Below are positions 1-64,000 of a DNA stretch of 64,000 bases, piece after piece; position 1 is the stretch's first letter; each line of letters starts with the position of its first letter. Origin of the DNA: Petrotoga sp. 9PWA.NaAc.5.4 (GTDB taxonomy: Bacteria > Thermotogota > Thermotogae > Petrotogales > Petrotogaceae). The stretch is from assembly GCF_002895485.1 (NCBI RefSeq), contig NZ_AZRK01000009.1, forward strand, positions 1-64,000, written 5' to 3'. The notes beneath the pieces are model-generated. The model saw nothing but the letters and a program-made list of their open reading frames with translations, did not search any database and was not told the origin of the DNA. The position numbers and the translations under genes are program-made.

Positions 1-141
1 GGGAAGCGGGCCCTAAGAATAAGCTTCCCACTCTGAAAAGAGGTAAGGGCAGTTCGAGAACAGGACGTAGATAGGCTGCAGGTGTAAGTGCTGAGAAGCA
101 TTGAGCCGAGCGGTACTAATAGCCCGAGGCTTTGGACGTAA
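1..141 (+). rRNA. 23S ribosomal RNA, 3' end (partial)
   Basis: The sequence matches the end of bacterial 23S rRNA. The sarcin-proximal and 3'-terminal region includes the universally conserved stretch around 'gagccgagcggtactaata' (about 102-120) and the terminal 'cccgaggcttt'. The gene begins before the window. The exact 3' end is set by pairing with the unseen 5' end, so 141 is approximate. The 5S gene follows about 25 bp later, the usual 23S-5S order. Confidence 0.93.
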
Positions 142-164
142 CCCTATGCACTTATGAGTGAGTA

Positions 165-283
165 ATAGGGGGTGAAGATAACGATACGGGAAACACCCAG
201 ATCCATTCCGAACCTGACGGTTAAGCCGTATCGTGCCGATGGTAGTACGCTATGACGTGCGAGAGTAGGTATCGCCCCCTTTC
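165..283 (+). rRNA. 5S ribosomal RNA
   Basis: This is a 5S-sized segment. Its ends pair (AGGGGG near 167-172 with CCCCCT near 276-281). It carries the conserved internal loop 'acacccagatccattccgaac' region (about 193-212) and the 'gagagtaggt' segment (261-270) typical of bacterial 5S. It lies directly after 23S and is closed by a terminator. The ends are good to a few bases. Confidence 0.93.
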
Positions 284-292
284 TTATTTCAA

Positions 293-321
293 AATGCCGC
301 TAAACAATAGCGGCATTTTTT
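293..321 (+). terminator. Rho-independent terminator of the rRNA operon
   Basis: The stem AATGCCGCT / AGCGGCATT (293-301 with 309-317) has a 7-base loop and is followed by a T run. It sits just after 5S rRNA. Confidence 0.88.
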
Positions 322-489
322 CGTTTTATTAATTTTTTATGATATAATTTTAGCAACAAAATATATAAAGTTTTTAGAAATGCTCGTAATTGGGTATCAG
401 TATGAAATCCTGTGAGGGTTTTAGCATACAATCTATGTAAGTCGAATTAATAATAGAGACTCTCTACGTGAGTTTTTTGAATAAAACAA

Positions 490-682
490 AATTGGAAAAT
501 TTGTTAATAAAATAAGCTTTTGAATTTTAAACGGGTTCAGAGCAGAGCCTTATTTCCTTTCTTGGTACAAGTACCGAAGAAGTTAAATGATAGAAAATTG
601 GTCAAAATTAGAATTGCGGAGGTATTTTATCAATAGATTATCTTTAACTCTCTATAAAATATGAATTTTATAAATTCTGAAG
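490..682 (+). repeat. Leader repeat, degenerate copy upstream of the phosphohexomutase gene
   Basis: This copy carries the family landmarks in order: 'aagcttttgaatttt', 'gggttcagagcagagcc' (the GGGC-GGA-GCCC motif decayed), the palindrome GGTAC-AA-GTACC at 564-575, and the 'gcggaggtattttat' segment at about 615-630. Both terminal inverted repeats are worn. It lies in the 407-bp gap 322-728. The left part of that gap (322-489) shows only a weak ACTC/GAGT hairpin near 460-475 and a TTTAGAAATG motif near 374 that may be another relic left end. Confidence 0.72.
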
Positions 683-728
683 ACAGTGCATATATATATA
701 AAGTTTTTATGGTTTAGGAGGTGTAATT

Positions 729-2408
729 TTGGATAATATTAGAGAAAGAGCCTTTAATATATATGAAGAATGGCTTGAAAATGTAGATGGAGAATTGAAA
801 GAGGAATTGTTGAAATTAAAAGATGATGAGAAAGAAATAATTGATAGATTTTATAAGGATTTGGAGTTTGGAACTGGGGGATTAAGAGGCAAAATTGGTG
901 CTGGAAGTAATAGGATGAATATTTATACAGTTGCGAGAGCTACTCAAGGTTATGCGAATTATTTGAAAAAACAAAAAGATTTTCCAAGTGTTGTAATTGC
1001 CTACGATACTAGAAAAAACTCTGAGCTGTTTGCAAAAACGGCTTCTAGAGTTTTGGCAGCAAATGATATTAATGTTTTTCTTTTTGATCAGGTCGCTCCA
1101 ACTCCACTTTTATCTTTTGCTGTAAGAAAATTAAAAACTGATGGGGGAATAGTTATAACTGCAAGTCATAATCCTCCTGAATATAATGGATATAAAGTTT
1201 ATACTTCAGACGGGACTCAGGCTGTACCAAAGTATGCCAATGAGATAACCGCTGAAATAGAGAAGTTAAATTATTTTAAAGACAGTAAAATTATTCCGTT
1301 TGAAGAAGCTCTTAAAAATGAAAAAATATCTCTTTTAAACGAAGAAATTTTTAATGATTATTTAGATGAGATAGAAGGTTATTTAAGAGGATTAAATGCT
1401 TTAATGGATATAAAACCTATAATTGTTTATACTCCTTTATATGGTGCAGCTTTAAAACTCGTTACAGGAATATTAAGTCGATTGGGGTTTGAAGTATTTT
1501 TAGTTGAAGAACAGTCTAAACCGGATTCTAATTTTTCTACATTAAAAGTTCCAAATCCTGAGGAAAAAAGTGCTTTTGAGTTGGCATTGAAAAAAGCGAA
1601 AGAAGTTAAAGCCGGGTTGGTACTTGCTACTGATCCAGATGGAGATAGAATAGGAATATATGAAAATTATAATGGAGAGTATATAACGTTTACTGGCAAC
1701 CAAGTAGGTGTAATGTTGACTCATTTCTTACTGTGTAAGTTTAGGGAATATTCTTCTTTGAAAGTTGGAGATTATATTGTAAAAACTATTGTTACAACCG
1801 ATATGGTAAAACCTATTGCAGAGGAATTTGGAGTTACCGTAGAAGAAACATTAACAGGATTTAAGTACATAGGTGAAAAAATTGAAAAGTATAAAAATAG
1901 TGGAAGAAGGTTTATTTTTGGATTTGAGGAAAGTTACGGGTATTTAGCAAACGATCATGCGAGAGATAAAGATGCTATTATAGCAGCTGCATTAATTTCT
2001 ATTATGGCTTCTGAAATGTTGTCCAAACGAAAAACTTTATCAGAATACTTAAAAGATTTGAAAGAAAAGTATGGTTATTATGAAGAAAAACTTATTTCTT
2101 TCGAATTTGAAGGTTTTGAAGGAGCTCAAAAGATAAATAGGATTATGAATAAAATGCGCAAAAATCCTCCTGTGAAAATAGGAGAATACGATTTGTTAGA
2201 AACTCTCGACTATTTGAAAGGTATCGAAGGACTTCCAAAATCAGATGTTGTAGAGCTAAGGTATTCGAAAATAAAACTTATTGGAAGACCTTCAGGTACA
2301 GAACCAAAAATAAAGTTTTATATTTTAGTTGACGGAAGTACAGAAGATGAGGCTCAACAGCTTATTAAAGAGGCTGAAAGCGCAATTTCTGAAATAGTAA
2401 ATGTCTAA
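729..2408 (+). CDS. Phosphoglucomutase/phosphomannomutase (alpha-D-phosphohexomutase family)
   Basis: Interconverts hexose 1- and 6-phosphates in the cytosol, linking glycolysis to glycogen and nucleotide-sugar synthesis. All four family signatures are visible in the 559 residues: the phosphoserine loop TASHNPP (144-150, S146), the metal-binding DPDGDR (302-307), the sugar loop GFEESYG (398-404) and the phosphate-binding RPSGTEPK (520-527). Length and motif spacing fit the PgcA/PGM-2-like long subgroup. The start is TTG at 729 with a strong AGGAGGTG 5 bp upstream. It is first in a run with an unknown gene and truA. A worn leader repeat ends about 47 bp upstream. Substrate preference (glucose or mannose) cannot be told from sequence. 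Confidence 0.93.
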   Translation: MDNIRERAFNIYEEWLENVDGELKEELLKLKDDEKEIIDRFYKDLEFGTGGLRGKIGAGSNRMNIYTVARATQGYANYLKKQKDFPSVVIAYDTRKNSELFAKTASRVLAANDINVFLFDQVAPTPLLSFAVRKLKTDGGIVITASHNPPEYNGYKVYTSDGTQAVPKYANEITAEIEKLNYFKDSKIIPFEEALKNEKISLLNEEIFNDYLDEIEGYLRGLNALMDIKPIIVYTPLYGAALKLVTGILSRLGFEVFLVEEQSKPDSNFSTLKVPNPEEKSAFELALKKAKEVKAGLVLATDPDGDRIGIYENYNGEYITFTGNQVGVMLTHFLLCKFREYSSLKVGDYIVKTIVTTDMVKPIAEEFGVTVEETLTGFKYIGEKIEKYKNSGRRFIFGFEESYGYLANDHARDKDAIIAAALISIMASEMLSKRKTLSEYLKDLKEKYGYYEEKLISFEFEGFEGAQKINRIMNKMRKNPPVKIGEYDLLETLDYLKGIEGLPKSDVVELRYSKIKLIGRPSGTEPKIKFYILVDGSTEDEAQQLIKEAESAISEIVNV

Positions 2409-2431
2409 TTTAAAAGTTGAGGTGTTTTTAA

Positions 2432-3010
2432 ATGGAATTTCATAATATTATTTTTTCAGAAGAAGGAAATTTCTTTGAAGTTAAAGATATTTACTATCAA
2501 AATTTAAGTACTTTGATTATTCAAGACGTTTTTCCAAAGGAAATGAAACTTTCTAAAGATAAGAACTATATAGGATATTTTTTAGTTGAAGAAGATAATA
2601 AGGATATATCTGGAATAACAAGGCTTTTAAAAATAGACTTATATAGTAAGAAGTCTTTTCAGGCAGTATATGACGATTTTGTACCTGATTGCGTAAGAGA
2701 TTTATATGATGATTCTGTGGAAATTATTTCTAAATATGTTGGTTTAAGAAAGATAGTAAACTCTTTTAATGAATTGATAATTCAGAGTGATATGAATAAT
2801 AATTATGAATTCTGGCTTGACGATATAGTACAAACCATTTCTTTTGATAAAAGAGAGATCGTAGCTCAAAGAATAACAAGGTTCGTCAATTTATATTTGA
2901 TAAAAGTTTATGAAGGCTTTTATAAAAGGAATCAATTTTTGCTGAAAAAATATGAATCTGAAATTACTTTTAAAATATTAGAAACCGCTATTATGCAAAA
3001 AATATATTAG
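2432..3010 (+). CDS. Uncharacterised protein, 192 aa
   Basis: I do not recognise this protein. It is cytosolic-looking, with no signal peptide or membrane span, and is rich in acidic residues, Tyr and Phe. The C-terminal half (about 90-190) looks mostly helical. It sits 23 bp after the phosphohexomutase stop and 11 bp before truA, so it is probably co-transcribed with both. A Shine-Dalgarno-like GAGGTG precedes the ATG. No function is proposed. Confidence 0.75.
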
Positions 3011-3021
3011 GAGGAATTTTA

Positions 3022-3759
3022 GTGAAATGGGTCGCAGCAACTGTTGCATATGACGGAACAAATTTTTTTGGTTATCAATCACAAGCCGGTGTTAGAACCG
3101 TGCAAGGAGAGTTAGAAAAAGCTTTGTATATTATATTCAAAAGAAAAATACTTACTTACGCAGCCGGAAGAACAGACACAGGGGTTCACGCATTGGGACA
3201 AGTTGTTTCTTTTGAAGTAGCAAATGAAAATATGACTGATAAAAATATTAGAGATGCTTTAAACGCCATTTTGCCTGAAGATATTTATGTAAAGAAAGTC
3301 GAATTTGTTAAAGATAATTTTAATCCTCGTTCTGAAGCTAAAAAAAGAATATATCATTATATTGTTTATATAAATAAAGAACCGGACATATTTTTAAGAA
3401 ATAGGGTATGGTGGTTACCCTTCGATTTGGATATTTCAAAAATGAGGTTAGCTGCTAAGTACTTAGAAGGAGAGCATGATTTCACAAGCTTTAAAACAGG
3501 AAATGATGAAAGAAATCCCATAAGAAATATATATAAAATCAGGATTTTAAATTATAGGAATAATTTTATATTGATTAGAGTTGAAGGTAAATCTTTTTTA
3601 AGAAAGATGGTTAGAAATATTGTAGGAACCTTAGTAAAGGTAGGTACAGGTTCATGGGAGATAGAAAGTATAAAAGAGATACTGGAAGCAAGGCAAAGAT
3701 CGATGGCACCAGCTTCTGCCCCTGCTCAAGGATTATATTTTTATTCGGTTTTATTTTAA
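3022..3759 (+). CDS. truA: tRNA pseudouridine(38-40) synthase
   Basis: Isomerises uridines 38-40 in the anticodon arm of tRNAs to pseudouridine. The 245-aa length is standard for TruA. The catalytic motif [11 protein letters not shown] is present at about 47-57, with the nucleophile D52. The conserved 'GEHDFTSF' and '[14 protein letters not shown]' segments follow in the right order. The start is GTG at 3022, with AGGAGG 7-8 bp upstream. The 3' end overlaps the possible start of the next gene in another frame. Confidence 0.95.
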
Positions 3760-4880
3760 TAGTTAGTTCTTCGGTTTTGTCTATTTCAAAGGTTGGCCTT
3801 ATATATGAAGGGCCTCCCGAACTTTTTAGCGAAGTCTTTTATACTCTTTATAAATATGCTGACATTTCTGTTCCTCCAGAAGATGATTCCAAACACATGA
3901 AAATAAAATACGATAATGGTTTATTTTATATTGATTATAATAATCGTGTAGAATCAACTACTTTATCAAATTTTGAAAAAACTATTAAACTTCTCATACA
4001 AGATTTTCCTCGAAGTATTTTTTTAATATCTGAGAATTCTTTCATATTAACCGATGATGGTATCTCTAATTCCATATTTGAATTTTGGGATAAAAAAGTG
4101 GGAGTAGATTTATTGGTAGATGACATTGTGTTTCGATACGAATTTTATCCTCCTTTGGGAGAAATAATTTTTAGAATACCTTCCAAATGGATAGAACTTG
4201 AGATTGTCGGAGATTCACAATTAGCAACATTGAATAACAAAAAAATTGAAATACCTTCAAAAATAAATGTTCCTCCTTCAAAAATTGTTTTGGAAAATAA
4301 TATAGAAAAGTTAGAAATTGATTTAACAAATTTTGAAGAAAGGAAGTATACAGTTGATTTACAAAGATTAAATTTATTTAAGCAAGTTCATACTAATATC
4401 GAAAAAGTATTTGAATTAGAAAGCGGGACTTTCTTTTATGGGAATCCTTTTTCTATTTGGATATCAGAAACAGATGAACCAATAATTGTAAAATCAAGAT
4501 TTTATTGTAATTATGGAAATCTCGAAGAGAAAAGTAAATCTTTTTATATAGACGGAGAAGTTATTTTTGCATATGAAAAAAATAGAAGCGTTTATTTGAT
4601 CACTAGTTCAGGTCATTTTCTTACATTAGGAGATAAAAATTTGAACAGAGATTTTGGAAGATCTCCTTTAGCTATAATGGTAGGCAATGATTATATTCTA
4701 CTTGAAACTTTTAAATTAGAGAGATATAAAATAGATTTTAATGGCGGAATATTTAAAGAAGGTAATGTTTATAACATGAAACTTGAATTGCCTAATTATG
4801 CACCTAAAAAGAATTACGAGATAGGAAGTTTCAAAATTGTTATCGAAGAAGGCATAACTAATATTTATTATGGTAATTAG
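3654..4880 (+). CDS. Uncharacterised membrane-anchored or exported protein (start uncertain)
   Basis: The family is not recognised. The only ATG upstream of the conserved-looking part is at 3654, which would overlap truA by 106 bp. That gives a basic N-terminus followed by a hydrophobic stretch (about residues 27-43, [13 protein letters not shown]...) and then a soluble domain rich in beta-type residues. An alternative is a non-standard start (ATT/ATA near 3732-3735, just after AAGG) that would make the hydrophobic stretch a plain signal peptide. The gene ends 9 bp before the convergent ABC-like gene. The reading frame is convincing; the N-terminus is not. Confidence 0.65.
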
Positions 4881-4889
4881 AGCCCAAGA

Positions 4890-5618
4890 TCAAATAGGGA
4901 AATTCAAAATGAACTTATTAATTTTTCCGTTGAACAAAAGTTCTCCTTTTGTTAAAAAAGCGACCTCTTCTGCAATATCAGAAAACAGAAAAAGATTCCT
5001 AGTAGAAATGATTAAAGTCCTTTCTTCTTTCATCTCAAATAGAAAATCTTTTATATTATTTAATAAAAAATCATCTAAATGATCTAAAATTGAGTCAAAT
5101 ATAAAAACTTGTGGGTTTCTCACAATACTTAAAAATATTATTAAAGAAACTTTATCACCAATAGTCCAATTTTCAAAGTTTTCATATTTTTTCAAGGTAG
5201 TTTTTTCAGAGAAGATATGAGATAGTTTTAACTTATTTAATATAGAAAATTGCTCTTTTGAAATCTCCGAAAGCTTTAAGCCTAATGCCAAATTAAAAAC
5301 TTCGCTTAATTTCAAAAAATTTATATTATCAACAAATGTAGGTTCAACATAAGCTATTTGGGATCTTAATTGTCTTTTATCAAAGGTCTTTATGTCTTTT
5401 CCCTGAAGTAAGATTTTTCCTTTTTCATCTATATTACTAAAAAGTTCTTCATTTAGATCTACTATGGATCTTAATAAAACAGATTTGCCTGAATTACGAG
5501 GTCCATAGATTAAAAAGATTTGATTAGACAAGATCTCTAAATTTATATTTTTTAAAATTTCTTCTTTATTTATTGTTATTGATAAATTCTTTATTTTTAA
5601 TATACTTTCTTTATCCAT
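4890..5618 (-). CDS. Degenerate ABC-type ATP-binding protein
   Basis: The 242-aa protein has the ABC ATPase fold layout, but only nucleotide binding looks intact. Walker A is good (GPRNSGKS, 39-46) and Walker B is present (VFIFD, 171-175). The residue after Walker B that should be the catalytic Glu is Ser176. The LSGGQ signature is replaced by WTIGDKVS (151-158). The Q-loop Gln position reads Pro93 and the H-loop His reads Arg207. It therefore probably binds ATP without normal hydrolysis or dimer closure. No permease is nearby. The gene starts 1 bp after a small gene on the same strand. The transport substrate, if any, is unknown. Confidence 0.8.
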   Translation of the reverse strand: MDKESILKIKNLSITINKEEILKNINLEILSNQIFLIYGPRNSGKSVLLRSIVDLNEELFSNIDEKGKILLQGKDIKTFDKRQLRSQIAYVEPTFVDNINFLKLSEVFNLALGLKLSEISKEQFSILNKLKLSHIFSEKTTLKKYENFENWTIGDKVSLIIFLSIVRNPQVFIFDSILDHLDDFLLNNIKDFLFEMKEERTLIISTRNLFLFSDIAEEVAFLTKGELLFNGKINKFILNFPI

Positions 5619-5619
5619 C

Positions 5620-5796
5620 TTATTTTTTTTCTTTTTTGAAGTTGTTGAATTGATTCATGGTTTCTTTTAATAAAGCCAATTTGATCATGCTTTCATGGTC
5701 GTCTGCATTCTTGAGTAATCTTATAAAATCGATTTGAGAAGATACTTTTATTTTATTATAATCCTCAACATTAAGGCTTTGCTCATTCGTAAACAT
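5620..5796 (-). CDS. Small uncharacterised protein, 58 aa, partner of the ABC-like protein
   Basis: This small charged, helical-looking protein ends in a lysine-rich tail and lies immediately upstream of the degenerate ABC protein, stop to start almost touching. I chose the internal ATG at 5796 because AAGGCGG precedes it. A frame extension to 5832 would add a basic segment without a clear ribosome site. The tight spacing suggests translational coupling with the downstream gene. No family is recognised. Confidence 0.55.
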   Translation of the reverse strand: MFTNEQSLNVEDYNKIKVSSQIDFIRLLKNADDHESMIKLALLKETMNQFNNFKKEKK

Positions 5797-5926
5797 GTTA
5801 TTCGCCGCCTTTCTTTTTATAATAATTTGCATCGGTGGCTTACATATATAATATTACTCTTTTCTTTATACAAAAAAGCTAAATTCCATTACAGTTGTTT
5901 TATAAATCCGTGAAAAATAAAACTAT

Positions 5927-5958
5927 AAAAAGGGATTATCAATTACATATCCCTTTTT
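5927..5958 (-). terminator. Terminator downstream of hydF
   Basis: Perfect stem AAAAAGGGAT / ATCCCTTTTT (5927-5936 with 5949-5958) around a 12-base loop. On the minus strand it follows the hydF stop and ends in a T run. It could also act on the plus strand. Confidence 0.85.
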
Positions 5959-6002
5959 AAAAAAATTCTATATATTAGTATTTACATAATAAAAACTAAT
6001 TG

Positions 6003-7199
6003 TTAAATTAGAAGTGGTTCTAAGGTTCGATTCAGAACTCCATGCAGGTAAGATATAATTACACCATAATTAACAACAGGAATTTCCAGTCTGGTTAATG
6101 CGTTGATTCTTCTCAACATCATTTTTCTTGTTAAAGTACAACCCCCACAATGTATAGCTAATTTTATATTTTTAACATCTGAAAGTTCTGGGAATTCTTT
6201 TCCTGATATAAATTTAAAATTTAAAGATTTTTTAGTATATTTTTCAAGCCATGCTGGTATTTTAATTCTACCTATATCTTCTTTTAAAGGTCTATGAGAG
6301 CATCCTTCGATAATAAGAATGGTATCTCCATTTTCTAATTTTTCTACTACTTCAACATCTTTTGTCAATATATTAATATCACCTTTGTGTCTTGCTTCTA
6401 ATATTGAAAAAGTTGTCAAATTAATGTTTTTTGGAGTTAATTCGTCAACTTTTTTTATAGCTTGCGAATCAGTGATAACTAATCTAGGATTTTCATTTAT
6501 TTTATCTAAGATTTCCGGTAAACCTTCTACAGATGTTACTATTGGAAAAGCTTTTCTATCAAGTATTTCTCTAATTGCATTTACTTGGGGCATTATTAAG
6601 CGCCCTTTTGGAGCTCCTGTATCTACGGGTACAACAAGCAAAACAATATCCTTACTTTTAATAAACTCAGGTAACATGGGTATATCGTTCTCTTGAGGTA
6701 TAATTTCTGTTAAAATTTGCTTTAAATATTCTATATTGTTTCTTTCTAAACAAGATACCTCAACGACAGGCTTTTTAAAATTTTCGAGATACATTTGTTT
6801 AATATGTTCAACATTATCGATTTTATCTATTTTGTTTATTACGATTATGAAAGGGATTTTCATTTCATTAAAAATATTAGAAAGAAAAGTTTCGTATTGG
6901 GTAGGTTTTGAATCAGTTACTAATAAAGCTATATCAGCTTTATAAAAAGATTTTCTGGCTCTTTCTATTCTTTTGATTCCAATTTCACCTTCATCGTCTA
7001 TTCCTGGAGTATCTATTATGGTTACGGGTCCAATAGGTTGTAATTCCATACTTTTATATACTGGATCTGTAGTAGTACCAGCTACTTCTGATACTATAGA
7101 AATATCTTGATTAAATATGGAATTTATTAAAGAAGATTTGCCAACATTCCGCCTTCCTGATATTGCTATATAAGTTCTATAACCACTATTTGCTAACAT
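6003..7199 (-). CDS. hydF: [FeFe]-hydrogenase maturation GTPase HydF
   Basis: Scaffold on which the 2Fe subcluster of the [FeFe]-hydrogenase H-cluster is assembled before transfer to the apo-hydrogenase. The N-terminal GTPase domain is clear: G1 GRRNVGKS (15-22), G3 DTPG (63-66) and G4 NKID (122-125). The C-terminal [4Fe-4S]-binding signature C300-x-H302 ... H350-C351-x2-C354 is complete. The 398 aa length is typical. It overlaps the end of hydE by 14 bp and is the last gene of the maturation operon, followed by a terminator. GGAGG precedes the ATG. Confidence 0.96.
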   Translation of the reverse strand: MLANSGYRTYIAISGRRNVGKSSLINSIFNQDISIVSEVAGTTTDPVYKSMELQPIGPVTIIDTPGIDDEGEIGIKRIERARKSFYKADIALLVTDSKPTQYETFLSNIFNEMKIPFIIVINKIDKIDNVEHIKQMYLENFKKPVVEVSCLERNNIEYLKQILTEIIPQENDIPMLPEFIKSKDIVLLVVPVDTGAPKGRLIMPQVNAIREILDRKAFPIVTSVEGLPEILDKINENPRLVITDSQAIKKVDELTPKNINLTTFSILEARHKGDINILTKDVEVVEKLENGDTILIIEGCSHRPLKEDIGRIKIPAWLEKYTKKSLNFKFISGKEFPELSDVKNIKLAIHCGGCTLTRKMMLRRINALTRLEIPVVNYGVIISYLHGVLNRTLEPLLI

Positions 7200-8280
7200 T
7201 TATTTCCTCCTTCATTCTCTTTTGAGTTAGGGGAGACGGTGAAAAACCAAGCTCGATAATCTTTTTATAGGTTTGATAAAATTCAACTTTTATTTTGTTG
7301 TCGTATATATTATAATTTTTTCGATATTTATCAGGTGTTATGTTAACCATGATTACATTACATCCAGCGAAAAAACCTTGATATTGCAAATTCTGAGAAA
7401 TAGTTCCTAAAGCGGTAGTTGTAGGCATTTGTACTCGGGGAATACACAATCTTGTTGCAGCATAAGCGTTTAAGGTTAGCTCTGCGTTTCCTGCTGAGAA
7501 ATGTTCTAAAGGGGTATTTTTGGCAGGTATAAAGGGGCCCATTCCTATCATATGTATATTTTCATCTCTCATAAATATAATGTCATCAGCTATATCTTCT
7601 AATGTCTGGTTTGGTAATCCTATAATATTTCCAGACCCTGTGACATATCCCAAATTGTTCATATATCTTAGAAGTTCTATTCTATTTTCATAATTTTTAT
7701 CAGGATGAATATTTTCAAATATCTTCCTGTTTATTGTTTCATGTTTTAATAAGGCTCTAACTGCTCCAGCTTTTCTAAATTTTCTATACGAAGAAAAACT
7801 TCTTTCTCCTATAGATAAAGATACAGGAAGTCTCGTATTCTTCCTAATTTCAGAGATGATATTTACCAAATCTTCGTCAGTGTATAGATCATCTTCACCG
7901 CTTTGAAGTATTATTGTATCTAAACCATAATGAAAAGCTTCATTAGCTGTTTGTATAATTTCATCAGGAGACATGCGATATCTTTTTATTAGTGGATTTT
8001 TTGCTCTCAAACCACAATAAAAACAATTTTTTTTGCAGTAATTTGAAAATTCTATAACTCCTTTTATATTTATAAAATCTCCTGTGTAATATTTCCTAAT
8101 CAAATTAGCTATTTTAAAAATATAATTTCTATCCTCTTCATCTTTTTGTAAGGATAAGATCTTTATTATGTGCGGTTTTTCTATTGTTTCATGAGTTAAG
8201 AAGTAATTAATAATGTTTTTAATTTCTGAAGATAAATTTTTTTGAATTTTTTCCACTTCTTCTATGAATTTGGTTTTCAC
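7186..8280 (-). CDS. hydE: [FeFe]-hydrogenase maturation radical SAM protein HydE
   Basis: Radical SAM enzyme needed for building the H-cluster 2Fe subunit (thought to act on the HydG product to supply the dithiomethylamine precursor). The cluster motif C82-x3-C86-x2-C89 lies in YCKKNCFYCG. The barrel continues with the family segments 'LQSGED' and 'GNIIGLPNQT'. The 364-aa length fits HydE. The start is GTG at 8280 after GGAGG. It is followed by hydF with a 14-bp overlap and preceded by a 79-aa gene. Confidence 0.95.
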   Translation of the reverse strand: MKTKFIEEVEKIQKNLSSEIKNIINYFLTHETIEKPHIIKILSLQKDEEDRNYIFKIANLIRKYYTGDFINIKGVIEFSNYCKKNCFYCGLRAKNPLIKRYRMSPDEIIQTANEAFHYGLDTIILQSGEDDLYTDEDLVNIISEIRKNTRLPVSLSIGERSFSSYRKFRKAGAVRALLKHETINRKIFENIHPDKNYENRIELLRYMNNLGYVTGSGNIIGLPNQTLEDIADDIIFMRDENIHMIGMGPFIPAKNTPLEHFSAGNAELTLNAYAATRLCIPRVQMPTTTALGTISQNLQYQGFFAGCNVIMVNITPDKYRKNYNIYDNKIKVEFYQTYKKIIELGFSPSPLTQKRMKEEINVSK

Positions 8281-8324
8281 ATAAATTCCTCCATTACTTT
8301 TTAATAAAAGTTTTTAATGGCAGT

Positions 8325-8564
8325 TTATTCAAAAAATGTTTTTGCTTTTTCTATAATTGTTTCGTTATCACTTTCAAGAAATACAATATATGTATTGTCT
8401 TCATATATTTTTACTGGGGGAATTTCAAAACCTGTACCTTTTGCGTAAACAAAACTAACTCTTTTCCCAATTTTCTTTGAAAGCCAAACTTTTGTGCCAT
8501 ATTGTTCATATAGTTGATCAATTTTTGACTTTAAAAAATCTTTATCATTATTATTTTCTTTCAT
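8325..8564 (-). CDS. Small protein of the hydrogenase maturation operon, 79 aa
   Basis: Uncharacterised. It lies between hydG (16 bp upstream) and hydE (44 bp downstream) in the same direction with its own ribosome site, so it is part of the operon. It has no Cys, no signal peptide and a mixed alpha/beta appearance with a helical, acidic C-terminus. From memory, Thermotoga maritima also has a small gene between hydG and hydE (TM1268), which would make this a conserved accessory. I cannot confirm homology here. Confidence 0.75.
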   Translation of the reverse strand: MKENNNDKDFLKSKIDQLYEQYGTKVWLSKKIGKRVSFVYAKGTGFEIPPVKIYEDNTYIVFLESDNETIIEKAKTFFE

Positions 8565-8580
8565 TTTTTAAAATCTCCCA

Positions 8581-9996
8581 TTAGAAATATAAGTCCCTTT
8601 CCCCATTTTCAATAAGTTTTATTTTTTCTAACAGCATGTTTTTTAATTTACCTTCTTCCATATTTTTAAATTCTTCGTTTATTTGGTTCTTTATAATATT
8701 TTTAGTTTCATTAGATGCATAATCAAGGGAATATTCTAAAGAGGTTAATATTGCATTGGGTGTGCAAAATCTTTTTACAAATCCTGGTATTGCAAATTCC
8801 ATAAAGTGTTCACCAGTTCTACCCATTCTATAACAAGCAGTACAAAAAGATGGTAAATAACCTTCCTTTGAAAGTTCCTTAATTACTAAATCTAAGCTTC
8901 TTTGATCACTTAGTGTAAACTGACTTTTCTTATAAGATTCTTTGTCTTGTGTAGAGTATGCTCCTACTCCTATATTAGATCCTGCATCTATTTGAGAAAC
9001 TCCTAATTTTAAAACTTCATTTCGAACTTTTATAGGTTCCCTTGCAGTTAATATTAATCCGGTATAAGGTACAGCTAACCTTAAAATAGCTACTATTTTT
9101 TTGAAAGTTTTATCGTCTACTAAGGAAGGAGGCTGAAAAGATAAAGGAGTATTTAAAGCAGGTTCGATTCGTGGGAAAGAAATAGTGTGAGGCCCGAAGC
9201 CAAATCTTTCTTCAAAATGAATTGTATGATAAATAAGCCCCATTACTTCAAATTTATAATTAGATAAACCAAATAATGCCCCGATTCCAACATCATCGAT
9301 TCCAGCTTGAATTGCTCTATCTAAGCCGTATAATCTCCAGATATAACTTGATTTAGGTCCTTTTGGATGAAGTTTTTTATATGTTTCATAATGGTATGTT
9401 TCTTGGAAAATTTGAAAAGTTCCAATTCCCACATCTTTTATTTTTTTGTAATCATCTATTGTTTGAGGTGCAGCGTTTATATTTACCCTTCTGATTTCTC
9501 CATTATTATTCTTTGTGTTATAAACAGTCTCAACAGTTTTTGCTATAAAATTAGCGTCGTATTCAGGATGTTCGCCGTATACTAATATTAATCTCTTATG
9601 ACCTTTGTTTTCCAAAGCTTCTATCTCTTTTTTTAATTGTTCAAATGTCAAGGAATTCCGGTAAATTTCTTTATTACTACTTCTAAATCCACAATATTGG
9701 CAATCGTTGACACATTTATTACCAATATAAAGGGGTGCAAAAAATACAATTCTGTTACCATATATTCGTTGTTTCAGTGTTTTTGCACCTTCAAAAATTT
9801 TTTCTAAGGTAGTTTCTTCTTCAACATTCAAGAGGGTTGCAACTTCTTCAGGTTCAAGTCTTTTTTTTGATAGAGATTTTTGAATTATTTCATCAACTTT
9901 TATACTGTCAGGAGACTTTGTTTTTTCTAACAATTCATAAATTTTTCCCTCTTTTATGAAAGGCTTCTGCCCTTGTTTGTCTCTAACATAAAACAC
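8581..9996 (-). CDS. hydG: [FeFe]-hydrogenase maturation radical SAM protein HydG (tyrosine lyase)
   Basis: Cleaves tyrosine to give CO and cyanide ligands, delivered as an Fe(CO)2(CN) synthon for the H-cluster. The 471-aa protein has the radical SAM motif C95-x3-C99-x2-C102 in KCVNDCQYCGF. It also has the HydG-specific C-terminal cluster site C385-x2-C388 in FCTACYRMGRTG, which separates it from ThiH. It is preceded by the TM1266-type regulator and followed by the small operon gene and hydE. Confidence 0.97.
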   Translation of the reverse strand: MFYVRDKQGQKPFIKEGKIYELLEKTKSPDSIKVDEIIQKSLSKKRLEPEEVATLLNVEEETTLEKIFEGAKTLKQRIYGNRIVFFAPLYIGNKCVNDCQYCGFRSSNKEIYRNSLTFEQLKKEIEALENKGHKRLILVYGEHPEYDANFIAKTVETVYNTKNNNGEIRRVNINAAPQTIDDYKKIKDVGIGTFQIFQETYHYETYKKLHPKGPKSSYIWRLYGLDRAIQAGIDDVGIGALFGLSNYKFEVMGLIYHTIHFEERFGFGPHTISFPRIEPALNTPLSFQPPSLVDDKTFKKIVAILRLAVPYTGLILTAREPIKVRNEVLKLGVSQIDAGSNIGVGAYSTQDKESYKKSQFTLSDQRSLDLVIKELSKEGYLPSFCTACYRMGRTGEHFMEFAIPGFVKRFCTPNAILTSLEYSLDYASNETKNIIKNQINEEFKNMEEGKLKNMLLEKIKLIENGERDLYF

Positions 9997-10009
9997 TAAA
10001 ATACCTCCT

Positions 10010-10252
10010 TCAAATTGTGTGAGATTTCACTTTTATATCGGGAATTTGCCCCAATTTTCCATTTAAAGAGCTTAATTCATCGGTTGTTCCTTCGAATACC
10101 AAAAAAATTATCGACAAATTTTTGTCTTGACGGGGGTAACCTACTCTTAAAAGAATATTATCAGCAAAACTATGCAATAGTTCATTTACGGTATTGTAGA
10201 CTTTTTCTCTATTTTTTATCGCTATGGAGATCATCGTTAATCTTTTTTCCAA
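10010..10252 (-). CDS. TM1266-type iron-only hydrogenase system regulator
   Basis: Small ACT/ferredoxin-fold-like protein (80 aa) of the family found beside hydrogenase maturation genes, including TM1266 of Thermotoga maritima. The pattern 'SIAIKNREK ... ILLRVGYP ... DELSSLNGKLGQIPDIKVKS' is characteristic. I start it at TTG 10252, which follows GGAGGG by 8 bp. The frame stays open to 10291 but without a better start. It is first in the hydG-hydE-hydF operon, 13 bp before hydG. A regulatory role is family-based naming, not shown biochemically here. Confidence 0.82.
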   Translation of the reverse strand: MEKRLTMISIAIKNREKVYNTVNELLHSFADNILLRVGYPRQDKNLSIIFLVFEGTTDELSSLNGKLGQIPDIKVKSHTI

Positions 10253-10291
10253 AATAATATCCCTCCTTCTTTTTATATCTAAATATAACAA

Positions 10292-10343
10292 GATACCGAA
10301 AGAAGGAGGGATATTAATAAACCCTCTTCCTTCCTTCGATATC
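10292..10343 (-). terminator. Long hairpin between tmRNA and the hydrogenase operon
   Basis: An imperfect long stem is formed by the GATA-CGAA-AGAAGGAGGG arm and the CCCTCTTCC...TTCGATATC arm around an AT-rich loop. On the minus strand it lies after the tmRNA 3' end and before the hydrogenase regulator. It lacks a clean T run, so it may be a processing or attenuation hairpin rather than a true terminator. Confidence 0.45.
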
Positions 10344-10409
10344 AGACTTAATCTTTTATCTCAGGAAGTATGTGAATTTTGTAACATTCATATTAGACAT
10401 GTTAGCAAA

Positions 10410-10775
10410 TGGTGGAGACGGCGGGAGTCGAACCCGCGTCCGAAAACAGGTGAACTCGGCTTCTCCGAGCGCAGCCCACAATCATCTTTCGAATCTTACA
10501 ACTTTGCAGGCAGAGTTATAAGATTCTAGTACCCCTTTGTACTTTCAAAATCCGGGTACAAGATTTTGAAAGAAAGACCTTTTTCTGACGCCTCATTCCT
10601 CAAGAAAGGTCTTCATTAAACTTGAGGAGAGACGAGCTGCGCACTATATTAGGCAGCAGCTAAAGCTAATTCTGGTTTTTCGGCATTTCATAGTTTTTCC
10701 CTTTTTAACGAGGTTTCAGACTCCTCGGCTCGCTTCCCGAGTTCAACCTATTCCCGTCGAATCCGGGACGTCCCC
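10410..10775 (-). ncRNA. ssrA: Transfer-messenger RNA (tmRNA)
   Basis: Rescues stalled ribosomes by acting as tRNA and then mRNA. Read on the minus strand, the 5' end GGGGACG pairs over 7 bp with CGTCTCC before the encoded CCA (10410-10412). The T-arm 'GGTTCGACTCCC'-type sequence and the 5' 'GGATTCGACGGG' region are standard for tmRNA. The tag frame reads AEKPELALAAA and then TAA (about 10652-10687), ending in a hydrophobic proteolysis signal like other tags. Length is 366 nt, one piece, not permuted. A near-ideal promoter lies just upstream. Confidence 0.96.
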
Positions 10776-10797
10776 TATTTAGAACATTCCCAATATA

Positions 10798-10826
10798 ATT
10801 ATACCATAAATTTTTAAGATTTTCAA
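10798..10826 (-). promoter_or_regulatory. Promoter of the tmRNA gene
   Basis: On the minus strand, TTGAAA (10821-10826) and TATAAT (10798-10803) are separated by exactly 17 bp. The -10 lies about 22 bp upstream of the mature tmRNA 5' end. The -35 overlaps the last bases of the upstream HEAT-repeat gene. Confidence 0.85.
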
Positions 10827-11443
10827 CGTTTCTGAAGGTCCCATTTTAAAATATCGTAAAGGTCAGGGTATTTTTCTTCAAAATAAGGTAGTAAATCATA
10901 AGCAGTTGCAATTATCTTTATTAACGAATCTAAAATTAAAGCCTTTATAGATTTATCCCTTGTTGTATAGTATTTTTCGGCTAAAATATCAATAGATTTT
11001 TTGCAGGGCAATTCTGATACTGCCATAATGCTAATCTCTTGTATTTCTGTTTCATCATTTTCCAAATAAGTTTTTAAAATGTCCAAATAACTTTCATCTT
11101 GGGTAATTTTAAGCAAACTTTCAATAATCAAGATAAAAGCTCTTTCATCTGTAAACATTGAAAAAGACATTTTTAAATTTTCCACTATTTCTTGGCATCT
11201 TAAATCGGAAAGAAGTTCGGCTAAGTATAACAAGACTGTGTCATCTTTTATATACATTTCAAATCTTTTTTTAAATTCTTTTAAAATATATTCTTTACCT
11301 TCTGGTGCCATTATGCTTAGTGCATCTCTTGCAAGTTCTCTAACTTCTAGATCATCATCATCTAACAGTTTTATCAAGTTAGGAATAGCTTTTAACCCTT
11401 TCTCTTCGATAATTTTTTGTATCGCTTCTTCTCTACTATACAT
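10823..11443 (-). CDS. HEAT-repeat protein, 206 aa
   Basis: Helical-repeat scaffold probably used for protein contacts. Several HEAT-like units can be seen, for example 'AIPNLIKLLDDDDLEVRELARDAL' type pairs near residues 18-45 and further degenerate repeats up to about 190. It has no signal peptide, no membrane span and no catalytic motif. It starts 7 bp after the recN stop, so it is likely co-transcribed with recN. Its own stop overlaps the tmRNA promoter. The partner protein is unknown. Confidence 0.75.
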   Translation of the reverse strand: MYSREEAIQKIIEEKGLKAIPNLIKLLDDDDLEVRELARDALSIMAPEGKEYILKEFKKRFEMYIKDDTVLLYLAELLSDLRCQEIVENLKMSFSMFTDERAFILIIESLLKITQDESYLDILKTYLENDETEIQEISIMAVSELPCKKSIDILAEKYYTTRDKSIKALILDSLIKIIATAYDLLPYFEEKYPDLYDILKWDLQKR

Positions 11444-11450
11444 TTATAAT

Positions 11451-13058
11451 TCACCCTTCTATATAAACTATGTTTCCATACATTTCTTTTATCTCTTCTT
11501 GCCGTTCTTCGTCGTTTAACTCAATAATTTTTGAAACCGTTTCGTTATTTTCCAAGGATTTTGTTATTTTAAAATGTTTTTTAGCCAAATTTGCAACTTG
11601 TGGCATATGAGTAATAACTATAATTTGCTTTTTAGAAGATAATTCTTTCAATTTACTTCCAACTATATCGGCCATCCTTGGACCAACTCCCGAATCTATT
11701 TCATCAAAAAACATTGTATCAATATTATGATTGTTTCCAATTACTGCTTCTAAAGCCAATATTATTCTGGAAAGTTCACCTCCAGAAGCGATATCAGATA
11801 ATGGTAAAAATTCACTTTTTGGGTTAGTTTTTAAAAGTAAAGTAATTTTATGAAAAGATTCTTTTCTTGGTTCCTTTAATTGTTCGATTTTAAAATCTAT
11901 TTTGCAATTTTCCATATTTAAATCTTTTAAGTTACCTTCAACTTTTTCTTTTATATCTTGAAGAAAAGGTTTGGATTTTTCGATAATATTACAACTTTCT
12001 ATTTCAAGTTCGTTTTTGATTTTAATTAAAGCTGGTTCTAATTCATAAAGATCTCTTTGGATTTCTTCTAATTCATTTTTTTCTTTTCTTAATTTGGTTA
12101 AGGTGTCTAAGACATCTTGCAACGTAGGTCCGTATTTTCTTTTTAATTCCATAATCTTATTTAGTCTTAATGCGACTTTGTTTAATTCTTCTGGATCTAC
12201 TTCTAACTCGTTAAATCTATTTTCTAAAATACTGTACAATTGATTGAATTGGTCCTGTATATCTATTGCCAATGAATATTCCTCTTTAAATCCAAAATTA
12301 ATAATTTTTGACAAATTGAATATGATTTTACCTAAGGCAACATCAATGCTTTGATCTTCGCTATCTTTGAGAATATTTAATGATTCTATTATTCTTTCTT
12401 TTATTTCCTCTATATTATTTAGAGTTCTAAAACGTTCAGAAAGATCATCATCTTCGTTGGGATTTAGATTAACTTCTTCAATTTCTTTTATCTGATAATT
12501 TAAAATATCTATATTTCTAAAAATTTCTGTGGTATTAGATGGTAAATTATCGTACCTTTTTTTTAATTTCATATATTCTTGAAACTTTTCATCATATTTT
12601 GAAAAATATTGCAAGAAATTTTCCCTTAAAATTCTAAGAATAAGTGTACTTTGATAGTTTTCGTCTCTCAAAGCAATATTTGAATCTTGTGAATGCATCT
12701 CTATTAAAAACTTGGAAATTTCTTGTACAATGTTTTTTGAAACTATAGTGTCGTTAATTCTAAAAAGGACCTTCTTGGGAGTATAATTTACAGATAAAAT
12801 TAATTCATCGTCTTTAATAGGAACGTGTTCTTTTATGATTTCTTTTAGAAATTCATTAATTAAGAAAAAAGCAGAAACTGAACCTTCGTTTGTTTTCAAA
12901 TTCTGAGGAATATTGCCAGTTAAAAAAACATTTATGGCATTTAATAACATAGATTTTCCCGTTCCAGATTCTCCGGTTATAACGTTGAAATGATCATCGA
13001 AATCCATGTTTACTTTTTTAAAAAGTCCAAAATTATTCATTGAAAGAGAAACTAACAT
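11451..13058 (-). CDS. recN: DNA repair protein RecN (SMC-like ATPase)
   Basis: SMC-family ATPase that helps organise DNA ends during double-strand-break repair. Walker A is GESGTGKS (29-36) at the N-terminus. A long coiled-coil region fills the middle (about 150-370). The ABC signature SGGELSR and Walker B FFDEIDSGVG lie near the C-terminus, followed by ITHMPQVA. The 535-aa length is close to the family norm. Confidence 0.95.
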   Translation of the reverse strand: MLVSLSMNNFGLFKKVNMDFDDHFNVITGESGTGKSMLLNAINVFLTGNIPQNLKTNEGSVSAFFLINEFLKEIIKEHVPIKDDELILSVNYTPKKVLFRINDTIVSKNIVQEISKFLIEMHSQDSNIALRDENYQSTLILRILRENFLQYFSKYDEKFQEYMKLKKRYDNLPSNTTEIFRNIDILNYQIKEIEEVNLNPNEDDDLSERFRTLNNIEEIKERIIESLNILKDSEDQSIDVALGKIIFNLSKIINFGFKEEYSLAIDIQDQFNQLYSILENRFNELEVDPEELNKVALRLNKIMELKRKYGPTLQDVLDTLTKLRKEKNELEEIQRDLYELEPALIKIKNELEIESCNIIEKSKPFLQDIKEKVEGNLKDLNMENCKIDFKIEQLKEPRKESFHKITLLLKTNPKSEFLPLSDIASGGELSRIILALEAVIGNNHNIDTMFFDEIDSGVGPRMADIVGSKLKELSSKKQIIVITHMPQVANLAKKHFKITKSLENNETVSKIIELNDEERQEEIKEMYGNIVYIEG

Positions 13059-13108
13059 AATATTTCACCAACCACAAATCTTAGAATTTTTCCCATATAT
13101 AAATTATA

Positions 13109-14524
13109 TCATATTTTATTCTTAAGATAATTGATAATTAATTCTTTCCCATTTAGATCTAAATTATCTTCCTTTATATATTCTTTTTTTGCCATTCCTT
13201 CTTGAATAACAGTAAGGTATCCTTCGGCAGTTCTTCTCCATGTGAATTTCTCATGCACTCTTTTTTTTACTTTTTCAGAATAAGATTCGTAGTTTTTTAA
13301 AGCTTCAATTAAGCCTATTTCAATTTCTTGGATATTTTCAGGATCTACAAGGACTCCTGATCCATCATCAAAAATCTCACTTGGTCCCCCATTTTTTGTA
13401 GCAACAACAGCAAGACCACATGCGCCAGCTTCAATTGGAGCTAATCCAAATGGCTCATAAAAAGCTGTTAAGGCAAAAACTGATTTTAATTGAGAAAAGT
13501 ATTTATAAGCACTTGCAAGTTCTTTTTGAGATCTGAAATCAAAGAAATACACTTTGTCTTTAATTTTTGCTTTTTCTATTTCTTCTAAAATAGGTTTCAA
13601 TATTTTCTTTTCTTTTTCGTTTAATAAGTTGAAATCTTGATATGGGTCATTAATACCTCGTAGAAATATCGCTAAGTTTGAATTATTTTGCAATGTTTTT
13701 GAGGTTGCAAATGCTTTCACCACTGCTAAGTGATTTTTCTTTTCATCTAATCTACTTGAGAGAATAATAAAAGATTTTTTTGTATTTTTTATTTTTTCTT
13801 TTATTTGTTTTATAGTTTTATCATCCAAAACACTCGCATCATCGTTGAATATTTCTGTATTTACACCAGGTGGGATAACTTTGTATTTATTATCGTTTTC
13901 TATTTGCGCAACATCTTTGTATAGAGGATGAGAATATTGTTCAAATCTTTCCATAGAGGTTGAAACTATTATCTTAAAAGCGTGTTTCATAGAAAGTCTT
14001 TCTGCCATAATTCTTTGAGAAAAATGGTATTCTTTATCGAATTCGTTAAAATTTTCTAAATTCACACCAAGTTTATCCATTTTTTGAGCTCCTAAAGAAT
14101 GACCTGTAAAAGAAAAATTAATTCCTAATTTTGATTTTAAAAGAACGCCAGAATATCCTCCATCTCCATAATGAGTGGTTATAAAATCTATATTTTCATT
14201 TTTATAAAAATCTAAAATATTTTTAACATAGTCTGACAAAAACGGCCATAATTCTTCCTTATTTAAAAATTTCTCACCTCCAAAAGGTATTCTAACAATT
14301 CGTGGATTTAAAGATTCATCAAAGTAATCTATTTCATTAGAAAATTCAGGCCAATTTTCGTCTATTATCTGTCTCGTAACTATATCAACCGAAATATTCA
14401 TTTTAGCAAGTTCTTTAGAAACTTCTTTTACATATACAAGTTGGCCTCCAAAATCAGGATGTTCAGTTAAATGTGAATCATATTTATCAAAATTTCCTTG
14501 GGGATTGAGAAACAAAACTCTCAT
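13109..14524 (-). CDS. Sucrose-phosphate synthase-type glycosyltransferase (GT4)
   Basis: Probably transfers glucose from a nucleotide sugar to fructose 6-phosphate, giving sucrose 6-phosphate. The 471-aa protein strongly resembles the Halothermothrix orenii SPS pattern as I remember it: 'FLNPQGNFD', 'TEHPDFGGQLVYVKE', 'DENWPEFS', 'THYGDGG', 'FTGHSLGAQKM', 'VIPPGVNT' and the GT4 E-x7-E motif in FYEPFGLAPIEAG. I start at ATG 14524 after AGGAGG rather than at 14578. A sugar kinase lies 46 bp upstream on the same strand. Mannosylfructose-phosphate or related glycosyltransferase activity is the main alternative. Confidence 0.82.
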   Translation of the reverse strand: MRVLFLNPQGNFDKYDSHLTEHPDFGGQLVYVKEVSKELAKMNISVDIVTRQIIDENWPEFSNEIDYFDESLNPRIVRIPFGGEKFLNKEELWPFLSDYVKNILDFYKNENIDFITTHYGDGGYSGVLLKSKLGINFSFTGHSLGAQKMDKLGVNLENFNEFDKEYHFSQRIMAERLSMKHAFKIIVSTSMERFEQYSHPLYKDVAQIENDNKYKVIPPGVNTEIFNDDASVLDDKTIKQIKEKIKNTKKSFIILSSRLDEKKNHLAVVKAFATSKTLQNNSNLAIFLRGINDPYQDFNLLNEKEKKILKPILEEIEKAKIKDKVYFFDFRSQKELASAYKYFSQLKSVFALTAFYEPFGLAPIEAGACGLAVVATKNGGPSEIFDDGSGVLVDPENIQEIEIGLIEALKNYESYSEKVKKRVHEKFTWRRTAEGYLTVIQEGMAKKEYIKEDNLDLNGKELIINYLKNKI

Positions 14525-14570
14525 AATAAAATTGCCTCCTCTTACATTTTTCAAATTCATCGAATATAAT

Positions 14571-15500
14571 TTATACAATATTGTACTCTTTTAATAGTGT
14601 TTGGTAACTTTTAATTTCCGAAATAGCTCCAACAGACTTTAATTTTTCGGCAGCAAAAGCATTTCCTAATTTCGATGAATTAACGATATTTAATCCATTT
14701 ATTATTCCCACATATAGTCCTGACCAAAAAGCATCTCCAGCACCGGTAGTATCAACCACATCTTTTGCAAAAGATTCAAAGTGTCTTTTATCGGTACCTG
14801 TAGATATTATGAAACCATTTTCTCCCAATGTTAAAATCACATTTTTAACTCCAAAATCATGAAATATTTTTATGAATTCTTCTTCGAGTGTATTTTTTTC
14901 AAAAATGTGATAGCAATCGTCTAAAGAAGGTTTTATAAAATCAACGTAAGGAAGAACTAATTTTAGCACATCTTCAATTTCTAAAGAAGTATGCCAAAGT
15001 ATTTTTCTATAATTTGGGTCAAATCCTACTAAAGTACGGCTTTTTTTAAATGATTTTAGAAGCTTTAAGGTATTTTTTAAGTTTATGTCGGAAGATATAG
15101 CCCAAGAAGAAAAATGAAATATATTTGTATCTACTATTTTTTTGATACTTGAATCTAAAAATTCTAAATTCAAAGAAGCTGATCTGTATGGATAAAATTC
15201 CGGAGAGGTCTTGGATTTTAAAACATATACTAAATCAGTTTGAACAAGATTATCTTGAATAATAAAAGAAGTATCGACTTTGTATTTGTTTAGCTCATTC
15301 AAAATATAGTTTCCAAAAGGATCATTGCCAACTTTTGATATTATGGCAGATCTAAAACCTTGCTTAGAAATATTCACAGCTATATTACTGGGGGAACCTC
15401 CTAAGAATTTATCAAAAGAAGTAGCGTTTTTTAATCCGTCAACATAATCTTTAGAAATAAAGTCTATTAAAACTTCTCCGAAAGAAATAAAGTTATACAT
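14571..15500 (-). CDS. PfkB-family carbohydrate kinase (fructokinase-like)
   Basis: Phosphorylates a sugar, most likely fructose given the sucrose-phosphate synthase next door. The 309-aa ribokinase fold is complete: N-terminal GEVLIDF, signature 1 around GGSPSNIAVNIS, and signature 2 DTTGAGDAFWSG with the catalytic Asp. I start at ATG 15500 after AGGAGG. It starts 1 bp before the end of the reductase-like gene upstream and precedes the glycosyltransferase, so the three form an operon. The exact substrate is inferred. Confidence 0.88.
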   Translation of the reverse strand: MYNFISFGEVLIDFISKDYVDGLKNATSFDKFLGGSPSNIAVNISKQGFRSAIISKVGNDPFGNYILNELNKYKVDTSFIIQDNLVQTDLVYVLKSKTSPEFYPYRSASLNLEFLDSSIKKIVDTNIFHFSSWAISSDINLKNTLKLLKSFKKSRTLVGFDPNYRKILWHTSLEIEDVLKLVLPYVDFIKPSLDDCYHIFEKNTLEEEFIKIFHDFGVKNVILTLGENGFIISTGTDKRHFESFAKDVVDTTGAGDAFWSGLYVGIINGLNIVNSSKLGNAFAAEKLKSVGAISEIKSYQTLLKEYNIV

Positions 15501-15501
15501 T

Positions 15502-16038
15502 TTAATCCTCCTCAAAGGGCACATTTTTTACATATTTTAATAACAAGCTGTTTTTGTTTAATTTAACAATATTTTTCAGCTCGAAATTATGAATGCCATT
15601 AACATATGAAAAAATTGAAAGATCACCATCTATTATAACCGGTTCAATAGTTAAAAGGATTTCATCGATTAAATCTTTTTCTAAAAATAGCGAATTAATA
15701 GTTGGACCTCCGATTAATGCGACACTCTGATATCCTTTATTTTCTAAATGTTCTAAAATTTTTTCTGGAATCATATCTGTAAAATATAATTGGTTATTGT
15801 ACATCTTTTCAAGAGCGTTATACTTTTCTGGAGAACCAGTTAATACTATATTGAGTCTTTCTTTTAAAGGTTTACCTATAGAATCAAAAGTTTTTCTTCC
15901 CATGATGACTACACCAATTTCTTTTGTTATTTTTTGGAAGTGTTTTTTATCTTCGATAGAAGTCCATTTTTGGATATTGTTCTTATTCAACCTAATTTTT
16001 CCATTTATACTTTGAACCATAATAAGAACGACTTTCAT
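15502..16038 (-). CDS. Dihydrofolate reductase / RibD C-terminal-like reductase
   Basis: NADPH-dependent reductase fold of 178 aa. It begins 'MKVVLIMVQSINGKI' and carries the 'VVIMGRKTFDSIG' and 'ALIGGPTINSLF' segments shared by DHFR and the RibD reductase domain. The substrate is not clear: it may replace FolA, or act on a pyrimidine or another pterin. The start at 16038 has AAGGAG about 9 bp upstream. It is the first gene of the kinase-glycosyltransferase operon. Confidence 0.78.
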   Translation of the reverse strand: MKVVLIMVQSINGKIRLNKNNIQKWTSIEDKKHFQKITKEIGVVIMGRKTFDSIGKPLKERLNIVLTGSPEKYNALEKMYNNQLYFTDMIPEKILEHLENKGYQSVALIGGPTINSLFLEKDLIDEILLTIEPVIIDGDLSIFSYVNGIHNFELKNIVKLNKNSLLLKYVKNVPFEED

Positions 16039-16219
16039 ATATATATCTCCTTCCTTTGATTTGTTAAGCATAACGAACTAACTTATTAAGATAACTTTCG
16101 AATAGAATATGAATTATAAAAAATTATTACAATTAAAAGAAAAACTGAGATTTTAGGTTATAATCAAGAATAATTTTCTTTAATTAGATTTAATTATCAA
16201 TAATGATAAATATTGGAAC

Positions 16220-16248
16220 TTGCTTATTCAGACCAACGGCATTATAAT
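16220..16248 (+). promoter_or_regulatory. Promoter candidate for the sugar ABC transporter operon
   Basis: TTGCTT (16220-16225), a 17-bp spacer and TATAAT (16243-16248). It faces the transporter operon and would give a leader of about 330 nt that includes a worn leader repeat. The 549-bp gap 16039-16587 otherwise holds only that repeat. Confidence 0.6.
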
Positions 16249-16349
16249 TTAATTAAGGTTTTATTTTTTATATATTTTTTAATAATTATAACATATGTAA
16301 GAAGAATTACCTTTAATTTATTAATTTAAATTATCTATAGAAAATAAAA

Positions 16350-16552
16350 ACTTTAAAAATGGTGATTTTTGAAAAATATGTATGTAAAGTTAAAGTGAGT
16401 TTAGGGTGAAGTTCTATAGTTTCTCTTTTGGTACTTATATTAAGAAGTTAGGAAAGCTCACATTTAAGAAGTATTAAATGTGAAGAGATGTTTTTGAAAG
16501 ACCTAAGTTTTGGAACATTAATAAAACATAAGGTATATAGAACTTCATAAGT
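16350..16552 (+). repeat. Leader repeat, highly degenerate copy upstream of the sugar transporter
   Basis: The left end ACTTTAAAAATGGTGATTTT (16350-16369) and the right end 'aacttcataagtaagta' (about 16541-16557) match the family ends. The 203-bp length fits. The core is largely unrecognisable apart from 'ttctcttttggtac' near 16420-16437. The copy ends 35 bp before the gene start. Confidence 0.55.
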
Positions 16553-16587
16553 AAGTAACATGTTAAAAATCAAGGAGGTGTATGTGG

Positions 16588-17829
16588 ATGAAAAAGATTT
16601 TGGCAGTAGTTGTTTTATTAACGATAGTTTTAAGTGTTTTTTCAATAACGATTACTATGACGGCGGGTGCTGTAGGGACAGAATTAGAAACTTTGTTAAA
16701 GCAAGTAGATATGTTCATGGAAGAAAATCCAGACATTCGGGTACAAGTTCTTCCGATGCCTAATAGTTCTACAGATAGACACGACTTATACGTTACTTAT
16801 CTTGCTTCAGGTACCCCAGATCCAGATGTTTTGATGCTGGATGTTATTTGGCCAGCTGAGTTTGCACCATTTTTGGTAGATTTAACAGACGATTACGATT
16901 ATTTTGAACTTGACAAGTTTTTCCCTGGAACAGTTGCTTCCAATACTGTAGAGGGAAGGTTAGTTGCTGTGCCATGGTTTACTGATGCGGGTATACTCTA
17001 TTATCGTTCTGATTTGTTGGAAAAATATGGATACGATGTTCCTGAAACTTGGGATGAATTATATACTGCAGCAAAGGATATATCTTCTAAAGAAGGCATA
17101 AATGGTTTTGTATGGCAAGGTGCGAGGTACGAAGGTTTAACTTGTAATGTAATGGAATTTGTTCACAGTTTTGGTGGAGAGATAATGAAGGATGGAAAAG
17201 TAGTTGTCGATGATCCGCAATATTACAATAAAAATGTAGCTGCTATAACTTTTATGGATAAACTTATAGAAGATAGAGTAACTCCAAGAGGAGTTACAAC
17301 GTATATGGAAGAAGAAGCAAGGAGGATATTCCAAAATGGAGAAGCTGTATTTATGAGAAATTGGCCTTATGCATGGGCATTAGTCAATTCTCCAACTTCT
17401 CCAGTTGCTGGTAAAGTTGGCATAACTGTGTTACCAAAAGGTCCTGGCCCTGATGGAAGGAATTCAGCAACACTTGGTGGATGGAATTTAGGTATAAATG
17501 CAAATTCTTCTGCTGCGGAAGTTGAGGCTGCAAAAAAATTGATAAAATTCTTGACCAGTCATGAACAACAAGTTTACAAAGCCGTAAATGCTGGACAAAC
17601 TCCTACTAGGATAGAAGCTTACAACGACCCAAGAACAATTGAAGCTAATCCATTTTATGTAGATATATTTGATGTTTTCATGAGTGCAGAACCACGACCT
17701 ATTTCTCCTATTTACAATGAAATTTCTTACGAAATTCAAGTTGCAGTTCATAGTGTATTGACACAGCAAACACAACCAGAAAATGCAGTGAAAAGCTTGG
17801 CTCAAAACTTAAGGAAATTGGTATATTGA
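16588..17829 (+). CDS. Carbohydrate ABC transporter substrate-binding protein
   Basis: Extracytoplasmic solute-binding protein for an oligosaccharide or disaccharide (trehalose/maltose type, family 1). The 413-aa protein starts with a signal peptide (MKKILAVVVLLTIVLSVFS) and shows the typical 'GTPDPDVLMLDVIWPAEFA', 'AVPWFTDAGILYYRSDLL' and 'PETWDELYTAAK' segments. ATG 16588 is chosen over 16582 because it is 9 bp from AAGGAGG. Two permease genes follow after a hairpin. No ATPase gene is in the cluster, so a shared MsmK-type ATPase encoded elsewhere is implied. Confidence 0.92.
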   Translation: MKKILAVVVLLTIVLSVFSITITMTAGAVGTELETLLKQVDMFMEENPDIRVQVLPMPNSSTDRHDLYVTYLASGTPDPDVLMLDVIWPAEFAPFLVDLTDDYDYFELDKFFPGTVASNTVEGRLVAVPWFTDAGILYYRSDLLEKYGYDVPETWDELYTAAKDISSKEGINGFVWQGARYEGLTCNVMEFVHSFGGEIMKDGKVVVDDPQYYNKNVAAITFMDKLIEDRVTPRGVTTYMEEEARRIFQNGEAVFMRNWPYAWALVNSPTSPVAGKVGITVLPKGPGPDGRNSATLGGWNLGINANSSAAEVEAAKKLIKFLTSHEQQVYKAVNAGQTPTRIEAYNDPRTIEANPFYVDIFDVFMSAEPRPISPIYNEISYEIQVAVHSVLTQQTQPENAVKSLAQNLRKLVY

Positions 17830-17854
17830 GGAAGCAATAATTTTGTGTTATAAT
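17826..17854 (+). promoter_or_regulatory. Internal promoter candidate before the permease genes
   Basis: TTGAGG (17826-17831, overlapping the stop codon of the binding-protein gene), a 17-bp spacer and TATAAT (17849-17854). It would give separate transcription of the two permease genes. Confidence 0.5.
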
Positions 17855-17874
17855 CAATGAAGGATTATAAAATC

Positions 17875-17902
17875 GGCGGTAAACGGGTTCCCGTCTACCG
17901 CC
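17875..17902 (+). terminator. Strong intra-operon hairpin
   Basis: GGCGGTAAACGGG / CCCGTCTACCGCC with a 2-base loop and one mismatch. It lacks a T run, so it looks like an mRNA-stabilising or partial-termination hairpin between the binding-protein and permease genes, as in many sugar transporter operons. Confidence 0.7.
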
Positions 17903-17985
17903 ATTTATGTGTATTATTTTGGGTATATTAAAAACATTTTTAGTAGTTGAATTTTTTATAGACTATCTGAGCGGGGGTGTTCTAA

Positions 17986-18888
17986 TTGAAAGCTAAGGGA
18001 GAGTACAAAAGATCCGATATGTGGTTGGCATTTTGGTTGATAATTCCGACGCTCGTTGCAATAGGTATAACTGCGTTTTACCCGTTGGGTCAAACTATTT
18101 ACGATAGTTTCTTCAAATGGTCATTACGTCCTGGGTTTCAAAGAGAATTTGTGGGGTTACAAAATTATATTAATTTGTTTCAAGATCCGAGATTTTTACA
18201 AGCGTTATGGAATACTATTTATTTTACTTTTTTTTCTGTCTTGATAGAATTTTTGCTGGGTTTAGCTACAGCACTTGTATTAAATGCTGATTTCAAATTG
18301 AGAGGATTAGTTAGAGCCGCAGTTTTAATTCCATGGGCAATTCCTACTGCTGTGTCTTCACAGATGTGGAAATGGATGTACAACGATCAATATGGTGTAA
18401 TAAGTCTCATGCTTTATAATCTTGGAATATTAAGTGAAGGAACTCCCATTTTGGGAACACCGGGAATAGCGATGAGTGCGATTATAGCTGTAGATGTTTG
18501 GAAAACCACTCCTTTTGTAGCTCTTTTACTTCTTGCAGGACTTCAAATAATTCCAAATGAATTATATGAAGCAGCCAGAATAGATGGTGCAAGCATGTGG
18601 AAACAATTTACTTCTATTACTCTACCTGTTTTAAGGCCTACTATTGGTGTAACTCTTATATTTAGAACATTAGATGCTTTGAGAGTATTTGATGTTGTAT
18701 ATATAATGACTCAAGGGGCTGTAGGAACAGAAACTTTGGCTGTTTACAATAGATCTTTGCTTATGGATAACATTTTTTCCCCAAGAGGATTATTTGGATA
18801 TGGTTCAGCATTATCAGTAGTAATTTTCCTTATAATTGGTGTATTCACTGTAATCTATATGAGATCCTTAAATATTAAGTTAGATTAA
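17986..18888 (+). CDS. Sugar ABC transporter permease, MalF/UgpA type
   Basis: Integral membrane subunit with about six membrane segments in 300 aa. The ATPase-contact EAA loop is clear at about residues 195-218 (EAARIDGASMWKQF...TLPVLRP). It starts at TTG 17986 with GGGGGTG upstream. It pairs with the next permease, which starts 13 bp after its stop. Confidence 0.92.
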   Translation: MKAKGEYKRSDMWLAFWLIIPTLVAIGITAFYPLGQTIYDSFFKWSLRPGFQREFVGLQNYINLFQDPRFLQALWNTIYFTFFSVLIEFLLGLATALVLNADFKLRGLVRAAVLIPWAIPTAVSSQMWKWMYNDQYGVISLMLYNLGILSEGTPILGTPGIAMSAIIAVDVWKTTPFVALLLLAGLQIIPNELYEAARIDGASMWKQFTSITLPVLRPTIGVTLIFRTLDALRVFDVVYIMTQGAVGTETLAVYNRSLLMDNIFSPRGLFGYGSALSVVIFLIIGVFTVIYMRSLNIKLD

Positions 18889-18901
18889 GGGGTGGTTTTT
18901 T

Positions 18902-19753
18902 ATGAAATGGGGAATGAGAACAAAAAAGAATACACAAAAAACTTTTTTATATATAATCGTTATTCTAATGGTAATTTTTTATGTTTTTCCATTCTATTGG
19001 GCAATAAAAAGTTCTTTTACTTCTGATCAGTATCTCTTTACCAAAAATATTACTCTTTTACCTCAAGGGTTTACTTTTGAAAACTATGTTAAAGTTTTTA
19101 CAGAAAGACCCTTTGGTTTGAATATTTTAAATTCTGTTATCGTAGCTGGAGCAACGACAATATTTTCAATTATTGTAGGTTCCTTTGCTGCTTATGCGAT
19201 AGCGAGATTAAAGATACCGGGTAAAGCTGCTTTAATGATGCTTATACTGGCTGTTAGTATGTTCCCACAAGTTTCTATTTTGGGAGGACTTTTTCAATTA
19301 TTGAGAAGAATGGGTTTGATAAATACTTATCTGGGTTTGATAATTCCTTACATTGCTTTAAATTTGCCCTTAACAACATGGATTTTGCAAAATTTCTTTA
19401 GAGAACTTCCAAAAGAAATTGAGGAATCTGCATATATAGATGGTTGTTCTAAGTTTGAAACATTGTGGAGAATAGTTTTGCCTCTTTCTGCACCAGGTTT
19501 AGTTACAACTGGTCTTTTGACTTTTATTCAAGCATGGAATGAGTTCCTTTTTGCGTTAACTTTTATGCAAACTCCCGAAAAGTATACTGTTCCCGTAGCT
19601 ATAGCAATGTTTACAGGGAAGACTTTTTATGAAGTTCCATGGGGTCAGTTAATGGCTGCGTCAGTAATAGTAACAATGCCTTTGGTGATTTTAGTTTTGA
19701 TATTCCAAAATAGGATAGTTCAAGGTTTAACAGCTGGAAGCGTAAAAGGGTGA
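18902..19753 (+). CDS. Sugar ABC transporter permease, MalG/UgpE type
   Basis: The second membrane subunit of the transporter, 283 aa. It has a basic N-terminus, about six membrane segments and an EAA loop (EESAYIDGCSKFETLWRIVL) near residues 175-195. It is followed after 6 bp by a phosphohexomutase gene, so sugar uptake and sugar-phosphate handling share a transcript. Confidence 0.92.
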   Translation: MKWGMRTKKNTQKTFLYIIVILMVIFYVFPFYWAIKSSFTSDQYLFTKNITLLPQGFTFENYVKVFTERPFGLNILNSVIVAGATTIFSIIVGSFAAYAIARLKIPGKAALMMLILAVSMFPQVSILGGLFQLLRRMGLINTYLGLIIPYIALNLPLTTWILQNFFRELPKEIEESAYIDGCSKFETLWRIVLPLSAPGLVTTGLLTFIQAWNEFLFALTFMQTPEKYTVPVAIAMFTGKTFYEVPWGQLMAASVIVTMPLVILVLIFQNRIVQGLTAGSVKG

Positions 19754-19759
19754 TATAGG

Positions 19760-21082
19760 GTGAAAAAATTATTTGGTACTGATGGAATTAGAGACATTGT
19801 AAACGAAAATTTGACTGTAGATTTGGCGATGAGATTGGGTAATGCAGTGGGTAGTTTCTTTAAGCCAAAATATACGAAACTATATTTGGCAAGAGATACG
19901 CGAAATTCCGGAAAATTATTAGAAATGGCGGTAGCTGTTGGTGCGGCAGCAGCTGGTATAGAAGTAGAATCTTGTGGTATATTTACAACACCTGCTTTGG
20001 CTTATGTTACTCATAAAGAAAAAGCATTAGGAATCGTTATTTCTGCTTCACATAATCCCCCTATTTATAATGGATTGAAGGTTTTTTGTGAAGGGTACAA
20101 GGTTTCTGATGAAACAGAAGAAAAACTGGAAGATATCATTTTAAAAGGTCTTATGGATTATTGTAATTATAGAGAAATAGGTAAGTATCTTGAAGATTCT
20201 GCTAAACAAGAATATATAGACTATGTAATTTCATTATACAAAGATAAGTTAGATGAAACTAATCTTAAAATAGCAATTGATGTTGCACATGGAGCTGCTG
20301 GAGCTATAATCGATAGTATATTTGGAGCTCTTTCGTTAAATTACCATGTGTATAACAATGAACCTAATGGGTTTAATATTAATGATAATTGTGGATCAAC
20401 TTCTCCAGATTTTTTATCCAAAAAGGTAAAAGAAAAAGGATATGATTTGGGAATTTTATTTGATGGAGACGCTGATAGATGCCTTTTCATTGATAGGTAT
20501 GGCAACGTAGTAGATGGTGATCATTTAATGGCTATAAATGCTTTGAAATTAAGAAAACAAGGCAGATTAAAGAAAAATCTAATAGTAACAACTGTTATGA
20601 GTAATCTTGGTTTAGAAGAGTATTTAAACAAGAATGGAATAATTCTTTTAAGAACAGATGTTGGAGACAAATATGTTTTAGAAAGATTACTAAAAGAAGA
20701 GGCAATCTTAGGTGGAGAACAATCAGGTCATGTTATTTTTCTTGATAGGTCTACAACAGGAGATGGTATAATTACAGCTTTAGAAACTCTTGAAACTATA
20801 AAGTTTTTTTCAAAATCTTTAGAAGAGTTAACATCAGTAGTTCCTAAATATCCACAATATTTAAAAAACATAACTGTGAAGGATAAGTTTAAAGTTATAA
20901 ACGATAAAAGGTTAGAAGGTTTAAAAAAGAAATATGAAGGAATAGAGAATTTCAGAATTGTGGTTAGGACGTCAGGTACGGAGCACAAGGTAAGAATAAT
21001 GAGTGAGGGAATTAGTAAAGAGTTGGTTGATGAATGCATAACTGAGTTTAGTAACCTCATTGAAAATATTGATAATGAGTGA
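19760..21082 (+). CDS. glmM: Phosphoglucosamine mutase / phosphomannomutase-type enzyme
   Basis: A 440-aa alpha-D-phosphohexomutase. The N-terminal MKKLFGTDGIRDIVN pattern is the one seen in GlmM. The active-site Ser97 lies in ISASHNPPIYNG, the metal site is DGDADR (235-240), GEQSGH is the sugar loop, and RTSGTEHKVRIM binds phosphate. GlmM would make glucosamine 1-phosphate for cell-wall precursors. The position in a sugar transporter operon leaves room for a glucose/mannose role. The start is GTG at 19760 after AGGG. Confidence 0.85.
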   Translation: MKKLFGTDGIRDIVNENLTVDLAMRLGNAVGSFFKPKYTKLYLARDTRNSGKLLEMAVAVGAAAAGIEVESCGIFTTPALAYVTHKEKALGIVISASHNPPIYNGLKVFCEGYKVSDETEEKLEDIILKGLMDYCNYREIGKYLEDSAKQEYIDYVISLYKDKLDETNLKIAIDVAHGAAGAIIDSIFGALSLNYHVYNNEPNGFNINDNCGSTSPDFLSKKVKEKGYDLGILFDGDADRCLFIDRYGNVVDGDHLMAINALKLRKQGRLKKNLIVTTVMSNLGLEEYLNKNGIILLRTDVGDKYVLERLLKEEAILGGEQSGHVIFLDRSTTGDGIITALETLETIKFFSKSLEELTSVVPKYPQYLKNITVKDKFKVINDKRLEGLKKKYEGIENFRIVVRTSGTEHKVRIMSEGISKELVDECITEFSNLIENIDNE

Positions 21083-21100
21083 GTAAGATTTTTATAAAAT

Positions 21101-21130
21101 AAAAAAGAGGGCTTATTACCCTCTTTTTTA
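21101..21130. terminator. Bidirectional terminator after the transporter/glmM operon
   Basis: AAAAAAGAGGG / CCCTCTTTTTT with a 7-base loop. It has flanking A and T runs, so it can work in both directions between glmM and the convergent htrA-type gene. Confidence 0.9.
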
Positions 21131-21199
21131 TTTTTAAAAATTATAAACATATATTTCAAAAAAATTTCAAGTGTTACTTTTTCAAATACATTATTCTAA

Positions 21200-21320
21200 T
21201 ATTAATTAACTAATTTTTCTTTTAAGATATTTAGTATCTTGCAACCAACAAAGAGACGGGCTTCTCCCTAGACTCACTTTAAATTCAAAAAACTATTTAT
21301 CGGTTAATTTTCTAATTGCA
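21200..21320 (-). repeat. Leader-repeat relic in a convergent gap
   Basis: A worn minus-oriented copy with 'gggcttctccctagactcactttaaattcaaaa' landmarks (about 21258-21290). It shares an extension ('aattttctaattgc.taatc', about 21307-21326) with the copy upstream of rho. It is the one copy not placed upstream of a gene. It lies within the 339-bp gap 21083-21421, which otherwise holds only the terminator at 21101. Confidence 0.5.
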
Positions 21321-21421
21321 TAATCATACTTTACTGTTTCATCCAAAATTTTAATTTTATTTTGTTGAGGACGCTCGATTTTTTAGAGTGGTTTTACTAT
21401 CAGTCTGGTACCTAAATATTA

Positions 21422-22786
21422 TTATCTATAAAAAAACTGTATTACATATCTTACATTATTTCTATAAACTATTAGAGCAACATAACTGTTTTTTTCAACT
21501 GATGATACAACTTTTTCCCAGTCATTTACGTTGTTGATCTTATGATAGACTCCATTCACTGCGACTTCAGTTATTACGTCTCCTACTCTTAAACCCAGTA
21601 CATATGTATTATCTCGGATTTCCTCTACTATTACTCCATTGATATTACTTCTAATATTGTAATTTTTTCTATCTTCAGCAGTAATATCTCTAACTAATAT
21701 TCCAAAGTAGGCTGTTTCTGTTTCGGTTGTTGTTTTGCTTCCTAAGGTAACTTCAAGAGTTATTCTTTCTCCAAACCTATCAAGAACAACTTTTACTTTA
21801 CTACCAGCAGGATATGTCTTTATTAAAGAAGAAAGATCATTAGCACTTTCAATCTTTTCGCCGTTCATTTCGATTATAACGTCGCCTGCTTTTATACCCG
21901 CCTTTTCTGCAGCACTTCCAGGTTCTACGTCGGTAACATACGCTCCTTTATCAACTTTTAAACCCAAAGCTTTTTTTAAATCTTCATTTACAGTTGAAAT
22001 ATGGACTCCTAAATAGGCCCCTTCAAAATACCCTTTTTCCATGACAGAGTTTGCAAATCTTTTTGCAACGTTTACAGGAATTGCAAATCCGATATTAACA
22101 CTTCCTAATTGAGGATCAACAGCTATAGCGGTATTTATACCGATTACTTCTCCATGAATATTTAAAAGAGGGCCACCACTATTTCCGGGATTAATTGTTG
22201 CGTCAGTCTGAATTAATCCCACATAGTTACCATTCCCAGTAGGTTTTTGTATGCTCCTATTTGTTGCACTTACAACTCCTACTGTTACGGTATTTTGCAA
22301 TCCTAATGGACTGCCAATTGCGATTGCCCATTCTCCAATTTTTACTTGATTTGAATCACCTAATGCAAGAGTTGGCAATTTTTCATCACTGTTAATTTTT
22401 ATTATTGCTAAATCAAGATCAGGATCTCCGCCTATTATTTCTGCTTCATACTTATTTCCGTTTAATAGGGTAACTGTTATTTCTTTGGCGTTTTCTATAA
22501 CATGGTAATTAGTTAATATATAACCTTCTTCATCAAAAATAAAGCCAGAACCTACTCCTTTTGTTTGATATTCAGGAATCGTTTGTCCAAAAAATCTTTT
22601 AAAAAAATCTCTTATATATGGATCTATAGGAATAGAAGATGTCCTTGTTGTTACAATGTTAACCACTGCGGGAGCAGCTAATTCAACTACGTTTACAATA
22701 GGATTTTCATAACCTTCATTTACGATGGGAAATGAAGTAAGTGAAACTAATAATGCCACGGTCACAAGAATAATAGATTTTTTCAT
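21422..22786 (-). CDS. HtrA/DegP-family periplasmic serine protease (Do-like)
   Basis: Envelope quality-control protease and chaperone. The 454-aa protein has a signal peptide (1 to about 19), a trypsin-like domain with catalytic triad H95 (TNYHVIENA), D125 (DPDLDLAI) and S203 (NPGNSGGP), and two C-terminal PDZ domains (about 255-345 and 360-450). The first PDZ carries 'GAYLGVHIS' and 'GSAAEKAGIKAGDVI'. It is transcribed alone and separated from its neighbours by gaps of 339 and 76 bp. Confidence 0.95.
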   Translation of the reverse strand: MKKSIILVTVALLVSLTSFPIVNEGYENPIVNVVELAAPAVVNIVTTRTSSIPIDPYIRDFFKRFFGQTIPEYQTKGVGSGFIFDEEGYILTNYHVIENAKEITVTLLNGNKYEAEIIGGDPDLDLAIIKINSDEKLPTLALGDSNQVKIGEWAIAIGSPLGLQNTVTVGVVSATNRSIQKPTGNGNYVGLIQTDATINPGNSGGPLLNIHGEVIGINTAIAVDPQLGSVNIGFAIPVNVAKRFANSVMEKGYFEGAYLGVHISTVNEDLKKALGLKVDKGAYVTDVEPGSAAEKAGIKAGDVIIEMNGEKIESANDLSSLIKTYPAGSKVKVVLDRFGERITLEVTLGSKTTTETETAYFGILVRDITAEDRKNYNIRSNINGVIVEEIRDNTYVLGLRVGDVITEVAVNGVYHKINNVNDWEKVVSSVEKNSYVALIVYRNNVRYVIQFFYR

Positions 22787-22862
22787 ATAAACACCTCCAA
22801 ATTTTATTTTTATTAATTAAATTATATATCTACTTCTTAAAGATATCTTAAAAACTTTTATT

Positions 22863-23462
22863 TCACAATAATTTCTTTCTACTACCTGGTTTTACTATTT
22901 CATGTCCCATTTCACATAAGGGGCAATTTTCTGGAGGATAAACGTTAGCTTGAACTTTTAATAAAGAAATAATTTTTTTATCAAGTAAATCTTCCTTTTG
23001 GGATCTGTTTACTATACAACCTATACCTGTAATTTCACCACCAAGTTTTTTAACAACATTCGCTACTTCTAAAGTAGATTTTCCTGTAGTAATAACGTCC
23101 TCTACAATTAATATGTTCTTACCTTTTTCTATATTTTGTTCTCTTCTCAACATCATTTCGCCATTTTCATTCCTTTCAGTAAATAGAAAAACAGCATTTA
23201 GTGATTTTGCCACTTCGTATCCTATTATTATTCCTCCCATGGCAGGAGAAACAACATAATCAATTTTTGAATTAACTTGAGAGGATATCAGTTTTCCAAA
23301 AAGTTCGGCATATTTTGGGTATTTCAATACTTTAGCACATTGAATATAAGTGTCGGAATGTAATCCAGAGGATAATAAAAAGTGTCCTTTTAAATAGGCT
23401 CCAGTTTCTTCTAAAATTCCATAAATATCTTTTTCTTTGTATTGCTGTGTTTTTTCTTGCAT
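22863..23462 (-). CDS. pyrE: Orotate phosphoribosyltransferase
   Basis: Makes orotidine 5'-phosphate from orotate and PRPP in pyrimidine synthesis. The 199-aa protein has the PRPP-binding motif ILIVEDVITTGKST and 'DYVVSPAMGGIIIGYE'. The C-terminal Cys pair 'ENCPLCEMG' is typical of the thermophile/archaeal-like OPRT subgroup. I start at ATG 23462, 8 bp after GGAGG, rather than 23477. A right-end relic of the leader repeat lies about 30 bp upstream. The next pathway enzyme, pyrF, is at 59.9 kb, so the genes are dispersed. Confidence 0.93.
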   Translation of the reverse strand: MQEKTQQYKEKDIYGILEETGAYLKGHFLLSSGLHSDTYIQCAKVLKYPKYAELFGKLISSQVNSKIDYVVSPAMGGIIIGYEVAKSLNAVFLFTERNENGEMMLRREQNIEKGKNILIVEDVITTGKSTLEVANVVKKLGGEITGIGCIVNRSQKEDLLDKKIISLLKVQANVYPPENCPLCEMGHEIVKPGSRKKLL

Positions 23463-23491
23463 TCTATAAACCTCCAAAAATTTTATTATTT

Positions 23492-23512
23492 TACTGTTTT
23501 TAGAAATTCTAA
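23492..23512 (-). repeat. Right-end relic of the leader repeat upstream of pyrE
   Basis: Only the right-end sequence remains (TTTTTAGAAATTCTAAAATCC in plus orientation differs by a few bases from the family end). It is placed and oriented like the full copies. Confidence 0.4.
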
Positions 23513-23570
23513 AATCCGATTAAACAATTGATTTGGTATTTGGATTGAAGTAGAAGAAAAAGGTTCTGCT

Positions 23571-24308
23571 TTATTTTAAAAATTCAAAGATTTTGTTTAA
23601 GAATTTTTCTTTGTTATATATACATTCGAAAAGTTCATGTTTGCCTTTTGAAAAAGAGAAAACTTCAAAATTAGCGTTTTTAATTTTTTCATATTCATAT
23701 GGGTTTACTACTTTATCTTCTTCTCCGTATAGCAAAATGGTTGGAACATTTATACTATCTATTTCTCTTAGCGCAATTTCAGCTTCTTCAAACATTTGAA
23801 GTGCTGTTTGAACAGTAATTTTATCGTGTACCAAAGGATCTTCAATGTATTCTTGACAGGATTTTTGATTAGTTGATAAATCATATGGATTTATTCGATT
23901 TGAGACCACTAATTTTGGAAAGATAGAAAGAATATTTAGAAGTATTTTCATTTGGCTTATATTTCCAAGCGCAGGTGAAGAGAGAATAAGTTTTTTAGGT
24001 TTTTTTTCGGTGATTTCAACAAATCTGGTAGCTATTAATCCTCCTAAGGAATGTCCCAATAGAATATAGTCATTCGAAATATATTCTTCTAAAAAAGCAT
24101 ACACTTCATAGAAATTTTCTATATCACCTTTTGAGCCGAAAGAATAACCATGACCTGGTAAATCAAAAGTATAAACATCATATCCTTTGTTATTAAGAAG
24201 GTTTATAAAAGTTTTATATCTTCCAGAGTATTCTCCTAAACCATGGATTAAAAAAATCTTTTTACCATTTCTTTTCTTTGAAAGAAAATAACGGTTGTAT
24301 ATATTCAT
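23571..24308 (-). CDS. Alpha/beta hydrolase, monoacylglycerol-lipase-like
   Basis: A serine hydrolase of 245 aa, probably a lysophospholipase or esterase. The oxyanion segment FLIHGLGEYSGRY, the nucleophile elbow GHSLGG, the Asp in LYGEEDKVVNP and the His in GKHELFE form a full catalytic set. I prefer ATG 24308; a GTG at 24323 would sit directly on the upstream AGGAA and almost abut the rho stop. It is co-directional with rho, immediately downstream of it. Confidence 0.85.
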   Translation of the reverse strand: MNIYNRYFLSKKRNGKKIFLIHGLGEYSGRYKTFINLLNNKGYDVYTFDLPGHGYSFGSKGDIENFYEVYAFLEEYISNDYILLGHSLGGLIATRFVEITEKKPKKLILSSPALGNISQMKILLNILSIFPKLVVSNRINPYDLSTNQKSCQEYIEDPLVHDKITVQTALQMFEEAEIALREIDSINVPTILLYGEEDKVVNPYEYEKIKNANFEVFSFSKGKHELFECIYNKEKFLNKIFEFLK

Positions 24309-24326
24309 AAATAAAATTATCACTTC

Positions 24327-25652
24327 CTACAATGTTTTTTGATTTTCAATAGCTGCCATTATATCGTCATTTGTTTTATATTTTTTTAGTAAAGTAAGTA
24401 TAAATTCCAATGCTTCTTTAGGAGACATATCGTTAATGAATTTTCTTAAAATAATAATATTTTTTAATTCATCTTCATCAAATAAAAGCTCTTCTTTCCT
24501 GGTGCCAGAAAGTTTTAAATTTATTGCTGGAAATAACCTTTCATTTGCCATCTCTCTAGAAAGTATTAGTTCCATGTTTCCTGTTCCTTTAAATTCTTCA
24601 AAAATTACTTCATCCATTTTAGATCCAGTTTCTACTAGAGCAGTGGCTATCATAGTGAGACTTCCACCTTCTCTAACCTTTCTTGCAGCTCCAAAGAATT
24701 TTTTGGGGAAAATGATTGCAGCAGGGTCTAGTCCACCGCTTAGTAATTTACCGCTTGAAGGAACATATAGATTATATTCTCTTGCAAACCTAGTAAGGCT
24801 ATCAATCAAAACTACAACATCATGACCAAACTCTACTAATCTTTTAAAATGGTCCAAAGCCATTTCGGTTATCTTTATTTGACTTTGAGGATCCATATCA
24901 AAAGGAGCAGCTATAACATTTGCATCAACAGTATCTCTTATATCAGTAACTTCTTCAGGCCTTTCGTCTATTAAAAGAATGTATCTCTTTGTTTCAGGAA
25001 AATTTTCTGCGATTGAGTTTGCAATATCTTTAAGCAAAGTAGTTTTTCCTGCTTTTGGTGGCGCAACAATTAAGCCTCGTTGACCAAAACCGATGGGAGA
25101 AAACAAATCTATTATTCGAGAACTGAAAGGGCTATTTTTATGTTCTAACTGCATTCTTTTTTTAGGATACTCGGGAGTAAGGTTTTCAAAAGAAACCCTA
25201 TCTTTTGCATTTTCTGGTGGCAAAGCGTTTATAGCCTCTATTCGGAGTAAGGCAAAAAAACGTTCTCCTTCTTTTGGTGGTCTAACTTGTCCGGCAACAA
25301 TATCACCTGTAAAAAGGTTAAATTTCCTAATTTGAGATTGTGATACATAAACATCATCGCTTCCAGGTAATAAAGAATTATCAATACTTCTTAAAAACCC
25401 GTATCCATCTTGCATAATTTCTAAAATGCCTTCATAAAAGAAATATCCTATTGATTCAGTTTGTTTTCTTAATATCGCAAACTTTAACTCATTTTTTGAC
25501 ATTCGAGAGTAATTAGGAATTTCGAATTTTCTTGCTATGTCATATAATTCTTTTCTAGTCATTTCATTTAATTTGGCCATGTCTATTTCGACAGCTTGAA
25601 TGTTATCTTTTGATTGTTTTTTTGTAATTAAAGTATCAGGATTTTCCTCCAT
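24327..25652 (-). CDS. rho: Transcription termination factor Rho
   Basis: Hexameric RNA-dependent ATPase that ends transcription. The 441-aa protein has an N-terminal Rho helical domain (about 25-65), the RNA-binding cold-shock-like domain (about 70-150, 'YFFYEGILEIMQDGYGFLR'), Walker A APPKAGKT (197-204) and Walker B 'VVVLIDSLTRFARE'. AGGGAGG precedes the ATG. A leader repeat in the same direction ends about 33 bp upstream. Confidence 0.97.
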   Translation of the reverse strand: MEENPDTLITKKQSKDNIQAVEIDMAKLNEMTRKELYDIARKFEIPNYSRMSKNELKFAILRKQTESIGYFFYEGILEIMQDGYGFLRSIDNSLLPGSDDVYVSQSQIRKFNLFTGDIVAGQVRPPKEGERFFALLRIEAINALPPENAKDRVSFENLTPEYPKKRMQLEHKNSPFSSRIIDLFSPIGFGQRGLIVAPPKAGKTTLLKDIANSIAENFPETKRYILLIDERPEEVTDIRDTVDANVIAAPFDMDPQSQIKITEMALDHFKRLVEFGHDVVVLIDSLTRFAREYNLYVPSSGKLLSGGLDPAAIIFPKKFFGAARKVREGGSLTMIATALVETGSKMDEVIFEEFKGTGNMELILSREMANERLFPAINLKLSGTRKEELLFDEDELKNIIILRKFINDMSPKEALEFILTLLKKYKTNDDIMAAIENQKTL

Positions 25653-25684
25653 TTTATTGCCTCCCTATAATTTTTTTATTATTA

Positions 25685-25845
25685 TCTTTAAAAATTATAA
25701 AATACCTCCACAATTCTAATTTTGACCAATTTCTATTTTTTTTAACTTCGTTAGTAACTTTACTGAAAACTGGGAGAGGACTCTGTCCTGGACCTACTAT
25801 ACATTCATAAACTTATTTTATTGGCAAATTTTCTAATTGCGTAAT
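25685..25845 (-). repeat. Leader repeat upstream of rho
   Basis: Minus-oriented copy. Segment 25699-25728 (ataaaatacctccacaattc...) is the reverse complement of the copy at 601-630 with one difference. It is followed by 'aacttcgttagtaac', 'gggagaggactctgtcctggacc' and 'attcataaac'. The terminal repeats are worn. Confidence 0.7.
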
Positions 25846-26374
25846 CGGGTCTAACTGCTTTATACATATAAAATTTTCAAATTTATTGGAGAACTCATGT
25901 AATAAGCCTGCCTTTTCTATCGATTCGCTGCTTTGCAGCAAGAAAAGCACCACATCCTTTCTTGGTCTTGAGCGGATTCACCACTCTAAAAGAGGAATAA
26001 GGATCTATTCCAAACTCACTATAAATTAAAATTTTAATTTCTAAAATCACTATTTGAAATTATCTGACGATGATTTTTTGAGTTTTTTGATATCTACGTT
26101 AATGTTAAAAGGAAGGGTTCTGCTGTGAAGCTGCTATAAATTCAAATACTTATTTATAAAGTTCCTAAAGTTGGAGATTTTATATAAAAATCTTCTAAAA
26201 ATAATTTCACTATAAGTGAAGTTTTTATAACCAAAAAATCAAATAAAAATTTTAGAATATTATATTTACTAAAAAGCTGAAATAAAATGAAGTAATTTCA
26301 TGTAGCAAAATAAAAGAAAGAAAATATCTGTTAGAATAAAAACTCTATCCAATTTTCCTTAATAATAACGTGTG
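25846..26374. other. Non-coding region with further repeat relics
   Basis: There is no credible gene. A GCTGC-TTT-GCAGC hairpin (25927-25939) sits where the leader repeat has its second palindrome. Two fragments ('aaattaaaattttaatttctaaaat' around 26024-26048 and 'gctataaattcaaatacttattt' around 26130-26152) look like decayed repeat pieces, suggesting two extra worn tandem copies. The rest is AT-rich with no recognisable signal. Confidence 0.45.
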
Positions 26375-27322
26375 TTATTGCAATAAAATATTATTTACTT
26401 CTTTATTAGAAACAACACTTTTTTCATCATTAGTATTTTGAATATCTACTACAATTTCTCCATTAAAATTTTCATCTAAAGCATATTTTAAAGATAGAAG
26501 ACCTATATTCAACTGTTCTTCATCAGGTTCTTTAGTGGTTATTTTTTGAAGTGTTAATCCAGGATAAGCAAGGATTTTACCTATTTTTGTATCTATAATT
26601 TTTGCCGTAAATCTTTGAAATTCATAAGCCACACCTGCAACAATTGGAAGCAGAACAATTCTTGAGATAATCTTTTCCCATGTGGAATTCCAACCAAAAC
26701 CACCTGAAATTGCAAATACTATTATAGAAGCGAAAACTGTAATTATCAAAAAGCTTGTTCCACATCTTGGATGAAGTGTAGTATATTTTTTAGCATAAGC
26801 TGTTTCTAACGGTTCATTATTTTCATAAGTATGAACACTTTTGTGTTCTGCTCCATGATATTGAAATACTCTTTTTATATCTTTCATAAAAGAGATAGCC
26901 CATATATAAGCTATAACAAGAGCCGCTCTAATTAATCCTTCTATAAAGGCAAACAAAAATTCAGACTGAATTTTAAATGGTTTTGTTATTAAAACGGGAA
27001 GTACTCCAAATCCTAAAGTAGCGATTACTATTGCAAATAGTATAGCTATAACCATGTCTTTTGTTGTTAGATCTTCATCTTCTTCTCCAGAGATATTTGC
27101 TGAATAAGATAAAGCATTCATTCCAATTATCATTGAATGTAATAGAACAAAAAATCCTCTTATTATAGGTATCTTCTCTATAATACCCCATGAATTATCT
27201 TTAATAGTTTTTATAGATATCTTTCCATCTTTTCTTTTTACTGCTACTACAGTATTTATACCTTTCATCATTACTCCTTCTATTACTGCCTGTCCTCCAA
27301 CTGTTTTTGGTTTAACTTTCAT
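26375..27322 (-). CDS. DUF1385 family membrane protein
   Basis: Conserved integral membrane protein of unknown function, 315 aa. It starts with the family hallmark 'VGGQAVIEGVMMKG' (near 8-21) and carries 'YHGAEHKSVHTYE' and 'HPRCGTSFL' in the middle; this His/Cys-rich loop may bind metal. Several membrane segments lie between about 50 and 230. It overlaps the preceding 82-aa gene by 11 bp. The soluble C-terminal tail (about 240-315) is acidic. Confidence 0.9.
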   Translation of the reverse strand: MKVKPKTVGGQAVIEGVMMKGINTVVAVKRKDGKISIKTIKDNSWGIIEKIPIIRGFFVLLHSMIIGMNALSYSANISGEEDEDLTTKDMVIAILFAIVIATLGFGVLPVLITKPFKIQSEFLFAFIEGLIRAALVIAYIWAISFMKDIKRVFQYHGAEHKSVHTYENNEPLETAYAKKYTTLHPRCGTSFLIITVFASIIVFAISGGFGWNSTWEKIISRIVLLPIVAGVAYEFQRFTAKIIDTKIGKILAYPGLTLQKITTKEPDEEQLNIGLLSLKYALDENFNGEIVVDIQNTNDEKSVVSNKEVNNILLQ

Positions 27323-27560
27323 CTACTTTTATCCTCCTTAAAACTTCCTCTGCAATACCATCTTCAGTTATAATAAAATAAAATTTCATTGCTTCTTTAT
27401 CAATTCCATTTTCCCTTTTAAGGAATTTAGAAGCATTCTTTCGTATTTTATATCTTTTATTTATTTCCATTTGCGAAATATCTTTAACAATCTTAAAAAG
27501 GTCAACATTTTTTCTGCAAGCATCGACAATGTCTTGTATTATTTCATCATATTTTGACAT
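27312..27560 (-). CDS. Small uncharacterised protein, 82 aa
   Basis: Helical, charged, cytosolic protein with no recognised domain. It sits between spoVS (15 bp upstream) and the DUF1385 gene, which it overlaps by 11 bp, so translation is probably coupled. I see no motif that points to a role. Confidence 0.7.
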   Translation of the reverse strand: MSKYDEIIQDIVDACRKNVDLFKIVKDISQMEINKRYKIRKNASKFLKRENGIDKEAMKFYFIITEDGIAEEVLRRIKVDES

Positions 27561-27575
27561 TTTCTCAAATCGAAA

Positions 27576-27869
27576 TTAAAGATTTTCTTGGAAAGAAGCT
27601 TCCTTTGACGTTCTCGCAACTACTTTAAACTTTATTCCGGTTCTTTTTTCAGACCCTACTTCCACCTCCACAAAACCGGGAATGACATAAATTTCTTTAC
27701 CTTTAGTTTCTATGAACCTTTTAGCAATAGCAATAGCCTTTACAGCTTGGTTAACCGCTCCTGCTCCGATAGCTTGGATTTCTACTTCGTCTGTTTTAGA
27801 TAATACTCCCGCAATAGCTCCAGCAACTTTATTAGGTGAAGATGAATGACTAACTTTCAATACTTCCAT
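27576..27869 (-). CDS. spoVS: Stage V sporulation protein S (SpoVS) homologue
   Basis: 97-aa Alba-like small protein, probably nucleic-acid binding. Nearly every segment matches the family: 'LKVSHSSSPNKVAGAIAG', 'EIQAIGAGAVNQAVKAIAIA' and 'PGFVEVEV...RTGIKF'. Thermotogota do not sporulate, so the role here is not sporulation. It is first in a three-gene minus-strand group. It diverges from the cobalamin riboswitch operon. Confidence 0.93.
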   Translation of the reverse strand: MEVLKVSHSSSPNKVAGAIAGVLSKTDEVEIQAIGAGAVNQAVKAIAIAKRFIETKGKEIYVIPGFVEVEVGSEKRTGIKFKVVARTSKEASFQENL

Positions 27870-27964
27870 GACTTAGTATTCCTCCTTTTTAGTTAAGGCT
27901 ATACATATATTGTATCATAAAATTAAGATAAGTCAAAAAAATTAAAAATTTATTTTCAATGATA

Positions 27965-27973
27965 TGATATAAT
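27965..27973 (+). promoter_or_regulatory. Extended -10 promoter element for the cobalamin transporter operon
   Basis: TGATATAAT (TG at 27965, TATAAT at 27968-27973), about 30 bp before the riboswitch. There is no convincing -35 at 17 bp, so the extended -10 is the main evidence. Confidence 0.5.
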
Positions 27974-28002
27974 ATAACAATATCAAAAGTTTATAGAGTA
28001 TT

Positions 28003-28147
28003 GAATTTATGTAAGGGAAAACGGTGAAAAACCGTTACGGTCGCGCCACCGTGAGCGAGGACGAAACTTACCTATAGCCACTGGGGATTTACCTGGGAAG
28101 GCGTAAGGAGTAGAAAGATTCGCAAGTCGGGAGACCTACATAAATCC
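28003..28147 (+). promoter_or_regulatory. Cobalamin (adenosylcobalamin-type) riboswitch aptamer
   Basis: Senses B12 in the mRNA leader. Ends pair (ATTTATGTA 28005-28013 with TACATAAAT 28137-28145). Inside are 'GGGAAaacGGTGaaaaaCCGT', the P5 hairpin ACGGT-CGCGCC-ACCGT (28037-28052), 'tagcCACTGGGG', 'TGGGAAGGCG' and 'AGTCGGGAGACC', all landmarks of the cobalamin riboswitch. It lies upstream of a btuFCD-type operon, which fits feedback control of B12 uptake. Confidence 0.96.
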
Positions 28148-28152
28148 AAGAG

Positions 28153-28224
28153 TTTCTATCTTTTCGCGCCAAAAAGATAGAAAATGGTTATTTTTAATGG
28201 CGTAAATTTTTATAGGAGGCCATT
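28153..28224 (+). promoter_or_regulatory. Riboswitch expression platform (L13-type kissing hairpin and ribosome-site helix)
   Basis: Hairpin TTTCTATCTTTT / AAAAGATAGAAA (28153-28164 with 28172-28183) carries the loop CGCGCCA, whose first six bases equal the aptamer L5 loop. CGCG and GCGC are self-complementary, so the loops can kiss. A second helix AATGGC / GCCATT (28196-28201 with 28219-28224) encloses AGGAGG. There is no T run after the first hairpin, so control is probably translational. Confidence 0.7.
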
Positions 28225-28226
28225 TT

Positions 28227-29105
28227 ATGAAAAAGTTTTTTGTAAGTTTAGTGTTGATTTTGGTATCTGTTTTAGCAGTGTCTCAACTTTCTTTGGTTGA
28301 TGATCTCGGAAGATTGGTAGTGTTTGAAAATGATGTTGAACATGTAGTTTCAGCGGCACCTTTAGTTTCTGATTACATAAAACATTTAGGTTTAGAAGAA
28401 AAAGTTATAGGAGTAACTGATTGGGATACTATTATTCAAAAGGAGAAAATAGGTAACTTGATTCCTTTAAATATTGAAAAAATTGTTTCTTTAAATCCAG
28501 AGTTAGTATTTGTTAGTGGCGGATTCCAAGAACCTGAAGTAAAAAGGTTGGAACAACATAACATAAAAACTTTTGTTATCAATCCTACAAACTTTAATGA
28601 TATTTACAGGGAATTGATCATCATAGGAACAATTTTAGGAGAAAGAGAAAAGGCTTCGATACTTTCTAACGAATTAAGGGAAAAGGTATTAAATATTGCT
28701 AAGGAAACGTTCACTTGGAAGGATAAGCCGCGTGTTTTATATTTGATGGTTCAAAATAATATTTCACAGATTTGGACAGCAGGTACTGGTTCTTATATAA
28801 ATGAGTTGATATCTTACGCTGGAGGTTTGAACTTAGCAGCTTTATATACAGGGAATAACGGTTTTTTACAAGTTGGGCCCGAGTTTGTTGTTTCTCAAAA
28901 TCCAGATATAATTATCGTTGACTCTTATTATGAAGGAGACGAAAATGCAAAAAATGCTATTATGAATGCTCCACAGTTCCAAAACATTAAAGCCGTTAAA
29001 GAAGGCAGAATAATTATGGTTGATGGGAATAAAATGTCTCTGGCTTCTCCTTCATTAATTGAAATTTTAGAACAACTATACAAGTATTTTGGTGAATATC
29101 GTTGA
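28227..29105 (+). CDS. btuF: Cobalamin ABC transporter substrate-binding protein
   Basis: Periplasmic-binding protein of 292 aa of the metal-chelate/vitamin B12 class (helical backbone type). It has a signal peptide (MKKFFVSLVLILVSVLAVS), then 'DDLGRLVVFENDVEHVVSAAPLVSDYIKHLG' in the BtuF layout and 'NPELVFVSGG'. The assignment to B12 rests on the riboswitch upstream. No lipobox is seen. AGGAGG lies 7 bp before ATG. It overlaps the permease gene by 4 bp. Confidence 0.9.
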   Translation: MKKFFVSLVLILVSVLAVSQLSLVDDLGRLVVFENDVEHVVSAAPLVSDYIKHLGLEEKVIGVTDWDTIIQKEKIGNLIPLNIEKIVSLNPELVFVSGGFQEPEVKRLEQHNIKTFVINPTNFNDIYRELIIIGTILGEREKASILSNELREKVLNIAKETFTWKDKPRVLYLMVQNNISQIWTAGTGSYINELISYAGGLNLAALYTGNNGFLQVGPEFVVSQNPDIIIVDSYYEGDENAKNAIMNAPQFQNIKAVKEGRIIMVDGNKMSLASPSLIEILEQLYKYFGEYR

Positions 29106-30112
29106 AAAAGAAATCTATGCAAGGGGAACTACCCCTTGCTTTATTTTTGGTGTTTCTTAGTTTTATCCTTTTAATCGTTTTTACTGCCAATGGAAGTGTG
29201 AAAGTGCCTTTTAAAGAAGTATGCTTGTCATTAATAGGGAAACAATCAAACCAAGTCTACAAGAATTTAATAATAAATGTAAGAATGCCAAGAGTTGTGG
29301 GAAGTTTTTTGATTGGTAGTATTCTTGCAATTTGTGGAAATGTTTTACAACTTGTGATACAAAATCCTTTAGCAGATCCGTATATTTTAGGAATATCTTC
29401 GGGAGCAAGTTTTGGAGCAGTACTGTATACGGCTTTGAGTAGTATTTATGGTTTTTCTCTTTTTATGGGATTAGAAGGGTTCTCATTCTTTTTTGGTATT
29501 TTAACTATATTGTTAGTACTTTTGTTAGCAAGACAAGGTAAAAAGCTTCCTGTTCTTTCTTTAGTTTTAAGTGGAGTAATAGTAAGCTTTCTTTTTAATT
29601 CTTTTACAACATTATTTACAGTTATGTATTGGAGGAACTTAATCCATATTAATATATGGTTAATGGGTAGTACGGCGGATTTGATCTGGAACGATGTTTT
29701 AAAGTTATTTTTAGTTTTAATTTTTCAATTTTTTATTGTTTTGTTATTCTCAAAACAATTAAATGTATTATCGATGGGGGATGAAATGGCTGTATTTTCT
29801 GGTATTAATCCAGACCGTTTAAAAATATTTTTAATAATAATTAATGTTTTTGCGGTTTCTTTTACAGTATCTCAGGCAGGTATAATAGGATTTGTAGGTC
29901 TAATAATACCTCATATAATTAGAATGATCAAAGGTCCACATTCTTTAATTTCAAATTTCTACTCGCTTTTTATTGGTGGAATATTTATGATGACTGCGGA
30001 TTTTATATCTCGTACATTGTTTGCACCGACAGAATTACCAATCGGTGTAGTGACATCGATTGTAGGAGCTCCAATCTTTATATATGTAATGAGGAGAAAA
30101 GAGAAGTTATGA
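29102..30112 (+). CDS. btuC: Cobalamin ABC transporter permease (FecCD/BtuC family)
   Basis: 336-aa membrane subunit with about ten membrane segments. Family segments are visible: 'RMPRVVGSFLIGSILAICGNVLQLVIQNPLADPYILGISSGASFGA' (in parts, about 60-105), 'GIIGFVGLIIPHIIRM' (about 260-275) and 'ELPIGVVTSIVGAPIFIY' at the C-terminus. It overlaps both neighbours by 4 bp, so translation is coupled. Confidence 0.94.
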   Translation: MKKKSMQGELPLALFLVFLSFILLIVFTANGSVKVPFKEVCLSLIGKQSNQVYKNLIINVRMPRVVGSFLIGSILAICGNVLQLVIQNPLADPYILGISSGASFGAVLYTALSSIYGFSLFMGLEGFSFFFGILTILLVLLLARQGKKLPVLSLVLSGVIVSFLFNSFTTLFTVMYWRNLIHINIWLMGSTADLIWNDVLKLFLVLIFQFFIVLLFSKQLNVLSMGDEMAVFSGINPDRLKIFLIIINVFAVSFTVSQAGIIGFVGLIIPHIIRMIKGPHSLISNFYSLFIGGIFMMTADFISRTLFAPTELPIGVVTSIVGAPIFIYVMRRKEKL

Positions 30113-30879
30113 TATCTGTAAAAGGGTTGAAATTTAGTTATGGGAATAATTTTAAATTGAATATAGAAAATCTAAAAATAGAAAAAGGAGACATCATTTC
30201 TATAATAGGTCCTAATGGTTCAGGTAAAAGTACTTTGATTAAGATATTTAGTGGAATTCTGCGAAACTATTCTGGGGATGTATACATAGATAACGAAGAT
30301 TTAAAAAGTTATAATTATAGGGAATTATCTAAAAAGATAGCCGTAGTTCCTCAAGAATTTAACACTTTGTTTGATTATGACATAGAAAGTATAATCTCTA
30401 CTGCAAGAATACCTTACTCTAAAAGAATAAGTTTTTTTGAATCTATAGAAGACAGAAAAATTATTGAAGAAGTTATTAATTTAGTTGGATTAAAAAATCT
30501 AAAAAACAAACCTTTTTTGCTTCTCTCAGGGGGAGAAAAACAAAAAGTCATGATTGCAAGGGCATTTGCTCAAAAAACCCCAGTTTTATTGTTAGATGAG
30601 TTTTCTTCTCATTTAGATCCTGGCTATACCCAAAATTTGTTGAAATTAGTAAGAGCTATGGTAAGAAAAGAAAATAAAACAGTTTTAGCAGTTTTCCACG
30701 ATGTAAACAACGCTGCTTTATTTTCTGATAAAATAATAGTAATGAATGAAGGAAATATTAAATATGTAGGAACACCAAAAGATATATTCAAAGAATCTAT
30801 AATGAAGGAGATTTTTGATATTGAAGTATATATTATTAATCATCCTTTGAAGAATATACCTCAGATTTTGTTCAAATAA
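30109..30879 (+). CDS. btuD: Cobalamin ABC transporter ATP-binding protein
   Basis: 256-aa ATPase with a full motif set: Walker A GPNGSGKST (34-42), Q-loop in 'IAVVPQEF', signature LLSGGEKQKV, Walker B 'VLLLDEFSSHLD' and H-loop 'AVFHDVN'. It drives import through the BtuC-type permease encoded just upstream, with which it overlaps by 4 bp. Confidence 0.94.
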   Translation: MISVKGLKFSYGNNFKLNIENLKIEKGDIISIIGPNGSGKSTLIKIFSGILRNYSGDVYIDNEDLKSYNYRELSKKIAVVPQEFNTLFDYDIESIISTARIPYSKRISFFESIEDRKIIEEVINLVGLKNLKNKPFLLLSGGEKQKVMIARAFAQKTPVLLLDEFSSHLDPGYTQNLLKLVRAMVRKENKTVLAVFHDVNNAALFSDKIIVMNEGNIKYVGTPKDIFKESIMKEIFDIEVYIINHPLKNIPQILFK

Positions 30880-30909
30880 AATATTATTTTATAGGTGTTG
30901 GTGATTTAA

Positions 30910-31674
30910 ATGGCAACTATTGATATAATAGGCGGCATTTTTATTGATGTATATATCTTTAAAGATAATAAAAATTATGTTCACGATTCAAATATCACAA
31001 TAATTCCAGGAGGATGTGGTTTGAATGTAGCTATAGGTTTATCAAGATTAGGACATAAAGTCAGAATATTTGGGAATATTGGAAGTGACTTTATGGGGGA
31101 ATATTGTTTAAAAATACTTTCGGAGTATGGTGTGGATACCAACTGGATTCAAAAATTGAATTACCCCACACCTACCTTTATTACTATTAATGAAAAACCT
31201 TTAGCTGTATCAAGAAAAGTGGCGGATCTTGATATATTACTTTCTAAAAATAAAGCTGATTATTTGTTTATAACAACGGAAGTGAATTCTAATATTGTTA
31301 ATAGTAGTATTTTTATGAACTATAAAAAAACGTTTTTCGATATAGGGCCAAGACCTAAAATTATAAATAAAAAATATGAAAATGTAATATACATAGGAAA
31401 TGAAAAAGAATGCGAGAAATTCTCTTTTAATTGCGATATTGTTAAATTAGGTCTAAATGGTGTTCGATGGGGAGACATAAAATTAGAAGGAAATAAAGAA
31501 GAAGCACCGTATAAAATAGGAATGGGAGATGTTTTTGATGTATTTTTAATTGACGGCATTTTAAATAACAAAGAAAAAGAAATTATATTGAAAAGTGCAA
31601 TAACTAAATCAGAAAGTGTAATGAAAGAATTAGGAGCTTTAAATAAAATAATTAAGTTTCCCAAGAGTCACTGA
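30910..31674 (+). CDS. Short PfkB-family kinase-like protein
   Basis: Ribokinase-fold protein of only 254 aa. Signature 1 is clear (IPGGCGLNVAIGLSRLG ... FGNIGSDFMGEY). Signature 2 is eroded: the usual DTTGAGDAF reads KIGMGDVFD, keeping G-x-G-D with the catalytic Asp but losing the lid residues. It is 30 bp after btuD with its own ribosome site, so it may belong to the B12-regulated operon. Its 3' end overlaps the convergent Rrf2 gene by 23 bp. The substrate is unknown; activity may be altered. Confidence 0.75.
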   Translation: MATIDIIGGIFIDVYIFKDNKNYVHDSNITIIPGGCGLNVAIGLSRLGHKVRIFGNIGSDFMGEYCLKILSEYGVDTNWIQKLNYPTPTFITINEKPLAVSRKVADLDILLSKNKADYLFITTEVNSNIVNSSIFMNYKKTFFDIGPRPKIINKKYENVIYIGNEKECEKFSFNCDIVKLGLNGVRWGDIKLEGNKEEAPYKIGMGDVFDVFLIDGILNNKEKEIILKSAITKSESVMKELGALNKIIKFPKSH

Positions 31675-32119
31675 GTTTACTATTTGATTTTTCCTTCTTT
31701 TTTCCGTATTCTATAATATCTTTCAAGGTAATCTTAGATAATTCGGAAAATATAGCTTTTTGAACCTTTTTCCAAACGAAATCTGTAGGACAGGTCTCTT
31801 GTTCTATGCAATATCCTTTTGAAACACAATTGTAAGAGTTTAAAGGTTCTTCTAATATTTTTACTATTTCAGAGAGTTTTATATCTTCAGGGTTCTTTTT
31901 TAGAATGAACCCTCCAAATTTGCCTCTTTCGGATTCGATGATTCCTGCCTTTTTCAATTCTGCGAATATTTTCGCTAAAAATTCATTTGGGATCGCAGTC
32001 TTTTCTGAAATTTTGTATATAGGTGTATGTTTTGATTTTCCTTGTTCTTGCTCATTTTGTAGTTTGCATAAATAGTATAATCCCCTTATAGCGTAACAAC
32101 TTTTGATAGTTAACGACAT
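31652..32119 (-). CDS. Rrf2-family transcriptional regulator
   Basis: 155-aa winged-helix regulator with an Fe-S-type Cys cluster. The N-terminus 'MSLTIKSCYAIRGLYYL' and 'PIYKISEKTAIPNEFLAKIFAELKKAGIIES.RGKFGGF' match Rrf2. Three Cys follow in the pattern C-x5-C-x5-C near residues 105-117 (NCVSKGYCIEQETC), as in IscR/NsrR-type sensors. I start at ATG 32119, after AAGGTGAAG. Targets are not evident. Three tandem leader repeats lie directly upstream. Confidence 0.88.
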   Translation of the reverse strand: MSLTIKSCYAIRGLYYLCKLQNEQEQGKSKHTPIYKISEKTAIPNEFLAKIFAELKKAGIIESERGKFGGFILKKNPEDIKLSEIVKILEEPLNSYNCVSKGYCIEQETCPTDFVWKKVQKAIFSELSKITLKDIIEYGKKKEKSNSKLSDSWET

Positions 32120-32155
32120 AACAATCTTCACCTTCTTATTTTAAGGCTTTTAATC

Positions 32156-32313
32156 ACTTTAAAAATTCTAAACTTCACATTTTATAAATATTTTTGATTA
32201 ACTACTATTTCTTAACTTCTTCGCTACACGTAGCAAAAGGGAGGGAGAGGGCTCCGCCCTGAACCCATTTTAAATTCAAAAGCTTATTTTCTGAAAATTT
32301 TCATTTCTAAAGT
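32156..32313 (-). repeat. Leader repeat, tandem copy 1 of 3 upstream of the Rrf2 gene
   Basis: 158 bp, bounded by ACTTTAAAAATT and ATTTCTAAAGT. It contains the GCTAC-AC-GTAGC palindrome (about 32223-32234) and GGGCTCCGCCC (reverse complement of the GGGCGGAGCCC hairpin). This is a short variant lacking about 40 bp of the usual right arm. Confidence 0.88.
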
Positions 32314-32333
32314 ACCTACTACAATAATACTTC

Positions 32334-32491
32334 ACTTTAAAAATTCTAAACTTCACATTTTATAAATATTTTTGATTAACTACTATTTCTTAACTTCTTC
32401 GTTACACGTAGCGAAAGGGAGGGAGAGGGCTCCGCCCTGGACCCATTTTAAATTCAAATGCTTGTTTTTAAAAAATTCTCATTTCTAAAGT
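32334..32491 (-). repeat. Leader repeat, tandem copy 2 of 3
   Basis: 158 bp with the same ends, 178 bp from copy 1 and nearly identical to it. The 20-bp spacer between copies is also shared, so the array arose by duplication of a 178-bp unit. Confidence 0.88.
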
Positions 32492-32511
32492 ACCTACTAT
32501 AATAATACTTC

Positions 32512-32668
32512 ACTTTAAAAATTCTAAACTTCACATTTTATAAATATTTTTGATTAACTACTATTTCTTAACTTCTTCGTTACACGTAGCGAAAGGGAGG
32601 GAGAGGGCTCCGCCCCCTTACCGTCATAAATTCAAAAGCTAATTTTTCAATTTTTTTGTTTCTATAGT
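32512..32668 (-). repeat. Leader repeat, tandem copy 3 of 3
   Basis: The half proximal to the Rrf2 gene is identical to copy 2; the distal part diverges after GGGCTCCGCCCC. Together the three copies fill the 574-bp gap (32132-32705 relative to the chosen neighbours). No gene is present there. Confidence 0.82.
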
Positions 32669-32705
32669 CTCTATTAAGGTTCTTGAATTCTTTTAACTAT
32701 TAAAT

Positions 32706-33419
32706 TTATCCATTTAAATTTGCCGTATATAAATTTCTAAAAGTATAAGTACTCTTTTTTGCAAATGGAATGATGTTAAACATATCCATTTCAAAGCAAA
32801 AGTCCACATCCTCTTTGAATCCTAACTTTTTTAATCTAAGTGCGTGAAATGAATTTGCTATATCTCTTTTCTTAGTATCTGAAAGCTTTAAAACTAACTT
32901 GGCTCCATCGTTTATTTCATAATCCTCTTTTTCTAAGAGTTTTTTTAAAAAAAGTCCAGCTGCATAACAATCTTCAAGTGAAATATTTCCATCTGTTCCA
33001 GAACATACGATACCTACCTTTTGGTACTTCTTTTCTAACAAAAAATTCAAAACAGACGTAAAATTTAGTAATGAAAGGGCAATTACGTTTCCATGAGCAT
33101 TAATTATTTTCATAGTTTTTGCTCCGTTTGTTGTAGTTAAAGCAATGGGCTTTTTTCTTATTGTATCAGAATATTTAAGAAATTCTATTGGAGAATTCCC
33201 AAAATCGAAGCCTTCTATTTTAATAGCATTTCTTTCCCCTGCAATTAAATAGCCCAAAGGTTTAAGTTCTCTGGCAGTATCAACTTCTTCGCAAATAAAC
33301 ACCTCCTCCACTCCGCAATGAATCAAGGTAGATATGCTTGAAGTAGCTCGTAAAATATCTATGAGTACATATATTTCGTGCTCTTTAAATGGTTCCTGAG
33401 GCAACAAATACACATTCAA
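32706..33419 (-). CDS. comB: 2-phosphosulfolactate phosphatase (ComB family)
   Basis: 237-aa member of the ComB family, which removes phosphate from 2-phosphosulfolactate in coenzyme M or sulfolactate synthesis. Segments 'VLIDILRATSSI', 'GYLIAGERNAIKIEGFDFGNSP', 'ALTTTNGAKTM' and 'IVCSGTDGNISLEDCYAAG' fit the family. As Thermotogota do not make coenzyme M as far as I know, the true substrate may be different. It follows a histidine-phosphatase gene by 31 bp. Confidence 0.85.
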   Translation of the reverse strand: MNVYLLPQEPFKEHEIYVLIDILRATSSISTLIHCGVEEVFICEEVDTARELKPLGYLIAGERNAIKIEGFDFGNSPIEFLKYSDTIRKKPIALTTTNGAKTMKIINAHGNVIALSLLNFTSVLNFLLEKKYQKVGIVCSGTDGNISLEDCYAAGLFLKKLLEKEDYEINDGAKLVLKLSDTKKRDIANSFHALRLKKLGFKEDVDFCFEMDMFNIIPFAKKSTYTFRNLYTANLNG

Positions 33420-33450
33420 ATATTTTTTGAAAATATCTTTTTCTGTTATT

Positions 33451-34104
33451 TTAATCTATCTCCTTTTCTTCTGGAGTAACATATGTTTTAAGACCATAGT
33501 ATTCAAGATGCCAAGTTTCATTCAAGGAAGCTAAAGTATATTTGTGGTTACTTTCGTATATAATATGAGATACAGAAGCGTTGTCTATTCTAAAAGTGGT
33601 ATGTTCATTAAGTGGAATGTTTAATATCCAACAAATAATAGTCCTTATAGCAAGTCCATGTGCAACAACTAATATTCTTTGACTTAATTCATGTTGCTTT
33701 ATTATTCTCTTTAGAGCTCTTACCGCCCTGTTTTGAACATCCCCTAAAGCTTCTATACCTTCTACTAAAGCCCAAGGATCTCTATGCCAATATTCCAATT
33801 CGTCTTTGTAATTTTGCAGTATATCTTCTAATTTTTTACCATCCCAATGGCCTATGTTACATTCATTTAAATCAGGATCTTTTTTTATAGTTAGATGATG
33901 ATAGTTATTAATTATCTCTGCAGTTTTTATTGCTCTTTTTAATCCCGAACAATATATATCGTTTATTTCAACTTTCTTAAACCTTTCTGCTGCTGCTTGA
34001 GCTTGACTTATTCCTTCATTATCCAGCTCGATATCTCTTTGACCTTGCCATATTCCTTCTTTATTCCAAAGTGTTGTTCCATGTCTAACTAAGTATAAAT
34101 CCAA
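33451..34104 (-). CDS. Histidine phosphatase superfamily protein (phosphoglycerate-mutase-like)
   Basis: 217-aa cytosolic phosphatase or mutase. The catalytic 'LYLVRHGTTLWN' (RHG with His8), 'GLKRAIKTAEII', 'CNIGHWDGKKLEDI' and the second His in 'VVAHGLAIRTI' are present. It resembles alpha-ribazole phosphatase/GpmB-type members; the substrate cannot be fixed from sequence. It lies between guaA and comB on one strand. Confidence 0.88.
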   Translation of the reverse strand: MDLYLVRHGTTLWNKEGIWQGQRDIELDNEGISQAQAAAERFKKVEINDIYCSGLKRAIKTAEIINNYHHLTIKKDPDLNECNIGHWDGKKLEDILQNYKDELEYWHRDPWALVEGIEALGDVQNRAVRALKRIIKQHELSQRILVVAHGLAIRTIICWILNIPLNEHTTFRIDNASVSHIIYESNHKYTLASLNETWHLEYYGLKTYVTPEEKEID

Positions 34105-34125
34105 TATTATAGCACCTCCATAATT

Positions 34126-35649
34126 TCATTCCCATTCAATTGTGGAAGGTGGTTTTGATGATATATCATAAACCACCCTTGTAATCTCTTCAACTTGGTT
34201 TGTTATCCTTCTTGAAACTGTATCTAATATTTCATAAGGAATTTTGGACCAATCAGCTGTCATGCCTTCTATACTATCAACTGCCCTTAAAGCAACTAAA
34301 TACCCATAATTTCTTTTGTCTCCTGTAACTCCTACAGTTTTTATTGGAGTTAACACCGCAAAAGCTTGCCAAACTTTCTCATACCATCCAGTTTCTCTAA
34401 GCGTTTTAATGAAAATATCATCTACTTTTTTCAATAACTGTAACTTTTCTTTTGTGACTTCTCCTATTATTCTAATAGCAAGTCCAGGGCCTGGAAACGG
34501 ATGACGATATAATATTTCTTTGGGTAAACCTAAAATTTCTCCTACACTTCGTACCTCATCTTTAAAAAGTTCCCTAAGGGGTTCTATTAATTTTAAGTTT
34601 ATTTGATCAGGTAAACCACCCACATTGTGGTGACTTTTTATTTTGTAAGTTTTTTTCCCAGATTTTGCACTTTCTATTACATCAGAATAGATTGTTCCTT
34701 GTACAAGAAAATCGTAATTTTCATCTTTTTTAGCTTCTTCTTCAAATACTCTGATAAATTCTTCTCCAATAATTTTGCGTTTTTCCTCAGGATCCGTAAT
34801 ACCTTTTAATCTTTTTAAAAATCTATCTTCCGCATTTACAACAGTTAAATTTATTCCATAATAATCTTTGAAAGTGCTTTTTACTTCTTCAGCTTCATTT
34901 AACCTTAATAAGCCATGGTTTACAAAAATGGCCTTTAAATTATGTCCAATTGCTTTATAAGTAAGCATAGCAGCAACAGAAGAATCTACACCACCAGATA
35001 AAGCTATAATAGCTTTTTTATTTTTTGCAATATTTCTTATTTCTTTTATTTTTTCTTCAACAAAATCTATAAGTGTCCAATTACCTTGCATTTTGCATAT
35101 TTTTATTACAAAATTTTTTAAAATATTGTTTCCAAAATCAGTGTGCCTAACTTCGGGATGGAATTGAATACCATATATTTTATTTTTTTGGTTTTCAAAA
35201 GCTGCTATTATTCCATTATCCGTTTTAGAAATTATTTTGAAACTTTCAGGAAGATTAGTAACCGTGTCTTTGTGGCTCATCCATACGTTAAATTCTTTAT
35301 CTATATTTTCAAACAGTTTCGTCTTTTCTACGATTCTTATTTTTGTTTTTCCATATTCAGCAATACCTATTTGTTCAACTTTTCCACCTAAAAGCTTAGC
35401 TAAAAGTTGCATCCCATAACAAATACCTAAAATAGGAATATTCGAATTTAATATTTCTTTTGGTATATCAGGTGCTAATTCATCATAAACACTATCAGGC
35501 CCCCCAGACAATATTATACCTTTTACATCTTTCAAGGATATTTTATCATCATATTGGATAACCTCAGAATAAGCTCCCAATTCCCTTATTCTCTTTGCAA
35601 GAAGTTGTGTATACTGTGAGCCAAAATCTATAATAAGAATTTTTTCCAT
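34126..35649 (-). CDS. guaA: GMP synthase (glutamine-hydrolysing)
   Basis: Converts XMP to GMP. The 507-aa protein has an N-terminal glutamine amidotransferase domain with the triad C77 (GICYGMQ), H164 and E166 (FHPEVRH), an ATP pyrophosphatase domain with the P-loop LSGGVDSS (217-224), and the C-terminal dimerisation domain ending in SKPPSTIEWE. The full length is normal. It starts 14 bp after the TmcAL-like gene stop. Confidence 0.98.
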   Translation of the reverse strand: MEKILIIDFGSQYTQLLAKRIRELGAYSEVIQYDDKISLKDVKGIILSGGPDSVYDELAPDIPKEILNSNIPILGICYGMQLLAKLLGGKVEQIGIAEYGKTKIRIVEKTKLFENIDKEFNVWMSHKDTVTNLPESFKIISKTDNGIIAAFENQKNKIYGIQFHPEVRHTDFGNNILKNFVIKICKMQGNWTLIDFVEEKIKEIRNIAKNKKAIIALSGGVDSSVAAMLTYKAIGHNLKAIFVNHGLLRLNEAEEVKSTFKDYYGINLTVVNAEDRFLKRLKGITDPEEKRKIIGEEFIRVFEEEAKKDENYDFLVQGTIYSDVIESAKSGKKTYKIKSHHNVGGLPDQINLKLIEPLRELFKDEVRSVGEILGLPKEILYRHPFPGPGLAIRIIGEVTKEKLQLLKKVDDIFIKTLRETGWYEKVWQAFAVLTPIKTVGVTGDKRNYGYLVALRAVDSIEGMTADWSKIPYEILDTVSRRITNQVEEITRVVYDISSKPPSTIEWE

Positions 35650-35663
35650 ATTTTACCTCCAAC

Positions 35664-36956
35664 CTATTGTTTCATCACAGTCTTTTTTATATCAATTTCA
35701 GAGTTAGCTAAATTATAGTCTTTGTATAATAAAGAATATATATTTGTTGCTAAAAAGTCATATTCTATTTGAGTTAAAAAAATTTCGGGATAAGAAATAT
35801 ACTTTTTATCCGTTTTTAAGCAGTCATTATTCAGTTTATAATAAATTCTTTTATATTTAGAAGGAGTTGTTATTAAGGGGTATTTGCTTACTTTCTTTAT
35901 ATGATTTAATAATTTTTGTCCCTTGTTATTAAAAGCTAAAACTCTCAGGTATTGAGGACCATATTTGTCATATCTTCTTACTTCATTTTCTTTTAAATTA
36001 AAAAATATTTTTAATAAGGTTCTTTTAAGTCGCGTTAAAGTAAATCTTTTTGTCTTGACACATTCTAATAATTCAAATAGAGTTGAAGAAGAATTAGAAC
36101 AGTCTAAAAATCTTCTATCTAAACCTTCTTTTATACCGTCTATTTCCAATAGTTCTTCTCTTTTCATCATCCTTAATTTTGCTAAAATCATATCTCGCAT
36201 ATCTTCAAAAAAAATAGGAGCCTTTTTTAAACTTATCTCTCTTCGCAATATTTCATATGAAACCTCTGGTAACGCTTTTTTGATCAACTCAAAATCGTTT
36301 TTTTGGATTATAGCTCTAATTGCGGTTGCACTTGAAATTTCACCTGTAAAATTCTTTTCATTATATTCAGCTTTTATACGTTTTATCGTATGTGGAATTA
36401 TTTCAGAATTATATAACTTTAAGGAATTTAAATATTCTATGGCAAGTATGTCGTTTGATTTTTCTAAAATATCTATTATATTTTTCTCAGCGTATAAACT
36501 TTCTAAATATTCATTTAAAGCATACTTTCTTGCATTAGGAAAAGACAAGCCTTCTTTTAGGTGTTTATTCAAAAGTTTTTTAAATTTTTTTGGTTGATTA
36601 GTCAAAATATCTGAGATATTTTTTAATGTTTCTAAATCTGATGATTCGCTTCCGAAAGCAATGTCAGTTACGACACCCGTTCTTTCTAAAGTACCTATGG
36701 CACCAACAGCGAAACCACTTGCATCTTGAATAGAATACACAAAAGGTAATTCAAAAACTATATCTATCCCCATCTTTACCGCTATTTCTGACCTTGAAAC
36801 CTTATCAATTATAGCAGGTTCGCCGCGCTGGACAAAATTTCCACTCATTACAGCTACAACATAATCTGGATTTATAAGGGCTTTGGATTGCTGCAAGTGA
36901 TATAAATGGCCATTGTGAAAAGGATTATATTCAACTATAACACCTAAAACTTTCAA
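35664..36956 (-). CDS. tRNA(Met) cytidine acetate ligase-like protein (TmcAL/YlbM)
   Basis: 430-aa nucleotidyltransferase-fold protein. Family hallmark 'VIVEYNPFHNGHLYHLQQSK' (HxGH ATP-binding motif) is near the N-terminus, followed by 'AVMSGNFVQRGEPAI' and 'ISSATAIRAII'. TmcAL acetylates the wobble C34 of elongator tRNA-Met using acetate and ATP. I start at TTG 36956, giving MKVLGVIVEYN as in homologues, although GTG 36962 is possible. It leads a four-gene minus-strand group ending in comB. Confidence 0.9.
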   Translation of the reverse strand: MKVLGVIVEYNPFHNGHLYHLQQSKALINPDYVVAVMSGNFVQRGEPAIIDKVSRSEIAVKMGIDIVFELPFVYSIQDASGFAVGAIGTLERTGVVTDIAFGSESSDLETLKNISDILTNQPKKFKKLLNKHLKEGLSFPNARKYALNEYLESLYAEKNIIDILEKSNDILAIEYLNSLKLYNSEIIPHTIKRIKAEYNEKNFTGEISSATAIRAIIQKNDFELIKKALPEVSYEILRREISLKKAPIFFEDMRDMILAKLRMMKREELLEIDGIKEGLDRRFLDCSNSSSTLFELLECVKTKRFTLTRLKRTLLKIFFNLKENEVRRYDKYGPQYLRVLAFNNKGQKLLNHIKKVSKYPLITTPSKYKRIYYKLNNDCLKTDKKYISYPEIFLTQIEYDFLATNIYSLLYKDYNLANSEIDIKKTVMKQ

Positions 36957-37156
36957 AATCACACCTACCTAAAATATCGTTTTATTTTGACTATACTTCA
37001 ATTATATCAAATTTATATAAGGTATTGAACTTTTTTGTTTAGCTTTTGATTGAATATGGTAAAATTAAATACTGTAAATAAAGGTGAAGAAAAACATAAT
37101 AATCGATAAATTTAATCATAATTTAAATTGCTACTAAAAAAATAATGCTAAAATTA

Positions 37157-37352
37157 ATGTGAAATGATAATTTCGAAAAATAAGCATTTGAATCTAAAAT
37201 GGGTCCAGGGCGGAGCCCTCTCCCCCTTCCTTGGCTACAAGTACCGAAAAAGGTAAAGAGATTAGGAATTAGTAAGGATTAGAACTGAGGAGGTATTTTG
37301 TAAAAGAATCAACGTTAAAATATACATATAATAAGGATTTTGGAATTTCTAA
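37157..37352 (+). repeat. Leader repeat upstream of surE
   Basis: About 196 bp. It contains 'aagcatttgaatctaaaatgg', GGGCGGAGCCC (37208-37218 area), 'ggctacaagtacc', 'aggaattagtaaggattag', 'gaggaggtattttgtaaaag', an AT-rich TATAATA-type element (about 37328-37334) and the right end AATTTCTAAAGT. It ends about 33 bp before the surE ATG. The gap 36963-37385 holds nothing else. Confidence 0.88.
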
Positions 37353-37385
37353 AGTAAGTAAACAGTAAAAGAATAGGAGGTAAAT

Positions 37386-38144
37386 ATGAATATATTAATT
37401 TCTAACGATGATGGGATAATGTCCCCAGGAATTATAACTTTAAAGGAGTATCTTTCGCGCAAGCATAACGTATATGTGGTTGCACCAGACATAGAAAGAA
37501 GTGCCACAGGACATGCTATAACAGTAAGAAATCCATTATGGGCAAAAGAAGTGAAGTTTGGGGATATCTTTTTTGGTCATGCGGTTAATGGAACGCCTGC
37601 AGATTGTGTTAAAATAGGGCTTGATGCGATATACAAAAATGTAAAATTTGATGTGGTTGTGTCTGGAATAAATAAAGGAGCAAATTTAGGAACAGATATT
37701 CTATATTCGGGAACTGTATCTGCAGCTTTAGAAGGAGCAATAAATGGTTACCCTTCTTTAGCCGTTTCTTGTGTTGAATATGTCAATCCAAATTTTGAAG
37801 ATGGTGCCAAAATAGTTTTAGATTTACTTGAAAATCTGAACTTTAAAGATTGGCCAGAGTTCACTACATTAAATGTTAATATTCCAAAGATAAGTTATGA
37901 TGAAATAAAGGGAATAAAAGTTACTAAGCAAAGTAAAAGAAGATATGAGGATTATTTTGAAGAGAGGAAAGATCCTTTTGGGAATTCTTATTATTGGATG
38001 TTAGGAAACATTATAGAAGACGATGATGATCCGAACTCAGATTATAACATTATAAGTCAAGGTTATGTTTCAGTAACTCCTTTAAGTGTATTTATGACAC
38101 GTTATGATTTTATGGACGAATTAAAAAAGCAATTGGAGGTCTGA
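37386..38144 (+). CDS. surE: 5'-nucleotidase SurE
   Basis: Metal-dependent nucleoside monophosphate phosphatase, 252 aa. The metal-binding N-terminus 'ILISNDDGIMSPGI' (D8, D9), 'PDIERSATGHAIT' and 'VVSGINKGANLGTDILYSGTVSAALEG' (in parts) are conserved. It is the first gene of a surE-def-fmt operon, with def starting 3 bp after its stop. AGGAGG lies 6-7 bp upstream. Confidence 0.96.
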   Translation: MNILISNDDGIMSPGIITLKEYLSRKHNVYVVAPDIERSATGHAITVRNPLWAKEVKFGDIFFGHAVNGTPADCVKIGLDAIYKNVKFDVVVSGINKGANLGTDILYSGTVSAALEGAINGYPSLAVSCVEYVNPNFEDGAKIVLDLLENLNFKDWPEFTTLNVNIPKISYDEIKGIKVTKQSKRRYEDYFEERKDPFGNSYYWMLGNIIEDDDDPNSDYNIISQGYVSVTPLSVFMTRYDFMDELKKQLEV

Positions 38145-38147
38145 AAC

Positions 38148-38675
38148 ATGGAAGTAAGAATTATAGGAGATCCTATTCTTAGAAAGAGAGCTAAAAAAGT
38201 TGTTGAATTTAATAGTAAATTAAAAGAAATAATCAATGACATGTTTTCTACAATGTATTTATACGATGGAGTTGGTTTAGCAGCTCCACAAGTAGGTATT
38301 TCGTTAAGATTTTTCATTATGGATTCAAGAGAAGATAATGACAAAGGTAAAAAAATTGTAATAAATCCTGAAATAAATGAATTTTTAGGGGAAAATGTGC
38401 TTTACGAAGAAGGTTGTTTAAGCATACCAGATATATTTGAAAATATCGAAAGACCTGAAGGCATTAAAGTAAGATATCAAGATATCGATGGTAATTTTAT
38501 AGAAGAAGAATTACACGGTTATCAAGCAAGAATATTTCAACATGAATTTGATCATCTCGAAGGAATATTGTTTACAGATAAATTGCCGATTATAAAAAAA
38601 ACAATGGTGAAAAAAGATTTGATAAAATTAATAGAAAAAGGTAAAAAACGAGCTTTAGAATTGGGTGATGTTTAA
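38148..38675 (+). CDS. def: Peptide deformylase
   Basis: Removes the formyl group from new proteins, 175 aa. All three motifs are intact: GVGLAAPQVG (41-50), EEGCLSIP with C90, and QHEFDHLEG with metal ligands H132 and H136. It is followed after 2 bp by fmt, which makes the formyl-Met-tRNA, a common pairing. Confidence 0.97.
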   Translation: MEVRIIGDPILRKRAKKVVEFNSKLKEIINDMFSTMYLYDGVGLAAPQVGISLRFFIMDSREDNDKGKKIVINPEINEFLGENVLYEEGCLSIPDIFENIERPEGIKVRYQDIDGNFIEEELHGYQARIFQHEFDHLEGILFTDKLPIIKKTMVKKDLIKLIEKGKKRALELGDV

Positions 38676-38677
38676 TT

Positions 38678-39637
38678 ATGGCTGAAAAAGATAAATTTAA
38701 AATAGTTTTTATGGGGACTCCAGAATTTGGAGCAACTATTTTAGAAACGCTAATAAAAAATGGATATAATATCATCGGTGTATTTTCACAGCCAGATAAA
38801 CCCAGAGGTCGTGGATTAAAATTAAGTTCAACACCTGTAAAATCTGTTTGTCTGAAGTATGATTTACCAGTGTTTCAGCCAGGTTCTGTTAATAAAGGAG
38901 AAGGATTTGAAACACTTTTAAATTTAAATCCAAATATTATAATTACAGCAGCATATGGAAAAATTCTTAAGAAAAAGGTTTTAGATTTGCCCCAAAAAGG
39001 TTGTTGGAATGTTCATGCTTCACTACTACCTAAATATAGAGGAGCCGCTCCCATTCAAAGGGCCATAGAAAATGGAGAAAAAGAAACAGGAATAACCATT
39101 TTTAAAATGATAGAAGCGTTAGATGCTGGGGATATTGCAATTCAAAAATCTATATCAATCGATATTGATGATAATTTTGAGGCTGTTTATAATAAGTTAA
39201 TTGGTTTAGCTAAAGAAACCGTTTTGGAATTCTTAGAAAGATTTGATAGCTTTATCCTTAAACCTCAAAACGAAAAAGAAGTGATCTATGCAGAAAAGAT
39301 TACACAAAAAGATTTGAAAGTGGAGTTTAATTGGAAAGCAGAAAAAGTCCACAATAAAATAAGAGCTTATGATCCCATACCAGGAAGTTTTGCATTAATA
39401 AATAATGAGAAAGCTAAAATATTTGGTTCAAAACTTTTATTAGCAAATAGTTTATCTGATTTAAATAATGAGTATGAGAACGGCACTATCTTTGCTAAAG
39501 ATGAAGAAGCCATATTAGTAAAATGTAAAGATGGTGTAGTTAAGATAAAAGAAATACAGTTTCCAAATAAAAAAAGAATTTCAACTATTGATGCAATAAA
39601 TGGCAGAAAGATTAAAATAGGGGATAAATTTTATTGA
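38678..39637 (+). CDS. fmt: Methionyl-tRNA formyltransferase
   Basis: Formylates initiator Met-tRNA, 319 aa. The N-terminal formyltransferase domain has 'FMGTPEFGA', N111 and H113 in WNVHASLLPKYRGAAP, and D152 in LDAGDIA. A C-terminal tRNA-binding domain (about 210-319) follows. It converges on tatD with only 3 bp between stops. Confidence 0.97.
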   Translation: MAEKDKFKIVFMGTPEFGATILETLIKNGYNIIGVFSQPDKPRGRGLKLSSTPVKSVCLKYDLPVFQPGSVNKGEGFETLLNLNPNIIITAAYGKILKKKVLDLPQKGCWNVHASLLPKYRGAAPIQRAIENGEKETGITIFKMIEALDAGDIAIQKSISIDIDDNFEAVYNKLIGLAKETVLEFLERFDSFILKPQNEKEVIYAEKITQKDLKVEFNWKAEKVHNKIRAYDPIPGSFALINNEKAKIFGSKLLLANSLSDLNNEYENGTIFAKDEEAILVKCKDGVVKIKEIQFPNKKRISTIDAINGRKIKIGDKFY

Positions 39638-39640
39638 GAT

Positions 39641-40402
39641 TTATTCAAAGAATAAATTTTTGGCGTTGTTACCTAATATTTCTTTCATTTCTTCTATGTT
39701 TTTATTTTTTATCTCGGCAATCTTTTCATAAACGAATTTTACATATATAGGATTGTTTCTTTGACCTCGGTAAGGTACAGGAGGCAAAAAAGGCGAATCG
39801 GTTTCAGGAAGAATTTTGTCTAAAGGTGTCTTTTCTACAACTTCTCTTAGCTCTTTGTTATTGGGATATGTTATAGGTCCATCAAATCCAAGATAGAATC
39901 CCATATCTAAAAACTTCTTAGCAGTCTCCCAAGTATCAGAAAAACAATGCACTACACCGACTTTTTTTGGAAGTGGGATTTTCTTTAAAAATTCATATGT
40001 TTGATTATATGCTTGCCTTATATGCAAAACAACGGGTTTATCTATTTTTCTAGCTATTTCCATTTGAGCGTCAAAAACTTTATACTGGTCTTGTTTACTT
40101 GTATTCCAATAGAAATCTAACCCAATTTCTCCAATAGCAACGATTTTAGATGACAAAGATAGTTTTTCTATTTCTTCTAAAGTCTCTTTTTTTATATTTT
40201 CGCTTTCTGTAGGATGAATGCCAACGGTGCCATAAGCTTTGTATTGCTGTTTAACAAAATCAACGATTTTTCGAGACGTTTCTATATTAATACCTATCTC
40301 TATATAAAAATCCAATTCTTCATCAATTTTTTTTAATACTTCATTTCTATCATCATCAAATTGTTTGAGAAGTATATGACAATGGGTATCTATATAATTC
40401 AA
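39641..40402 (-). CDS. tatD: TatD-family metal-dependent DNase/hydrolase
   Basis: 253-aa TIM-barrel hydrolase of the TatD type (3'-5' DNase or quality control role). Metal ligands are seen in 'YIDTHCHI' (HxH), 'IGEIGLDFYW', 'PVVLHIR', 'GVVHCFS' and 'PETDSPFLPP'. It starts about 150 bp from the next gene; a weak repeat-like sequence lies upstream (40435-40490). Confidence 0.93.
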   Translation of the reverse strand: MNYIDTHCHILLKQFDDDRNEVLKKIDEELDFYIEIGINIETSRKIVDFVKQQYKAYGTVGIHPTESENIKKETLEEIEKLSLSSKIVAIGEIGLDFYWNTSKQDQYKVFDAQMEIARKIDKPVVLHIRQAYNQTYEFLKKIPLPKKVGVVHCFSDTWETAKKFLDMGFYLGFDGPITYPNNKELREVVEKTPLDKILPETDSPFLPPVPYRGQRNNPIYVKFVYEKIAEIKNKNIEEMKEILGNNAKNLFFE

Positions 40403-40552
40403 ATTTAACTCTCCTTTTTAATTATTTTTAATTTCCTTAGAAGTTCCAAAACTTGGATTTTATTAACAGTATAAGTTTGAATTTTATAAAAATAAAATTA
40501 TTTCCCTAAAAAGGGAATTCTACATTTGATAGGGCTTCAGTTTAATATCGTA

Positions 40553-40972
40553 TTAAAATTCAAACAAATTTAAACCTATAGAAGAATCAAATTTTCTATT
40601 AATTTCTCCTTCTATAACTTTTATGATTATTTCAGCAGTGCCGCTAACAATTGCCGAATTTAAATGTCCACCGTAGGCTTTAAGTTCATAATCTGAAATA
40701 ACAGTGTGAACGTGTAAATAGGTTTCATTATTCATTGTGGATATATTACCAGTTAAATTGATTATTTCAAAGTCCCCAGAGAACTTTTTAGAGTAATATT
40801 TTTTTTCTTTAGTATTAAAAAGGCCTATAGTAACATCATTGGTTGAACCGAGACCTGAAATTTCTCCTAAATTTATTGAATGATCTTGGCAAAATTCTTT
40901 AAGACAGGAAATTATTTCTTCTCCTTTATCTAATCTTATTATATACGTATTTCCACATTTTTTGAATTCCAT
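40553..40972 (-). CDS. PPC-domain (DUF296) protein
   Basis: 139-aa single-domain protein of the plants-and-prokaryotes-conserved family. The hallmark metal-site region 'YLHVHTVISDYELKAYGGHL' (HxH ... GGHL) is clear, as is 'GEISGLGSTNDVTIG'. Some members bind DNA, others are uncharacterised; no extra DNA-binding segment is present here. A minus-oriented leader-repeat copy ends about 50 bp upstream. Confidence 0.88.
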   Translation of the reverse strand: MEFKKCGNTYIIRLDKGEEIISCLKEFCQDHSINLGEISGLGSTNDVTIGLFNTKEKKYYSKKFSGDFEIINLTGNISTMNNETYLHVHTVISDYELKAYGGHLNSAIVSGTAEIIIKVIEGEINRKFDSSIGLNLFEF

Positions 40973-41021
40973 ATTATTTTTATCTTCTCCATTTCTTTTA
41001 TAATTTTTTTATTGCCCGCAG

Positions 41022-41130
41022 ACTTTAGAAATTTCTAACGTATCTATGTCTTATGCTAAAAGAGGATTGAGAATTTACTCTCAAACCATTATAAATTCAA
41101 AATATTATTTTTAAAAAATATGTAGTTTTA
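41022..41130 (-). repeat. Leader repeat, internally deleted copy upstream of the PPC-domain gene
   Basis: Right end ACTTTAGAAATTTC at 41022, then a shortened core ('tgctaaaagagg', 'accattataaattcaaa') and the left-arm 'ttttaaaaaatatg'. It faces the PPC gene, while the copy at 41255 faces the opposite gene. Confidence 0.6.
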
Positions 41131-41254
41131 TGTTTTTATAATATCAAAAATTTATGTTTTAATCTTTAAGTTCGAGAAAAGCTTTTATAAATATATGAAT
41201 TAATTAACTTTTCATACTTTTATGATAAAATAAAAAATATAGAAAAATAGATCA

Positions 41255-41452
41255 ATTAAAAAAGAGGATTTTCTACAAATAAGCATTTGAATTTATAACG
41301 GGGTCCAGGACGGAGCCATACCCTACCCTGCCGAGCTACAAGTAACAAAAAAGTTAAAAAATTCAGAATTAGTAAGGATTAGAACTGAGAAGATGTTTTG
41401 TAAAAAATTAATTCTAAAACACATATAATAAGGATTTTAGAATTTCTAAAGT
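41255..41452 (+). repeat. Leader repeat upstream of the HAD phosphatase gene
   Basis: About 198 bp with 'aagcatttgaatttataac', 'gggtccaggacggagcc', 'gagctacaagtaac', 'agaattagtaaggattagaactgag', 'gatgttttgtaaaa', 'catataataagg' and the right end ATTTCTAAAGT (41442-41452). It ends 28 bp before the start codon. With the copy at 41022 it fills most of the 508-bp divergent gap. Confidence 0.85.
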
Positions 41453-41480
41453 GGGTAGGATATAATTTAAGGAGGCTTTT

Positions 41481-42314
41481 ATGAAAAGTGTTTTTGTATT
41501 TGATTTAGATGGAACCCTTTTAAACTCTAATGTAGAAATTTCTCAAAGAACGGCAAAAGCTTTAAAAAAATTAAAAGATAAAGGACATCTTATCATTTTA
41601 TCAAGCGGAAGAATGTATGCTTCAATGCAATATATTATTGAAAGATTCTTGCCGTTTCTTAGGAATTATGTCATAGTTTCTGCTTATAACGGTGGATATT
41701 TGGTAGATCATAGTGGGAATGTTGTTCTTGAAAAAGGTGTAGAAAAAGAAACAGCATGTGAATGTATAGGATTTTTGCGAGAATATAGAGTCCATAGACA
41801 TATTTATATAAACGATGTACTAATTTCTGAACAGGATGATGAAGAAATAAAAGCTTATGCTAAACATTCTTTTGTAAATTATACATTAGTGGATGATTTA
41901 GTCAAAGTTGTTAAAAATAGCGATCATCCCACATTAAAAATACTTGCAATTTGTGAACCAAAAACACTTGATGAACTAAAAGGAATGGCTCTTAAAAGGT
42001 TTAAAGATAAGTTCAATATAATGAAATCTTTCGATAGTTATTTGGACTTTATTCCAAAAGGAGTATCGAAAGGAGAAGCCTTAAAGATATTCTCTAAAAT
42101 TTATAACTTTGATCTAAAGAACTGTTATGTTTTTGGGGATTCTGAAAATGACATAGATATGCTTGAAATTTCGAACAATAGTTTTGCGATGGGAAATGCT
42201 AAAAAAGAAGTAAAAGAAATCGCAAGATATGTATTACCGACTAACGATGAGGATGGTGTCGCTTATGCAATTGAAAAAATTTTCATTACTGATTTCAATA
42301 ATGTTAATACTTAG
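41481..42314 (+). CDS. Cof-type HAD-IIB family phosphatase
   Basis: 277-aa sugar-phosphate or flavin-type phosphatase. HAD motif I DLDGTLLNS (nucleophile D8 region), motif II 'ILSSGRMYAS', motif III Lys in 'PKGVSKGEAL' and motif IV 'FGDSENDIDML' are complete, with a C2-type cap between. The specific substrate is unknown. The 3' end overlaps the next gene by 50 bp. Confidence 0.92.
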   Translation: MKSVFVFDLDGTLLNSNVEISQRTAKALKKLKDKGHLIILSSGRMYASMQYIIERFLPFLRNYVIVSAYNGGYLVDHSGNVVLEKGVEKETACECIGFLREYRVHRHIYINDVLISEQDDEEIKAYAKHSFVNYTLVDDLVKVVKNSDHPTLKILAICEPKTLDELKGMALKRFKDKFNIMKSFDSYLDFIPKGVSKGEALKIFSKIYNFDLKNCYVFGDSENDIDMLEISNNSFAMGNAKKEVKEIARYVLPTNDEDGVAYAIEKIFITDFNNVNT

Positions 42315-42933
42315 CTTTACTTTTGCGAGTGAATACGATATAATAAACAAGGAACTAAAAATAGAAGGGAAGTTTTTTGATAGTTTATCAGAGTTAGAGA
42401 AAATTGAATTGGAAAAAGATATTTTGGTCGGATATCTTTTAAATCTCCAAGAAATTGATCCAAAATTATCTTATTCAACGTTAGGAACCATGAGAAATTA
42501 TAATTTAATACAACAATTTTGCAGAGAGTTGGGATATTATTTAAAAAAATTAGGAATAGATTTTGTTGTTTTTGGTAATCTTCAGACTTCTAATAAACAA
42601 TCAGAAAATCCTCAAGAGTTTATTAGTGATTCCCCGTACTTAATATCTGAAGTTATTTATCGTATGATTAGAGGCTTTGAAACTAGTGGGGTTTTACCAG
42701 TAATAATAGTTAGCTCAAATGATAATAAGAATGCTGTAGATTCTTTACTTTTGAAATGTGGTTCATTTTATTCTTATTCAGAAGATTTAAAAGGAGTAGA
42801 CTTAATTTTTGATGGTGAATTGGTTCATCTAGAAAGTAATAATTTTTTTATGTTACCCTGGAGTTATGGAGAAGGAAATTTAAGAGAAAAAATTCAAGAA
42901 ATTATTAATAATACTACTACAAGTTTATTATGA
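42265..42933 (+). CDS. Secreted GH3-like protein lacking the catalytic part
   Basis: 222-aa protein with a signal peptide (MQLKKFSLLISIMLILSFTFAS). Segments 'STLGTMRNYNLIQQFCRELGYYLKKLGIDFVVFGN' and 'LISEVIYRMIRGFETSGVLPVII' (both split here) resemble the N-terminal barrel of NagZ-type GH3 beta-N-acetylglucosaminidases. The conserved KHFPGHG active region and the nucleophile loop are missing. I start at ATG 42265, within the HAD gene, because it gives a proper signal peptide. It may be a binding pseudoenzyme near murA. The resemblance is by eye only. Confidence 0.55.
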   Translation: MQLKKFSLLISIMLILSFTFASEYDIINKELKIEGKFFDSLSELEKIELEKDILVGYLLNLQEIDPKLSYSTLGTMRNYNLIQQFCRELGYYLKKLGIDFVVFGNLQTSNKQSENPQEFISDSPYLISEVIYRMIRGFETSGVLPVIIVSSNDNKNAVDSLLLKCGSFYSYSEDLKGVDLIFDGELVHLESNNFFMLPWSYGEGNLREKIQEIINNTTTSLL

Positions 42934-42970
42934 AGAAAGAATTTTTATAATGTACTTAGGGGGGTTTAAA

Positions 42971-44263
42971 GTGAAAAGTATTGGATTAGATACTTCTGGG
43001 AAAATGATCGTTAGAGGTCCTCAAAAAGCAAAAGGACAAATAATGGTTTCTGGGTCAAAAAACTCGGTATTGCCAATAATGGGAGCTTCTTTACTCACTG
43101 ATGAAGATATAGTATTGAAGAATGTTCCTGATTTAGCCGATGTTAGAACAATGATAGAGATTTTAGAAAGTGCTGGTAAAGAAGTAGAAAGATATGACGA
43201 TGAGTTAGTAATTAAAAGTTCTGGCATTTTAAATTCTGAGATTCCTTATGAACCTGTTAGAAAGATGAGAGCTTCATTTAACGTTTATGGTCCTTTGACT
43301 ATTAGAAAAGGTTATGCAAAGGTTGCATTGCCGGGAGGTTGTTCCATTGGAGCAAGACCGGTAGATTTTCATTTAGAAGGCTTAAAAAAGTTAGGAATAG
43401 AAAGTAATATAGAACATGGTTTTGTAACAAGTTCTCTTATAAAACCCAACAAAGAAATAAATGTATCTCTACCTTTTCCGAGTGTTGGAGCAACTGAACA
43501 TATTTTAACAACGGCTTGTTTATTAGATGGAGTAAAAACTACTATTACCAATTGTGCGATAGAGCCAGAAGTAACCGACTTAATAAATTTTTTGAACGAG
43601 ATGGGAGCGAGAATTTTTGGTTCTGAGACATCCATTCTAAAAATAGAAGGGGTTAAAAAGCTTAAAGGCATTGAATATACTGTTATTCCAGATAGGATAG
43701 AAGCCGGTACTTATATAATTATGGGAGCTTTAATTGGTCAAGATTTAATCGTTAAGAATGTTACTGCCGATCATTTGCATAGCTTATTCTCTATATTTGA
43801 AAAAATGGGAAGTCCCATTGATTATGATAGTAAAAGAAGAGAAGTTAAAATAAGTGCGCTTCAGCTTTCTACTTTAAAAAGTATTAGTATGGAAACAGCA
43901 CCTTTTCCAGGGTTTCCAACAGATTTACAACCGCAAATGACAACATTATTGTCGCTTGTCTCTGGTAGATCTACTATAACAGAAACAGTTTTTAAAAGTA
44001 GATTTTATCATATTGATGAGCTAAATAGAATGGGAGCTAAAATAAGGGTGGAAGACAATACTGCAATAATAGAAGGCGTTAATAAACTTTCTGGGGCTCC
44101 TGTGGAAGCAACTGATTTAAGAGCAGCGGCAGCACTACTAATTGCGGGGCTTGTAGCAGAAGGCGAAACTGTAATAACTAACGTCGATCATATTTTTAGA
44201 GGATACGAGAAAATTCAAGAAAAGATGGAAAAAATAGGCGTAGATTTGTTTTATGTGAAATAA
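42971..44263 (+). CDS. murA: UDP-N-acetylglucosamine 1-carboxyvinyltransferase
   Basis: First committed step of peptidoglycan precursor synthesis. The 430-aa protein has the two-fold EPT fold with 'VSGSKNSVLPIMGASLL', the active-site Cys in LPGGCSIGARP (C124), 'FPSVGATEH' and 'FPTDLQPQMTTLL'. I start at GTG 42971, 6-7 bp after AGGGGGG, rather than at 42950. The presence of Cys (not Asp) means it should be fosfomycin-sensitive in principle. Confidence 0.96.
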   Translation: MKSIGLDTSGKMIVRGPQKAKGQIMVSGSKNSVLPIMGASLLTDEDIVLKNVPDLADVRTMIEILESAGKEVERYDDELVIKSSGILNSEIPYEPVRKMRASFNVYGPLTIRKGYAKVALPGGCSIGARPVDFHLEGLKKLGIESNIEHGFVTSSLIKPNKEINVSLPFPSVGATEHILTTACLLDGVKTTITNCAIEPEVTDLINFLNEMGARIFGSETSILKIEGVKKLKGIEYTVIPDRIEAGTYIIMGALIGQDLIVKNVTADHLHSLFSIFEKMGSPIDYDSKRREVKISALQLSTLKSISMETAPFPGFPTDLQPQMTTLLSLVSGRSTITETVFKSRFYHIDELNRMGAKIRVEDNTAIIEGVNKLSGAPVEATDLRAAAALLIAGLVAEGETVITNVDHIFRGYEKIQEKMEKIGVDLFYVK

Positions 44264-44324
44264 TGTAAAAGTTTTTGCTTGTTTTAGAAAAATGATGAAT
44301 AATGAAGATAAATGAATTAAAATA

Positions 44325-44358
44325 AAAAAACCTCTATAGAAGTCTATAGAGGTTTTTT
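44325..44358. terminator. Bidirectional terminator between murA and the beta-barrel gene
   Basis: A perfect 16-bp stem AAAAAACCTCTATAGA / TCTATAGAGGTTTTTT with a 2-base loop. It serves both convergent genes. Confidence 0.95.
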
Positions 44359-44373
44359 GTATCTATATTATAA

Positions 44374-45717
44374 TTAAAATGCTAAGCTTGCACTTAAGTA
44401 TAAGTACCAATGTAAATCTGTCAATTCGTTGGCACCTACAGCACCATCGTCCCATACTTCATTACCAAGATGCAACCCTATTTCTAATGGGTCAGCAACT
44501 TTATAAGAAACACCAGCCATATAAGCTAACTTGTTAGCGTCCGGATCTGCATCAGGGTTTTCATAGAAATAGAACAAGTCTCCACTTAATGTAAGCTTAT
44601 TTACTCTGAGTTCTGAATAAAGATGAGGAGTAATAGTATATTCTACTGGAGAAACAAAATCCATATCTACAGGTACCTTTGCTCCTAATAATAATTTTTC
44701 TTTTTCGTATTCAACAAATGGTGTTAAAGATAAAGAAGATGATTCTGTCATAAGATCATAAGTAAAAGTATCTTTCAAACCAAATGTAAAATAATCCATT
44801 GTTGAAGATACATCAAAACCTGCTCCTATTTTTTTTGCATCAGACCAAGATATGTCTTCATCACCATCGTCTATATCTGAATTATATTCTTGAGCAAATA
44901 CTGTTGTTAGACCTTCCTGAAATTTAGCGTATGCATGAGGTGTTAATACAACGGTTGAAGATGCATTCTCAACTTTTACAGGATATTTGTAATCAACATA
45001 AACTCTGTAAGCGTTTGTAGGTGTGCTTTCATCATTTAAAAGAGCAAATACAAGATCAACAGTTTCTTCTCCCGGAAGTGGAGATTTTGTTAATTTACCT
45101 TCAACAGAGAATCTGTTATTCCCTGAACCTTCATAATTGCTGAATGCAGCAGCTACAAAGCCTTCAATATCTTCGCTTATCCCTAAATCATATTTTGCAC
45201 CAACAATCCAACCTTCTGGGAAAGAAAGAGTTCCAGTCGCATGTTCTGTTACTTCGCCTGCTTTTAAGTCGGCTAACTCTAAAGATAAGTTATAATTCTT
45301 TAAACCTAATTTTAAAGCTCCTTCCGTATCTGTAAAACCATTAATAGTGTAATCACTCAATACGATAGCCCCTGGTTGATATCTTATTAACCAAGTGTCT
45401 TCTTCAAATTGAATGTACTTTAAACTGATAGTAGGATCTACTTCAACACTTGTTAAAACGGTGGTTGTACCAATAACTGTTGTTTCTGTTTTTAAGTTAA
45501 CCGGCTTCAAGGTGAAACCAGCACTTAACTTACCACTTTCAGATGTAAAAGGTATATCAAAACTAATGTCAAAATCCAAAGATGAAGTGACATCTAAAGC
45601 ACTTTCATCTAGTAAAACTTCGAAACCTGCTGAACCACTAACATTAATAACTGGTTCTATAGAAAAAAGAGCCAGTGCAGAAAGTACCACCATAAAAGTA
45701 ACTAAAAGTTTTTTCAT
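44374..45717 (-). CDS. Outer-envelope (toga) beta-barrel protein, Omp-beta-like
   Basis: 447-aa exported protein: signal peptide MKKLLVTFMVVLSALALFS, then alternating hydrophobic/polar strands throughout and a terminal aromatic (ends YLYLSASLAF), as in outer-membrane beta-barrels. It follows the Omp-alpha-like gene by about 126 bp on the same strand. In Thermotoga the Omp-alpha and porin-like genes are also adjacent, as I recall. It is probably a porin or structural protein of the toga. The exact family is not proven. Confidence 0.78.
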   Translation of the reverse strand: MKKLLVTFMVVLSALALFSIEPVINVSGSAGFEVLLDESALDVTSSLDFDISFDIPFTSESGKLSAGFTLKPVNLKTETTVIGTTTVLTSVEVDPTISLKYIQFEEDTWLIRYQPGAIVLSDYTINGFTDTEGALKLGLKNYNLSLELADLKAGEVTEHATGTLSFPEGWIVGAKYDLGISEDIEGFVAAAFSNYEGSGNNRFSVEGKLTKSPLPGEETVDLVFALLNDESTPTNAYRVYVDYKYPVKVENASSTVVLTPHAYAKFQEGLTTVFAQEYNSDIDDGDEDISWSDAKKIGAGFDVSSTMDYFTFGLKDTFTYDLMTESSSLSLTPFVEYEKEKLLLGAKVPVDMDFVSPVEYTITPHLYSELRVNKLTLSGDLFYFYENPDADPDANKLAYMAGVSYKVADPLEIGLHLGNEVWDDGAVGANELTDLHWYLYLSASLAF

Positions 45718-45843
45718 ACAGAAATACCCCCTTCTACTTTTTTAATTTTGTTTTTGAGAAATCTTTCTAATTATAACAAAATTCAGAATATCTTGTCAAT
45801 ACAACATTGTGAATTTAAGTGAAACTTTTTATTTTTTATTAGA

Positions 45844-46860
45844 TTACTGTTGAGCTAAATATATCCCAAGAGATCCTAAAAATACACCTAATCCTGCTGT
45901 TATCCACAATAAGAGCTTTTCATCTTTTCCTTTTTCTAATTCCTGGGTGTTTAAATCAACTTGCTGACTTAATTCTGTTATTTTTGTTTCATTAGCTGTA
46001 ATTCTTTGGTTCATATTCGGTAAAATAACCTTCAGAGAATCAGAAAAAATCTTGTTTGTTTCAGCTAAAGACTTTACCTCAGATACTTGTTGACTCAATG
46101 ATTGGACATCTTTACTTAAAGCTAATATTTCTTCTTCATTAGCTGCTACTGTATTTGAAAGATTGTCGATTTTGTCGTAAGTATCATATTTCAAATTCAA
46201 ATGATTTCTTATCATAGTTTGTTGGAAACTTTCTAAAGAAGAAACTCTTTGATCTAATGAATTTATCTTTGATTCGTTGTCTGCTACTTTTCTTGAAAGA
46301 TTTGGTAGTGCTTTTACAAACATAGAGTTTTGTTCAGCTAAAGTTTTTGTCTCATCGACAGTCTTACTCAAAACTTCATAATTTGCTTTTAATTGATACA
46401 CATCTCCTGTAATCATTAACAGGTCTTCTGTTAATGAGTCACCAATGTTTTTTGCTCTGTATGCAGTTTTTTTAACATCACTGTAGGAAGCTTTTAAATC
46501 TGCCAAGAGACCACCCTCATTCAACGAATCACTTAAGGATTTTACTTCATTTGAAGTAGAGTCTACTTTTTTAGATAAGTCTTTAACTTTAACTTCTAAA
46601 TATTCAAGATCCTTTGTCTTTGCAATTTCTGGAGAATTTTCAAGGTAAGTAACAAGCCTTGTCATCCATACTGATGCGTCTGATCTAGTAAGTGGTTCGT
46701 AGCCTCTAAAAGTTGGTTCATCTACCGGTATAATTCCTTTTTCAACCAATTTCATTACATAGTCGTAAGCCCAATGATCTTCGCCTACGTCTGTAAAGCC
46801 AAGAGAAAAAGCTGAAGCAACAAAGACTATAACCATCATGAATACTAACGTTTTTTTCAT
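45844..46860 (-). CDS. Omp-alpha-like SLH-domain coiled-coil toga anchor protein
   Basis: 338 aa with a signal peptide (1-18) and one SLH domain (about 20-75; FTDVGEDHWAYDYVMKLVEKG). A long heptad coiled coil (about 90-310) follows, with recurring 'SKTVDETKTLAEQNSMF'-type and 'NEEEILALSKDVQSL'-type repeats, and then a C-terminal membrane span (about 314-335). This is the architecture of Thermotoga Omp-alpha: the SLH end binds the cell wall, the rod spans the periplasm and the C-terminus sits in the toga. It has its own promoter. Confidence 0.9.
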   Translation of the reverse strand: MKKTLVFMMVIVFVASAFSLGFTDVGEDHWAYDYVMKLVEKGIIPVDEPTFRGYEPLTRSDASVWMTRLVTYLENSPEIAKTKDLEYLEVKVKDLSKKVDSTSNEVKSLSDSLNEGGLLADLKASYSDVKKTAYRAKNIGDSLTEDLLMITGDVYQLKANYEVLSKTVDETKTLAEQNSMFVKALPNLSRKVADNESKINSLDQRVSSLESFQQTMIRNHLNLKYDTYDKIDNLSNTVAANEEEILALSKDVQSLSQQVSEVKSLAETNKIFSDSLKVILPNMNQRITANETKITELSQQVDLNTQELEKGKDEKLLLWITAGLGVFLGSLGIYLAQQ

Positions 46861-46934
46861 TCTTCCTTACCCCCTTTTGATTAATTATATTTTTTTATAT
46901 GTATTTAAAATCTTAAAACTTATAAATCAATAAT

Positions 46935-46963
46935 ATTATACTATATCATAGAAAAAAATGCAA
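46935..46963 (-). promoter_or_regulatory. Promoter of the Omp-alpha-like gene
   Basis: On the minus strand, TTGCAT (46958-46963), a 17-bp spacer and TATAAT (46935-46940) lie just after the tyrS stop. A leader of about 65 nt with a GGGGGTAAGGA ribosome site follows. This supports independent high expression. Confidence 0.8.
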
Positions 46964-46965
46964 AG

Positions 46966-48165
46966 TTATTTTGCTTTTTTTATTCTGAAAAAATTTTTCT
47001 TTCCAACTTTCAATATCGCACCTTCTTTAAAATTGGGAACATTTTTAAAATCCTCTATTTTTTCTTCATCGATTTTTATCGCACCTTGCTTTATGGCTCT
47101 TTTTATTTCGCTATTACTGTCGTATACTTTCGTTTTTGAAACTATATCTAATATACTTTCTCCTTCTGTTACTTCAATTTCAGGTAGATCTATAGACATA
47201 TCTCTTTTTTGAAAAATTGATATGAAAGTTTCTTTTGCCTTTTTGGCTTCTTCTTTATTATATAATAAAGAAACAATTTCCTCAGCTAAAATCATTTTAA
47301 CATCTCTCGGGTTAATTTCCATATTCTTCATTTTCTCTTCATATTCTTTTATTTTTTCCATTGGAATATCTGTCAAATAACACATATATTTTATAATAAG
47401 ATGATCCGGTATTGACATAACTTTTCCAAAAACATTTTCTGGAGTATCATTAAAAGCTATATAATTATCATAACTTTTACTCATTTTTAGGTGGCCATCT
47501 GTACCTTCTATTAGAGGCATTGTCATAACTACCTGCGGTTCTTGACCAAATTCTTCTTGAAGTTTTCGTCCGACTAATAAATTAAAGAGCTGATCTGTAC
47601 CACCTATTTCTACGTCTGCTTCGATAAAAATAGAATCATAAGCCTGTGCAATTGGATACAAAAATTCAGCAATAGTAATAGGTTCGTTCTCTCTCAGTCT
47701 CTTACTAAAATCATCTCTTTCAAGCATCCTTGCAACTGTGTATCTTGAAGTTAAATTAATTATATCAGCAAATGTTAATTTAGAAAGCCACTCACTATTA
47801 AATTTTATAATAGTTTTTTGAGGTTCTAAAATTTTAAAAGCCTGTTCTACATAAGTTTCTGCATTTTCTTTTACTTCTTTTTCGGATAACATCGGACGAG
47901 TCTTTGTTCTTCCCGAAGGATCTCCTATTCTTGCTGTAAAATCACCTATAATTAGATACACTATGTGCCCAAACTCTTGAAATTGTCTTAATTTCCTTAA
48001 AACAACGGCATGCCCTAAATGTAAGTCAGGCCTCGAAGGGTCTACTCCCAACTTTACTTTTAGCTTTTTCTTTTTTTGAAGTTTATTCAACAAATCTTCT
48101 TCTGTTATTAAATCTAATGTATTATTTTTTATTATATTTATTTGATCTTCAAGATGCAAATTCAT
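46966..48165 (-). CDS. tyrS: Tyrosyl-tRNA synthetase
   Basis: Charges tRNA-Tyr, 399 aa. Class I motifs: HLGH at 49-52 in 'DPSRPDLHLGHAVVLRKLR', 'DFTARIGDPSGR' and KMSKS in 'HLKMSKSYDN'. A C-terminal S4-like RNA-binding domain (about 335-399; 'SNSEIKRAIKQGAIKID') is present. It starts 10 bp after secG. This is the TyrZ-like bacterial subtype. Confidence 0.96.
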   Translation of the reverse strand: MNLHLEDQINIIKNNTLDLITEEDLLNKLQKKKKLKVKLGVDPSRPDLHLGHAVVLRKLRQFQEFGHIVYLIIGDFTARIGDPSGRTKTRPMLSEKEVKENAETYVEQAFKILEPQKTIIKFNSEWLSKLTFADIINLTSRYTVARMLERDDFSKRLRENEPITIAEFLYPIAQAYDSIFIEADVEIGGTDQLFNLLVGRKLQEEFGQEPQVVMTMPLIEGTDGHLKMSKSYDNYIAFNDTPENVFGKVMSIPDHLIIKYMCYLTDIPMEKIKEYEEKMKNMEINPRDVKMILAEEIVSLLYNKEEAKKAKETFISIFQKRDMSIDLPEIEVTEGESILDIVSKTKVYDSNSEIKRAIKQGAIKIDEEKIEDFKNVPNFKEGAILKVGKKNFFRIKKAK

Positions 48166-48175
48166 TTACTCCTCC

Positions 48176-48412
48176 TTAAGAAAGGATCCATGTAACTAAA
48201 AAGCAGCTAAACATAAATAATATTCCTAAAGTTAAGGCCAATTTAGAAGCTTTATCTAAACCTTTTTCTCTACCAAAATTTGTTGCAGCTGCTCCTGCTC
48301 CAAAAGCACCTCCTATTTCACTGTTTTTTTGCATACGCTGTAAAGCGAAAAAAATTACTCCTATGGCTAAAACAATATGTACTATTATTAATAAAACATC
48401 TAAAAAACCCAT
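48176..48412 (-). CDS. secG: Preprotein translocase subunit SecG
   Basis: 78-aa membrane protein of the Sec translocon. It has two membrane segments (about 4-22 and 57-77) joined by the family loop 'GGAFGAGAAATNFGRE'. A left-half fragment of the leader repeat lies just upstream. Confidence 0.92.
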   Translation of the reverse strand: MGFLDVLLIIVHIVLAIGVIFFALQRMQKNSEIGGAFGAGAAATNFGREKGLDKASKLALTLGILFMFSCFLVTWILS

Positions 48413-48440
48413 TTTTTACCTCCTTCGCCATTTTTATATA

Positions 48441-48499
48441 CCGCCTGGATTCATTTTAAATTCAAATACCTCTTTTCTGAAAACTTTCATTTCTAAAGT
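48441..48499 (-). repeat. Leader repeat, left-half fragment upstream of secG
   Basis: The reverse complement reads ACTTTAGAAATG...TTTGAATTTAAAATG...TCCAGGCGG. The right half is missing; the break lies about 28 bp before secG. It is oriented towards secG. Confidence 0.7.
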
Positions 48500-48797
48500 T
48501 CCTGCATTTTATACTTGATTAGAGACATGCATACAATACCCACTCTAAACCAGCATTTTAAAGTTTCTACTATTTTTATTATATTTTATTTCTATAAAGA
48601 TTAATTATCAATTATCTTATATAACAGTTTAAATTTATTATATCATACTACTTTTTCTTATGCAACTTTATTTTAATATTATTAAGTAAGAGAAAATCAA
48701 AGATTTTTTAGCTTAATTAAACTTAAAAAACGATAATTCTCTCTAATTTCTGTTAATTGGATTAGAATTTTTTATAATATATTTAGTAAAATAAATA

Positions 48798-48815
48798 AAA
48801 GGAAACGGTTCCTTT
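48798..48815. promoter_or_regulatory. LacI-family operator candidate (autoregulatory)
   Basis: Near-palindrome AAAGGAAACGGTTCCTTT with central CG, the usual LacI-family operator form. It overlaps a possible -35 (TTCCTT 48809-48814) that is 17 bp from TATAAT (48832-48837). It is about 165 bp upstream of the LacI-type gene. Confidence 0.6.
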
Positions 48816-48837
48816 ATTATAAAAAATATGTTATAAT
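48809..48837 (+). promoter_or_regulatory. Promoter candidate for the LacI-family gene
   Basis: TTCCTT, a 17-bp spacer and TATAAT. The -35 is weak and lies inside the operator candidate. The AT-rich divergent gap 48413-48979 (567 bp) otherwise contains two repeat pieces. Confidence 0.5.
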
Positions 48838-48861
48838 AATGCAACTGATAATATTCTACTA

Positions 48862-48942
48862 AGTTTAGAAACGAAACATTTTGAAAAATAATATATTAGA
48901 TTTAAAATAGGTCCAGGGCAAGGATTTTGAAATTTCTAAAGC
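48862..48942 (+). repeat. Leader repeat, deletion derivative upstream of the LacI-family gene
   Basis: The 81-bp copy keeps the left arm (AGTTTAGAAAC ... 'tttaaaataggtccagggca') joined directly to the right end ('aggattttgaaatttctaaag'), so about 120 bp of core is deleted between GGGC and AAGGATTTT. It ends 38 bp before the start codon. Confidence 0.8.
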
Positions 48943-48979
48943 GGGTAAAGTAAGAATATGAAAAGAGAGATGGTAATTT

Positions 48980-49990
48980 GTGAAAAATGGGCATGATAAA
49001 AAAAACACTAATCCTACAATAAAAGATGTTGCTAAAATTGCAAACGTGGGTATTGCTACAGTATCAAGAGTCTTAAATAATTCTGGAAAGGTAAGCGAGA
49101 AAACAAGAGAAAGGGTTATTGAAGTTATAGAGGAGTTAGGTTTTTCTCCAAATATACATGCTAGAACTCTATCTTCAAAGAATATCAATTCACTTTCGTT
49201 TGTCGTACCAGATATGGGGAACGAATTTTATGGCATTATGTATTCTTTACTTGAAAGTCGACTTTCAAAACATAATTATAGGCTGATAGTTTTTCCATTA
49301 ATAGATCAAATTTCATTAGAAAAGATTAAACAAAATACCGATATAATTTATCAAACAGATGGAGTTTTTATTTCATCGTTATCAGTTACAAATATTTTTC
49401 AAAGTAGAATCCCTCAAAAAACAATAGTCTTAATAGATTCATTTGATGAGAGATTTGATTCAGTATATGTAGATAATGAGAACATAGGAAGAACGGCTGC
49501 TGACTATCTTCTTAAGAATTCTCCAACTAAAACCAACTTTTATCTTGTAACTTTTAAAGAGTTAAATAATGAATTTACGTCTTTTGTTTTTGCTAAAAGA
49601 GATAAAGGATTTTTAGAAGTTATGGAAAAACATAATAAAAAAGTTAAAATTATTTATGCGGATCTCTTATGGGAAGGAGGATACAAAGCATTAGAATCTC
49701 ATATAAAGAATAAGCCTAAAAATTACATTTCCGTATTTGCAACATGTGATATGTTAGGAGTAGGAGCAAAAAAATATTTAGAAGAAAAAAATATAGTTCC
49801 CAAAAGAGATTATTCTTTAATTAGTGTTGACAATCTTCCTATAAGTAGATTGTTCAAACTTTCTACTATAAGGCAACCAATAACCGAAATGGTTGAAATC
49901 GCTTATGAAATGTTTATTAGTTCCTCTAATGGAAGAAAAAAAGTAGAAAATTATAAACTTGAAGGCAAATTAATTGAAAGAGAAACATGA
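48980..49990 (+). CDS. LacI-family transcriptional regulator
   Basis: 336 aa. The N-terminal helix-turn-helix 'TIKDVAKIANVGIATVSRVLNN' and hinge helix 'NIHARTLSSKNIN' are classic, followed by a periplasmic-binding-like sensor domain. The neighbour is a pullulanase, and operator-like palindromes lie both upstream of this gene and upstream of the pullulanase, so it probably controls alpha-glucan use and itself. The effector is unknown. Confidence 0.92.
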   Translation: MKNGHDKKNTNPTIKDVAKIANVGIATVSRVLNNSGKVSEKTRERVIEVIEELGFSPNIHARTLSSKNINSLSFVVPDMGNEFYGIMYSLLESRLSKHNYRLIVFPLIDQISLEKIKQNTDIIYQTDGVFISSLSVTNIFQSRIPQKTIVLIDSFDERFDSVYVDNENIGRTAADYLLKNSPTKTNFYLVTFKELNNEFTSFVFAKRDKGFLEVMEKHNKKVKIIYADLLWEGGYKALESHIKNKPKNYISVFATCDMLGVGAKKYLEEKNIVPKRDYSLISVDNLPISRLFKLSTIRQPITEMVEIAYEMFISSSNGRKKVENYKLEGKLIERET

Positions 49991-50012
49991 ATATCTTTTT
50001 TTTATTGAGTAA

Positions 50013-50026
50013 TGGAAACCTTTCCA
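50013..50026. promoter_or_regulatory. LacI-family operator candidate upstream of the pullulanase gene
   Basis: TGGAAACCTTTCCA, a palindrome except for its centre, resembling the site at 48798 (shared GGAAAC...TTCC form). It lies just after the regulator stop and 392 bp before the pullulanase. Confidence 0.55.
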
Positions 50027-50029
50027 TAA

Positions 50030-50178
50030 GTTCGTAATAGATATTTAGAGTTGCTAAAAATAAGCTTTTGAATTTATAACGGGTTCAGGGCGGAGCCTTT
50101 CTCCCTCTCTTTTGGTAAAAATAACGAAGAAATTTAAAGAAATTCTTACTTTGTAAAGATTAGAGTTGAGGATTAGAT
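50030..50178 (+). repeat. Leader repeat, degenerate first copy upstream of the pullulanase gene
   Basis: Carries 'aagcttttgaatttata', 'gggttcagggcggagcc', 'ttttggtaaaaataacgaagaa' and 'ttgtaaagattagagttgag'. The right arm is missing; the second copy begins 5 bp later. Confidence 0.75.
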
Positions 50179-50182
50179 AGAG

Positions 50183-50376
50183 ACTTTAGAAATGGGAAGT
50201 TTTTAAAAATAAGCATTTGAATTTAAAATGGGTTCAGGGCGGAGCCCTCCTCTCTCTCCTTAGCTACACGTACCGAAAAAGATAAAGAAATTAGTAAGGA
50301 TTAGAAGAGGGAGGTATTTTGTAAAAAGTTAAACGCCGAAATATTTATAAAATGTGAAGTTTAAAATTTCTAAAGT
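50183..50376 (+). repeat. Leader repeat, second copy upstream of the pullulanase gene
   Basis: 194 bp with perfect terminal inverted repeats: ACTTTAGAAAT at 50183-50193 and ATTTCTAAAGT at 50366-50376. It contains GGGCGGAGCCC and 'gctacacgtacc'. It ends 42 bp before the pullulanase ATG. The two copies occupy the 428-bp gap. Confidence 0.9.
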
Positions 50377-50418
50377 AAGTAAGATAATTTAATTAATTAA
50401 TATGAGGAGGTAGATACT

Positions 50419-53115
50419 ATGAAAAAAGGTTGGTATTTTTTGTTAATTGTTTTGACTATTTTTTCTCTTTTAGGTTGTTCAAGTCAGACCGCTTCTTCAG
50501 GTCAGCAAACAGTTCTTCCACAAGCAACCCAAACTTCTAACTTGCAAGATTTTACAAGCCTTTCTGAAGGTAAAACTGCTCAAGATTTTGGTGCACAAAC
50601 AGTTTTGATAGTACATTATCACAGACCAGATGGTCAGTATGATCCCTGGAATCTTTGGATTTGGCCAAGTAAGCCTGTTTCCAAAGAGGGAAACAGATAT
50701 TTGTTTGAAGCAGAAGATGATTTTGGAAAATATGCAGTTATTACTTTTGGTGAAAAATATACAGAATTAGGGTTCATTGTCAGAACAGACAATTGGGAAA
50801 AGGATATATCCGTTGATAGATTTGTAAGTATTCCTGAAACTGGAGTAGCTGAGATTTGGGTTATTTCGGGAGTTGAAAATTATTATTCTGATCCAACAAA
50901 AGTAGACCTACGTCCCAGAGTACTTGGGGCTATTATGGATTCTTTCGATGAAATAAAAGTAACTCTTAATGTTCCTTTTGATACTAAAGATTGGAAAGGT
51001 AAAGTGTTTTTGACAAGGCAAGATCCAAAGGAAGAAATATTACAAGTATCGAATGTTTATAAGACTGATCCTACAGATATTTCTGTCACAACAAGTATCA
51101 CAATTAAATTATCAAATCCATTGTCTCCAGATGATGTTGATAATCTGTTTAAATTAAATATAGAAGGATACGTTTCAGATAATTATGTAATAATGAGGAA
51201 TATTTTAGACGATGAAGTTTTTCATTATTATGGGAATGATTTAGGTTTAAATTATAGTGTTGAAAAATCGACTTTTAAGGTTTGGTCACCAGTTTCTTCT
51301 AAAGCTTCTTTATTATTATTTGAAGATTATAATGATTTAGAGCCATATAAAGTTTATCCTATGATTAAAAATATTAATGGTGTATGGGAAATTGAGGTTG
51401 AAGGTGATTTAAAAGGAAAATATTATATGTATGAATTTGAATCTTATGGAGAAAAAAGAAGAACTATAGATATCAACTCTGTAGCTGTAGCAGTCAATTC
51501 TACTAAGTCTGCAATAGTAGATTTAAAAGATAGTGATCCCGAGGGATGGCAAAATGATGTGAGACCAGTTTTCAAAAATCCTGAAGATGCTATAATTTAT
51601 GAAATTCATGTAAAAGATTTCACTATAGATGAAAGTTCAGGAATTCCAAAAGAGTTTAGGGGAAAATATTTAGGATTAACTTTAGATAATACATATTCTC
51701 CCGCAGGTGTCAAAACCGGCTTAGCCCATTTAAAGGAGTTGGGAGTAACTCATGTACATATTATGCCTATTCAAGATGCAGGTTCTTTAGATGAGACTAA
51801 GTTTGAAGAACAATATGGTTGGGGATACGATCCATTAGTTTATAATGTTCCAGAAGGTATATATTCTTCCAATCCTTATGATCCTTTAACAAGAATAGAA
51901 GAAGTAAAAAAGGTAGTTCAAACTTTTCACAGTAATGATATAAGAGTAATTTTAGATGTGGTCTACAATCATACTTATCAAGTAGGTAGAAATTCTCCTT
52001 TTGATCAAACAGTTCCTTATTTTTATTATCGAACAGATAATTCTGGAAAATATACCAACGGTTCTGGAGTTGGAAACGAAATTGCTACAGAAAGATTTAT
52101 GGTTAGAAAATATATAGTTGATAGTTTGAAATATTGGGTTGAAGAGTATCATGTTGATGGATTTAGGTTCGATTTACTTGGATTGTTCGATAAAGAAACC
52201 GTTAAGGTAATATCAGAAGAACTTCATGCAGTTTTGCCAGATATACTTCTTTATGGTGAACCTTGGACTGGGGGAGGACCTATCCTTTTTGGTAAAGGAG
52301 ACCAAAAAGGATTAGAAGTTGCTGTATTCAACGATGATATAAGAGATGCAATTCGTGGTAGTGTTTTTGATTCAAACGTTAAAGGATTTGGTTTAGGAGC
52401 TCTAGGTCAAACTATAAAAATCGAAAGAGGTATAGTCGGTTCTATAGAATATAATAATAGGATTAAATCTTGGGCTTTAGATCCTCAAGAAACTATAAAC
52501 TATGTTTCGAATCATGATAATCATACGTTATGGGACAAAAATGCACTTGCTCTCGGTGTAAAACCATGGGAGGAAGAAGTGGATGAAGAAACTTTAGAGA
52601 TCTTAAAAAGTTCACAGAAATTTTCTAATGCGATGATTTTAACTATGCAAGGTATACCTTTTTTGCATGGAGGAGTAGATTTTGCACGAACCAAAAAGGG
52701 TCATCATAATCCATACAATATTTTAGAACCAAATGTCTTTGATTGGAACAGAAAAGCGGAATTTTATGATATTTTTGAGTATTATCAAGGGTTGATTGAA
52801 TTAAGAAAAGCACATCCTGCATTTAGAATGACAAGTAGTCAAGATATAATAAATCATATAGAATTTTTTGAACTCCCAAAAGAATACAGAAGGACAGTTG
52901 CTTTTATGATAAAAGACAATGCGAATAACGATTCATGGCGAAATATTATTGTGGTTTATAATGCTGAAACTGATAAACAGATAACTTTGACTTTACCTCA
53001 GGGAGAATGGAATGTAGTTGTTGATGAAAATAAAGCTGGAATTGAAGTTTTGAACACTGTGTCGAATGTAATAGAAGTTGCACCCTTAGCGGTTTATGTG
53101 CTGTATCAAAATTAG
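50419..53115 (+). CDS. pulA: Lipoprotein pullulanase, type I (GH13)
   Basis: Cleaves alpha-1,6 branches of pullulan and starch dextrins at the cell surface or periplasm. The 898-aa protein has a lipobox (SLLGC, C20) and an N-terminal CBM41-like starch-binding module ('VHYHRPDGQYDPWNLWIWP', about 65-83). A CBM48-like domain (about 275-370) precedes the GH13 barrel with YGWGYDP (465-471), D585 (nucleophile), E614 (acid/base) and D700. The YNWGYDP-type motif marks type I pullulanases. The gene is followed by a strong terminator. Confidence 0.95.
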   Translation: MKKGWYFLLIVLTIFSLLGCSSQTASSGQQTVLPQATQTSNLQDFTSLSEGKTAQDFGAQTVLIVHYHRPDGQYDPWNLWIWPSKPVSKEGNRYLFEAEDDFGKYAVITFGEKYTELGFIVRTDNWEKDISVDRFVSIPETGVAEIWVISGVENYYSDPTKVDLRPRVLGAIMDSFDEIKVTLNVPFDTKDWKGKVFLTRQDPKEEILQVSNVYKTDPTDISVTTSITIKLSNPLSPDDVDNLFKLNIEGYVSDNYVIMRNILDDEVFHYYGNDLGLNYSVEKSTFKVWSPVSSKASLLLFEDYNDLEPYKVYPMIKNINGVWEIEVEGDLKGKYYMYEFESYGEKRRTIDINSVAVAVNSTKSAIVDLKDSDPEGWQNDVRPVFKNPEDAIIYEIHVKDFTIDESSGIPKEFRGKYLGLTLDNTYSPAGVKTGLAHLKELGVTHVHIMPIQDAGSLDETKFEEQYGWGYDPLVYNVPEGIYSSNPYDPLTRIEEVKKVVQTFHSNDIRVILDVVYNHTYQVGRNSPFDQTVPYFYYRTDNSGKYTNGSGVGNEIATERFMVRKYIVDSLKYWVEEYHVDGFRFDLLGLFDKETVKVISEELHAVLPDILLYGEPWTGGGPILFGKGDQKGLEVAVFNDDIRDAIRGSVFDSNVKGFGLGALGQTIKIERGIVGSIEYNNRIKSWALDPQETINYVSNHDNHTLWDKNALALGVKPWEEEVDEETLEILKSSQKFSNAMILTMQGIPFLHGGVDFARTKKGHHNPYNILEPNVFDWNRKAEFYDIFEYYQGLIELRKAHPAFRMTSSQDIINHIEFFELPKEYRRTVAFMIKDNANNDSWRNIIVVYNAETDKQITLTLPQGEWNVVVDENKAGIEVLNTVSNVIEVAPLAVYVLYQN

Positions 53116-53130
53116 TTTCAATTTTTTATT

Positions 53131-53160
53131 AAAAAAGGGCGAATTAATTCGCCCTTTTTG
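53131..53160. terminator. Terminator after the pullulanase gene
   Basis: Near-perfect palindrome AAAAAAGGGCGAATT / AATTCGCCCTTTTTT ending in T residues. Confidence 0.95.
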
Positions 53161-53172
53161 TTTGGATTTGAG

Positions 53173-53201
53173 TTGAATTAAAACTATTGTTATGTTAAAA
53201 T
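53173..53201 (+). promoter_or_regulatory. Promoter candidate of the nqr operon
   Basis: TTGAAT (53173-53178), a 17-bp spacer and TAAAAT (53196-53201). The -10 lies in a perfect tandem repeat of 15 bp. Confidence 0.6.
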
Positions 53202-53218
53202 ATGTTATGTTAAAATAT
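53189..53218. repeat. Tandem 15-bp direct repeat in the nqr promoter
   Basis: GTTATGTTAAAATAT occurs twice with no gap (53189-53203, 53204-53218). Each unit includes a TAAAAT -10-like element, so the repeat may double the promoter or form a protein-binding site. Confidence 0.85.
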
Positions 53219-53259
53219 TAATAGCTTTATTAAGTTAATTTTACTAAGGGGGTGCTAAT

Positions 53260-54168
53260 GTGGCAGAAGGTTTTTTTCAGAAGCAAGTTATTATGAGAAG
53301 AGTTTTGTATTCGCTGATACCGATATACATATTTGCTTTTTATATGTATGGAATTAGATTGCTTTACCTTTCTGTTTTTGTTTATGGTTTTGGAATATTA
53401 ACGGAATATCTTTTTGAAAAAAGGAAAAACAGAAAAGTTACCGAAGCTGTATTAGTTACGTGTACACTTTTTGTTCTTTCCTTACCCCCTAAGACTCCTT
53501 GGTGGATTGCCAGTATAGGTATTATTTTCGGAGTTTTGTTTGCTAAAGAAGCCTATGGAGGTTTTGGAAGAAACATTTTCAATCCTGCCATTGCTGCTAG
53601 ATTATTTATATACATAACTTTTCCAAACATTATGACACAAGCTTGGGCTCAACCAGGTAACTTTGGAAGAATGGTGAACGATGTAATGACAACTGCAACA
53701 CCCCTTGAAATTTTAGCTAACGGAGAAAATATTGGGTTATTCGATTTATTTTTTGGCATAAGGTCAGGTTCGATGGGCGAAGGACCAATATTTTTGATAT
53801 TAATAGCGGCAATATATCTAATAGTAACAAAAACTGCAAGTTGGAAAATTATGATTTCAACGTTTTTGAGTGCTTCAATATTAACTGTATTTCTTTCATT
53901 ATTAGCAATACCGAAACTTTCAAATCCTTTAGAATTTTTATTTTCAGGTAGTTTAATATTTGTTACTGTTTTTATGGCTACTGATCCAGTAACTGCACCA
54001 AAAAACGAAACTTCTAAATGGTTTTATGGTATTATAATAGGAGTTACTGCAATATTAATTAGATCTTTTTCTTTGTTTCCTGAAGGAACGAGTTTTGCAG
54101 TTTTAATGGGAAACACTTTTGCAGCTTTACTTGACACAGCTTTTTCTAAAAAGAAGGTGGAAGCATGA
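53260..54168 (+). CDS. nqrB: Na+-translocating NADH oxidoreductase subunit B (NqrB/RnfD family)
   Basis: Membrane subunit that carries FMN and forms the ion path, 302 aa. The family block 'GGFGRNIFNPAIAARL' (about 100-115) and the covalent flavin site TTATP with T147 (VMTTATPLEIL) are present, with roughly nine membrane segments. It is shorter than Vibrio-type NqrB (about 410 aa), closer to RnfD. The start is GTG 53260 with AAGGGGG upstream. It is first in the operon. No nqrA precedes it. Confidence 0.9.
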   Translation: MAEGFFQKQVIMRRVLYSLIPIYIFAFYMYGIRLLYLSVFVYGFGILTEYLFEKRKNRKVTEAVLVTCTLFVLSLPPKTPWWIASIGIIFGVLFAKEAYGGFGRNIFNPAIAARLFIYITFPNIMTQAWAQPGNFGRMVNDVMTTATPLEILANGENIGLFDLFFGIRSGSMGEGPIFLILIAAIYLIVTKTASWKIMISTFLSASILTVFLSLLAIPKLSNPLEFLFSGSLIFVTVFMATDPVTAPKNETSKWFYGIIIGVTAILIRSFSLFPEGTSFAVLMGNTFAALLDTAFSKKKVEA

Positions 54169-54776
54169 AAAAAGAAGGAAAAATTTACACTGTTATTTTC
54201 ACCTTTATAATTTCATTCATATTTGTATTTGTTCTGGCAGTTGCAAACGAATTGACAAAAGAGCAAGTTACGAGAAATCAAGAACTCTTTCAAATTAAAG
54301 CTATCTTATCAGCGATGGGTATATCTTACGAATCAGATGAAGATGCTTACAATAAGTATAATCAAAAAGTAGAAATACAAAACATAGGCAACTTACCATT
54401 TTATGTAGCCGAATTAGATGAAGGAAATGTCTATGCAACTATTTTTTCGGGTAGTGGATTATGGGGAACTATCACAGGTGTTTTAGCTGTCAATGAAGAT
54501 GTTTCAAGAATAATGGGAATAGAGTTTATCTCTCAAAATGAGACGCCGGGTTTAGGAGGAAGGATTGAAGAAGATTGGTTTAAAGAGCAGTTTAGAGGTT
54601 TAAAAATTGTAGATGGACAAATTAGAGTTGTGACTGGAGGAACTGATAGATACAATAATTATGAAAGTGGTCAAGTTGATGCTATCACAGGTGCAACAAG
54701 AACATCAGAATCTATTCAAAGAATTGTAAACGATACGATTAAAACTATAAAAGCTGCATTGGGGGTGAATGGTTAA
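54165..54776 (+). CDS. nqrC: Na+-translocating NADH oxidoreductase subunit C (NqrC/RnfG family)
   Basis: 203-aa subunit with an N-terminal membrane anchor (about 8-28) and a soluble FMN-binding domain. The covalent FMN site is TGAT (175-178, T178) in 'VDAITGATRTSESI', with 'NETPGLGGRI' before it. It overlaps nqrB by 4 bp and nqrD by 1 bp. Confidence 0.93.
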   Translation: MKKEGKIYTVIFTFIISFIFVFVLAVANELTKEQVTRNQELFQIKAILSAMGISYESDEDAYNKYNQKVEIQNIGNLPFYVAELDEGNVYATIFSGSGLWGTITGVLAVNEDVSRIMGIEFISQNETPGLGGRIEEDWFKEQFRGLKIVDGQIRVVTGGTDRYNNYESGQVDAITGATRTSESIQRIVNDTIKTIKAALGVNG

Positions 54777-55387
54777 TGGCTCAAAAAACTTTTAAGAGTA
54801 TAGCTAAAGAAAATTTATGGAATAATAATCCTGTTTTTGTTCAAATTTTAGGTATATGTTCTACGTTAGCCGTCACAAATAGGTTATTGAATACTCTAAT
54901 TATGACCTTAGGTGTTACTTTTGCCACGGGATTGTCGAGTTTAACCGTATCTCTTTTGAAAAATTTTATCCCAAGAAAAGTTAGAATGATCGTTCAAACT
55001 CTTATAATTTCTTTTTATGTTATAATTATAGATATTGTATTAAGAGCATATGTACCAGAAGTGAGTAGAGCTTTGGGGCCGTACGTTGGATTAATAATTA
55101 CAAATTGTATAATAATGGGAAGAACAGAAGCTTTTGCCCAATCTAATTCTCCTTTGTTATCATTATGGGATGGGGTTACTTCCAGTTTAGGATATATGTA
55201 TATTCTTTTGATGATAGCGTTTGTTAGAGAACTTTTAGGTTTTGGTACTATATTTGGTTTTCAGGTTTTACCAGCCAACTTTGTAAATTGGACAATAATG
55301 GTTATGCCTCCAAGCGCTTTCTTTATGCTCGCTATATTTATGTGGATATTTAAAGGATACATGTTTAAAAAGGAGGTTAAAAAATAA
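54776..55387 (+). CDS. nqrD: Na+-translocating NADH oxidoreductase subunit D (NqrD/RnfE family)
   Basis: 203-aa membrane protein with six membrane segments. It supplies two of the four Cys for the intramembrane Fe-S centre: C28 (ILGICSTLAVT) and C111 (IITNCIIMGRTEAF). Both motifs are conserved in NqrD and RnfE. Start and stop overlap its neighbours. Confidence 0.94.
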   Translation: MAQKTFKSIAKENLWNNNPVFVQILGICSTLAVTNRLLNTLIMTLGVTFATGLSSLTVSLLKNFIPRKVRMIVQTLIISFYVIIIDIVLRAYVPEVSRALGPYVGLIITNCIIMGRTEAFAQSNSPLLSLWDGVTSSLGYMYILLMIAFVRELLGFGTIFGFQVLPANFVNWTIMVMPPSAFFMLAIFMWIFKGYMFKKEVKK

Positions 55388-55980
55388 TGGCTCCTGATAT
55401 TGGTTTTCTTTCTCTATTTTTTGCTTCTATTTTTACTAGTAATATCTTACTTTCAAATTTCTTAGGAATGTGTTCATTTATCTCAGTATCGAAAGATTTT
55501 AATTCTTCCAATGGTTTGGGGCTGGCTGTTACTTTCGTCATGACTATTACTACTGCTATTAACTGGCTTGTATACCATTATTTACTTGTTCCATTCGGTT
55601 TAGATTATTTGAGATACATTGTTTTTATTATTGTAATTGCTGCTATTGTACAGATTTCAGAAATGGTAATTGAAAGAATGTCCACTAATTTATACATGAG
55701 TTTAGGAATTTTTTTGCCTTTAATTACTGTTAATTGTGCTATAATGGGAGTTGCTTTGTTTATGCAAATAAGAAATTATAATTTTCTACAATCAGTAGTG
55801 TTCGGCTTAGGTTCAGGGCTTGGTTGGTGGTTGGCTATTATTTTGTTGGCTTCTATTAGGAAAAAAGTTGATAATTCTCCTGTTCCTGGTCCTTTGAAAG
55901 GGCCTGGCATAACTTTAATAACTATAGGGTTTATGGCTATGGCTTTCATGGGATTTTCAGGAATGTTAGCTGTACAGTGA
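55387..55980 (+). CDS. nqrE: Na+-translocating NADH oxidoreductase subunit E (NqrE/RnfA family)
   Basis: 197-aa membrane partner of subunit D with inverted topology. It supplies C29 (NFLGMCSFISVS) and C117 (ITVNCAIMGVALFM) to the shared Fe-S centre. About six membrane segments. It overlaps nqrD by 1 bp. Confidence 0.94.
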   Translation: MAPDIGFLSLFFASIFTSNILLSNFLGMCSFISVSKDFNSSNGLGLAVTFVMTITTAINWLVYHYLLVPFGLDYLRYIVFIIVIAAIVQISEMVIERMSTNLYMSLGIFLPLITVNCAIMGVALFMQIRNYNFLQSVVFGLGSGLGWWLAIILLASIRKKVDNSPVPGPLKGPGITLITIGFMAMAFMGFSGMLAVQ

Positions 55981-55990
55981 GGTGGTGTTG

Positions 55991-57109
55991 ATGAATCCAG
56001 TTTTAGTTGCATCTCTTATAATTGGAGGTTTAAGTGGAGTTTTGTCTGCATTGATTGTGTTAGTAGACAGTTTAGTTAATAACTATGGTGAAGTTAATAT
56101 AGATATAAACAATGGAAAAAAACAATTGAAAGTTAATGGAGGAGCTCCTTTGTTAATTACTTTATCAGAGCAAGGGATTTTTATTCCTTCGGCTTGTGGA
56201 GGTAGAGGAAGTTGTGGAGCTTGTAAAGTAAAGGTTTTATCAGATATAGGACCTATATTGCCAACGGAAGCTCCTTTGCTGGATACAGAAGAGATTAAGC
56301 AAAATATTAGATTATCCTGTCAAGTAAAAGTTAAATCCGATATATCGATAGAAATTCCCGAAGAATTATTTATTGCTAAAAAATTCGAAGGCGTTGTCGA
56401 AAGCATTAAGAATCTTACTTATGACATAAAAGAAGTGAAGATAAAATTGATAGAACCACCTGAAGTAGAGTTTAAAGCTGGACAGTATATGCAGTTAGTT
56501 ATTCCGCCCTATGAAAAGATTAATGAATATACCCAGAGAGCGTATTCAATATCTTCTTCGCCAAGTCAAAAAAGTTATGTAGAATTTTTGATCAGACTTG
56601 TACCAGGTGGAATAGCAACAACCTATGTTCATAATTATCTTAAAGAGAACGATAAAATAGAATTGGTCGGGCCTTTTGGAGAATTTTACATGAGAGATAC
56701 TGACGCTGATATGATATGTGTTGCAGGAGGTTCGGGTTTGGCTCCAATAAAGTCCATAGTAACAGATATGTATGAAAGAAATATCACTCATAGAAATGTT
56801 TGGTTATTTTTTGGAGCAAGAAGTTTGAAAGATCTTTACTATGTTGATTTCTTTAAAGATATGGAGAAAAAATGGGATAGGTTTCATTTTATTCCTGCGC
56901 TTTCTGAACCTCAGCCAGAAGATAATTGGGAAGGTGAAGTTGGTTTAATTACAGATGTTTTAGATAAATATTTTAAAGCTAAAATGGATCAAAATACATC
57001 TAAAGAAGGTTATCTTTGTGGAAGCCCTGGTATGATAAATGCGTGTATAAAAGTTATGACTACAAATGGGATACCAGAAGATAAAATATATTATGACAAG
57101 TTTGCGTGA
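55991..57109 (+). CDS. nqrF: Na+-translocating NADH oxidoreductase subunit F (NADH dehydrogenase)
   Basis: Electron entry subunit, 372 aa: an N-terminal membrane anchor, a [2Fe-2S] ferredoxin domain with C69, C75, C78 and C110 (SACGGRGSCGACK ... LSCQ), then FAD- and NAD(P)-binding domains (RAYSISSSP; VAGGSGLAPI; CGSPGMI). This layout is NqrF, not RnfB or RnfC, which makes the operon Nqr-like. I start at ATG 55991 with GAGGTGG upstream; GTG 55982 is an alternative. Confidence 0.94.
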   Translation: MNPVLVASLIIGGLSGVLSALIVLVDSLVNNYGEVNIDINNGKKQLKVNGGAPLLITLSEQGIFIPSACGGRGSCGACKVKVLSDIGPILPTEAPLLDTEEIKQNIRLSCQVKVKSDISIEIPEELFIAKKFEGVVESIKNLTYDIKEVKIKLIEPPEVEFKAGQYMQLVIPPYEKINEYTQRAYSISSSPSQKSYVEFLIRLVPGGIATTYVHNYLKENDKIELVGPFGEFYMRDTDADMICVAGGSGLAPIKSIVTDMYERNITHRNVWLFFGARSLKDLYYVDFFKDMEKKWDRFHFIPALSEPQPEDNWEGEVGLITDVLDKYFKAKMDQNTSKEGYLCGSPGMINACIKVMTTNGIPEDKIYYDKFA

Positions 57110-57124
57110 TGGAGGCGAAACAGT

Positions 57125-57577
57125 ATGAAAATGACCGAAGAATTAAAGAAAGCCGCCGAAAATATGAAGCCTGGAGTAATAACAGCAGAAGGTTTTTTAG
57201 GTGAGGATGAAAGAACTCTTGCGGATATAATAGAAAGTGACGAAGAGAAAGTAAGAGTCTTGAATATAAATTTTTATGAAGATTTGAAAAAAATAAAATA
57301 TTTGCTTGAAAAAGGTAAAGAAGCTTTCGATGAGCCTGTAACAGTCGATAATAAATGGCTTATAAAAGTTGATGAAGCCAGAGGACATTTGCCTTGCCCT
57401 TTTGAAGACGGTATCTTTAGAAAAGTGAATTTAAGAATCAGAAATTTAAAAAATAACGAAGAAATACTGTTGTCAGAGCTTTCTATACATTTAATTGAAA
57501 AACATCATTTTTTTCAGGGAAAAGGTTCTAAGTTTAGAGTTGATCCTGAAAAATTAAAGAAAGTTTTAGAAGAATAA
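57125..57577 (+). CDS. Uncharacterised protein at the end of the nqr operon, 150 aa
   Basis: Cytosolic, no membrane span or Cys cluster (one Cys, in HLPCPFEDG). Notable conserved-looking motifs are 'ARGHLPCPFEDG' (about 93-104) and 'HHFFQGKGSKFRVDP' (about 128-142) with adjacent His. It starts 15 bp after nqrF with GGAGG, so it is co-transcribed with the membrane complex. I do not recognise the family. It could be an accessory or an assembly factor. A leader repeat follows its stop. Confidence 0.75.
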   Translation: MKMTEELKKAAENMKPGVITAEGFLGEDERTLADIIESDEEKVRVLNINFYEDLKKIKYLLEKGKEAFDEPVTVDNKWLIKVDEARGHLPCPFEDGIFRKVNLRIRNLKNNEEILLSELSIHLIEKHHFFQGKGSKFRVDPEKLKKVLEE

Positions 57578-57595
57578 AAAGATAAAATAATATGG

Positions 57596-57870
57596 ACTTT
57601 AGAAATGAAGATTTTCGAAAAATAAAGCATTTGAATTTAAAATGGGTCCAGGGCGGAGCCCTCTCCCCTTTCCTTGGCTACAAGTACCGAATATCTGTGG
57701 TTTTGAATTTAAAATGGGTCTAGGGCGGAGCCCTCTCCCCCCTTCCTTTGGTACAAGTACCGAGAAACTAAAGAAATTAGGAATTAGTAAGGATTAGAAG
57801 TGGGGAGGTATTTTGTAAAAGAATCAACGCTAAAACATATATATAATAAAGATTTTGGAATTTCTAAAGT
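57596..57870 (+). repeat. Leader repeat with duplicated core upstream of the ornithine carbamoyltransferase gene
   Basis: 275 bp with perfect terminal inverted repeats: ACTTTAGAAAT (57596-57606) and ATTTCTAAAGT (57860-57870). The central hairpin block (TTTGAATTTAAAATGGGTC through GTACCGA) is present twice, at about 57630-57690 and 57702-57762. The right arm is complete, with 'ggaattagtaaggattag', 'gaggtattttgtaaaag' and 'atataataaag'. It ends 34 bp before the gene. Confidence 0.92.
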
Positions 57871-57904
57871 GAGTAAATAAAATATAAAACAGGAGGAATT
57901 GTTT

Positions 57905-58894
57905 ATGCCCATTAATTTAAAAGGAAGAAGCCTTTTGACTTTAAAAGATTTTACGCCGGAGGAAATCAAATATCTTTTAGACCTTTCAAAAGATTTGAAA
58001 TCGAAGAAACGCATGGGAATAAAAGGAGAATTATTGAAAGGTAAGAATATAGTCCTTATTTTTGAAAAAACATCTACAAGGACAAGATGTGCTTTTGAAG
58101 TAGCTGCTTATGATGAAGGTGCGAATGTTACTTATTTAACCAATAGTCAAATGGGCAAAAAAGAGTCTATAGAAGATACAGCAAGAGTTTTAGGAAGATT
58201 TTATGATGGAATTGAATTTAGAGGGTTTAAACAAGAAACTGTTGAAATTTTAGCTAAATATTCTGGAGTTCCTGTTTGGAACGGTTTAACTGATGAAGAT
58301 CATCCTACTCAAGTTTTAGCTGATTTTTTAACAATAATGGAGAATTTTGATAAACCTTTAAACAAAATAAAGTTCGTTTATATAGGTGATGGTAGAAACA
58401 ATATGGCAAATGCTTTGATGATAGGAGCTTCAAAAATGGGAATGGATTTTGTTATAGTTTCTCCTAAGGAATTGTATCCTAACGAAAAGTTAGTAGCTGA
58501 AATGAAAAACGTGGCTAAAGAAAATGGTGGGAAAATTACGATAACAGATAATTCAGATGCTGTAGAAGGAACCGATGTAATTTATACCGATGTGTGGGTT
58601 TCTATGGGTGAGGAATCTAAAATGGAAGAAAGAATAAATTTGTTAAAACCTTATCAAGTAAATATGGAACTGATAAAAAAGGCTAAAAATCCTGAAGTGA
58701 TTTTTTTACATTGCCTACCTTCTTTTCATGATACGAAAACAGAAGTGGGTTTAGATGTTTTTAACAAGTACGGTTTAAAAGAAATGGAGGTAACAGACGA
58801 AGTATTTGAAAGTAAGCATTCAAAAGTCTTCGATGAAGCAGAAAACAGAATGCATACCATAAAAGCCGTTATGGTTGCAACCTTAGTTGGATAG
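57905..58894 (+). CDS. argF: Ornithine carbamoyltransferase
   Basis: 329 aa. It joins carbamoyl phosphate and ornithine to citrulline, or runs in reverse for catabolism. Carbamoyl-phosphate binding STRTR (57-61), HPTQ (133-136), ornithine-loop SMG (233-235) and the catalytic HCLP (269-272) are intact. ATG 57905 lies 8 bp after AGGAGG. Carbamate kinase follows with 10 bp between stop and start, which suggests the catabolic (ArcB) role, although arginine deiminase is absent here. Confidence 0.95.
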
Positions 58895-58904
58895 GATGAT
58901 AATG

Positions 58905-59846
58905 ATGGATAAAAAGTTAGCAATTGTAGCTATAGGAGGAAATGCCTTAAACAAGTCTAAAGAATCTCCTACTGTTGAAAATATGTTAAAAAATTTAGAA
59001 TTTACTTCTAAATGTCTTGTTGAGTTAGTAAAGAAAGATTATAAATTGGTGATTACTCATGGAAATGGCCCACAGGTTGGGAATATCTTGTTACAACAAG
59101 AAGCAGCTAAAGATATTGTTCCTCCTTTTCCTTTAGATGTAAACGGAGCAATGACCCAAGGATATATAGGTTATATGATCGTTCAATCTTTAAAGAATGT
59201 TTTAATTAAAGAGAATATTAACAAAGAAGTGTCATGTATAGTAACTCAAGTCTTAGTTAGTAAAAATGATCCTGCATTTATGAATCCTTCGAAACCTATA
59301 GGTCCTTTCTATTACGAAAAGGATGTTGAGTATTTAATTAAAGAAAAAGGATGGGATATGATAGAAGATGCAGGAAGAGGGTGGCGTAGGGTTGTACCTT
59401 CTCCTCAACCTTTGGATATTGTTGAAATAAATTCAATTAAAAAACTTGTCCAGAATAATAATATTGTTATCGCTGCTGGTGGAGGTGGGATACCAGTCAT
59501 TAAAGAAAACAATGAAATAAAAGGCGTGGAAGGTGTTATAGACAAAGATAGAGCATCGGCTTTGTTAGCAATAGAGCTTGATGCAGATGAATTTATTATT
59601 CTGACAGCGGTGGAAAAAGTTTTCATTAATTATAATAAACCAAATCAAATGGCTATATCTTTAATGGATATAAATGAAGCAAAGAAGTATATTCAGGAAG
59701 GACATTTTTCAAAAGGAAGTATGCTACCAAAGATAGAAGCGTGCATAGATTTTGTTGAAAAAACAGGAAGGAAGGCTTTAATAACAGATTTAGGGAAGTT
59801 AAGTGAGGCCTTAGAAGGTAGAACAGGAACAATAATTAAAAAATAA
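58905..59846 (+). CDS. arcC: Carbamate kinase
   Basis: 313 aa. Transfers phosphate from carbamoyl phosphate to ADP, making ATP, CO2 and ammonia. Segments 'AIGGNAL', 'ITHGNGPQVGN', 'GWRRVVPSPQPL', 'AAGGGGIPVI' and 'VEGVIDKDRASALLA' are those of carbamate kinases. Start chosen at the ATG of MDKKLAIV (58905). It is followed by a terminator shared with the convergent pyrF. Confidence 0.95.
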   Translation: MDKKLAIVAIGGNALNKSKESPTVENMLKNLEFTSKCLVELVKKDYKLVITHGNGPQVGNILLQQEAAKDIVPPFPLDVNGAMTQGYIGYMIVQSLKNVLIKENINKEVSCIVTQVLVSKNDPAFMNPSKPIGPFYYEKDVEYLIKEKGWDMIEDAGRGWRRVVPSPQPLDIVEINSIKKLVQNNNIVIAAGGGGIPVIKENNEIKGVEGVIDKDRASALLAIELDADEFIILTAVEKVFINYNKPNQMAISLMDINEAKKYIQEGHFSKGSMLPKIEACIDFVEKTGRKALITDLGKLSEALEGRTGTIIKK

Positions 59847-59863
59847 TTTTAATAGAGATTTAT

Positions 59864-59902
59864 AAAATAAGGACGGAGTTTTTAAAATTCCGTCCTTATT
59901 TT
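59864..59902. terminator. Bidirectional terminator between arcC and pyrF
   Basis: A 14-bp perfect stem AAAATAAGGACGGA / TCCGTCCTTATTTT (59864-59877 with 59889-59902) around an 11-base loop. Confidence 0.9.
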
Positions 59903-59907
59903 AAATT

Positions 59908-60690
59908 TTAAAATTGTATATTGTTCAGGAGATTTTGATATTCTAAAATAGCTTTTTTGGGATTTTCTGAAAATATTATACTCCTTGAAACATTAATAAC
60001 GACCGTTTCTCCTTTATTTATAAGCTTTGTAATATCTTCTAAAGATCCTCCTTGACTACCTATCCCAGGGATTAAATAGTTAAAACCTCTATATTTTTCT
60101 AATATTTCTTCAAAATATTCTTTTTGTGTAGCTCCTATAACTGCGCCTATTTGATTAGTATATGTATTCTTTAAAAAATTTAGTTTTTCTAATATTTGTA
60201 AGTATAACTTGTTTGGAATAATAAAATCTTTTGCTCCAGGATTGGAAGTTAAAGCCAAAACAAATATATGTGAGGAAGGAAATAATAAATAAGGTTCCAA
60301 GCTGTCTAAACCCATTAATGGATTGACTGTAATAGAGTCTACTTTCAAATATTCAAAATAATATTTTGCATATGCTTTTGCTGTATTTGCGATATCCCCT
60401 CTTTTTGCATCGATTATTACAGGAATTTCGAAATTAGTTTTAAGAAATTCTACAGTGTTTTCAAAAGCTTGAATGCCTTTATATCCGAGCATCTCGTAAA
60501 AAGCGATATTTATTTTATAAGCACAAACATGCTCGTAAGTTTGATCTATTATATATTTGTTAAAGTTTTCAATACCTTTAACTCCTTCATTTCTAAACCG
60601 TGCTGGTAATTTTTCTATGTCGCTATCAAGACCAACACATATAAAAGAATTTTTTTCTCTTTGATTTTTTTTAAGTTTATCTAAAAACAA
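59908..60690 (-). CDS. pyrF: Orotidine 5'-phosphate decarboxylase
   Basis: 260 aa, last step to UMP. The catalytic DAKRGDI segment (about 94-100) is clear; 'FICVGLDSD' at the N-terminus, 'VNPLMGLDSLEPYL' and 'IPGIGSQGG' mark the type 2 (long) PyrF subgroup. Two leader repeats lie immediately upstream; the right end of the nearer one is about 35 bp from the start. Confidence 0.95.
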   Translation of the reverse strand: MFLDKLKKNQREKNSFICVGLDSDIEKLPARFRNEGVKGIENFNKYIIDQTYEHVCAYKINIAFYEMLGYKGIQAFENTVEFLKTNFEIPVIIDAKRGDIANTAKAYAKYYFEYLKVDSITVNPLMGLDSLEPYLLFPSSHIFVLALTSNPGAKDFIIPNKLYLQILEKLNFLKNTYTNQIGAVIGATQKEYFEEILEKYRGFNYLIPGIGSQGGSLEDITKLINKGETVVINVSRSIIFSENPKKAILEYQNLLNNIQF

Positions 60691-60724
60691 GACACAACCC
60701 TCCTTATATCAAAAATATATACTC

Positions 60725-60924
60725 ACTTTAGAAATTCTAGAATCCTTATTATATATATGTTTTAGAATTGTTTTTTTACAAAACACCTCTCCACTTCTAA
60801 TCCTTACTAATTCCTAATTTCTTTAGTTTTTCGGTATTTGTACCGAAGAGTAGGGGAAAGGGCTCCGCCCTGGACCCATTTTAAATTCAAAAGTTTAATT
60901 TTAAAAAATTCTCATTTCTAAAGT
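60725..60924 (-). repeat. Leader repeat, copy proximal to pyrF
   Basis: 200 bp with perfect terminal inverted repeats: ACTTTAGAAAT at 60725-60735 and ATTTCTAAAGT at 60914-60924. It contains the TCGGTA-TTTG-TACCGA palindrome (60831-60846) and GGGCTCCGCCC. It is close to the family consensus and probably one of the younger copies. Confidence 0.93.
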
Positions 60925-60946
60925 CCCTATCAAACAATATATGCTC

Positions 60947-61147
60947 ACTTTAAAAATTCGAAACTTCGCATTTTATAGATATTTCAGCGGTTAACTTTTT
61001 ACAAAATACCTTCCTGCTTCTAACCCTTACTAATTCTTAATTTCTTTAGTTTTTCGGTATTTGTACCGAAGAGTAGGGGAGAGGGCTCCGCCCTGAATCC
61101 GTTTTAAATTCAAAAGCTTATTTTTCGAAAATCTTCATTTCCAAAAT
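60947..61147 (-). repeat. Leader repeat, second tandem copy upstream of pyrF
   Basis: 201 bp, 222 bp from the first copy, with the same palindromes. The terminal repeats carry a few changes (ACTTTAAAAAT, ATTTCCAAAAT). The two copies fill the 491-bp gap 60691-61181. Confidence 0.9.
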
Positions 61148-61181
61148 CCTTATGGAACAATCTAACTTTAATAAATTTCTA

Positions 61182-62786
61182 CTAAAGATCAACTTTCCAA
61201 AAATAACTATAAGCTTGTATTTCTATGTTATCTATGATTTGGCTTTTAGGGGTTAGATTATTATAAATAATAAGTGATTTTTTCTCGAGTTTTCTACTAA
61301 CTTTAAAGATTCCGTTGACATTTTCGTATATTGGTTCCATTGAAAATAATTCTTCATTTTCTTTCTTTATTTCAATCATCTTTTTAATACCATGAAACAC
61401 TTTATAGCTATCCGTTTCAGAAGAATTTAACGCTTCTAACATTTTTTTATCATCAAAAGGACCTCTATTGAAAAATCTTGAATCTTTGTGACCAATTTTT
61501 TCGGTCATTTTTTTATAAAATTCTTCGTTATTTTCCATTGCGATTTCGTCACCGTAGTAATTTATAGGTGTTCCTTTTAAAGAAAATAGCACTGAATAAG
61601 CTAACAATACTTTTCTGTAATCTTTATTCATTTGATTATATAATCTACCGGCAATTCCTTCCCCTTCCCTAAAGATCCATCTATTATCAAGAAGATAATA
61701 TTTTAACATCTTTTTTCGTTCCTCTGGTTCAACAAATTCTAATGTTAACTCATCATGACATCTTAAAAAAACAAACCATTGACAATCCTTGGGAATAGGA
61801 GGAGTTATTTTTTCAGAAAGAGTATCTATTATATAGTTCGGATTACTTTCGGCTATACTTAAAAATATCTTAGGCATAACTGGGAAATGATAAGCTACAT
61901 GGCATTCATCAGAGTTACCAAAATAAGCTACAACATCTTTTGGAGGTTGGTTTGCTTCAGCAATAAGAGCGGTTCCCTCTTTCAAATAATCTAAAGAAGC
62001 TCTAAAGATTTTTAAAATCCAATGAGTTTGAATTAAATTTTCACAGTTAGTTCCTTCTTCTTTCCAAAGAAAAGGAGCTGCATCCATTCTAAAGCCATCT
62101 ACGCCATGTTCTTTCCAAAAAGTAAAGACTTTTATCATTTCTACCAATACGTCAGGATTTTTATAGTTTAAATCGGGCTGTATCTCATAAAACCTATGAA
62201 AATAGTAATCGTTTGTTTCTGGGTTATAAGTCCAGTTGCTATTTACCATACCTTTAAATAAAAGTCGAGCTTGAGAATATTTTTTATCATCAATACTCCA
62301 AATATAATAATCTCTATATTTTGAATCTTTCGATTTTTTTGCTTCTTGAAACCAAGGGTGTTCTATGGAAGTATGGTTTATTGCAATGTCAAATAAAATT
62401 TTGATGCCTTTATCATGAGCTACTTCAACAAATTTAAAAAAGCTTTCGTTTCCTCCTAACTCTTTTCTGACATTATAAAAATCTGAAATATCAAACCCTT
62501 GATCTTTCATTGGAGATTCTAATATAGGTAGTAACCATAGTATAGTAACTCCTAAATCCTTCAGATAATCTAATTTTTCTGTCATTTTCTCAAAATTGCC
62601 TGCAAACAAATCAACATAAGTTGAATATAATAATCCTTTTTTGTACCAAAACTTATCCTCAGGCATGTATGTTATGAAATCTTTTTTAGTTTTCAAAAAG
62701 TTTATAAATTCGTCTAATTTTTCTTGATATTTATTAAAATAAAGTTTGTTCCACAACGTTTTTATTCTTTCTAATAATTCATTCAT
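61182..62786 (-). CDS. GH13 alpha-glucanase, trehalose-synthase-like
   Basis: 534 aa. The GH13 barrel is complete: 'DIAINHTS', D235 (GVDGFRMDAAPF), E277 (LIAEANQPP) and D345 (RCHDELTLE). The blocks 'DLNYKNPDVL', 'EEGTNCENL', 'DECHVAYHFPVMPKIFL' and 'CQWFVFLRCHDELTLE' are those of maltose-to-trehalose isomerases (TreS) and relatives. It has no signal peptide, so it is cytosolic. It could instead be a sucrose- or glucosylglycerate-acting relative. It is 20 bp after a nucleotidyltransferase gene. Confidence 0.85.
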   Translation of the reverse strand: MNELLERIKTLWNKLYFNKYQEKLDEFINFLKTKKDFITYMPEDKFWYKKGLLYSTYVDLFAGNFEKMTEKLDYLKDLGVTILWLLPILESPMKDQGFDISDFYNVRKELGGNESFFKFVEVAHDKGIKILFDIAINHTSIEHPWFQEAKKSKDSKYRDYYIWSIDDKKYSQARLLFKGMVNSNWTYNPETNDYYFHRFYEIQPDLNYKNPDVLVEMIKVFTFWKEHGVDGFRMDAAPFLWKEEGTNCENLIQTHWILKIFRASLDYLKEGTALIAEANQPPKDVVAYFGNSDECHVAYHFPVMPKIFLSIAESNPNYIIDTLSEKITPPIPKDCQWFVFLRCHDELTLEFVEPEERKKMLKYYLLDNRWIFREGEGIAGRLYNQMNKDYRKVLLAYSVLFSLKGTPINYYGDEIAMENNEEFYKKMTEKIGHKDSRFFNRGPFDDKKMLEALNSSETDSYKVFHGIKKMIEIKKENEELFSMEPIYENVNGIFKVSRKLEKKSLIIYNNLTPKSQIIDNIEIQAYSYFWKVDL

Positions 62787-62806
62787 TGTTTAACACCTCA
62801 AAAATT

Positions 62807-63880
62807 TTATTTTGGGATTTGTATATTGCTATAATCTCCAACAATAAGTTTTATGGAATAAGGTTTTCGTTCTGCAGAGATCAAGGTAGCATTTTCTCCA
62901 ATAATAGAAGAATCAATTCTAAGAGAAATATTCGCTATGTTTGCATCGTTTAATATAATGCTGTTTTCTATCTCTGAGGAAGTAATATAAACTCCGTCCC
63001 CAATACTTGTATATGGTCCGATATATGCGTTATTAATTGTCGTATTTTCACCTATTATAGCTGGTCCCCTAACTACCGAATTTATAATTTTAGTATTTTT
63101 TCCAATTTTTACTTTACCTTGAACTAAAGAATCTTGCCTTACATCTCCTTCGATCGATATATCTCTCAACTCACCCAATATGGTTCTATTTGCTTCGATA
63201 AGATCTTCAGGTTTTCCTGTATCTTTCCACCATCCATCTATTATATAGGCACCAACATTTTTTGAGTTTTCTATAAGCCATTGAATAGCGTCTGTAATTT
63301 CAAGTTCCCCTCTCCAGGAAGGAGAAATATTGTCTATAGCTTCAAATATTTTAGGAGTAAATATATACACACCAATTATGGCAAGATTAGATGGAGCATC
63401 TTTCGGTTTTTCAATAACTTTTACAACTTTTGAATCTTCAATTACAGCAATCCCAAAGTTTGAGGGATTGTCAATTGGAGTTAACAAAATATAAGATTCA
63501 AAACTTCCTTGCTTAAATTTCTCTATGAATTTTTTGAGGTCAAAATTTATTAAGTTGTCTCCTAAGTACATTACAAAATTGTCTGAATCGATAAAACTTT
63601 GAGAAACTTTTACAGCATGTGCAAGCCCTTGAGGGTGTTCTTGAATTATATAAGTTATTTTTAAATCAAATTTACTTCCATCGCCTAAAACTTTTTGAAA
63701 ATCTTCTATATTTTCGGGACTCACTACTAATCCTATGTCTATTATTCCAGCTTCTTTTATTTTCTCTAAACTGTACATGATAGTAGGCTTGTTTGCAATA
63801 GGTATTAAAGGTTTTGCGTTTGTAAAAGTTAAAGGTCTTAATCGTGTTCCCTTACCTGCACATAGTATTAATGCTTTCAT
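62807..63880 (-). CDS. Sugar-1-phosphate nucleotidyltransferase, long RmlA-type (with beta-helix tail)
   Basis: 357 aa. Makes an NDP-sugar, probably dTDP-glucose, from sugar 1-phosphate. The N-terminal 'ALILCAGKGTRLRPLT' pyrophosphorylase motif and 'KPLIPIANKP' are followed by 'YLGDN', and the C-terminal third (about 245-350) is a left-handed beta-helix of hexapeptide-like repeats, the layout of the long RmlA group. I start at ATG 63880, 9 bp after AGGAGG. Confidence 0.88.
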   Translation of the reverse strand: MKALILCAGKGTRLRPLTFTNAKPLIPIANKPTIMYSLEKIKEAGIIDIGLVVSPENIEDFQKVLGDGSKFDLKITYIIQEHPQGLAHAVKVSQSFIDSDNFVMYLGDNLINFDLKKFIEKFKQGSFESYILLTPIDNPSNFGIAVIEDSKVVKVIEKPKDAPSNLAIIGVYIFTPKIFEAIDNISPSWRGELEITDAIQWLIENSKNVGAYIIDGWWKDTGKPEDLIEANRTILGELRDISIEGDVRQDSLVQGKVKIGKNTKIINSVVRGPAIIGENTTINNAYIGPYTSIGDGVYITSSEIENSIILNDANIANISLRIDSSIIGENATLISAERKPYSIKLIVGDYSNIQIPK

Positions 63881-63902
63881 CGACATATTCCTCCTTTTAA
63901 TG

Positions 63903-64000
63903 TTATTCATCGATATAGTTGATCGTTGTTAAATCAACTTTTGAATCTTCTATGTAATCTTTAAAAAATTTTTCCAAACTGATTAAGTCTTCTTCTGTAA
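63903..64000 (-). CDS. C-terminal end of an unidentified protein (partial)
   Basis: An open minus-strand frame enters from the window edge and ends at TAA (63903-63905), giving a 31-residue acidic tail (TEEDLISLEKFFKDYIED...). It stops 22 bp before the nucleotidyltransferase start, as expected for an operon. Too little is visible to name it. Confidence 0.6.
   Translation of the reverse strand, partial: TEEDLISLEKFFKDYIEDSKVDLTTINYIDE

Follow-up and report, generated by a model that had tools for sequence, protein, structure and literature searches.

Copies of the Repeat in the Window

The palindrome GCTGC-TTT-GCAGC lies at 25927-25939 of the window, the 64,000-nucleotide stretch of a Petrotoga sp. 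9PWA.NaAc.5.4 contig analysed here, which has a G+C content of 30%. A full-sensitivity profile search of 25650-26200 locates two minus-strand copies of a repeat around it: a degenerate copy upstream of rho at 25695-25819 (58 bits) and a very degenerate one at 26009-26160 (14 bits). The palindrome falls in the gap between them. The initial annotation had placed it at the same repeat position as the second palindrome of other copies; the sequence is genuine, but it sits outside the repeat. In the nearest copy (25695-25819), the second palindrome is actually CAGTAAAGTTACTA at 25752-25765, where AGTAA-AG-TTACT still pairs. Perfect 5-bp hairpins with at least three G/C per arm are numerous in the window (29, vs 9-17 in Markov shuffles), and a single GCTGC-GCAGC is therefore unremarkable.

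Other copies are spread along the window on both strands. A plus-strand copy at 506-682 (profile 34-213, 88 bits) carries the second palindrome TGGTACAAGTACCG at 563-576 (GGTACAAGTACC at 564), a degenerate plus-strand copy at 16343-16532 (39 bits) has lost it, and a further degenerate copy lies on the minus strand at 21133-21298 (31 bits). Upstream of an Rrf2-family gene, a minus-strand tandem array of three copies with a 178-nt period occupies 32154-32676; its second palindrome is paired at 32222-32235 (GCTACACGTAGC at 32223) and has a C.A mismatch at 32400-32413 and 32578-32591. Single plus-strand copies are found upstream of surE at 37161-37359, with the second palindrome GGCTACAAGTACCG at 37233-37246 containing a C.C mismatch or bulged C, and at 41249-41456, also with a mismatched second palindrome. 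Left-end fragments lie at 48442-48506 (minus strand) and 48857-48919 (plus strand). Two-copy arrays are located upstream of a type I pullulanase gene (50039-50380, plus strand), at 57587-57874 (plus strand) and upstream of pyrF (60721-61156, minus strand). The second of these has a candidate outer target-site duplication, AAAAGATAAAA / AAAATATAAAA (one mismatch, score 8), followed by AGGAGG, and the terminal copy of the pyrF array is followed by the Shine-Dalgarno (SD) sequence AGGAGG. Both second palindromes of the pyrF array, at 60832-60845 and 61055-61068, read CGGTACAAATACCG on the minus strand (CGGTATTTGTACCG at 60832).

The stem is kept in six window copies (563, 25752, 32222, 57749, 60832 and 61055) and mismatched in the other nine that can be aligned at that position. 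The palindromes previously read at 564, 32223, 60832 and the copy next to it were confirmed, as was the remark that some copies are mismatched (37233-37246 and 50262-50275). The first hairpin, GGGC-GGA-GCCC, occurs in the window in nine exact copies and one near copy against a chance expectation of 0.04. It had been described as invariant in most copies, which is roughly right for the arms, GGGC/GCCC being present in 199 copies in 1.2 Mb; the loop varies (GGA 180, GAA 40, AGA 35, ACA 19). The window also contains a cobalamin riboswitch at 27976-28157, upstream of a gene cluster starting at 28227, and a tmRNA gene at 10410-10775 that was matched by Rfam and missed by ARAGORN.

Identity of the Repeat and Its Parent Insertion Sequence

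The repeat is a MITE, a short parasitic non-coding transposon present in hundreds of copies, and the initial annotation had overlooked that the hairpin belongs to a mobile element. Allowing for three mismatches or fewer, the core GGGTYCAGGGCGGAGCCCT is matched 508 times in the 2.22-Mb genome and its reversed control never. Copy statistics cover 1.21 Mb of the 2.22 Mb (54% of the genome), in which the copy-derived profile finds 403 matches grouped in 215 arrays. The unit is about 215 nt long with the ends TANNNACTTTAGAAAT ... ATTTCTAAAGTNNNTA, and terminal inverted repeats are present (ACTTTAGAAAT ... ATTTCTAAAGT). Target-site duplications of about 11 nt score at least 9 in 26 of 87 full copies, compared to about 3 expected from shuffled pairings; at the level of arrays, a score of at least 8 is reached by 14/40 single copies and 20/51 multi-copy arrays (null about 5%). 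In one genome (G014) the element lies within AAAAATATCTTC|...|AATATCTTCAATAGGGAGG, while the orthologous site is empty in related species (G002, G016, G018), which have an uninterrupted AAAAAATATCTTCAACATGGAGG or AAAAAATATTTTCAATAGGGAGG. The inverted ends, the flanking duplications and the empty orthologous site together identify the repeat as a transposon. A matching contig of a Thermotogota MAG carries the same repeat.

Multi-copy arrays are each bounded by a single outer duplication, which favours tandem expansion after one insertion. A five-unit tandem array with a 129-133-nt period (L069:14880-15700), with one outer target duplication, ACTAATTAG, shows such internal growth after a single insertion. 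Formation of arrays by nested insertion into the internal GGGGAGG of the element was considered and rejected, with an SD-like motif at the right distance in 1 of 25 internal right ends. The internal motif GGGGAGGT, itself SD-like, is found in MITE profile columns 140-155 (e.g. window 57790-57820), and a C-rich stretch upstream of it, CTCTCCCCCTTCC, could pair with it.

The source genome contains a parent insertion sequence (IS) with the same ends as the MITE (L153, about 1160-2780). Its 442-aa transposase gene (1399-2727) lies between ACTTTAGAAATGA (1164) and GAATTTCTAAAGT (ending at 2777), and its product is the one DDE_Tnp_1 transposase that a Pfam search of the genome recovered. Both DUF772 (PF05598) and DDE_Tnp_1 (PF01609) score above cut-off in this protein, an architecture typical of the IS1182 family. 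The curated IS1182 model NF033551 is its best NCBIfam match, yet the score of 55.5 bits is far below the cut-off of 270 and the family assignment is therefore loose. A second, broken transposase homologue and fragments are present on other contigs. Within the family, five genera have homologous transposases or remnants of them, and MITE cores are numerous in three of the five. A search for the parent by long inverted pairs of the terminal repeat (857 kb, profile matches masked) returned only chance-like pairs. A related MITE in the sister genus g3 (L106, L107, L112, L113, L129) preserves the first hairpin and, approximately, the ends; where the second palindrome would be expected, it has another GC-rich sequence, GGGCGGGCTGCTGGGCGAAGGGGAG.

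Position and Direction of Insertion

Across three genera, the MITE and its parent share a single orientation in which the right end points to the gene and lies about 20 nt upstream of the SD. The downstream gene is co-directed for 268 of 284 intergenic copies, and convergent gaps hold only six copies. An SD-like motif is found 15-23 nt past the right end in 127 of 153 terminal copies (at 18-22 nt in 118 of the 127), compared to 3.3% of random positions and to 1/25 internal array copies. The target in aligned duplications is an AT-rich 11-mer, approximately, that ends mostly 3-7 nt before the SD motif. The parent IS of the source genome has a 20-nt spacing to the SD, as the MITE does, and parent elements in three genera share the direction with a spacing of 19-22 nt, with one exception (L158). 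One parent relative in another genus has the duplication ATTACCTTCAAAA on both sides, and MITE copies in two further genera lie 17-22 nt from the SD in 13 of 17 cases. Since the parent elements have the same direction, orientation seems to be set at insertion.

Selection may also contribute to the orientation bias, as reversal of the element would halve the predicted accessibility of the SD: the unpaired probability from folding is 0.34 in the natural direction and 0.16 with the element reversed (p=7e-9). By the same prediction, shuffled sequence in place of the sense element leaves the SD more accessible (0.43 vs 0.34). Selective survival of insertions, as opposed to recognition of a target, could also account for part of the SD-adjacent location; positions scatter almost as widely in their distance from the SD (IQR 19-22) as in that from the start codon (IQR 31-35). 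On balance, the IS and MITE family probably targets the SD itself in one direction, such that leaders are hit while promoters, ribosome-binding sites and coding sequences are spared, i.e. a "safe-haven" strategy.

Covariation and Folding of the Second Hairpin

A covariation test, which had been proposed with the initial annotation, was run on genome-wide copies (203) against a tree-aware null in which the relationships among copies and the number of substitutions per column are preserved, the tree being built without the hairpin columns. One stem pair was supported and the remaining pairs were not. The supported pair, 92-101, is the third of the stem and changes from G-C to C-G (z=5.9; paired 0.66 vs 0.48 under the null, p<0.005); it is G-C in 68 copies, C-G in 47 and a C.C mismatch in 30, and 12 same-branch changes from one canonical pair to another are inferred for it. 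The outer pair 87-106 is associated without improved pairing. No other stem pair has a significant association against the tree null, with 95-98 paired slightly above it (p=0.04). Several significantly covarying stem pairs would be expected of a selected structured RNA, and one was found. A whole-element G-test scan with APC and the tree null yielded no pair at E<0.05, subfamily linkage being dominant, and RNAalifold returned no consensus structure for the full alignment.

The unpaired loop column 97 is linked more strongly than the stem pair is (97-101, z=16.7; 92-97, z=9.7), and therefore the changes mostly switch between linked haplotypes, GGTAC-AA-GTACC vs GCTAC-AC/AT-GTAGC. When arms were swapped between closely related copies, the cognate arms folded better in 62 cases vs 26, by a mean of 2.6 kcal/mol per pair (p=1.6e-4). 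This shows that pairing is kept more often than relatedness predicts, part of which could be produced by whole-hairpin conversion between copies. The earlier proposal that both arms change together through conserved pairing thus stands for the one covarying pair and the better fold of cognate arms, whereas most of the joint change reflects linked haplotypes. Second-hairpin loops fit the YNMG tetraloop pattern in 154/221 copies, which is a lead towards RNA rather than DNA. First-hairpin loops are mostly GNA closed by C-G, and such loops would also be compatible with a stable DNA hairpin.

Three alternative accounts of the second hairpin can be weighed on these data. The hairpin may be neutral, with two or three haplotypes shuffled among copies by gene conversion in a manner that mimics compensation. 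The strongest associations, 97-101 and then 92-97, involve the unpaired loop column, and near-identical copies can differ in hairpin haplotype, as expected from short-tract conversion. However, the two commonest paired haplotypes are each palindromic, rarer variants such as the one at 25752 also pair, and the same-branch canonical changes at 92-101 would have to be accommodated; we regard this account as possible rather than probable. A second account holds that the palindrome is a selected regulatory RNA hairpin (attenuator, RNA-stability or protein-binding element) and that the repeat spread through its usefulness to downstream genes. Although the better fold of cognate arms among close relatives, the one pair that covaries beyond the tree null, the YNMG pattern and the near-constant location of copies before genes in the sense direction agree with such a role, it appears unlikely: the linkage to the unpaired loop base exceeds that of the single covarying pair, 44% of copies fold less stably than -3 kcal/mol, most related g3 elements have a different sequence instead of the hairpin, no credible Rfam match was found for the repeat, and insertion specificity common to the parent IS already explains position and direction. 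Finally, the palindrome is short, near-perfect, intergenic and upstream of genes, as an inverted-repeat binding site for a DNA-binding protein would be, yet its half-sites vary (193 distinct 22-nt windows in 241 copies) where a protein site should stay fixed and many copies are asymmetric, making this account very improbable. The second hairpin is thus probably maintained under weak or modest selection for pairing, and this is the least certain step of the explanation.

Proposed Mechanism

Taken jointly, the evidence makes it highly likely that the repeat is a MITE moved by an IS1182/IS5-like element, inserted next to the SD, lying in the 5' leader and retaining a weakly kept second hairpin. 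The IS1182/IS5-like DDE transposase of the parent would mobilise the MITE in trans. Insertion takes place immediately upstream of the SD with a target-site duplication of about 11 nt, placing the right end typically 18-22 nt from GGAGG, and the transposase would recognise the SD side of its target asymmetrically. After insertion, copies often multiply in tandem, with a single duplication flanking the whole array. The MITE would usually be transcribed within the 5' untranslated leader, where the second palindrome may form an internal hairpin whose self-contained folding leaves the SD free.

Promoter-like sites with up to two mismatches are found upstream of 27 of 146 arrays vs 12.6 expected. 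This modest enrichment agrees with transcription through the element and is no proof of it; transcription as a leader is for this reason still inferred. An internal sigma-70 promoter was also considered, and near-matches in the element are only weakly above shuffles.

Relation to Known Elements and Significance

REP/BIME elements with RAYT transposases likewise form intergenic arrays of GC-rich palindromes. The GC-rich palindrome, intergenic location and tandem arrays of the repeat might suggest a REP/BIME-like sequence mobilised by a Y1 transposase of the REP-associated type. This reading is contradicted by the evidence and was rejected: Y1_Tnp (PF01797) is present in 0 of the 15 genomes of the family searched, the source genome included, and a single-strand Y1 mechanism is at odds with inverted terminal repeats and target-site duplications. 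The Petrotoga repeat differs in being a double-ended DDE-type transposon.

That resident IS elements give rise to MITEs is well established (PMC3049150; PMC3852290). BOX and RUP of Streptococcus pneumoniae resemble the Petrotoga MITE in being short, AT-rich outside the hairpins and base-paired, with terminal inverted repeats, target-site duplications, ends in common with a resident IS, many copies and an intergenic location (PMC3049150). The fixed orientation and near-fixed distance to the SD set the Petrotoga MITE apart, BOX and RUP being described without them in the part of that source covered here (PMC3049150). The ISMac2 MITEs of Methanosarcina acetivorans (IS1182 family) also derive from a resident element and are 160-169 nt long compared to about 215 nt here; the Petrotoga MITE differs in its hundreds of copies rather than 7-14, its target duplication of about 11 nt and its insertion at the SD (PMC3852290). 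In the literature searched, whose coverage is incomplete, no element with a fixed position and direction before the SD was found, and a search for literature on repeats of this bacterial family gave nothing relevant.

For the question of the hairpin, the repeat supplies a large natural set of copies, though the signal is small. If the transposase reads the SD as its target, this would be an unusual mobile element, one whose preference for translation-initiation leaders keeps it from doing harm, and the target choice of IS1182/IS5-like transposases would become directly testable. Hundreds of genes in one bacterium have nearly the same inserted leader, and any effect of this leader on expression would therefore be genome-wide.
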